From Methylococcales bacterium (GTDB taxonomy: Bacteria > Pseudomonadota > Gammaproteobacteria > Methylococcales > Methylomonadaceae), in assembly GCA_028713055.1 (NCBI GenBank), contig JAQTOX010000012.1, forward strand, positions 1-36,225: 36,225 bases of DNA. The letters run 5' to 3'. Below, one piece after another: positions 1 to 36,225 of this stretch. The position numbers and the translations under genes are program-made. The notes under the pieces are model-generated. The model searched no databases. It saw nothing but the letters and a program-made list of their open reading frames with translations, and was not told where the DNA came from. How positions within the stretch are numbered: position 1 is the first letter of the stretch; every line of letters starts with the position of its first letter.

Positions 1-1132
1 GATAAAGCTGCAACGCTAAACCAAAGAAAAATGAAAAATTGGCTTCCGTTTGATTATAAGGTGTCGCTTTGACCGCTTTAGGCTTTCCAAAATTACCTGA
101 ACCTGCCCAATAACGTGAGTCAAAAGCTGTTTTAACTAAATCGTTATAAGTCGTTTTTAAGCCTTTACCCGATTTCTCTCTAAGATTTGATAATACGCTA
201 TCTTGGGCGTGAATTTCTTGAGTTGCTAATGGTTTGCGTGAAAGTAATTTGCGTCCAAGATCGGGAAATGCGCGTTGCGTACAAGACATTTCAGAATCGT
301 TCAAAGGTGGCGCAACCGCTTGTGACGCAAGCGACGCATTTTCTAAACTTATTTTTTGTTTAACTGTTTTGCCATCTTGCTGGGTAATCCAAATTCCCGC
401 CTTAACATCACGATCGCCAAATGCTGAAACACCGTTGAAATTATTATTAGCACGCCCATCCCAAAAATTACGGAAGTTGAAACCAGCGTTAATAACGCTA
501 GGAGCCTGACGAGCTTGTACTTTTCGAGTGTTTAATGCGCCTGCGTGAAAAATAGCATCTTTTGTTGATACACAGTTGTCTTCGTTACTACCGGTTTGAT
601 TTTCGCCATTCACACGCCGCGAAAATACACCAGCCGATGCGACAACATCATCGCTACTAAATAAAACAGCCGAATCTTTATTTGTTGCGTCTGCCAGTTG
701 ATGAAAAGGAAAATCGCTAGTTTTAAGTGTGTAATTTATGCCGCCCTTTTCATTTGAAGCTGTTTTTTCAAATGTTTTACCTGTTTTTTGCTGATGTAAT
801 AAACCTGGGGATAATTGATTTTGCGTGCGGCTATCTGCGCCGGCATGAAAATGACAAGACGCACACGCGACATCACCACCACTACCAACGGCGGTATCCC
901 AAAACAATGCTTTACCGAGTTGAATTGCAGCGGTTTTATCCACCACAATTGGTGTATCACCATCAAGCAAACCAGGTGTTTGAGGCATTGCTACACCTTG
1001 TAAAGATCGTGGTGTATTGCCATGTGCGCTAACTTCACCCGAAAGAAATAATGTTAGAAAAAAAATTTCCAATGGCAAAGCTAAAACGCCTGAATCTTTA
1101 ATTTTTGTTAAAAATTGGCGATTTCTGTTCAT
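1..1132 (-). CDS. corB: Di-heme cytochrome c peroxidase family protein (CorB/SACCP-like), 3' end cut by window edge
   Basis: Open minus-strand frame from ATG at 1132 to the window edge: MNRNRQFLTKIKDSGVLALPLEIFFLTLFLSGEVSAHGNTPRSLQGVAMPQTPGLLDGDTPIVVDKTAAIQLGKALFWDTAVGSGGDVACASCHFHAG... It contains a CxxCH heme motif and MauG/CCP-like 'LGKALFWD..VGS....CASCH'. Directly downstream of the CorA-like gene. Absent from the ORF track because its stop lies outside the window. Confidence 0.85.
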   Translation of the reverse strand, partial: MNRNRQFLTKIKDSGVLALPLEIFFLTLFLSGEVSAHGNTPRSLQGVAMPQTPGLLDGDTPIVVDKTAAIQLGKALFWDTAVGSGGDVACASCHFHAGADSRTQNQLSPGLLHQQKTGKTFEKTASNEKGGINYTLKTSDFPFHQLADATNKDSAVLFSSDDVVASAGVFSRRVNGENQTGSNEDNCVSTKDAIFHAGALNTRKVQARQAPSVINAGFNFRNFWDGRANNNFNGVSAFGDRDVKAGIWITQQDGKTVKQKISLENASLASQAVAPPLNDSEMSCTQRAFPDLGRKLLSRKPLATQEIHAQDSVLSNLREKSGKGLKTTYNDLVKTAFDSRYWAGSGNFGKPKAVKATPYNQTEANFSFFFGLALQLY

Positions 1133-1224
1133 GAGTGATACCTACTGCGGTTATTTTGAGTTTTTATGCTGCATAAAAAAACATCCGCCGTAATAGTAAA
1201 TTACGGACGGATGTAGGAAGAAAA

Positions 1225-1878
1225 TTATTTAACAGTTACCTTAACATTGACGTTGTGTAACGCTTTGAGAGCTTCTGCATCATCGGTTATGTTAGCATCG
1301 GGATTAAAACCACCAACCACAAACATGTAAGTACCTGCATAAGGTGCTTTAAAAGTCAGTGTTAATTTACCCGCAACATTATCTTTTTTACCTTTCAACG
1401 CCGCATCTGTCACCGTATTTTTGTCTAAGTCATAACCATGCGTGACATATTTCATGATGATGTTACCCAATTTAGTTCCATCGCCTTCGTCCGTCGCACC
1501 GAATTTAGCAAAATTGGCGTTTTGTGGATAAAAGTGATCGACTACATAATTATCTGGTGCGGTATCATTATCACCACGATACCAAACCGTGCTACCTGGA
1601 TGAATTCCTTTATCGGCGGCTGTCATCACAATTGTCACCGTCTGACCTTTTTCAGCCGTGAACGTACCCCAATCAGAGCTATGTGTCCAACCCATATCAC
1701 CAAATGCTGGATCGCTCCAGCCTTTGGCTTTTACTGTAAAAACATCACTGGTAACAACTTTACTGAACGCAGCGATGCCTTCAGGAATTGTTGCGGCATG
1801 ACTCATAGAAACTGCCATCAAACTGGTCGCAACTACAGATGCAAAATGACCTAGAACCTTATTACTAATTTTCATCAT
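1225..1878 (-). CDS. corA: CorA/MopE-like copper-repressible surface copper-binding protein
   Basis: 217 aa with signal peptide (MKISNKVLGHFASVVATSLMAVSMSHA) and 'WSDPAFGDMGWTHSSDWGTFTAEKGQTVTI'. Adjacent to a cytochrome c peroxidase gene, as in methanotroph corA/mopE loci. Not the Mg2+ transporter CorA. Confidence 0.78.
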   Translation of the reverse strand: MMKISNKVLGHFASVVATSLMAVSMSHAATIPEGIAAFSKVVTSDVFTVKAKGWSDPAFGDMGWTHSSDWGTFTAEKGQTVTIVMTAADKGIHPGSTVWYRGDNDTAPDNYVVDHFYPQNANFAKFGATDEGDGTKLGNIIMKYVTHGYDLDKNTVTDAALKGKKDNVAGKLTLTFKAPYAGTYMFVVGGFNPDANITDDAEALKALHNVNVKVTVK

Positions 1879-1944
1879 AAAATGTTTCCTTTAAAAAATA
1901 ACGGGGGACTAATTGAAATAATGTTTAAAAATTTCTAACACAAC

Positions 1945-1991
1945 AAAAAAACATCGTGTTGCCTGTAAGCTTTAGCGAAAGCTGTGCCACG
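1945..1991 (-). promoter_or_regulatory. Leader hairpin plus U-tract upstream of corA (candidate attenuator or 5'UTR element)
   Basis: Minus strand CGTGgcacAGCTTTcgctAAAGCTtacaggcaaCACG followed within 4 nt by TTTTTTT, about 70-110 nt before the corA ATG. Confidence 0.4.
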
Positions 1992-2078
1992 AAAATTAGT
2001 TGTTATTTTTCAAATGATTAAATTTAAAACTACATGATACGAGAAAATGAGGCAGGGGATATGCCATAATAAAAACAA

Positions 2079-2116
2079 GGCATTAAGTGAAATGCCGCAT
2101 TTAATATGCGGCATTT
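2079..2116. terminator. Hairpin terminator between MCP and corA, with an overlapping alternative stem
   Basis: ATGCCGCAT-TTAAT-ATGCGGCAT-TTTT at 2092-2118; GGCATT...AATGCC (2079-2096) shares one arm. Confidence 0.55.
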
Positions 2117-2127
2117 TTAAATGAAAA

Positions 2128-3792
2128 TTAAGCGTGCATTTTGAAATTACCAACAGTTGCTGTCAGATTGCTGGTTTGTTGTTCAAGCGATCTAGCGGCA
2201 GCCGCAGCTTGTTCGACAAGGGTAGCATTTTGTTGCGTAACTTCATCCATGTGCGACAGTGCGCGATTCACTTGCTCAATACTGGCTGATTGCTCGCCTG
2301 AAGCCGATGTGATTTCTGAAATTGTGTTCGTTACGCCCTCAATGGAATTCAAAATTTCTTCCATTGTTTTCCCAGCTTTAGCGACTAAAAGACTGCCATC
2401 TTGTACTTTATCAACAGAATCACTAATTAGACTTTTAATTTCACCTGCGGCAGCAGCAGCACGTTGCGCTAAACTTCGTACTTCAGTGGCAACCACTGCA
2501 AAACCACGCCCTTGTTCACCCGCTCGCGCCGCTTCAACCGCCGCATTTAAAGCGAGAATATTGGTTTGAAACGCAATTCCATCAATCACAGAAATAATAT
2601 CAACAATTTTACGTGACGATTCGTTGATACCTGCCATCGTCATGACCACTTGATCTACCGCTTTAACACCATTACGGGCAATGTTTGAAGAGACGCGTGC
2701 TAATTCATTCGCATGATTCGCACTTCCACTATTTTGCTGTACAGCGTAGGTAAACTCTTCCATATTCGCAGCTGTTTTTCTCAAACTACACGCTTGTTCT
2801 TCGGTACGATTTGATAAATCATTATTTCCCAATGATATTTCTTGAGCGGCGTTGCTGATTATTTCGCTGGAATCTTTAATTTCACCAACCAACATTTTGA
2901 GATTTTCCACCGTACGATTCATACCGAAAAGGACTTCACCAAATGTTCCCGGATAATCTTTATCTGTGCTTTGCGTTAAATCACCTTGTGCAAGAGCTTT
3001 AGAAATTCGCTCAATATCTTTAAAACTACCTTCCAAGGCATCCAATGATAAATTCACATTATTTTTCAAAACGGCAAAATCACCTTGTCCTTGCGCTGTA
3101 ACACGGTGAGTAATGTCACCTTGTGCCACATTACTCATAACTTCGCCAATGCCATCAATCATGGTTTGCATGGTTTGCATCGCTTGCGTAGCGTTACTGA
3201 TAGCCTTAGCGTACTCACCTTCCACGCTAATGTTTATTTTTTTATTAAAATTACCTGCATTCAACGCTGCCATCAATTCGTTAACACCGTTAGTCGTTTC
3301 CGATAGCACTCTCGTTAATGAATTTAAACGTTTCAACGCATGAGCAAAACTGCCATGTAATCCAGCGGGGTAACTTTTACGAGTAAAATCACCATAAGTC
3401 ACATATGCCATTGAGTAGTACATATCGATTTGAGCCGTTTCAACCTGATCCATTAAATCATTTAACTCCCACGCTAAAATTTGCAATGGTGTTTGTTTAC
3501 CTCTAATGTTTGTAATCCGAGGATGAACCTCACCGTTACGCCATTTTTGAGCAGTTTCAACAAGTTGTTTTAATAATTTATTATCGTAATCATGAAATCT
3601 ATACCACGTTAGGCTTGAAGCAATAGCACTGATTGTTAAGTAAGCAAAAACAATCCAGTTATTACTATTCATTAAGCTGTCATTGTGTGTCCAACTATAC
3701 GCTAAGACGCAGCCCCATGTGATGGCTACGGCACTTAACGTGAATTTTTCTTTTATTCTAAAGCGACTGGAGAATATTGATGAGAGCTTCAT
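2128..3792 (-). CDS. Methyl-accepting chemotaxis protein, no periplasmic sensor domain
   Basis: 554 aa; two N-terminal TM segments, HAMP-like repeats and a signalling core ([45 protein letters not shown]). Confidence 0.93.
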
Positions 3793-4288
3793 AAGTAACG
3801 CCTTTTTCCTCTAATAATTTACCTAAAATTGCACCGGAAGCTGCCATCGCATCCTTTGTTCCCGCTTTTTTTTCAGCATCTAACATTGTTTTGTATACGT
3901 CAGTAACAATTGGAATTGCCTTGGGATTTGGCATTCGACGCACTGAGCTATAACCAATTTTTTTATTATTTTTATCCAAAATTGGCGCAACGTGCGTAAA
4001 CACCCAATAGAAACCGCCATCTTTCGACATATTTTTTACATAGGCAAAAATTTCTTTATCTTCAGCTAAATAATCCCACAATAATTTAAAAACTACTCGC
4101 GGCATATCGGGATGACGAACAATGTTGTGCTGAACGCCGAGTAATTCATGCTCTTCATAACCAGAAAACTCAATGAAGATTTCATTACCGTAAATAATAC
4201 GTCCAGTTAAATCGGTTTTCGACACAATAAAATCGTTTTCTCGCATAAAACGTTCTTTGCTGGTCGGTATAATGTCTTTTTTTTTCAT
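3758..4288 (-). CDS. PAS-domain sensor protein (Aer N-terminal-like)
   Basis: 176 aa; '[55 protein letters not shown]...[17 protein letters not shown]' is the Aer-type PAS pattern. Overlaps the MCP start by 35 nt. Confidence 0.85.
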
Positions 4289-4369
4289 AAATTAAACCTG
4301 CTTTTATAATTTTTTGATGTTTATTGAGCGTTATAATGTTTCCGATTATGACATAATTTTTTTATTTGA

Positions 4370-5062
4370 ATGAATATGGCACTTTCTAAAACTACTCGAT
4401 TACAGTATTTAAATGCACTGGGTATTACCGTTTGGCAATCACGTTTCATGCCGGAATCACTCGCACCACCTATCGAATCTGCTCAAATTATAGCGACTAA
4501 AATTCCACTTATTGATTCATGGGAACATTTACGAGCCGATGTTACTTCATGTCAGCTATGCAGTTTATGTACCACTCGCACGCAAACTGTGTTCGGTGAC
4601 GGTAATTTAAATGCCGAGTGGCTGTTTATCGGCGAAGCACCTGGAGAACACGAAGATAAACAGGGTAAACCTTTCGTCGGCGAGGCAGGAAAATTACTGA
4701 CTGAAATGTTACGCGCCATGCGATTGACACGCGAGGAAATTTTTATCACGAACATTTTGAAATGCCGTCCGCCGTTAAATCGTGATCCACATAGTGATGA
4801 AATTCGCCAATGCCACACTTATTTACAGCAGCAAATCGCGTTGATTCAACCCAAAATTATTATTGCCGTCGGGCGTATTGCTGCACAAACCTTGTTGGGA
4901 ACGCATGAAACAATTGGAAAGTTGCGTGGCAAAGTACATAGCATTGAAAATGTACCGCTAATCGCCATTTATCATCCTGCATATTTGTTACGTTCACTCA
5001 TTGAAAAACGCAAAGCGTGGCAAGATTTACAATTTGCGTTACAAACGTTTAAAAGCCTTTGA
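4370..5062 (+). CDS. Uracil-DNA glycosylase, family 4 (Fe-S)
   Basis: CQLCSLCTTRTQTVFGDGN...LFIGEAPGEHEDKQGKPFVGEAGKLL...NILKCRPPLNRDP...IIAVGRIAAQTLL...IYHPAYLLR. Confidence 0.92.
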   Translation: MNMALSKTTRLQYLNALGITVWQSRFMPESLAPPIESAQIIATKIPLIDSWEHLRADVTSCQLCSLCTTRTQTVFGDGNLNAEWLFIGEAPGEHEDKQGKPFVGEAGKLLTEMLRAMRLTREEIFITNILKCRPPLNRDPHSDEIRQCHTYLQQQIALIQPKIIIAVGRIAAQTLLGTHETIGKLRGKVHSIENVPLIAIYHPAYLLRSLIEKRKAWQDLQFALQTFKSL

Positions 5063-5071
5063 GAATTTAAA

Positions 5072-5611
5072 ATGCGTGGATTACTTGACCGATTAAAAGA
5101 TTTTTTAATTTATGATGCCGATGTGGAGTTTTATGCCAAAGTTTTTCCTGATTCTGTGGGGCGCAAAGAATTGATGCGTTTACGAAAAATGAACCGTTCC
5201 GATTTAACGCAAGTCGTCGCTATTGAAAAATCTAGCTACAATTTTCCGTGGGGAGAAGATATTTTCCGAGATTGCTTAAATACTCGTTATGACTGCTGGG
5301 TGTGTGAACTTGGCGACGATGTTTTGGGTTATGGCATCATGTCGATGGCAGTCGGTGAAGCACACATTTTGAATTTATGTGTGTCACCGAAAGAACAAAA
5401 ACAAGGTATCGGACGTAAAATCCTAGAACATTTAATTTCCATCGCAAAAACCGATGCGGAACAAATGTTTTTGGAAGTGCGTCCGTCGAATATCCACGCG
5501 ATTGCGTTGTATGATTCGATTGGTTTTAACGAAATCGGCGTACGTAAAGGTTATTACGAAGCCGTACATGGACGTGAAGATGCGCTGATGTTTGCATTAG
5601 AATTACTTTGA
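5072..5611 (+). CDS. rimI: Ribosomal-protein-alanine N-acetyltransferase
   Basis: GNAT fold: [22 protein letters not shown]...[24 protein letters not shown]...[31 protein letters not shown]. Confidence 0.9.
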
Positions 5612-6343
5612 AGTTTGTTTTTCGACGTTAAAATATGGCGGCATTTCGTGAACGTAAGCCAGATACATTGCATCCGCCATTGACCATAAAACGTCGAGTT
5701 TGAATTTCAAAATATCGACCATGCGATTTTGCTGTTCACGGGTTTTATACCAATCGAGCGTAATTTCTAAACCATGTTCAACATCACGCCGTGCTTCGGT
5801 TAAACGTTTTCTAAAATACGCATAACCTTCTGGTTCAACCCACGGATAATGTGTAGGCCAATTATCTAGCCGTTGTTGATGAATTTTCGGTGCGAATAAT
5901 TCGGTTAAAGATGAACTCGCCGCTTCGTGCCATTCAGCACGACGCGCGAAATTCACATATGCATCAACAGCAAAACGCACTGCGGGCAAAACGTGTTTTA
6001 ACGAAGTAATTTCTTCACGAGTCAACCCCACCGCGATACCTAATTGTATCCATGCTTCAATGCCGCCTACGTCACCAGGATGACCATCGTGATCTAAAAT
6101 GCGTTGCGTCCACTTCGCTCGCGTTTCACGATCGGGGCAGTTTGCCAAAATGTTGGCATCTTTAATCGGAATACACACTTGATAATAAAACCGATTCGCT
6201 ACCCAACCTTGCAATTGCGCTTTAGTTAACTTCCCTTCGTTCATCAAAACATGATACGGGTGATGAATGTGATAAAGGTTTTCCATACTGCGTAAACGTG
6301 TTTCGAATTCTTCGCGTGTCCAAGGGGTATGTTCTGTGGTCAT
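5603..6343 (-). CDS. pqqC: Pyrroloquinoline-quinone synthase PqqC
   Basis: 246 aa; [64 protein letters not shown]. Confidence 0.97.
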
Positions 6344-6365
6344 GTTTGTTTTCTCCGTATTAAAT

Positions 6366-6968
6366 TTAAAAAATAACGTCTTCGTAAATGTCGGCGACAG
6401 TCAAAACTGCCTGATAATTTTCGCATTCAATAGTAAGTATTTCGCCATCTTCTAATTCGGCATAAAACCACTCGCCTGCGTCATTGCGAACAAAATAATC
6501 GACTTTCTGTTGTAGTGAATCGACCAGCAAGTAATAACGCAAACTGGAAATTTTTTGATAAGTTTCCCATTTTTCACGACGATCAATTTTTGCCGTACTT
6601 TTCGATAACACTTCGGCAATGAAACAGGGTTTTTCTTTATAAAACCTATCATTGTCATCACTTGAACATCCCAATATAACATCAGGGTAGTAATACAAAT
6701 CACCATATTCAGCGCGAAATTTCATATCACTTGCAAAAACTTTACACTTTCCACTTTTGCCACGAGATGCTGCGCGTAAATGAAAAAATAAATTCCCCGT
6801 GATTAAATTATGCTGTTCACTCGCGCCTGCCATTGCTTGAATTTCACCGTCATCATTCTCTAGCGCGTAAATTTCACCATTAACATATTCATGTTTAATA
6901 TCGCTGGCTTCTTCGAGAGCTAAATACTCTTGTTCGGTTATACGTCGTTTTTTTTGTAACGCGCTCAT
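6366..6968 (-). CDS. Uma2 family endonuclease-like protein (DUF820)
   Basis: [36 protein letters not shown]...[13 protein letters not shown]...[12 protein letters not shown]...[37 protein letters not shown]. Confidence 0.92.
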
Positions 6969-6979
6969 TTTAAAATCTC

Positions 6980-7891
6980 CTACAACTCGATTTCTAACCC
7001 ATCGTAAGCGACTTCAATCCCTGCCGTATCAAGTATTCTACGCTCTGGCGAATCGTTATCTAAAATGGGATTAGTGTTGTTGATGTGAATTAAAATTTTT
7101 CGCGCGTTATTTACGCCATTCAACACGTCAATCATGCCGCCCGTTCCAGATTGTGGCAAATGTCCAATTTCACGCGCTTTTTTGTGACTAATTCCTTGTG
7201 TGACCATTTCTTCATCCGTCCAAAACGTACCGTCCACCAGTAAACAATCGACACTTTGCAATGCGTTCATAACGTGCGGTTCGATTTCGCCCAAACCTGG
7301 CGAATAAAAGACTTTTTTACCGGTTGAAATTTGCTCAATAATCACGCCGATATTGTCACCATCGTGTGGATTATTACGATGTGGTGAATAGGGTGGAGCT
7401 TTGCTTTTCAAGGCTTGCGTATAAAAACGTAAATCAGCAATCGCTGGAATAGTAAAACTGCTGCCATCGACAGGAATATCATGATGATTCACAGTGCAAT
7501 AATCTTTTAACATCGTAAACAATGGAAAACCTGTTGTTAAATCTTGTTTCACCATTTCGGTGCAATAAATATCAAGCGGTTTACCTTCACGCAACATCAA
7601 TAATCCCGTGGTGTGGTCAATTTGACTGTCAATCAACATCACGGCTTTGATGCCAGTATCACGAATGCCGTTTTGCGGTTGAATCGCGGGGAACGCTTCT
7701 AATTGAGCGCGAATATCGGGTGACGCATTAAACAGCAGCCAATTTTTATCGTCCGTACTGATTGCGATAGATGATTGTGTCCGCGTTGTACCGTTCATTT
7801 CACCACGTCGAATACGATGACAATTGTGGCAATTACAATTCCATTGAGGAAAACCACCGCCTGCTGCTGAACCTAACACTCTAATTTTCAT
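6980..7891 (-). CDS. pqqB: PQQ biosynthesis protein PqqB
   Basis: 303 aa; [24 protein letters not shown]...TQSSIAIS...NASPDIRAQ...[13 protein letters not shown]. Confidence 0.97.
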
Positions 7892-7928
7892 TACTTTAAC
7901 CTTGTTTAAAATTAAAAAATAAAACTCG

Positions 7929-7957
7929 AAAAAAAAGGGGCAATCAGCCCCTTTTTT
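7929..7957 (-). terminator. Near-perfect palindromic terminator/attenuator between pqqA and pqqB
   Basis: AAAAAAGGGG-CAATCAG-CCCCTTTTTT at 7931-7957; U-tract on both strands. Confidence 0.75.
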
Positions 7958-7977
7958 CTATTCTAAAACGTTAATTA

Positions 7978-8058
7978 TTAACGGTTGTAAATGTACATTG
8001 TAACTTCAAAACCGAAACGTAAATCTGTGTAACGTGGTGTTTCCCATTTCATAATCAT
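7978..8058 (-). CDS. pqqA: PQQ precursor peptide PqqA (26 aa; alternative start at 8052)
   Basis: Minus-strand read MIMKWETPRYTDLRFGFEVTMYIYNR*, with the PqqA E-V-T-M-Y core (Glu and Tyr spaced by 3) and GAGGTC ribosome-binding site upstream. Below the ORF-track cutoff. Confidence 0.95.
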   Translation of the reverse strand: MIMKWETPRYTDLRFGFEVTMYIYNR

Positions 8059-8196
8059 GACCTCCGAAAGTTTTTATAATGTAGTTTTTAGCTCTTAAAA
8101 TCTAAGCTGGCGGCATTGTAAAAGGAATTATTTCTTTACGCAACATTCACCAAATTTAGTTAAAAAATAAGTATTTGAACTAATAGTTTGAAAATG

Positions 8197-8243
8197 AAAA
8201 AGACCCAAACCACAAAGCAATTAAAAACTTTGCAATTTGAGCC
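8197..8243 (-). terminator. Rho-independent terminator downstream of serine-glyoxylate aminotransferase
   Basis: Minus strand GGCTCAAA...CAAAG...CTTTG...TTTGGGTC + TTTTT. Confidence 0.6.
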
Positions 8244-8265
8244 TTTGAGTTAGTTTTTAAAAAAC

Positions 8266-9435
8266 TTACTTCGCTGCTGTTGAACGATAATACTCAATCG
8301 CCGCGCCAACACCGCTACCTGCTTTAATGTCGAAACCACAATCTAACATTGCCATTTCAGCACCAGCGATTGCGCCGAGCATTGAAACGTCGTTCATATC
8401 GCCCATGTGACCGATACGGAACACTTTGCCCATCACTTCAGATAAACCGCCACCAAGTGAAATGTTGTAACGATTAAACGCCACACCAATCACTTCACGC
8501 GCATCTTTATCCGCTGGAACAACCACTGCTGTGACAGTGTTTGAATGGAATCCGTCTTGAGCGCAAGTTGTTAAACCCCATGCTGCAATTGCACGACGTA
8601 CACCTTCGCCTAAACGGAAATGACGAGCGTAAACATTTTCCAAACCTTCAGCAAACAATAAATCCAACGATTTACGTAACCCGTACAAAATCGGCAAATT
8701 GGGTGTGTAAGGCGTGTAGCCTGTCGCGTTGTTAGTAATTTGGTCTTTTAAATCTAAGAAACAACGCGGATAAGTTGATGTTTCAACTGCTTTTAACGCT
8801 TTCGCACTAAAACCTAAGAACGCGCCACCCGCTGGCAACATGAAACCTTTTTGTGAACCGCTGATAAGCGCGTCAACTCCCCATTCATCCATTTTGAATT
8901 CAATGCTGGCGATTGAACTTACGCCGTCAACAAACATGAAAGCTGGGTGATTTGCTGCGTCCATCGCTTTGCGAACGCCAGCGATGTCAGACGTTACACC
9001 GGTTGATGTTTCGTTATGCGTGGCTAAAACAGCTTTGATTTCGTGATTTGTATCTTCTTTTAAACGCGCTTCTAATTTATCCAATGGAACGCCTTTGCCC
9101 CATTGTTCTTCGTGAAGTTCAACGTCAAAACCTAAGCGTGTTGCCATATTCGCCCACAAATGCGCGAATTGTCCAAAACGATAAATCAAAACTTTATCAC
9201 CAGGATTTAAAACGTTCGTTAACGCTACTTCCCAACCTGCTGTGCCTGTTGCTGGGAAAATAAACGCTTGCCCAGTCGTTGTGCCAAACACTTTTTTCAA
9301 ATCTTCAAGCAAGGGTGCAAATAATTTTGGAAATACGGGTGAACGGTGATCTTCCATCGGAATGTGCATTGCGTTTAAAACTTCGTTAGGCACATTTGTT
9401 GGACCTGGGATATAAAGGTGATTACGACCTGCCAT
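8266..9435 (-). CDS. sgaA: Serine-glyoxylate aminotransferase
   Basis: MAGRNHLYIPGPTNVPNEVLNAMHIPMEDHRSPVFP...FPATGTAGWEVALTNVLNPGDKVL...SGSQKGFMLPAGGAFLGFS. Internal start at 9435 preferred over the track start because of an upstream AAGAGAG. Confidence 0.95.
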   Translation of the reverse strand: MAGRNHLYIPGPTNVPNEVLNAMHIPMEDHRSPVFPKLFAPLLEDLKKVFGTTTGQAFIFPATGTAGWEVALTNVLNPGDKVLIYRFGQFAHLWANMATRLGFDVELHEEQWGKGVPLDKLEARLKEDTNHEIKAVLATHNETSTGVTSDIAGVRKAMDAANHPAFMFVDGVSSIASIEFKMDEWGVDALISGSQKGFMLPAGGAFLGFSAKALKAVETSTYPRCFLDLKDQITNNATGYTPYTPNLPILYGLRKSLDLLFAEGLENVYARHFRLGEGVRRAIAAWGLTTCAQDGFHSNTVTAVVVPADKDAREVIGVAFNRYNISLGGGLSEVMGKVFRIGHMGDMNDVSMLGAIAGAEMAMLDCGFDIKAGSGVGAAIEYYRSTAAK

Positions 9436-9521
9436 GATTTTCTCTCTTATTTGGTTGAGGGTTAAAAACCCGCAATCATGACATAGCCATAACCTATTCA
9501 GCAACCATTTAACGGGTTTAA

Positions 9522-11609
9522 TTAACTTGTTTTGAAATGCGCCATTTCACCCACTAAATTTCGCGTTTGGTCATTTAATGATTCGGCAGCAGCGGCAGCT
9601 TGTTCAACTAATGCGGCATTTTGTTGTGTGACGTAATCCATTTGCGTTACGGCATGATGAATTTGATTGATTCCAGCGTTTTGTTGAATGGAAGCGGCGG
9701 CAATTTCAGACATAATTTCAGTTACACTTCGGATTGCACCAACAATATCTTCCATCGTTCTGCCAGCTTGCGCGACTTGTTTGCTACCACCAGAGATATT
9801 TTCAACTGAATCACCAATCAAACGTTTGATTTCACCCGCTGCACTCGCAGCGCGTTGCGCCAAATTTCGAACTTCTACTGCGACAACAGCAAAACCTTTA
9901 CCTTGTTCGCCTGCTCTCGCTGCTTCAACGGCGGCGTTCAACGCTAAGATGTTCGTTTGGAACGCAATGTCATCAATTACGGTAATAATATCAACGATTT
10001 TATGTGACGATTCGTTAATCGTTGCCATCGTTTTAACAACTTCATTAACCACTTCAACGCCCTTTACAGCGATTGTCGATGCCCCGACGGCTAATTCATT
10101 CGCGTGTTTCGCGTTATCTGTGTTTTGTTGCACAGCGGTCGATAATTCTTCCATGCTCGCAGCGGTTTGTTGCAAACTTGAGGCTTGTTCTTCGGTTCGA
10201 TGCGATAAATCATTATTTCCTGCTGAAATCTCTCCCGACGCACTGGCAATGACTTCGCTGGTATCTTTGATTTCACCAATTAAATTTTTTAAATTTTCAA
10301 CAGTCGTATTCATTCCAGCTTTTGTCGCGGCAAATGCTCCAACGTAATCTTCCGTAATCGTTTGTGTTAAATCGCCGTTTGCCAAGGCTTGAGAAACACG
10401 CAACACATCGTTTAGACTTTTTTCAGTTGTACTAAACAACTGGTTAATCAATTCTGCTAAACGTTTGCCATAACCAACTTTATTGTGCATCGTCATTTTG
10501 ACACTAAAATCACCACAATCTGCGCCTGAATAAACAATGCTATCAACCTCTTCAACCAATTTTCGCAATTCGTCCACCGTATAATTTACGCTATCTTTTG
10601 TTTGACCAAAAATGCCGTAATAATCAGCAGTAATTTTCTGACTTAAATCGCCATTCGCTAACGCCTTCGCAACACGCATTGTATCGTTCATTCCCATATC
10701 AACGATGTCACTTAATTGATTTAAAGCTTCGCTAATATCTCGACCAAATCCTTTTTTATCGGACACAACTATTTTTTTACTAAAATCACCACGCACGGCA
10801 TTGTTGACCATTTCGTTAATTTCTTTAATTAACTGAGTGAGGCTATCTTGCATTACTTTTGAGGAACGCAACATTACGCCTAACTCATCTTGTGAGCTGG
10901 TATCAATGGTTGAACTCAAATCACCATTCGCAATGGCATTCATCATTTTTTGAGCAAATGTAATTGAAGAGATAATTTGACGAATAATTAACAGCCCTAA
11001 CCCTATTGCTAACAACAAACTTAAGACTAAAGATGTAATTGAAACTATCAATATCGTTTGGTAACGACTTTTAGCGTCCTCATATTCTTGTTTAGCAACG
11101 TCCTTTTGTAATTGGACTAAGCCATCAATTGCATCAGAAAGTGGAATCCATAATGGGCGAAGTTTTCCTTCAACTAATGGCTGAATAGCGTCTGTTTTGC
11201 CTGCTTTTATCATTTCAACGATTGGGTCTAACGCTTCGTTGACATATTTTTTACGAGCTTCAATAAATTTATCAGCGAGTATTTTCTCTTCAGGTGTTAA
11301 AAAAGTTGCCATATATCCATCCCAAAGTTTGGCAATACTTTCTCTATTTTTTACTATTTTTTCGAGACTTATTGCAGATTCTTCTGGGGTATTTATGGCA
11401 TTTGCAATTTTCAAACGGGTATCAACTTGCATTACTTTAATTTCAGCTAAATTGGCTAGCGGAATTGTTCTATCGATATAAACAGTTTGTAAGCCATCAT
11501 TGGCTTTTTTCATTCCGTAAATCCCCATAACACTTAATGAAATGGCGAGAACAGACATCACGCCGATTAACAAAAATAAGCGTGCTTTGATGGTGAGGTT
11601 ATTAAACAT
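9522..11609 (-). CDS. Methyl-accepting chemotaxis protein with 4HB-type sensor and multiple HAMP modules
   Basis: 695 aa; repeated '(A)NGDLS/T...I' HAMP-like units and an MCP signalling core ([50 protein letters not shown]). Confidence 0.93.
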
Positions 11610-11616
11610 ATTTTTC

Positions 11617-11826
11617 TCATAAAATTAAAATTGATTTGAACAGATAATCTCTCTCCAATTCTGACAATTGTAGAGCAGATATGTGTGGAAATTGCTTGTG
11701 AGCATTATTGACAACTAAATGCACAGGTTTGTTGATTTTTTTGCGTTCACCTTCGAGGTGTATCGGCACAATTACCAAGATTTCATAAAAAGATTGAACT
11801 TTTGAATTTGTATTCTTTTGATTCAT
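11617..11826 (-). CDS. Small hypothetical protein upstream of MCP
   Basis: 69-aa ORF, 7 nt before the MCP start; weak ribosome-binding site and no recognised family. Confidence 0.35.
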
Positions 11827-11963
11827 TATTTTTTAGCCGTTAATCGAACGTTTAGAATTGACTTTGCAAACTTCAAAAGTAGAATGGCAAGGTTCCAATT
11901 TTCAAGTTCCGTTCCAATTTTGAGACCGGATTTTTTTATTTTCACCCCAAAGGAAAAAATTCA

Positions 11964-12917
11964 ATGAGTCATACTTTATATACCGCAAATGTTCAGCGTG
12001 TACAACGTTGTGAATTAGCTGTGCCTGGCACAAGCCCAGAAATGTTTGAGAAAGCATTAAAAAGCGGTGTGGATTTTATTTTTTTAGATTTAGAAGATGC
12101 GGTTGCCCCAGACGATAAATTAACCGCCCGTAAAAATGTCATTCAAGCGATTAACGATTTAGATTGGAAAGGTCACGGCATTACGGTTTCTGTGCGGATT
12201 AACGGTTTAGATACGCAGTATATGGTACGTGATGTCGTTGATTTGGTCGAACAAGCGGGTAGTAAAATCGACACGATTTTAATTCCAAAAGTTGGCGTTT
12301 ATTCAGATGTTTATATGGTTGAAGCAATGCTCAACCAATTAGAAACACAACAAGGTTTGAAAAACAAAATCGGTATTGAAGCGTTGATTGAAACCGCGTT
12401 AGGTATGGCGAATGTGGAAGATATTGCCAAACAAGGCGCGTTAGGCGGACGTTTAGAAGCGTTGCATTTTGGCGTAGCGGATTATGCAGCAAGTAATCGC
12501 GCTAGAACCGTGAACATTGGCGGTTTAAACCCTGATTATCCTGGCGACCAATGGCATTTTGCGTTGAGCAGAATGACAGTCGCGTGTCGTGCTTATGGTT
12601 TGCGTCCAATCGATGGTCCTTTTGGCGATATTAAAGACCCCGAAGGTTATATTTTAGGTGCAAAACGCGCAGCAGCGTTAGGATGTGAAGGAAAATGGGC
12701 AATTCATCCGTCACAAATTGCGTTGGCAAACGACGTTTTCACGCCACCTGAATCAGAAGTAACGAAAGCCAAACGTATTTTGGAAGCTCTAAAAGAAGCC
12801 GCTGCACAAGGTAAAGGCGCAGCAGCGTTAGATGGTCGTTTAATCGATGCCGCTTCTGAACGAATGGCAAATAACGTAGTTCGTGCAGCAGAAGCAATTG
12901 CTGCAAAAACACGCTAA
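11964..12917 (+). CDS. mcl: L-malyl-CoA lyase / HpcH-HpaI family
   Basis: RCELAVPGTSPEMFEKALKSGVDFIFLDLEDAVAPDDK...VSVRINGLDTQYM...ALHFGVADYAASNRARTVNIGG...WAIHPSQI. Confidence 0.95.
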   Translation: MSHTLYTANVQRVQRCELAVPGTSPEMFEKALKSGVDFIFLDLEDAVAPDDKLTARKNVIQAINDLDWKGHGITVSVRINGLDTQYMVRDVVDLVEQAGSKIDTILIPKVGVYSDVYMVEAMLNQLETQQGLKNKIGIEALIETALGMANVEDIAKQGALGGRLEALHFGVADYAASNRARTVNIGGLNPDYPGDQWHFALSRMTVACRAYGLRPIDGPFGDIKDPEGYILGAKRAAALGCEGKWAIHPSQIALANDVFTPPESEVTKAKRILEALKEAAAQGKGAAALDGRLIDAASERMANNVVRAAEAIAAKTR

Positions 12918-13156
12918 GTCACAATTTGTATAGCTAGAAATGGTACGAAATTAAATAAATAAGTGCCAATTTTATAAAAAGCCATGCCTGTATAGTGAAT
13001 GGTATCAAAGCGTTCTTCGGGCAATTTAAACCATTTGCTATGCAATCGAAACAGCGCGTCGTGATAAAACATGAATACCAGAAACCATACGGTTATCAGG
13101 CTCAAGTTAATGACAGTTGCCCACCCTAAAATGCTACTCAGTATTTCGATTGTCAT
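12914..13156 (-). CDS. Small membrane protein (DUF6868-like)
   Basis: [76 protein letters not shown]; stop overlaps the mcl stop. Confidence 0.65.
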
Positions 13157-13239
13157 GTCATGCTCCAAATTTGTTTAGAAGGCTTATAACGCGCTGTCAG
13201 TTATATAACAGTAATTATTTCAACACAATAGGAAAATTT

Positions 13240-14424
13240 ATGGATATTCATGAATATCAAGCCAAAGAATTATTAAGTGGCTATGGTGTAAAAATCGCCG
13301 AAGGCGGTTTAGCCTACAGTCCAGAAGATGCGGTGCAACGTGCGAGAGAAATCGGCGGCAATGTGTGGGTTGTGAAAGCTCAAATTCATTCAGGCGCACG
13401 AGGTAAAGCCGGTGGCATTAAAATTTGCAAAACACACGACGAAGTTGAAGCAGGTGCGGAAGCGTTACTCGGTAAAAAATTAGTCACGCATCAAACTGGC
13501 GCGGCGGGTAAAGTGTGCAACCGTTTATATATCGAAGCGGGAACTGACATCGCCAAAGAATTATATTTTTGCTTTTTAGTTGACCGAATTTCTGAACGTA
13601 TCGTTATGGTCGGCTCGAAAGAAGGCGGCATGGAAATCGAAGAACTCGCCGAAACAAATCCTGACGCGATTACTAAAATTTACATCGAACCTGCTGTGGG
13701 TTTGCAAGATTTTCAAGCACGCGAAATGGCATTTGCTTTGGATTTAGATGCGTCGTTAATCAGCCACGCTGTTAAAACCTTTAAAGGGTGTTACCGTGCG
13801 TTGCGTGATTTAGACGCAAATATGCTTGAAATCAATCCGTTGGTAATTACCAAAAGCGACGAATTGATTGCGCTTGATGCGAAAATGGGATTTGATGAAA
13901 ACGCCTTATTCCGTCGTCAAAAAATCGCGGAATTACGTGATAAAACACAAGAAGACCCACGCGAAACCGCAGCGGCTGACCGAGGTTTAAGCTACGTCGG
14001 GTTAGATGGTGACATTGGTTGCATGATTAACGGTGCGGGGTTGGCAATGGCGACGATGGACATGATTAAACTCGCGGGCGGCGAACCTGCGAATTTCTTA
14101 GACGTGGGTGGTGGCGCGTCAGCTGAACGGACTGAAAAAGCGTTCCGTTTAGTTTTAGCCGATGCCAATGTCAAAGCGATGTTGGTCAACATTTTTGCAG
14201 GGATTAACCGTTGCGATTGGATTGCTGAAGGCGTAGTGCAAGCGGTACGAAAAATCGACATGAAAGTGCCGTTGATTGTACGTTTGTCAGGCACAAACGT
14301 GGAAGAAGGTCGTCGAATTATTGCTGAAAGTGGTTTGCCAATTATCACAGCTGAAACCTTAGCCGAAGCGGCTGAAAAAGCTGTCGCTGCCCGTAATCAA
14401 GTTGTCGCCAACCAAGGAGCATAA
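13240..14424 (+). CDS. mtkA: Malate-CoA ligase (malate thiokinase) beta subunit
   Basis: [32 protein letters not shown]..., a 394-aa SucC-like ATP-grasp protein directly followed by the SucD-like subunit and close to mcl. Start corrected from the track. Confidence 0.93.
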
Positions 14425-14427
14425 AAC

Positions 14428-15315
14428 ATGGCAATTTTTATTAACGAAACCACCCGTATTATTGTTCAAGGTTTTACAGGCAAAATCGGCACATTCCACG
14501 CCCAAGACATGATTAACTACGGTTCAAACGTGGTTGGCGGCGTAACACCCGGCAAAGGCGGTCAAAGACATTTAGACCGCCCCGTTTTCAATACCGTCAA
14601 AGAAGCGGTCGAATTAGCTGGTGCAGAAGCGAGTATTATTTTTGTACCCCCCGCATTTGCCGCAGATTCGATTATGGAAGCGGCAGACGCGGGAATTAAA
14701 TACTGCGTCGCGATTACCGACGGCATTCCAACGCAAGATATGATGACAGTGAAAAGTTATTTGCGTCGTTTCCCTATCGAAAAACGCATGATTTTAACAG
14801 GGCCAAATTGCGCGGGAACGATTAGCCCAGAACGTTCGATGCTCGGTATTATGCCAGGTCATATTTATATGCGTGGCAACGTTGGCGTTGTTGGACGTTC
14901 TGGCACGTTGGGTTATGAAGCTGCTGACCAAATGAAACGTTTAGGGATTGGTATTTCAACGTCTGTTGGGATTGGTGGCGACCCGATTAACGGCAGTTCG
15001 CACCGTGATATTTTTGAACAATTCGAGCAAGACAACGAAACCAAGGTCATTTTGATGATCGGTGAAATCGGTGGTCCTCAAGAAGTTGATGCAGGAATTT
15101 TTGCGAAAGCGAATATGAAAAAACCTGTAGTCGCTTATATTGCAGGTTTGACTGCACCAGAAGGTCGTCGTATGGGTCACGCGGGGGCGATTATTTCGTC
15201 AGCGGGTGAAAGTGCGGCGGAAAAAGTCGCGATGTTGCGTGATTTAGGCGTAACGATTAGCCCAACGCCTGCGGCGATGGGTGAAACTGTGGCTAAAGTT
15301 TTGGCTGGGTTGTAG
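14428..15315 (+). CDS. mtkB: Malate-CoA ligase alpha subunit
   Basis: SucD-like: IIVQGFTGKIGTFHAQDMINYGSNVVGGVTPGKGG...GPNCAGTISPE...GHAGAIIS. Confidence 0.95.
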   Translation: MAIFINETTRIIVQGFTGKIGTFHAQDMINYGSNVVGGVTPGKGGQRHLDRPVFNTVKEAVELAGAEASIIFVPPAFAADSIMEAADAGIKYCVAITDGIPTQDMMTVKSYLRRFPIEKRMILTGPNCAGTISPERSMLGIMPGHIYMRGNVGVVGRSGTLGYEAADQMKRLGIGISTSVGIGGDPINGSSHRDIFEQFEQDNETKVILMIGEIGGPQEVDAGIFAKANMKKPVVAYIAGLTAPEGRRMGHAGAIISSAGESAAEKVAMLRDLGVTISPTPAAMGETVAKVLAGL

Positions 15316-15333
15316 TTTTTGAAAAACTAGCTC

Positions 15334-15369
15334 AAAAAGGTTCAAAGCTTCAGGTTTTGAACCTTTTTT
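15334..15369 (+). terminator. Terminator after mtkB
   Basis: AAAAAGGTTCAAA-GCTTCAGG-TTTTGAACCTTTTTT. Confidence 0.85.
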
Positions 15370-15415
15370 GTTGTTTTAAAATCTAACGATTGATGCAACT
15401 GATGGAGACTACTCC

Positions 15416-15640
15416 ATGTTGTTTAAGCTGATTATTTGGTTATTCTCAATCTTAGCTGCTTTTTTAACGGGTTTGATTTTTCTCTACATTGGTTTCGAGA
15501 TATTAATGTTCATGTATGAATTAGAACATCCAATTATCCCAGGCGAAGAAGATCTTGGTCTTGGACTTGTGTTATTTGGTTGTTTCATTATCATGCTAAT
15601 CCCCTCTGTAATACTAAGTTTGTTTTTAGTTATATTTTAA
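15416..15640 (+). CDS. Small hypothetical membrane protein
   Basis: 74 aa, two hydrophobic segments; GGAG spaced before the ATG. Confidence 0.55.
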   Translation: MLFKLIIWLFSILAAFLTGLIFLYIGFEILMFMYELEHPIIPGEEDLGLGLVLFGCFIIMLIPSVILSLFLVIF

Positions 15641-15792
15641 AAAAAACTATTCTCAAGACTGCTCAAGAACTATTTATAACTGGACGGATTCAAATTATGA
15701 TTTCAGTCATTATTTTAGAACCATTAGCCTGAGCGGCGATTTCACAAACTGGAGATTCGAAATCAACGACAAATGCCGCAAATCTTGGACAC

Positions 15793-15830
15793 AAAAAAAG
15801 CCGCCGGTTCTCACGAAACGGCGGCTTTTT
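15793..15830 (-). terminator. Terminator of cspA-like gene
   Basis: AAAAAGCCGCCG...CGGCGGCTTTTT inverted repeat just downstream of the cspA-like stop. Confidence 0.85.
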
Positions 15831-15843
15831 CATTTTACAAGAT

Positions 15844-16044
15844 TTAGACTAAAGTAACGTCTTCAGCTTGTGGACCTTTTTGACCTTGTGTCACTGTGAA
15901 TTGGACTTTTTGTCCTTCATCTAATGATTTGAAGCCTGATCCAGCGATGTTACGGAAGTGGACGAATACATCTGGACCACTTTCTTGTTGAATGAAACCG
16001 AAACCTTTTTCAGCGTTGAACCACTTAACTGTACCTGTTGCCAT
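15844..16044 (-). CDS. cspA: Cold-shock domain protein (CspA family)
   Basis: [66 protein letters not shown]. Confidence 0.97.
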
Positions 16045-16198
16045 TGTTGTAGCCTTTTAAAAATTTGAAAATGTAAAACCCTTTCGGGTGGTGGAGCTGT
16101 GAAATTAAAGATTACTTCATGGTTTAAGCAGGACGAGCGGTACAACTAAAACTTCGTAGAGATAAGCATAACGGTAAATCTATTTCGAGCTGGTTGCG

Positions 16199-16227
16199 AT
16201 TCTATAGACCCAACCTGTCAAAGTCAA
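16199..16227 (-). promoter_or_regulatory. Sigma70-type promoter for cspA, implying a ~150-nt 5' UTR
   Basis: Minus strand TTGACT-17 bp-TAGAAT. Confidence 0.6.
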
Positions 16228-16248
16228 TGATTTCATTGAGCAATGGTG

Positions 16249-16671
16249 CTATTCCCAGCAAGCCGTTCCACTTTCAGATGCTTTAACGCCTGTGGAATCT
16301 AGCGTTAAATAACCACATTCATCGTCAGCTTGAGTACCATAGGGGACTGCTTTCAACGTATAATTACCCGCCGCGAGTGTTGGAATACTCAACGTATATG
16401 TTTGTGTACCACTACCATTTGTAGGAACTTTGTCAGAAAAAACGAGAATTTTACCAGCAGCATCTTTTGCTCCCGTATAATCATTGTTATTTTCAACCCG
16501 CCACTGTTCCATCGCTGTCGCCATCGAAACCAACGCTGCTTGCGCTTCAGAACGTTTCGCTTTTTGAATATGATGTTGATAACTCGGATAACCAACGCTG
16601 GTCAAAATACCAATAATCGCGACCGTAATCATCAACTCAATCAACGTAAAACCTATTTGTTTCGATTTCAT
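16249..16671 (-). CDS. Type IV pilin-like protein (PilE/minor pilin)
   Basis: MKSKQIG^FTLIELMITVAIIGILTSVGYPSYQHHIQKAKRSEAQAALVSMATAMEQW; class III prepilin signal and conserved C-terminal Cys pair (DECGYLTL...GTACWE). Confidence 0.93.
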   Translation of the reverse strand: MKSKQIGFTLIELMITVAIIGILTSVGYPSYQHHIQKAKRSEAQAALVSMATAMEQWRVENNNDYTGAKDAAGKILVFSDKVPTNGSGTQTYTLSIPTLAAGNYTLKAVPYGTQADDECGYLTLDSTGVKASESGTACWE

Positions 16672-16688
16672 TGCATGCACTCCAAAAG

Positions 16689-17054
16689 TTAGTCTTCTTT
16701 CAAATCGTCCGCCACTTCGTTCAACAATTCCGCCACGCGCATCCCAGTATCAAACGAATCATCGTAATAAAAACGCAATTCTGAAATATGCCGTAACCGC
16801 ATTCGTTTCGCCAAAGCGTGACGAATCAATGGTGACAACTGGTTCATCGCTTTCGTACTGGCTTTTTTACCGGCGTCGTCAGTGTTCAACACCGTGATGT
16901 AAATTTTTGCCACCGCCAAATCTTTAGTCACAATCACTTCGTTAATCGTCACAAAACCAATACGAGGGTCGCTAATTTCACGTTGTAAAATTAACGACAA
17001 CTCTTTTTGCATTTGTGAAGAGACTCGTGTGTGACGAGCAAATTCTCTCGCCAT
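16689..17054 (-). CDS. rbfA: Ribosome-binding factor A
   Basis: RHTRVSSQMQKELSLILQREISDPRIGFVTINEVIVTKDLAVAKIYITVL; overlaps the infB stop. Confidence 0.96.
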   Translation of the reverse strand: MAREFARHTRVSSQMQKELSLILQREISDPRIGFVTINEVIVTKDLAVAKIYITVLNTDDAGKKASTKAMNQLSPLIRHALAKRMRLRHISELRFYYDDSFDTGMRVAELLNEVADDLKED

Positions 17055-19849
17055 TACAATTCCCGTCTCACTTCGATACGTTCAAAGACTTCGATTTGAT
17101 CACCAGCCCGAACGTCGTTGTAATTTTTCACGCCAATTCCGCATTCCATGCCCATTTTAACTTCGGCAATGTCGTCTTTGTAACGGCGTAACGATTCCAA
17201 TTGACCTTCATAAATAACGACGTTTTCACGTAAAACGCGAATCGGCAAATTACGTTTAACCGTACCGTCAAGCACCATACAACCCGCAATCGCGCCAATT
17301 TTTGGTGATTTGAATACGTCACGCACTTCGGCAAGCCCAACAAATTGTTCTTTGATTTCAGGCGCAAGCATTCCGCTAATCGATTTTTTAACTTCGTCGA
17401 TGGCTTCATAAATGATGCTGTAATAATGCAAATCAACACCGCGTTCTTCAATCATTCGACGCGAAGTCGCATCAGCACGCACGTTGAAGCCCATCAAAAT
17501 TGCACCTGAAGCTAATGCCAAATTCACGTCGCCTTCGTTGATACCGCCCACGCCGCCGTAAACTACTTTCACTTCCACTTCGTCATTCGACAATTCAATT
17601 AACGAACTGCGTAACGCTTCTAAACTGCCTTGCACGTCAGTTTTTAAGACTAAATTCAACGTGGAAACTTCGCCAGCTGTCATTTTCGCAAAGACTTCGT
17701 CAAGTTTTGACGCTTGTTGTGCAGCATGACGGCTGAAACGTTTACGGTCTTCACGATGTTTCGCCAATTCTTTCGCAACGCGCTCGTTTTGTACCACTAA
17801 GAATTCGTCGCCAGCATTTGGCGTGCTGGATAATCCTAAAATTTCTACCGGCTCACAAGGTCCAGCGGTTTTAATCGTTTTACCGAGTTCATTGAACATC
17901 GCACGAACACGACCGTATTCATGTCCACACAATACCATTTGACCACTTTCTAGCGTGCCACGTTGAACCAGTACCGTTGCAACTACGCCGCGTCCTCGGT
18001 CTAAACGTGATTCGATAACAATCCCTGACGCGGCACCTTGAATTGGGGCTGTTAATTCTAAAATTTCAGTTTGAACAATCAACGATTCAATTAACTCATC
18101 TACACCTTGACCGGTTTTCGCAGAAATTTTCAGGAACTGCACATCGCCGCTCCATTCTTCCGCTAATACATTCAGTACCGATAATTCTTGCATCACTTTG
18201 TCTGGATTTACGCCCGGTTTATCCATTTTATTCATGGCAATAATAATCGGCACGTTGGCGGCGCGAGCGTGTTCCACAGCTTCTTTGGTTTGTGGCATCA
18301 CACCGTCATCCGCTGCGACAACGATAATGACTACGTCTGTCACATCGGCACCACGCGCACGCATCGCGGTAAATGCCGCGTGACCTGGTGTGTCTAAGAA
18401 TGTAACCGAACCATGATCAGTTTTCACTTGATACGCGCCAATATGTTGAGTAATCCCCCCGGCTTCGCCAGCAGCAACACGAGTTTTACGAATGTAATCG
18501 AGCAACGACGTTTTACCGTGATCGACGTGACCCATAATCGTGACAATCGGCGCACGCGGTAATTCAGGATACTGTTCATCTTCGGTGACTTCAGCAAGCA
18601 TTTCTTTTTCGAAATCGTCGTCACTTTGTATGATGGCTTTATGTCCCATATCTTCAACCAAAATCGCCGCTGTATCTTGATCAATGCTTTGGTTAATGGT
18701 CGCCATAATACCGAGTTTCATCAAATGTTTAATCACCATCGCGGCTTTGACATTCATTTTATTCGCTAGTTCCGAGACGATAATCATCTCTGGAATCGTC
18801 ACGTCATAAGTCATCTGTGCAACTGGCATTTCAAATTGATGTTTACCATCGTTTTGTTGTATCACCCGTGCTGACGGTTGTTTACCACCTTTTTTCTTAT
18901 TCGTATTGTTACTGTTACTACCGCCGCCACTATTACGTTTTGCATCTTTGCCGGCATAAGACGAACCACCTCCCGCTGGTTTTGCGGGGCGGCGAGTACG
19001 ATTTTCTTCTTGTGTTTTTGCTGGGGCAGGCGGCGGTGCCACACCGACTTGCGCTAGTTTTGCACCGGTTTGAGATGAACGTGCGCCAGCTTGTGCCGGT
19101 TTTGCACCGGTGTGAGGTGGACGTGCGCCAGCTTGTGCAGGTTTTGCACCGGTGTGAGGCGGACGTGCGCCAGTTTGCGCGGGTTTTGCACCGGTGTGCG
19201 ATGTTCTTGCACCGGCGGGTTGTTGCGCTCTTGCCGCCGCTTGTAATTTTGCAGCTGCTTGTTGACGTACTTTGTCAGCGTTACGGTTAATGGAATCTTC
19301 TAAACGCTGATCTTTTGCCAGTTGCATTTGGCGAGCATCTTCTAATTCTTGGGCTTTTATTGTTTCAGGCGACAAATCAAAATCCACTTTATCCACAACA
19401 GGCGCAGTTGTTTTAGGTGCTACGACTGCTGCTACATTTTCAGGTGTAGCGACGACTGCCGGTTTTGCAGCATTCGATTCCACCTCTGGTGTAGAAATTA
19501 CGGGGGCAACGTCTTTTGTTTCTGTATTCGGCTCAGTGCGTTTGATATAGGTTTTTTGTTTACGCACTTCAACGCTAATCGTTTTTGTCGCCGTTCCTGG
19601 AACGCTAGCTTGTTTTAATTCGCTCACTTTACGACGTTTCAAAACCACACGATTCGGTGCATTTTCATTTTCACCGGATGCTTTGCCGTGACGTTGACGT
19701 AAATGCGCGAGCAATTTTGATTGCTCTGCGTCATTAACTTCGGCATCCGGCGTTGATGCAACTAAACCCGCTTCTTTTAACTGCACCAATAAACGTTCTA
19801 ATGGAATTTTGACAATTTCTGCCAACTGACGAACTGTTTTTACACTCAT
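17054..19849 (-). CDS. infB: Translation initiation factor IF-2
   Basis: 931 aa; G1 motif [44 protein letters not shown]2_N domain. Confidence 0.98.
19049..19216 (-). repeat. 42-bp tandem repeat in the IF-2 linker (about 4 units)
   Basis: 'TTTTGCACCGGT' at 19058, 19100, 19142 and 19184 (exact 42-bp period); encodes GAKPAQ(A/T)GARPPHT-type 14-aa repeats. Confidence 0.92.
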
Positions 19850-19861
19850 ATTTTCTCTCCT

Positions 19862-21379
19862 CTATGCGTTTGCTGACTCAACAAACCACGGTTCACGAGC
19901 CTTCATGATTAGTTTTGCGGCGCGATCTTCATCCACACCGGTAAATTTCAATAAATCATCGACGGCTTGCTCGGCTAAATCATCCATCGTCACAATGCCT
20001 TGATTCGCCATTGCATGGGCTAATACGCTGTCCATACCTTCCATCGCAAGTAATGTTGCGTCTGGTTGCACTGCATTTTCGATACTTTCTTCAGCGGCAA
20101 TGGCACTAATAAGCAACGCATTTTTTGCTCGACTGCGTAATTCTTCGACAATTTCTTCATCAAAACCGTCTATTTCTAATAATTCATTCGACGGTACATA
20201 AGCGATCTCTTCAATCGTATTAAACCCAACTTCAACCAAAATAACAGCAATTTCATCGTCAATGTCTAACAGATTAACAAACATTTGTTTGATTTTATTT
20301 GCTTCAGCTTCGTTCGATTCTTCCGCTTTCGACGCATCGATAACATTCAAGTCCCAACCCGTCAACTGGCTCGCTAAACGAACGTTTTGACCACCACGTC
20401 CAATCGCTTGTGACAAACTCATCGATGCGACCGCTAAATCCATACTGTGTTTGTCTTCGTCCACCACAATCGATTGAATTTCAGCGGGTGACATCGCGTT
20501 AATCACAAATTGTGGTTCGCTTGGATGCCAAATAATAATATCTACCCGTTCACCAGCGAGTTCATTTGTTACCGATTGTACGCGAGAACCGCGCATTCCC
20601 ACGCACGCACCGACAGCATCTAACCGTGGATCGTTACTTTTCACTGCCAATTTTGCCCGTGAACCTGGATCGCGTGCTGCACCCATAATGGAAATGGTTC
20701 CTTCAGCAATTTCAGGTACTTCTAAACGAAATAAAGCGGTTAATAATTCAGGTGCCGTGCGACTCACAAAAAGTTGAGGACCACGACTTTCGAGGCGAAC
20801 TTCCTTCAAATAACAACGCACCCGATCGCCTAAACGCATTGATTCTCGTGGAATCATATCTTCTTTCGAAATATAGGCTTCAACATGTCCGCCTAATTCT
20901 AAATAGACGCTGCCTTTTTCAATGCGTTTTACTGTACCGGTAATCAACTCGCCAACACGTGATTTATAGGCTTCGACTATTTTATTGCGTTCTGCGTCAC
21001 GTACTTTTTGGATGATGACTTGTTTCGCAGTTTGTGCGGCAATCCGTCCAAAATCTACCGATTCAATTTCTTCTCGAATCACATCACCGACTTTAGCGTT
21101 AGGATTATCGAATTGTGCAACTTCGACTAGGATTTGACTCATCGGTAATTCAACATCACGCCCTAATTGGGAATTAGGTGCAACCACATCCCAACAACGA
21201 TACGTCAAATAATCACCCGTTTTACGATCAATATCAACGCGAGCTTTAATTTGCGAACCATAACGTTTAATAGTTGCCGCTTCTAATGCTGCTTCAATTG
21301 CTTGAAATATGATTTCTTTGTCAATTTCTTTTTCATTAGAAAAAACATCAACCACTAATAAAATTTCTTTATTTGCCAC
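19862..21379 (-). CDS. nusA: Transcription termination/antitermination factor NusA
   Basis: MANKEILLVVDVFSNEKEIDKEIIFQAIEAALEAATIKRYG...; S1, KH and helix-hairpin-helix regions present. Confidence 0.98.
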   Translation of the reverse strand: MANKEILLVVDVFSNEKEIDKEIIFQAIEAALEAATIKRYGSQIKARVDIDRKTGDYLTYRCWDVVAPNSQLGRDVELPMSQILVEVAQFDNPNAKVGDVIREEIESVDFGRIAAQTAKQVIIQKVRDAERNKIVEAYKSRVGELITGTVKRIEKGSVYLELGGHVEAYISKEDMIPRESMRLGDRVRCYLKEVRLESRGPQLFVSRTAPELLTALFRLEVPEIAEGTISIMGAARDPGSRAKLAVKSNDPRLDAVGACVGMRGSRVQSVTNELAGERVDIIIWHPSEPQFVINAMSPAEIQSIVVDEDKHSMDLAVASMSLSQAIGRGGQNVRLASQLTGWDLNVIDASKAEESNEAEANKIKQMFVNLLDIDDEIAVILVEVGFNTIEEIAYVPSNELLEIDGFDEEIVEELRSRAKNALLISAIAAEESIENAVQPDATLLAMEGMDSVLAHAMANQGIVTMDDLAEQAVDDLLKFTGVDEDRAAKLIMKAREPWFVESANA

Positions 21380-21857
21380 TACTGCGTCCTCCTTTTTCGA
21401 GTAAATAATCGGGAACCAAACGCGCTTTGCTCATGGCTGCAAAGGGAATCGGTAACAACTGTTCGTTTTCTTCTAACGTAATTACATCATCCTCAACTTG
21501 AACAATTTTTCCGGTAATTTTACGTCGCCCATTCACAGGTGAAAATAAATGCACTGCGACGGTGCTACCAATAAATTGTATAAATTGACTGATTTTAAAA
21601 AATGGTCGATCTTCGCCAGGTGATGAAACCTCTAACGAATAATTGTCTGTAATGGGATCTTCAACGTCTAACACGCCGCTAATTTGATGACTAACTTTCG
21701 TGCAATCCTCAACCAAAATACCATTTTCATGACCGATATAAATGCGTAATAGTCCATGTTTTGGGTGTGGATTATATTCTACGCCGACACACTCATAACC
21801 TAAACCTTCAACAACAGGTTCGATTAACGTCAGCAAATGTTCGGGAGCCTGTTTCAT
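21369..21857 (-). CDS. rimP: Ribosome maturation factor RimP
   Basis: LIEPVVEGLGYECVGVEYNPHPKHGLLRIYI...VEDCTKVSHQISGVLDVEDPITDNYSLEVSSPGEDRPF. Confidence 0.97.
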   Translation of the reverse strand: MKQAPEHLLTLIEPVVEGLGYECVGVEYNPHPKHGLLRIYIGHENGILVEDCTKVSHQISGVLDVEDPITDNYSLEVSSPGEDRPFFKISQFIQFIGSTVAVHLFSPVNGRRKITGKIVQVEDDVITLEENEQLLPIPFAAMSKARLVPDYLLEKGGRSSGK

Positions 21858-21881
21858 AATGTCCTCGCTTGATTTTTAATC

Positions 21882-21905
21882 AAAAAAAAAGAGCCAGAGG
21901 CTCTT
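21882..21905 (-). terminator. Hairpin with U-tract in the rimP-nusA-infB leader
   Basis: Minus strand AAGAGCC-TCT-GGCTCTT-TTTTTTT, upstream of rimP. Confidence 0.7.
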
Positions 21906-21965
21906 CCATTAACATTGTTAATTCATAGGCATGGAATAACGGAACCTATCCAAAGCCTAGAAAAT

Positions 21966-21987
21966 AAAAAACCCCAAAAATGGGGCC
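21966..21987 (-). terminator. Terminator immediately 3' of tRNA-fMet
   Basis: Minus strand GGCCCCATTTTTGGGGTTTTTTATTTT. Confidence 0.7.
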
Positions 21988-21997
21988 TTTAAAAATC

Positions 21998-22074
<77 letters not shown>

Positions 22075-22199
22075 ATTGATTTGCACAGTATATTGTTTTA
22101 ATTGATTTTATACAATCTATTTTTACAAAAACGTTTGTTTGTATCTTATTCAATATCCAAAAGAGGATGATTTTTTACAAAACGATGAACCCAAAAAAA

Positions 22200-22472
22200 T
22201 CAGCATTGGCTAATCCAACCGTTATTGAGAGCAACGTCTAAAAACGCGGTAATATCACCGGTCAAACCAGTCGTTTCAAATTTCGTTTCCAATTCTTGCA
22301 CGAGTTGCGCGAGTTGGCGCGTACCGTCGCACAATTTCAAAATTTCCGCTGAACTTTGGTTTAATTCAACCATGCCTTCGGGATACAAAATAACAGTTTT
22401 TTGTTGCGCTTCTTCCCATTGCAAACGATGCAATGGCGAAAAAGTCAGTAATTTTTCGGGGTTTAAAGTCAT
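22200..22472 (-). CDS. pqqD: PqqD-like PQQ peptide chaperone
   Basis: 90 aa; SPLHRLQWEEAQQKTVILYPEGMVELNQSSAEILKLCDGTRQLAQLVQEL...DVALNNGWI. Confidence 0.93.
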   Translation of the reverse strand: MTLNPEKLLTFSPLHRLQWEEAQQKTVILYPEGMVELNQSSAEILKLCDGTRQLAQLVQELETKFETTGLTGDITAFLDVALNNGWISQC

Positions 22473-22558
22473 AAAGTTCCGTCGTAAGTTTAAAAAATTA
22501 ACTGCCGTATAAATTGAGTCTTCTCAATTAAGTCAGCGTTTTGAACATTAAACTACAG

Positions 22559-22948
22559 TTAGCGTTTACGCAACAGATCCTGCGGTGTTACCTGAAAAAA
22601 ACTTTCAGGTGGTGTTAAACAATCCAATACATATTTCTGCGTCCATACAACTAATTGCTGCAAAACAGGCAATAAATCCGCCCCTTTCTCTGTTAAAAAA
22701 TACGCATAACGTGTTGGTTTATCTTGATATGGTTCTTTGGTAACAATGCCATTCTCTTCTAATTCGCGTAACCGACTAGCAAGAATGTTGGTTGGAATAC
22801 CTTCCGGCGAACTTTGGAAATCGCCGTATTTACTTTTCCCCATACACAAATCACGGACAATCACTAAGCTCCATTTATCACCAATTAACTCTAATGCAAT
22901 AGAGAGCGGACATTTTGAGCGATAGTCTTCAGTTTTTTTTTTCATCAA
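22559..22948 (-). CDS. HxlR family transcriptional regulator
   Basis: CPLSIALELIGDKWSLVIVRDLCMGKSKYGDFQSSPEGIPTNILASRLRELEENGIVTKEPYQDKPTRYAYFLTEKGADLLPVL. Confidence 0.95.
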   Translation of the reverse strand: MMKKKTEDYRSKCPLSIALELIGDKWSLVIVRDLCMGKSKYGDFQSSPEGIPTNILASRLRELEENGIVTKEPYQDKPTRYAYFLTEKGADLLPVLQQLVVWTQKYVLDCLTPPESFFQVTPQDLLRKR

Positions 22949-22977
22949 GTAGTCAATTTTGAGTTGTAAAAATAGTT

Positions 22978-23032
22978 ACTTGTAAAAAACAAGTTTGTAT
23001 GCAATTATAATGTCACTTGCAATAAGCAAGTG
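22978..23032. promoter_or_regulatory. Twin palindromic operator candidates in the HxlR/GST divergent promoter
   Basis: ACTTGT-AAAAA-ACAAGT (22978-22994) and CACTTGC-AATAA-GCAAGTG (23014-23032), with TATAAT (23006-23011) between them. Confidence 0.75.
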
Positions 23033-23064
23033 ATTCTAATCCCCCACTATTTTAGGAGTTTTTC

Positions 23065-23691
23065 ATGAAGCTGTATCATTTTCCAATTTCGCCCAATTCT
23101 CGTCGAGTTGTCGCTGTATTACATCATTTAAATTTAGAGTGTGAGTTACAGGCTCTTGATTTAATGCAAGGCGAACAAATGCAGCCTGAATTTTTAAATT
23201 TGAATCCGAATCACATGATTCCTACATTGGTTGACAGCGATTTTGCATTATGGGAATCCAACGCCATTATGCAATATCTGTGTTCTAAAGCACCAAATAA
23301 TACGTTATTTCCAGCTAATCCAACTATTCAGGCAGATATTGCACGCTGGCAATTTTGGCAAACGGGGCATTTTGGCAGTGCCTGTAGTATTTTCATCTTT
23401 GAACATTTGATTAAGAAGTTTCGTAATCTAGGTGAAGCCGACACAACTGAATTAGAAAAAGGAGCTGAAAGATTCCGTCGCTTCGCCGATGTCTTGGAAG
23501 GTCATTTAAAAGGACGTGAATGGCTCGTTGGTGATACGGTAACACTTGCGGATTTTTCAGTAGGTTCATTTTTAGATTTAGCGACAATGGCGCAATATCC
23601 AATGGACGGTTATGTTGAAATTCCCCGCTGGTACAGTGCAATTGAAAAATTACCGGCATGGCAAAGTTCCGCTCCAAAAAACTTCATGTAA
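23065..23691 (+). CDS. Glutathione S-transferase family protein
   Basis: MKLYHFPISPNSRRVVAVLHHLNLECELQALDLMQGEQMQPEFLNLNPNHMIPTLVDSDFALWESNAIMQYL. Confidence 0.94.
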   Translation: MKLYHFPISPNSRRVVAVLHHLNLECELQALDLMQGEQMQPEFLNLNPNHMIPTLVDSDFALWESNAIMQYLCSKAPNNTLFPANPTIQADIARWQFWQTGHFGSACSIFIFEHLIKKFRNLGEADTTELEKGAERFRRFADVLEGHLKGREWLVGDTVTLADFSVGSFLDLATMAQYPMDGYVEIPRWYSAIEKLPAWQSSAPKNFM

Positions 23692-23700
23692 TTTTCGTTT

Positions 23701-23740
23701 TCACACGCCAGCATAATGAAACGTTGGCGTGTGAAGATTT
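23701..23740. terminator. Bidirectional terminator between convergent GST and TauE/SafE-like genes
   Basis: TCACACGCCA...TGGCGTGTGA inverted repeat followed by TTTTTATTTG. Confidence 0.75.
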
Positions 23741-24568
23741 TTATTTGTTTTGCAAATGTTCGAGCAAACCTTTGTAGTATTCAAGCATTTGCATCAAAAA
23801 CGCAATCGCGACATCAATTTCGTTTTTAATATCGTGTACAAAATTGTGGTGCATAAACGTTTCCATCGTGTAAAACGACAATCCCATGTAAATCGTATTT
23901 AAACCCATTGCAATCATAATGAATGCCGCTAACTTGAGCATCAAACCACGGAAATTTGCGTGCATTTTGCCAAAAGCCACGCTAATAAACAGCATCGTCG
24001 GCAACGTTCCCGCGCCGAATGTTAGCATCAGCAAACCACCGTCTAAAATGGTCGGGGCAGAAGTCGCTTTCACTGCCATTGCAAACGTCAATGGACAAGG
24101 CATTAAACCATTCATCAATCCGGCGAGCGATGCGCCAATAATTCCCCCTTTCGTGCGTGAGGCGGCGTAACCTTTACGAATAAATACCATTGGAATCAGA
24201 CGAATCGAGCCTTGAAATGGAATCCATCCCAAAATACCAAACGCCAAAATAATTACTACTGCACCAATGAACATTTGCAAAATACTTTGTACTTTGCCGA
24301 AAATTCCACTTGAAACCAAAACAACACCTAATGCCGCCGCTGCAAAACCTACCATGGTATAAACACTGATTCGGGCGAATTGGTAAAACAAATAAGGTAA
24401 ATAACTGCGTGTTGCAGTCGAATTCATAAAATAACCCGATACCAACGCACCACACATTCCTAAACAATGCCCACTACCAAGCATTCCCGCCATAAACGCC
24501 AAGCCATAATCGAAACCACCTGATGCTGCCATGACGTGCATACTGTGATCCATTGTTGAATGATCCAT
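23741..24568 (-). CDS. TauE/SafE (UreH/DsbD_2-like) family membrane protein with His/Met-rich N-terminus
   Basis: MDHSTMDHSMHVMAASGGFDYGLAFMAGMLGSGHCLGMCGALVSGYF...GLMNGLMPCPLTFAM. Confidence 0.88.
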   Translation of the reverse strand: MDHSTMDHSMHVMAASGGFDYGLAFMAGMLGSGHCLGMCGALVSGYFMNSTATRSYLPYLFYQFARISVYTMVGFAAAALGVVLVSSGIFGKVQSILQMFIGAVVIILAFGILGWIPFQGSIRLIPMVFIRKGYAASRTKGGIIGASLAGLMNGLMPCPLTFAMAVKATSAPTILDGGLLMLTFGAGTLPTMLFISVAFGKMHANFRGLMLKLAAFIMIAMGLNTIYMGLSFYTMETFMHHNFVHDIKNEIDVAIAFLMQMLEYYKGLLEHLQNK

Positions 24569-24728
24569 AAAATTTCCCTTAAATTTAGTTTTTAAAAAGA
24601 ATAGCAGAGCAGTTGTGAATTATCCACGCAAACTACTCAGCCCATTAAAAATCAGCTATGCTAACCACACGAAACGCATCAAAACCTTGTTGCAATTTTT
24701 TACTCCAAACAACCCCAATCCTAAATTC

Positions 24729-26081
24729 ATGGCAAAAAGAATCCGCAGTCGCAAAAAAACTTTTTCAGAAATCCCAACACTCGCCACAATTGAATCACTT
24801 GCCCATGATGGACGTGGCGTAACGCACGTTGATGGCAAAGTCGTTTTTATTGACGAAGCCTTGCCAACCGAACAAGTCGAATTCATTTACACCGACAGCC
24901 ACAAAGATTATGCAGAAGGCAAAGTAGTAAATCTACTCACTCGCGCCGACGTTCGTGTCGATGCACCCTGCCCTCATTATGGCGTATGCGGCGGTTGCAG
25001 TTTTCAACACGTCGAAGTCAACGCGCAAATCCAAATCAAACAAGATTTATTACTCGAACAATTCAAACGCATTGGCAAAGTCGAAACACCTGAATTATGG
25101 TCGCCACTTGTCGGTGAACATTGGGGCTATCGCCGCAAAGCCCGAATGGGCGTGAAATATGTCGCCAAAAAAAATCGGGTTCTCGTGGGTTTTCGTGAAC
25201 GCCGCAATCCATTTTTAGCTGAAATCGACAGTTGCGCTGTAATGCACCCGATTGTTGGCACACGTCTTATTGAATTGGGTGAAATGATTGAAAGTTTGAC
25301 GATTAAAGACAAAATCCCACAAATCGAAGTGGCGATTGGTGACGAAAAATGTGTGTTAGCCATTCGTGTCCTCGAACCACCGACGTTAGAAGATAAAGAA
25401 AAAATGCGAGCTTTTGCACACAAATACGACATCAGTATCTGTTTGCAATCAAAAGGCCCGGATACGATTGCGCCGCTCGATGGTGAACTCGAAATGATGC
25501 TAACTTACGCGCTACCTGACCACGGTATTGAGTTTAAATTTCGTCCGGCGATGTTTACCCAAGTGAATTACGGCATCAATCGTCAAATGATTAACCGCGT
25601 GTTAGACATTATGGCGTTGACCAAAGACGATAACGTATTGGATTTATTCTGTGGTTTGGGAAATTTCACGTTGCCGTTAGCGAAATATGCAGGCAGCGTT
25701 GTCGGTGTCGAAGGCGATCAACCGCTGGTTAATCATGCGAAAGAAAATGCGCGTCACAACAACATCGAAAACGTCGAATTTTATGCTGCCGATTTAACGC
25801 ATGATATTAGCGGAATGCCATGGGCAAATCGTCGATATAACAAAATCATGCTCGATCCATCTCGGGCTGGCGCGTCTGAAATTCTGCATCATTTAAAACG
25901 TTGGCAACCTGAACAAATCGTTTATGTGTCGTGTAATCCATCAACGTTGGCGCGAGATGCTGGAATTTTGGTCAATGAACTCGGTTACAAATTAGTTAAA
26001 GCGGGCGTGATGGATATGTTCCCACACACTGGTCACGTTGAGTCGATGGCATTGTTTGTTAAAAATGCGCTGGCAAATTGA
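24729..26081 (+). CDS. rlmD: 23S rRNA (uracil(1939)-C(5))-methyltransferase RlmD
   Basis: TRAM domain, CPHYGVCGGCSFQH cluster motif, DLFCGLGNFTLPLA, LDPSRAGA, YVSCNPSTLARD. Internal start MAKRIRSRKK preferred. Confidence 0.95.
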   Translation: MAKRIRSRKKTFSEIPTLATIESLAHDGRGVTHVDGKVVFIDEALPTEQVEFIYTDSHKDYAEGKVVNLLTRADVRVDAPCPHYGVCGGCSFQHVEVNAQIQIKQDLLLEQFKRIGKVETPELWSPLVGEHWGYRRKARMGVKYVAKKNRVLVGFRERRNPFLAEIDSCAVMHPIVGTRLIELGEMIESLTIKDKIPQIEVAIGDEKCVLAIRVLEPPTLEDKEKMRAFAHKYDISICLQSKGPDTIAPLDGELEMMLTYALPDHGIEFKFRPAMFTQVNYGINRQMINRVLDIMALTKDDNVLDLFCGLGNFTLPLAKYAGSVVGVEGDQPLVNHAKENARHNNIENVEFYAADLTHDISGMPWANRRYNKIMLDPSRAGASEILHHLKRWQPEQIVYVSCNPSTLARDAGILVNELGYKLVKAGVMDMFPHTGHVESMALFVKNALAN

Positions 26082-26420
26082 ATACTACAGCGAAGCCGTT
26101 GAAGAAGACATTTTGAATCTTCCAGAAGGTTTGCTCGCACGTTATTTGAGACTTTCTGATTTGATGCTGGAATTTGGTGCAAATCTTGGAATGCCACACA
26201 CAAAAGCACTTCATGACGGTTTATTTGAATTACGTATCTACGTATCAAAGCGAAAGAAGGCATTGCTCGAACTTTTCATTGCACCAAAGTCGATAAAAAA
26301 ATTATTGTGTTACACGTATTCGTGAAGAAAACACAAAAAATTCCGACAAAAGAACTCAAAATTGCCCTTGAACGTTTAAAAGAGGTTTCCAAAAATGACT
26401 CATCAAGAACTAAAAACTAA
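26065..26420 (+). pseudogene. HigB/RelE-like toxin frameshifted by an 8-bp tandem duplication
   Basis: MRWQIEYYSEAVEEDILNLPEGLLARYLRLSDLMLEFGANLGMPHTKALHDGLFELRI continues in another frame as KAKEGIARTFHCTKVDKKIIVLHVFVKKTQKIPTKELKIALERLKEVSKND; break at TACGTATC TACGTATC (26231-26246). Confidence 0.88.
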
Positions 26421-26589
26421 AGCTTTAGCACGCCAAAATGTCAAATCCGAATATGATGCTTTAGAGCATGAATTTTCTTTACTGAAACAAATTCTAACAA
26501 TAGAAAATCCATCTGATTCGCACAATGAAAAATTACGTTACGTTCCAGAAAAATCGTCATTTCATTTTGGAGCATCTAAAAATGTTTAA
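26395..26589 (+). pseudogene. HigA-like antitoxin remnant lacking the HTH region
   Basis: MTHQELKTKALARQNVKSEYDALEHEFSLLKQIL matches the start typical of HigA partners; the tail (TIENPSDSHNEKLRYVPEKSSFHFGASKNV) has no HTH. Confidence 0.65.
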
Positions 26590-27928
26590 GCACGCCATGA
26601 AAATAAAACTGTTTTTCACCGCATTCCTGCTGACATTTTCAGCGTTAACCTTCGCTTTCGACACACCGACAGAAGATTTCATCGACAATAACGACGGCAC
26701 CGTGACGCACAAAAAAACAGGTTTAACGTGGCAACGTTGCTCAGTTGGACAAACGTGGACGGGTTCAAGTTGTAGCGGCACAGCTTCAACTTATTATGAT
26801 TTTGAATCAGCCAATGCAACTACCAGCAATAGTTTTGCAGGTTACAACGATTGGCGCGTACCGTGTATTAACGATCTCGATTCAATTATAGAATACAGTG
26901 CTTATAACCCTGCCATTAACAATACTATTTTCCCTAACACACCAAGCAACTCTTTTTGGACGGCATCAGCTTCAGCTTCCAATGTCCCAAGCGCGAAATA
27001 CCTTGTGGACTTCATTTCTGGGTCTAATAGCATTAACACAAACCAGGGCTACGCCTCTCCTCCTCCCCGACCAGTTCGTCTTGTACGTGGGGGGCAGTCC
27101 TCCTGCACTTCATTGGGTTATACACCAACGGTTGATTTCACAGATAATAAAAATGGTACAGTTACGCATCACAAAACAGGTTTGATGTGGCAACGCTGCC
27201 CAGTAGGGCAGCTTTGGAACGGTGTGATGTGTAAAGGGGGGCTATCAAGAATGGATTACAACTCGGCCTCTTCACAAACCAGTACTTTAGCTGGTTATAG
27301 CGATTGGCGATTGCCCACAATTAACGAACTTAAATCGATTATTGAATACAGCAACAACGACTATGCAACGAACTCAAGAACCAACAGTGTAATTTTTCCA
27401 GATGCCCCTGCCGATCCTTTTTGGTCATCTTCGGTCTCTGTTTATGATCCAAGTAATATCGCATGGATTGTAATGTTTCAATTTGGTACGCCTTACCCCG
27501 TTAACAAAAATTCCAACATTTATGATGTCCGACTTGTACGAACAGCCCTTGCCTCTGACCCGACACCTACAGACCTCTCAACAACAATTTCAGCCTCAAC
27601 CAGCAGCGTTAAATTAAACGAAAACCTCACTTACACCGCGACCGTAACCAACAACGGCACCGGAACGGCAACAAATCCGACCTTGATTTTTTATTTCCCG
27701 CCGCGTTGGACAAATTATGTTTCTGTACCGTCGGATTGTGTGTCTAATGGCAGAAGTTATCGTTGCAATGCAGGTGATTTAGCGGCGGGTGCGAGTTTGA
27801 CGCGCTCGATAACAGTGAATTTTGCACAGCGTGGCGCGACGAGCATTATGGGTTTGGGTATTACGGACAGCGTGGATACGAATGCAGCGAATAATTCGGG
27901 TCGGATTATCACGACAATTACGCAGTAA
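26582..27928 (+). CDS. Exported protein with two Lcl/DUF1566 domains and a C-terminal DUF11-type domain
   Basis: Signal peptide MKIKLFFTAFLLTFSALTFA; two copies of 'FxDNxxGTVTHxKTGLxWQRC.VGQ.W.G..C...GY.DWR.P.IN.L.SIIEYS'; 'LNENLTYTATVTNNGTGTATNPTL'. Confidence 0.88.
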   Translation: MFKHAMKIKLFFTAFLLTFSALTFAFDTPTEDFIDNNDGTVTHKKTGLTWQRCSVGQTWTGSSCSGTASTYYDFESANATTSNSFAGYNDWRVPCINDLDSIIEYSAYNPAINNTIFPNTPSNSFWTASASASNVPSAKYLVDFISGSNSINTNQGYASPPPRPVRLVRGGQSSCTSLGYTPTVDFTDNKNGTVTHHKTGLMWQRCPVGQLWNGVMCKGGLSRMDYNSASSQTSTLAGYSDWRLPTINELKSIIEYSNNDYATNSRTNSVIFPDAPADPFWSSSVSVYDPSNIAWIVMFQFGTPYPVNKNSNIYDVRLVRTALASDPTPTDLSTTISASTSSVKLNENLTYTATVTNNGTGTATNPTLIFYFPPRWTNYVSVPSDCVSNGRSYRCNAGDLAAGASLTRSITVNFAQRGATSIMGLGITDSVDTNAANNSGRIITTITQ

Positions 27929-27942
27929 ATGGAATCAAAATA

Positions 27943-29037
27943 ATGCGAAGTTCAGACATTACGATTATCGGTGGTGGCGTGATGGGATTGATGACGGCAC
28001 GCGAATTTTTGAACGCTGGCGCGTCCGTCACCATTTTAGAAAAAAATCTTTGCGGACAAGAAGCCTCGTGGGCTGGCGGCGGCATTTTATCGCCACTTTA
28101 TCCGTGGCGACAAGCACAATCAATCACGGATTTGGTGTTGCCGAGTTTGGAACGTTATCCAAAAATTGCCGCAGATTTACACGAAAAAACGGGCATTGAT
28201 CCCGAATGGACGCGGAGTGGTTTACTGGTTACACAAAATCCCGACGACATATTGGCGCGTGAATGGTGTAGAAATTCGAAACTCAACGTCGAAAACCCTG
28301 ACGCCGCAACGTTTCAAAATTTAAACGTACGCACTGAAAATCCGATTTTTTTGCCAGCAATTGCACAAATTCGTAATCCACGTTTGTTACAAGCCTTGAA
28401 ACAAGATGTGTTAAACAAAGGTTTGTACTTAATTGAAAATTGCGAAATCACAAGTTTTACGCTTGAACACAATCGCATTTATCACCTGCATTCAAACCGT
28501 GGCAAATTTCCCGTGAACGAAATCGTGCTAACAACAGGAGCATGGACACGGTCAATTTTTCAGACACTTTTGATTGGACTGCTCGATATGCCAGAAATTT
28601 ATCCAGCAAAAGGACAAATGTTGTTATTCGGCGCGCCACCAGACACGTTACGACACATTATTTTGGATGGTGATCGCTATTTAATTCCACGTCGTGACGG
28701 AAAAATTATTGTGGGCAGTACGGTTGAACACGATGTTTTTCATAAAACGATTACCGTTGATGCACATAACCTACTTTTTGAATTTGCAACGGCATTATTG
28801 CCTGCATTGAAAACTGCACCTCTGCTTAAACATTGGGCGGGATTGAGACCTGCGACGGATGATGGTGTGCCGTATATTGGGCGGCATCCTGAAATTCACA
28901 ATTTAAATTTAAATGCGGGACATTTTCGCAACGGCTTAACGATGTCACCCGCGTCAGCGCAATTATTAGCAGATTTAATTTTGAATCGCCCAACAACCGT
29001 GAATCCTAAACCTTACCAATTTCATCCTTGTACATGA
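27943..29037 (+). CDS. thiO: Glycine oxidase ThiO
   Basis: ITIIGGGVMGLMTAREFLNAGASVTILEKNLCGQEASWAGGGILSPLYPW...GLRPATDDGVPYIGRHP...NAGHFRNGLTMSPASAQLLADLI. Confidence 0.93.
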   Translation: MRSSDITIIGGGVMGLMTAREFLNAGASVTILEKNLCGQEASWAGGGILSPLYPWRQAQSITDLVLPSLERYPKIAADLHEKTGIDPEWTRSGLLVTQNPDDILAREWCRNSKLNVENPDAATFQNLNVRTENPIFLPAIAQIRNPRLLQALKQDVLNKGLYLIENCEITSFTLEHNRIYHLHSNRGKFPVNEIVLTTGAWTRSIFQTLLIGLLDMPEIYPAKGQMLLFGAPPDTLRHIILDGDRYLIPRRDGKIIVGSTVEHDVFHKTITVDAHNLLFEFATALLPALKTAPLLKHWAGLRPATDDGVPYIGRHPEIHNLNLNAGHFRNGLTMSPASAQLLADLILNRPTTVNPKPYQFHPCT

Positions 29038-29044
29038 CAAAAAA

Positions 29045-29572
29045 TTAACTTTTTTCAATAAATTTCAATGTCCGTTCTGGCAAAATCTCTTTTGTTTCAC
29101 CTTCTAAATATAGCCGTGCATCTTCGTGAACCGTGGACATAAAACGGATTAACTGAATTTCGCGGCGCATTTTTTCTTCAAATTCTGTGGTTTCCCACAT
29201 CTCATTGAGTAAATATTTCGCGTGGTGATGAATGGTGAAGGCAATCGCTTCGGGCAAATGCGTATAACTGCTTTGAATGGAATGTTTAAGCTGGTCTAAC
29301 GAGGCGAGATATTGTTTATAATCTTTAACATCTTGTTTGCATTTGGTTTTAAACATCAACAATTCTGCGGTGTGCTGCGTTTGTAAGATTGTTAATTCAT
29401 GTTTTAACTGCTGACTGCGTTTTTTGAGTTCGGCGATTAAGGCTTTTTCGGCTAAAACTTGTGCCTGTTTTAACGCGGCTTGTTGTTCTTGATTATCGCG
29501 TTTCCACGTCAAATTTTCGGTTTTGAGCGAGTGAATCGTGGTGACGATATTTAAAAGCCAATCTTTCAACAT
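29045..29572 (-). CDS. Hypothetical coiled-coil protein
   Basis: 175 aa, long Q/K/E-rich heptad-like region; 2 nt after the upstream ORF stop. Confidence 0.75.
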   Translation of the reverse strand: MLKDWLLNIVTTIHSLKTENLTWKRDNQEQQAALKQAQVLAEKALIAELKKRSQQLKHELTILQTQHTAELLMFKTKCKQDVKDYKQYLASLDQLKHSIQSSYTHLPEAIAFTIHHHAKYLLNEMWETTEFEEKMRREIQLIRFMSTVHEDARLYLEGETKEILPERTLKFIEKS

Positions 29573-29574
29573 AA

Positions 29575-30105
29575 TTATTTGTCGGTGAGCGTTGCGATTT
29601 TGTGATGCAATTCTAACAGAGCCTGTTCGTTTTGTTGTACACGATAACGGCGATTTTCGGCTTGTAATTGCGAAAAATAATCTTTAGATATTTGGTGTTT
29701 TATGCGTTGTAACTCTCGTTCAATGGCATCCGAAAGCGCGTTGATTTGCTGCTGATTATTTTTTTCGAGAATGGCTTTACGTTGTCTTTCTTTAAAATAA
29801 TTAAGTTGCAGCCGTTGGAAATGAAATAACCGTTTTTGATTTGAATGTTTATTTTTTATAAACAGGAAATGTCTGTTTTCGCTTTGTTCAGCTGAAAGAT
29901 AATGCAGTGTTGCACGCCAAATACGTTGAAAAATGTTGAACAATCCGGCGAAAATTAACACCCCAAATGCGGCGAGTAGTAAAAAAGCCGCTAATTGTGT
30001 CGCAAATACCGCGAAGATTACAAACGCAAAAAAGAGTAATACTTTTGCCAGAATAAATAATGGCAAACACAGCACCATCATCCATAACGCTAATCGAATA
30101 AACAT
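29575..30105 (-). CDS. Hypothetical membrane-anchored coiled-coil protein
   Basis: 176 aa; about 55 aa of N-terminal hydrophobic sequence followed by a charged coiled-coil. Confidence 0.75.
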   Translation of the reverse strand: MFIRLALWMMVLCLPLFILAKVLLFFAFVIFAVFATQLAAFLLLAAFGVLIFAGLFNIFQRIWRATLHYLSAEQSENRHFLFIKNKHSNQKRLFHFQRLQLNYFKERQRKAILEKNNQQQINALSDAIERELQRIKHQISKDYFSQLQAENRRYRVQQNEQALLELHHKIATLTDK

Positions 30106-30114
30106 CGAGTATGT

Positions 30115-30324
30115 TTAGTAATGTGGCGGCAATTCGTGATTTGGCAACGATTCTTCGGGCGATTTAGAAGCCAAACTATCAACCCGTTCGTGTATGGTTT
30201 TGTAAGCACGTTCAAGACGATCAATTTTTTGTTGTTGCGTAGCGATAATATCGTTCAGCGTTTGGAGTAAATCGTCTTGATACGCGACTTTGATTTCTAA
30301 TTCGATGAGGCGATTTTCTGTCAT
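30115..30324 (-). CDS. slyX: SlyX family protein
   Basis: ENRLIELEIKVAYQDDLLQTLNDIIATQQQKIDRLERAYKTIHERVDSL...ESLPNHELPPHY. Confidence 0.94.
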   Translation of the reverse strand: MTENRLIELEIKVAYQDDLLQTLNDIIATQQQKIDRLERAYKTIHERVDSLASKSPEESLPNHELPPHY

Positions 30325-30350
30325 AGGAATTTTCGGAAAAGGTTAAACAA

Positions 30351-30380
30351 AAAAGCACGTCGTTAAACGTGCTTTTGTTT
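30351..30380 (-). terminator. Terminator between fmdA and slyX
   Basis: AAAAGCACG-TCGTTAAA-CGTGCTTTT. Confidence 0.75.
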
Positions 30381-30389
30381 TTGAAAAAA

Positions 30390-32054
30390 CTACGCCACAG
30401 CTTTCAAATCATGCACCGTTACACTACCGCGTCCATCTTCGGTAATTTCGTCGTCGCTGATTTTGAAGTTATCCACTTTCATCGTGAGATATTTATCAAA
30501 ATAGGCTTTCAAATCCTTTTCGATCGATTTATCAAAAGCTGGTTTCACAACGTGTGTCGTTCCCCATTTTGTGTGAATTACTTTGCCATCGACAACCACG
30601 AGTTCGCCATCTTTGAAAACGTAATCTGGTTTTTCAAACATTTTTTGACGGTCAACATCATCGGTATAAACCGTAATATCCGCCCAATTTCCTGCGCTCA
30701 AACCACCACGATTTTGCAAACCAATCAATTTTGCTGCACCTGCTCGCGTCATAATCGCAATTTCTTGTAACGTGTATTCACGTTCAATCGATGCTAACGT
30801 CGTCATTTTTTGTGCTTCAGGGTGAATCGTAGAAAGCACGTCATTTCTAAACGTTCTATCCATCAGCAAACGAATCAAATGTGGATAACTGGTAAATGGC
30901 GCACCGTTTGGATGGTCGGTGGTTAAGAAAATTCGCCACGGATCATCAACGAGTAAAAACGTTTCCAAACCAATCGCCCACTGCAACGCATTGACGAAAT
31001 TTTGGTCTTTGTATTTGAACGGCACAACGCCACAACCTGCATCGCATTCAATATCCATCGTCACCCATTTTTGTGGGCTAGCAAATTTATGATTCGCATG
31101 TTGACGCATATTGTCACCCGATGCCGTGACGGTTTGCCCGAACAAAATTTGCCCTACATCGATGGTGATATTTTTGTTTTTATTGATAGCCTCCGCAATT
31201 TGCGCCGCGCCAGACGAAAATTTAAAATCGCCTTCCGTGCCGTAACTGTGGAATTGGATATGCGTTAAGTGCATCGGCAAACCACCAATGCCTTGAATCG
31301 TATCGAGCGTGGTTTGCATATTTCCAGGTACGCCCAAATTACAGCCGTGAACGTGCAACGGGTGTGAAACGCCAATTTCTTTCACTGCCGTTGCCAACAC
31401 ACGCAAAATGTTGCGTGGCGTTACGCCGTAATGGCTGTTTTGTTCATCTAAATCGAGTTTGCGTTGATTGAATTTAAACGCATTGATACCACCAGGATTC
31501 ACGACTTTTACGCCAATGGCTTTCGCCGCGTTCATCGTCCACGCAACGTAATCGTTGATGGCTTTTTGGTCTTTTTTCGCCGTTAGTAATCGCAACGAAA
31601 AGTCGTCGCTGCCCAACATGACGTAACCGCCTTTATCCAAAATCGGAATATCGCCCATTTCCATGTGGGCTTGGCGAGCGTTAATTGGCAACAAAGCCGG
31701 TTCAAAACCAGTAGTGTAGCCCATTTCAGCGTAGCGATAACCTGTGATAAATGTGCTTGGCGCAGCGTGTCCGCAACCCGAACGGCAAATGTGTGTGCTG
31801 GCAACGGGGTCGTTGCGGTGGTCTTCGGGTAAAAGTGTGCGAGCAATGTTGCCTTTGCCACCACCGATGTGGGTGTGCATATCGATTGCGCCCGACATGA
31901 CGATTTTGCCTTTCAAATCGTATTCTTTATCAACTTGAAAATCGCCAATCGGTTTGTCGATGATTTTGCCGTTTTGAATGTAAATATCATGTTGTTTGCC
32001 ATCGACACCGCTGGCTGGGTCGTACACTTTGCCGCCCGTTAATCTGATTAACAT
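30390..32054 (-). CDS. fmdA: Formylmethanofuran dehydrogenase subunit A (Fhc/Fmd A)
   Basis: 554 aa; MLIRLTGGKVYDPASGVDGKQHDIYIQNGKI...GAIDMHTHIGGGKGNIARTLLPEDHR...GNWADITVYTDDVDRQKMFEKPDYVFKDGELVV. Confidence 0.96.
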   Translation of the reverse strand: MLIRLTGGKVYDPASGVDGKQHDIYIQNGKIIDKPIGDFQVDKEYDLKGKIVMSGAIDMHTHIGGGKGNIARTLLPEDHRNDPVASTHICRSGCGHAAPSTFITGYRYAEMGYTTGFEPALLPINARQAHMEMGDIPILDKGGYVMLGSDDFSLRLLTAKKDQKAINDYVAWTMNAAKAIGVKVVNPGGINAFKFNQRKLDLDEQNSHYGVTPRNILRVLATAVKEIGVSHPLHVHGCNLGVPGNMQTTLDTIQGIGGLPMHLTHIQFHSYGTEGDFKFSSGAAQIAEAINKNKNITIDVGQILFGQTVTASGDNMRQHANHKFASPQKWVTMDIECDAGCGVVPFKYKDQNFVNALQWAIGLETFLLVDDPWRIFLTTDHPNGAPFTSYPHLIRLLMDRTFRNDVLSTIHPEAQKMTTLASIEREYTLQEIAIMTRAGAAKLIGLQNRGGLSAGNWADITVYTDDVDRQKMFEKPDYVFKDGELVVVDGKVIHTKWGTTHVVKPAFDKSIEKDLKAYFDKYLTMKVDNFKISDDEITEDGRGSVTVHDLKAVA

Positions 32055-33319
32055 ATTGATTCCTCGCGTAAAACTTTTTCAATTGCGTTTAAAACGTCTG
32101 CTGTTGACGGCAAGCCCGAATCACGCAATTTTTTCAATCGAATTGCGACCACGTTATCTAGCCGAAACGCATGACCAGCATGGTCAATCGCTGGCGTTCC
32201 AACTGGAATAAATACGTCGGGTTCTTTTTCAAACGTCATGCCTGAACGCGCCACCACAATCGTTGGCAAACTGGTTTTTGGTGGATTCGCTTTGGCGTTA
32301 AAGGCATTCACCCAAACGAGCGCATCCGCTTCGCCGTTATCTAACAAAGCATTGGTTTCAAACAAAAATGGGTCGTACTCTGGATAACCTTTGGCAAAAC
32401 TCACTCGTGCCGCATAACCTGTTGTCCAACCACATACTTGGTTTGCAGTTTGGTCGCCTTCTTTACCGCCTAATGGAAAACCAGAACAACGTGTGGTTTG
32501 GTTTAAGTCTTTGACCATTTCGGAAATCGTTTGCACGGTCAATTCAGCGTGCGAATAATTCAACGCGCCTGCTGCCCAAGTAACCACGCCGTATTTTGCA
32601 TTTTTAAGTTTTTCTGCAATGGCTTGTAAATCGGCAATCGAAATTCCTGCAACGCTTTCAGCTTGAATCGGTTGACCTTTGACCAAAGCGCGTAAAACGG
32701 TCACAACTTCAGGTAAATTTTCAGTGGCACATTCAAAAACTTGTGCGATTTTTCCTGATGGTGATGTTGACGCATTGCCAGATGGTTTTGTGCCTAAATA
32801 AATAATCTCACGGTCGCTGGTGTTTTCTAAAAACATCGCGTCGTTCCACAGATATTTTTCAAAAAAGCGTGGCGCGAAACCTTCTAAATCTGCACCGACA
32901 ATCAGTAACACATCACAACGATTTTTGACTTCGGCGAGCGTGGTATTCATCCAACCTACGTCTTGCAACGCTAAAATGTTTTTGCGAGCGTTGTTGAAAT
33001 TCATGTTGTCAACAACTGCGCCAGTTCTATCCGCTAAGGCTAATAAACCACGCATTCCATTTACGTCAGTTGCACAACCGCCGATGACAGGATAATTCGT
33101 GTTTTTCAGCAAACTTGCGGCATGGATAACGGCTTCTTTTAGTTCTACTTCTTTGCCATTTACTCGTGCTTTCGTGTCGGTAATCGGTTGTTCAAACGCA
33201 GGCGTGTTGACCGCACAACCATTTTCAATAACGCTGATTTTTAAACCATCGACTTTAATTGTTAAATCGTCCGTGCCGATACCACAAAACGGACTGGGAA
33301 CTTCAAAAAATTCACTCAT
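32048..33319 (-). CDS. fmdB: Formylmethanofuran dehydrogenase subunit B (Fhc/Fmd B)
   Basis: MSEFFEVPSPFCGIGTDDLTIKVDGL...NYPVIGGCATDVNGMRGLLALADRTGAVVDNMNFNNARKN; overlaps the fmdA start. Start placed at 33319 (AGAGGA ribosome-binding site), not 33418. Confidence 0.92.
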   Translation of the reverse strand: MSEFFEVPSPFCGIGTDDLTIKVDGLKISVIENGCAVNTPAFEQPITDTKARVNGKEVELKEAVIHAASLLKNTNYPVIGGCATDVNGMRGLLALADRTGAVVDNMNFNNARKNILALQDVGWMNTTLAEVKNRCDVLLIVGADLEGFAPRFFEKYLWNDAMFLENTSDREIIYLGTKPSGNASTSPSGKIAQVFECATENLPEVVTVLRALVKGQPIQAESVAGISIADLQAIAEKLKNAKYGVVTWAAGALNYSHAELTVQTISEMVKDLNQTTRCSGFPLGGKEGDQTANQVCGWTTGYAARVSFAKGYPEYDPFLFETNALLDNGEADALVWVNAFNAKANPPKTSLPTIVVARSGMTFEKEPDVFIPVGTPAIDHAGHAFRLDNVVAIRLKKLRDSGLPSTADVLNAIEKVLREESIC

Positions 33320-33330
33320 TAAAATGTCCT

Positions 33331-33464
33331 CTAATCTTTTTTTAATGTATTTAAAACGGCGGTATTCGGGTGTTTCTTCAAAAACGTGCCGTGAATCCGC
33401 CTTCGCATCCCACATCACAACTTCTTCAATCTTTTTGCCAAGGCAAAATCTTTTTTAGTAACTG
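33331..33464 (-). pseudogene. 5'-truncated, frame-disrupted duplicate of the PCD-like gene 3' end
   Basis: Encodes TKKDFALA/KKIEEVVMWDAKADSRHVFEETPEYRRFKYIKK across frames; aligns to 36081-36205 (EKDFALAKKIEDVVMWDAATDSQGVFEGTPEDPRFKYIKKD). Confidence 0.85.
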
Positions 33465-33503
33465 ATGTTACGCAGAACTAAAACAAATTACTTGGGGCTA
33501 TCG

Positions 33504-35495
33504 CTACTCCATCTTCAAATTTGTACGTTTTTCATTAGTTATCTGACGTAGAGGCAGCATAGCGTTTACGATTCCCAATCCTAGCCCACTTGAACTAAGT
33601 AATAAAGCGGTGATGATACTGATATGCAAAGTGAAGGCAGAAATAATTGTTACTGCGCCAGGAACAACATTGAAAATCCAGCCATTTTGTAAGTTTTTGT
33701 CTAGTTCGTGTGCGAGGACGAGTAATTCATCCAATTTTTTTAGCGAACCATCCATTAAGATAATTTGTGCCGTATCTGTCGCAACTGACGTTGCACCACT
33801 CAATGAAATAGAAATATTCGCTTTTTTCATCGCAATCGTATCGTTGACACCATCGCCAATAAAACAAACCTTATGCCCTTCCATTTGTAATTTTTCTACG
33901 ATTTCTGCTTTATTTTGCGGCAAAACATCATAAAAATAATCATCCATTCCTAATTTGTGAGCTAATTTTTGCGTAGGTTCGCGATGATCCCCAGAAACAA
34001 TAGCAAGATGTCTGACACCGCGCTTGCGTAAATTCGCCAGTAATTCAAAAACTTCTGGACGCACAGAGGCACGCATTTCTAATACACCTGCAAATTGCTT
34101 ATCAATAGCGAGCATAACTAACGAATGTCCAGAATGATAAGCGTCTTCCATTTGTTCATCTAAATTTTCAGGTACGCTAATCCCTTCTTTTTCCATAAAA
34201 CGTCGGCTACCCACTCGAATAAGTTTGTTTTCTATGTGAACAGCTATTCCATAACCAAGACTGTAATCGGAGTCATTAACTTCAGGTAAAATCACGCCTG
34301 CTTTCACCGCACGATTTAAAATAGCGCGAGCAATTGGGTGTTGTAATTTAGCTTCAGCGGCAGCGGCAAACGCTAAAATATCATTTTCGCTGTAGCCTGT
34401 TAAATAAACCCAAATACGTCCAACTTCAGGCACTTCAGAGGTTAACGTTCCTGTTTTATCAAATAAAAACGTATCTATATCAGACAAATCTTCTAGTACC
34501 CGCCCATCTTTAACTAAAATGCCCTTGTGGGCTGCAAGATTAAGATAATTCAGAGTGCTTAATGGTGCAATAATTCGGATATTTTGGGCAATATGTCCAT
34601 TTAAAATAACGACAGTCCCTACCGCGCCAAGCCAGGGCATTGCAGCAAAAGCCAGACCTAATACGGGTAAGTTCCAGTTGTCCGCCCATTGCTCCCCTTT
34701 AAGCTGCGAATGCGTTTTAAAATCAACCGAGTGATTTAGAATGTCCGTAATTTTAGCGACCGTCGTATCGCTTCCAGAATTTTCTGCTTGAACATGAATG
34801 CGTCCTGACATTACCTGTGTTGATGCAAAAACGGTATCACCCAGCATTTTTTCTGCGGGTTGCGACTCTCCTGTTAACGTATGTTGATCAACAGTAGCCA
34901 TTCCCAGAATGACGATGCCATCAATTGGGATAACATCTCCCGTATTTATAACAACAATATCCCCCCGAACAACTTCATCTAAGGGTACTTCGATTTCTAT
35001 ACCGTCTTTTAATAACCACACATGATTAGGTTGTTCTGCAAAAATGTTGATGACACTTTGCTTAGAATTTTGTTTAGCATTACTGATAACAAATTTCGCA
35101 CCGTGAACCAATCCCACACCAATTGAAGCAGTCACAATACTTCCCAGTCCCAATGTCATCATATCTGCAATGCCATAGAGTACATAACCATCGACTTTTT
35201 TTTCTTTAACTAAAGAATTTTCAACAAGACGAAGATAAGGAATGGACGTGTAGGTGAAACCTAATAACGTTGGTAGCAAAAATATCGGATTCACATGTGT
35301 CAAAACCGCTGAACCGATAGATAACCCGCTCATTTTTATGTAATGTAAATCTTTTTCACGCTCGCGCTCGTCATCTTCCATAACATCTTGGACAAGCATT
35401 ACAGACCGATTTTCTTCAGTTTTCTTTCCGATTTTTTCATACAGTCTAGTTGCTGCATAGCTAGCAAAAACAACTTCAAGCCCAAATAAAAACAT
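33504..35495 (-). CDS. P-type ATPase, P1B-like but lacking the CPC metal motif
   Basis: 663 aa; TGES, FLFDKTGTLT, HP (QHPIARAI), IGDGVNDTIAMKKA. The segment before DKTGT reads AQNIRIIAPLSTLNYLNLAAHKGILVKDGRVLE. Confidence 0.9.
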   Translation of the reverse strand: MFLFGLEVVFASYAATRLYEKIGKKTEENRSVMLVQDVMEDDEREREKDLHYIKMSGLSIGSAVLTHVNPIFLLPTLLGFTYTSIPYLRLVENSLVKEKKVDGYVLYGIADMMTLGLGSIVTASIGVGLVHGAKFVISNAKQNSKQSVINIFAEQPNHVWLLKDGIEIEVPLDEVVRGDIVVINTGDVIPIDGIVILGMATVDQHTLTGESQPAEKMLGDTVFASTQVMSGRIHVQAENSGSDTTVAKITDILNHSVDFKTHSQLKGEQWADNWNLPVLGLAFAAMPWLGAVGTVVILNGHIAQNIRIIAPLSTLNYLNLAAHKGILVKDGRVLEDLSDIDTFLFDKTGTLTSEVPEVGRIWVYLTGYSENDILAFAAAAEAKLQHPIARAILNRAVKAGVILPEVNDSDYSLGYGIAVHIENKLIRVGSRRFMEKEGISVPENLDEQMEDAYHSGHSLVMLAIDKQFAGVLEMRASVRPEVFELLANLRKRGVRHLAIVSGDHREPTQKLAHKLGMDDYFYDVLPQNKAEIVEKLQMEGHKVCFIGDGVNDTIAMKKANISISLSGATSVATDTAQIILMDGSLKKLDELLVLAHELDKNLQNGWIFNVVPGAVTIISAFTLHISIITALLLSSSGLGLGIVNAMLPLRQITNEKRTNLKME

Positions 35496-35563
35496 ACATT
35501 TTGTTCCAAAATTTAAAAGCGCAGCATTCTGTTATATTCAGATTTGCCTGATAGGTCGTGTTT

Positions 35564-35995
35564 TTAACACAAGGGATAACTTTCGTTAATAATTTCTGAG
35601 GTGTCAAAATTATTGTGTATATATAACAGAACCATTTCTCTAATAGTATGTCCTCGCGGCAAATCTTTAACGAGTTCTTTCTCATATTTTCCACTGAAAT
35701 AATGCTCACCCCATTTTTCATTGGTGCAAGCTGAATCTACAAGTTCTGTGGTTTGACAACCGGTTACAAGTTTCTGACAAACATCTTCGAGCATTTCTTT
35801 ACCGCCTTCAAAAGTTCGTAAAAATAATTCAGCTCCCGTCATATTTTCTACGGGAAAACGGGTAGCCCGATATATCTTGCCGTTGTCTAATTTTGTATCA
35901 ATTTCATGTAAGGTCACGCCGTGAAAGTTTCTCTTTTCTGAAAATAATAAAGGATAAACATAACATGCCATTCCTGGATGTTCGGGTGGAGGCAA
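35564..35995 (-). pseudogene. Formyltransferase-like ORF missing its N-terminal half
   Basis: PPPEHPGMACYVYPLLFSEKRNFHGVTLHEIDTKLDNGKIYRATRFPV resembles the second half of formyl-transferase N domains (HPG...GVTxHxxD..xDxGxI); the frame is closed by TGA about 40 nt upstream. Confidence 0.65.
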
Positions 35996-36072
35996 AACAA
36001 ACTTTAAGAGTCATATCCTTATTGTTCATAATTCCTAAATTTAATTGAAAATTCTAATTTTTATTCACCTTA

Positions 36073-36225
36073 TTAGTCTTTTTTTATGTATTTAAAACGT
36101 GGGTCTTCGGGCGTACCTTCAAAAACACCTTGCGAATCTGTCGCCGCATCCCACATGACAACATCCTCAATTTTTTTCGCTAACGCAAAATCTTTTTCCG
36201 TAATGCCTTTTGCCGCGTGCGTGAC
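36073..36225 (-). CDS. C-terminus of pterin-4a-carbinolamine dehydratase (PCD)-like protein, 5' end outside window
   Basis: VTHAAKGITEKDFALAKKIEDVVMWDAATDSQGVFEGTPEDPRFKYIKKD*; H-x3-G-[LI]-T-x2-DF-x-LA-x2-I pattern of PCD C-termini. Confidence 0.65.
   Translation of the reverse strand, partial: VTHAAKGITEKDFALAKKIEDVVMWDAATDSQGVFEGTPEDPRFKYIKKD

Follow-up and report, generated by a model that had tools for sequence, protein, structure and literature searches.

Copper determines the methane monooxygenase on which a methanotroph relies. The first letter of the window, the whole stretch of 36,225 nucleotides analyzed here, is base 1 of contig C77, which belongs to a Methylococcales genome (2.67 Mb in 188 contigs). 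At its left edge the window encodes an exported protein followed by a piece of a heme peroxidase. This raises the question whether the two genes are a genuine copy of the copper-scavenging pair corA-corB known from methanotrophs and, if so, how the pair is switched on and what makes the kynurenine of its copper site. The genome encodes both types of methane monooxygenase (one match to PF02461, pMMO, and an sMMO cluster); shortly upstream of the sMMO cluster lies a multicopper-oxidase-like gene (L094:6952-8754, plus strand).

The protein-coding locus is a genuine copy of the known gene pair, and the reading of the initial annotation as corA-corB is supported. We hold it to be highly probable that it is the copper-acquisition operon of a gammaproteobacterial methanotroph with pMMO and sMMO, sigma-54-activated and encoding a CorB-modified Cu(I) capture protein. 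The part that looks new is the sigma-54 switch before corA, which is conserved and also stands before other metal-uptake genes.

The corA-corB locus

1225-1878, minus strand: corA, putative exported Cu(I)-binding protein of the CorA family, 217 amino acids (PF18252, PDB 4bz4, AF2 and Foldseek)
1-1132, minus strand: N-terminal half of corB, 377 amino acids, fragment of a heme peroxidase (CCP_MauG, PF03150, E = 6e-17)
28231-29214 of contig C102, outside the window, minus strand: C-terminal half of corB with CAVCH and a MauG-type axial Tyr, assigned by homology

The exported protein, with W64-T-H66, H93 and H115 at the positions given in the initial annotation, carries a signal peptide. A match to CorA and MopE by profile and by structure had been expected, and both were obtained. 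The Pfam profile PF18252 (Cu_bind_CorA) was matched with E = 1e-34 and 120.2 bits (cut-off 27), and a sequence search of the PDB gave CorA (4bz4) at E = 4e-31 and MopE (2vov) second at 0.0013. The AF2 model, based on a 33-sequence alignment (pLDDT 90), has the beta-sandwich fold of CorA and MopE, with 4bz4 as best Foldseek match (E = 7.5e-19, TM 0.75-0.83) and 2vov as second (E = 5.7e-12); weak beta-sandwich look-alikes further down the list were disregarded. Like CorA/CorB of Methylomicrobium album BG8 (4bz4, PF18252), the locus combines this fold with Trp-x-His, a second His, a signal peptide and the order corA-corB, but the protein is only about 36% identical to BG8 CorA and its Pfam score (120 bits vs more than 220 bits for classical CorA) places it in a diverged sub-group. 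D150, D152 and D166 are invariant and may form a calcium site. The source genome has one copy of corA. G147, a searched genome of the same genus, has none, which counts against the main reading.

In the frames of the window, corB lies directly downstream of corA on the same strand. It had been proposed that corB was missed because it runs off the window. The frame does run off the left edge, but that edge is also a contig end: since the window begins at base 1 of C77, it is the assembly itself, and more than the choice of window, that interrupts corB. Among the contigs of the genome, the C-terminal half was found to reach the last bases of C102. A complete relative, CorB of L042, finds two pieces in the source genome, the window fragment with 70% and the C102 piece (matched over 28234-29214) with 76% identity; about 10 residues are missing between them, where L042 has QQTLISDQTP, and the halves are joined by homology only, across the assembly gap. 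A complete corB with two heme motifs had been anticipated, and the halves carry CASCH (residue 90, window 851-865) and CAVCH (residue 33 of the C102 half), respectively. Because the half with the second CxxCH was located at the end of C102, CorB is taken to be di-heme, as are its relatives of about 710 residues unless truncated; the relatives have 700-830 amino acids, mostly 700-770, and nearly all have two CxxCH. This agrees with the CorB/SACCP type, which has two widely spaced CxxCH in about 700 amino acids.

PF18252 is matched in 41 of the 151 genomes of the order-level sample, and corB lies close to corA in 29 of the 31 corA-type loci whose flanks are long enough to tell. No nearby corB was found at L039, in a genome that carries a further corA-corB, or at L044, in which the Trp and both His of CorA are lost. 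The gene order had been likened to both corA-corB and mopE/SACCP. Only the first half of this comparison stands: Methylococcus-type genomes have corB first, then mopE, and since the SACCP gene precedes mopE in mopE loci, the order seen here is common to corA-corB only. MopE/SACCP of Methylococcus capsulatus Bath (2vov) shares the Kyn-His-His copper site, but MopE is much longer.

Variants of the cluster were also seen. In L037, L067 and L071 a small exported protein with a single CxxCH (HPxY...CxDCHVG) is encoded between corA and corB, and in two of these three the second His of CorA is Val. One short contig of G048 carries three tandem corA-type genes (L035:709-3003), with further copies elsewhere in that genome.

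The region upstream of corA and its candidate activator

1974-1989, minus strand: putative sigma-54 -24/-12 promoter of corA-corB, TGGCACAGCTTTCGCT, GG-N10-GC, with the corA ATG about 110 bp downstream
2050-2065, minus strand: copy 2 of the putative upstream activating dyad, GGCATATCCCCTGCCT (13.1 bits); from its start to the promoter GG are 77 bp
2081-2096, minus strand: copy 1 of the putative upstream activating dyad, GGCATTTCACTTAATG (8.7 bits), spaced 31 bp from the other copy
2419-3378 of contig C106: candidate activator of 320 amino acids, no receiver domain (PF00158)

The regions upstream of corA resemble one another among relatives. They contain a 16-mer dyad (GtnATaTnaCatAnTt) twice per site, 29-31 or about 22 bp apart, and from the start of the downstream dyad it is 64-78 bp to the GG of a sigma-54 site of the -24/-12 type. 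Both copies in the window have the form GTNATATNAC. With a weight matrix made from the corA upstream regions of 15 relatives, the window left out, the dyad pair of the window scored 21.8 bits; among 340 slices of the window the runner-up reached -2.3. Loci not used for training scored 32.7 (L034), 35.7 (L071) and 25.0 bits (L069), and the corB-mopE operons L075-L079, which belong to another family and were likewise outside training, 13.7-25.6 bits. These operons of Methylococcus-type genomes have the same layout of paired dyads and sigma-54 site, but with the dyads 21 bp apart vs 31 here; L055, a near-identical BG8-type locus, shares the promoter layout of the window. Across 659 kb of loci, matches of at least 12 bits stand almost exclusively before corA or corB-mopE, and the reversed sequence contained none. 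The layout was not found immediately upstream of corA at L054, L056, L058, L060, L062 and L063. The sequence TGGCATATCCCCTGC was rejected as sigma-54 site, since it belongs to the dyad nearer to corA; the promoter lies 77 bp further on. A pattern search with six instead of seven spacer bases gave nothing useful. The hairpin terminator of the upstream chemoreceptor gene (window 2085-2118) overlaps copy 1.

BG8 CorA and SACCP of M. capsulatus are copper-repressed (PMC3912023, PMC4831470). We infer that copper scarcity would lead an activator of the sigma-54 polymerase to bind the paired dyads and to turn on the -24/-12 promoter.

Nine proteins of the genome match PF00158 strongly. Guilt by association points to the 320-residue protein on C106 as the activator acting on this layout: it shares 59% identity with an activator whose gene adjoins corA in G077 (L063), the second copy in that genome. 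Activators of this type were found in 127 of the 151 genomes. Its neighbor in the source genome encodes a membrane protein of the DsbD_2 family that carries an HCIGMCG motif, and a similar HCIGMCG protein is encoded beside the activator in all four relatives inspected. A membrane protein with a His/Met-rich start and an HCLGMCG motif is also encoded in the window (23741-24568, minus strand); it looks like the DsbD_2 neighbor of the candidate activator and is possibly involved in copper handling.

It is rather unlikely that MmoR, the activator of the sMMO genes, controls the layout in place of the 320-residue protein, or that the dyads bind an unrelated repressor. An MmoR-like activator does adjoin sMMO (C75), and mmoX has a sigma-54 site as well as, on the reverse strand, one dyad of 13.9 bits, but this single dyad is all that a search for a clean shared pair before mmoX returned. 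BG8-type genomes, which are not known to encode sMMO, keep the corA layout (L055), and it is the 320-residue activator whose second copy stands next to corA in G077. A fixed placement 64-78 bp before the -24 element is typical of activator sites, not of repressor sites.

The predicted copper site and the possible source of its kynurenine

1687-1689, minus strand: W64, predicted kynurenine precursor, equivalent to Kyn62 of CorA (4bz4) by alignment, nearly invariant
1681-1683, minus strand: H66, predicted Cu(I) ligand, equivalent to H64 of CorA by alignment
1534-1536, minus strand: H115, predicted second His ligand of Cu(I), equivalent to H114 of CorA by alignment

In the phmmer alignment to 4bz4, W64, H66 and H115 fall exactly onto residues 62, 64 and 114. 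W64 and H66 had been proposed as the Trp(Kyn)-x-His part of the site, in agreement with this alignment. H93 and H115 had both been considered for the second His; it is H115, since this residue aligns with H114 of CorA, whereas H93, although invariant, pairs with H91, a non-ligand. Kyn62, H64 and H114 are the published copper-site residues of CorA, with Kyn62 only a second-sphere ligand, a point against the main reading. Among 35 CorA relatives, W64 is retained in 34, H66 in 33 and H115 in 32. The H115 position is changed alone in L037 and L071 and together with W64 and H66 in L044; CorA of L046 has Met in place of the first His.

By analogy to BG8 CorA, the protein would be exported to the cell surface. 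CorB, as a di-heme enzyme resembling MauG and MbnH, would oxidize W64 to kynurenine, and Kyn64, H66 and H115, as predicted by alignment, would form a Cu(I) site through which copper is captured for pMMO. Kynurenine made by such an enzyme has a precedent in Manesis et al. 2021 (PNAS, doi 10.1073/pnas.2100680118, cited in PMC9426467), which reportedly concerns MbnH acting on MbnP. MbnP/MbnH (6e1c) shares with the locus a Trp-derived kynurenine copper site (predicted here) and a MauG-like di-heme enzyme with axial Tyr, but MbnP belongs to another Pfam family (PF20243) and MbnH is shorter than CorB. A search of the source genome with PF20243, run without positive control, gave no match.

The best PDB match of the full-length CorB of L042 is 6e1c, deposited as 'Di-heme enzyme', which we take to be MbnH of Methylosinus trichosporium; the AF2 model of CorB was too weak to use (pLDDT 68). 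Residues 577-614 of L042 CorB align with residues 259-296 of MauG by phmmer, and because this alignment is gap-free, Y612 sits on MauG residue 294, its axial Tyr. All 34 CorB rows that extend over this column have Tyr there, including Y225 of the C-terminal half of the source genome. Classical di-heme peroxidases have a Met ligand at this position. MauG, which acts on methylamine dehydrogenase, is likewise di-heme with an axial Tyr (Tyr294) and modifies protein tryptophan, but it cross-links two Trp into TTQ, and its substrate and genes are unrelated.

CorB as the maker of the kynurenine is still unproven (PMC3912023). A corB-type knockout of M. alcaliphilum grew, and grew faster, on methane, so that CorB is possibly dispensable; the authors of that mutant suggested that the oxidation is non-enzymatic (quoted in PMC3912023). 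CorB would then be an ordinary H2O2-removing di-heme peroxidase, in line with its matches to classical peroxidases in the PDB, and the kynurenine of CorA would arise by copper/reactive-oxygen chemistry. We consider this unlikely, given the axial Tyr in place of Met in all 34 covering rows, MbnH as best match and the tight linkage of corB to corA; moreover, L044, with the CorA-type copy that lacks the Trp and both His, has no adjacent corB. Very improbable is a diverged paralogue that lost copper binding and serves, for example, S-layer attachment: its Pfam score is below that of classical CorA, S-layer roles have been proposed (PMC11784148) and ligands are lost in L037, L071 and L044, but none of the three ligands is lost here or in the great majority of the sub-group, corB is retained and this is the sole corA of the genome.

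A possible metal-starvation regulon

The dyad and sigma-54 pattern was found in 82 of the 151 genomes in an order-wide search, vs one match to the reversed pattern; many of these matches may be ordinary sigma-54 promoters, because the reversed control does not preserve sigma-54 sites. Among 20 loci chosen by eye for good dyads, and therefore enriched by choice and no census, many strong pairs stand before metal-uptake-type genes:

L132-L134, L139, L144: ECF sigma and FecR (FecI/FecR) genes
L130, L136: TonB receptor genes
L131: heavy-metal P-type ATPase gene; similar in L137
L138:3210-3941, minus strand: GWTHTSNW protein without Pfam match, behind the strongest dyad/sigma-54 site (40.8 bits)
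L138:848-2719, minus strand: CorB-like di-heme gene, after the GWTHTSNW gene

The GWTHTSNW protein is probably a cryptic CorA relative. The window also contains a P-type ATPase-like gene (33504-35495, minus strand; TGES, DKTGT), upstream of which no dyad/sigma-54 site above threshold was found.

Tentatively, as a real possibility and a testable lead, we propose that paired GTNATATNAC dyads and a sigma-54 promoter mark a regulon for metal (probably copper) starvation that spans Methylococcales and has not been described before. This regulon would comprise corA-corB, corB-mopE, ECF-sigma/FecR/TonB-receptor genes and P-type ATPases, and would be driven by the receiver-less activator on C106, with the adjacent DsbD_2-family HCxGMCG membrane protein as possible copper-sensing partner. 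Putative sigma-54 promoters were mentioned for copper-responsive clusters of M. capsulatus (PMC4831470); the searchable literature, including that paper, does not mention the paired dyad site, nor does it describe how the surface copper system of gammaproteobacterial methanotrophs is switched on. For this switch-on the promoter architecture supplies concrete candidates, both for the site and for the activator, and with the corA-corB locus a diverged but complete case becomes available in which kynurenine formation by CorB can be tested.
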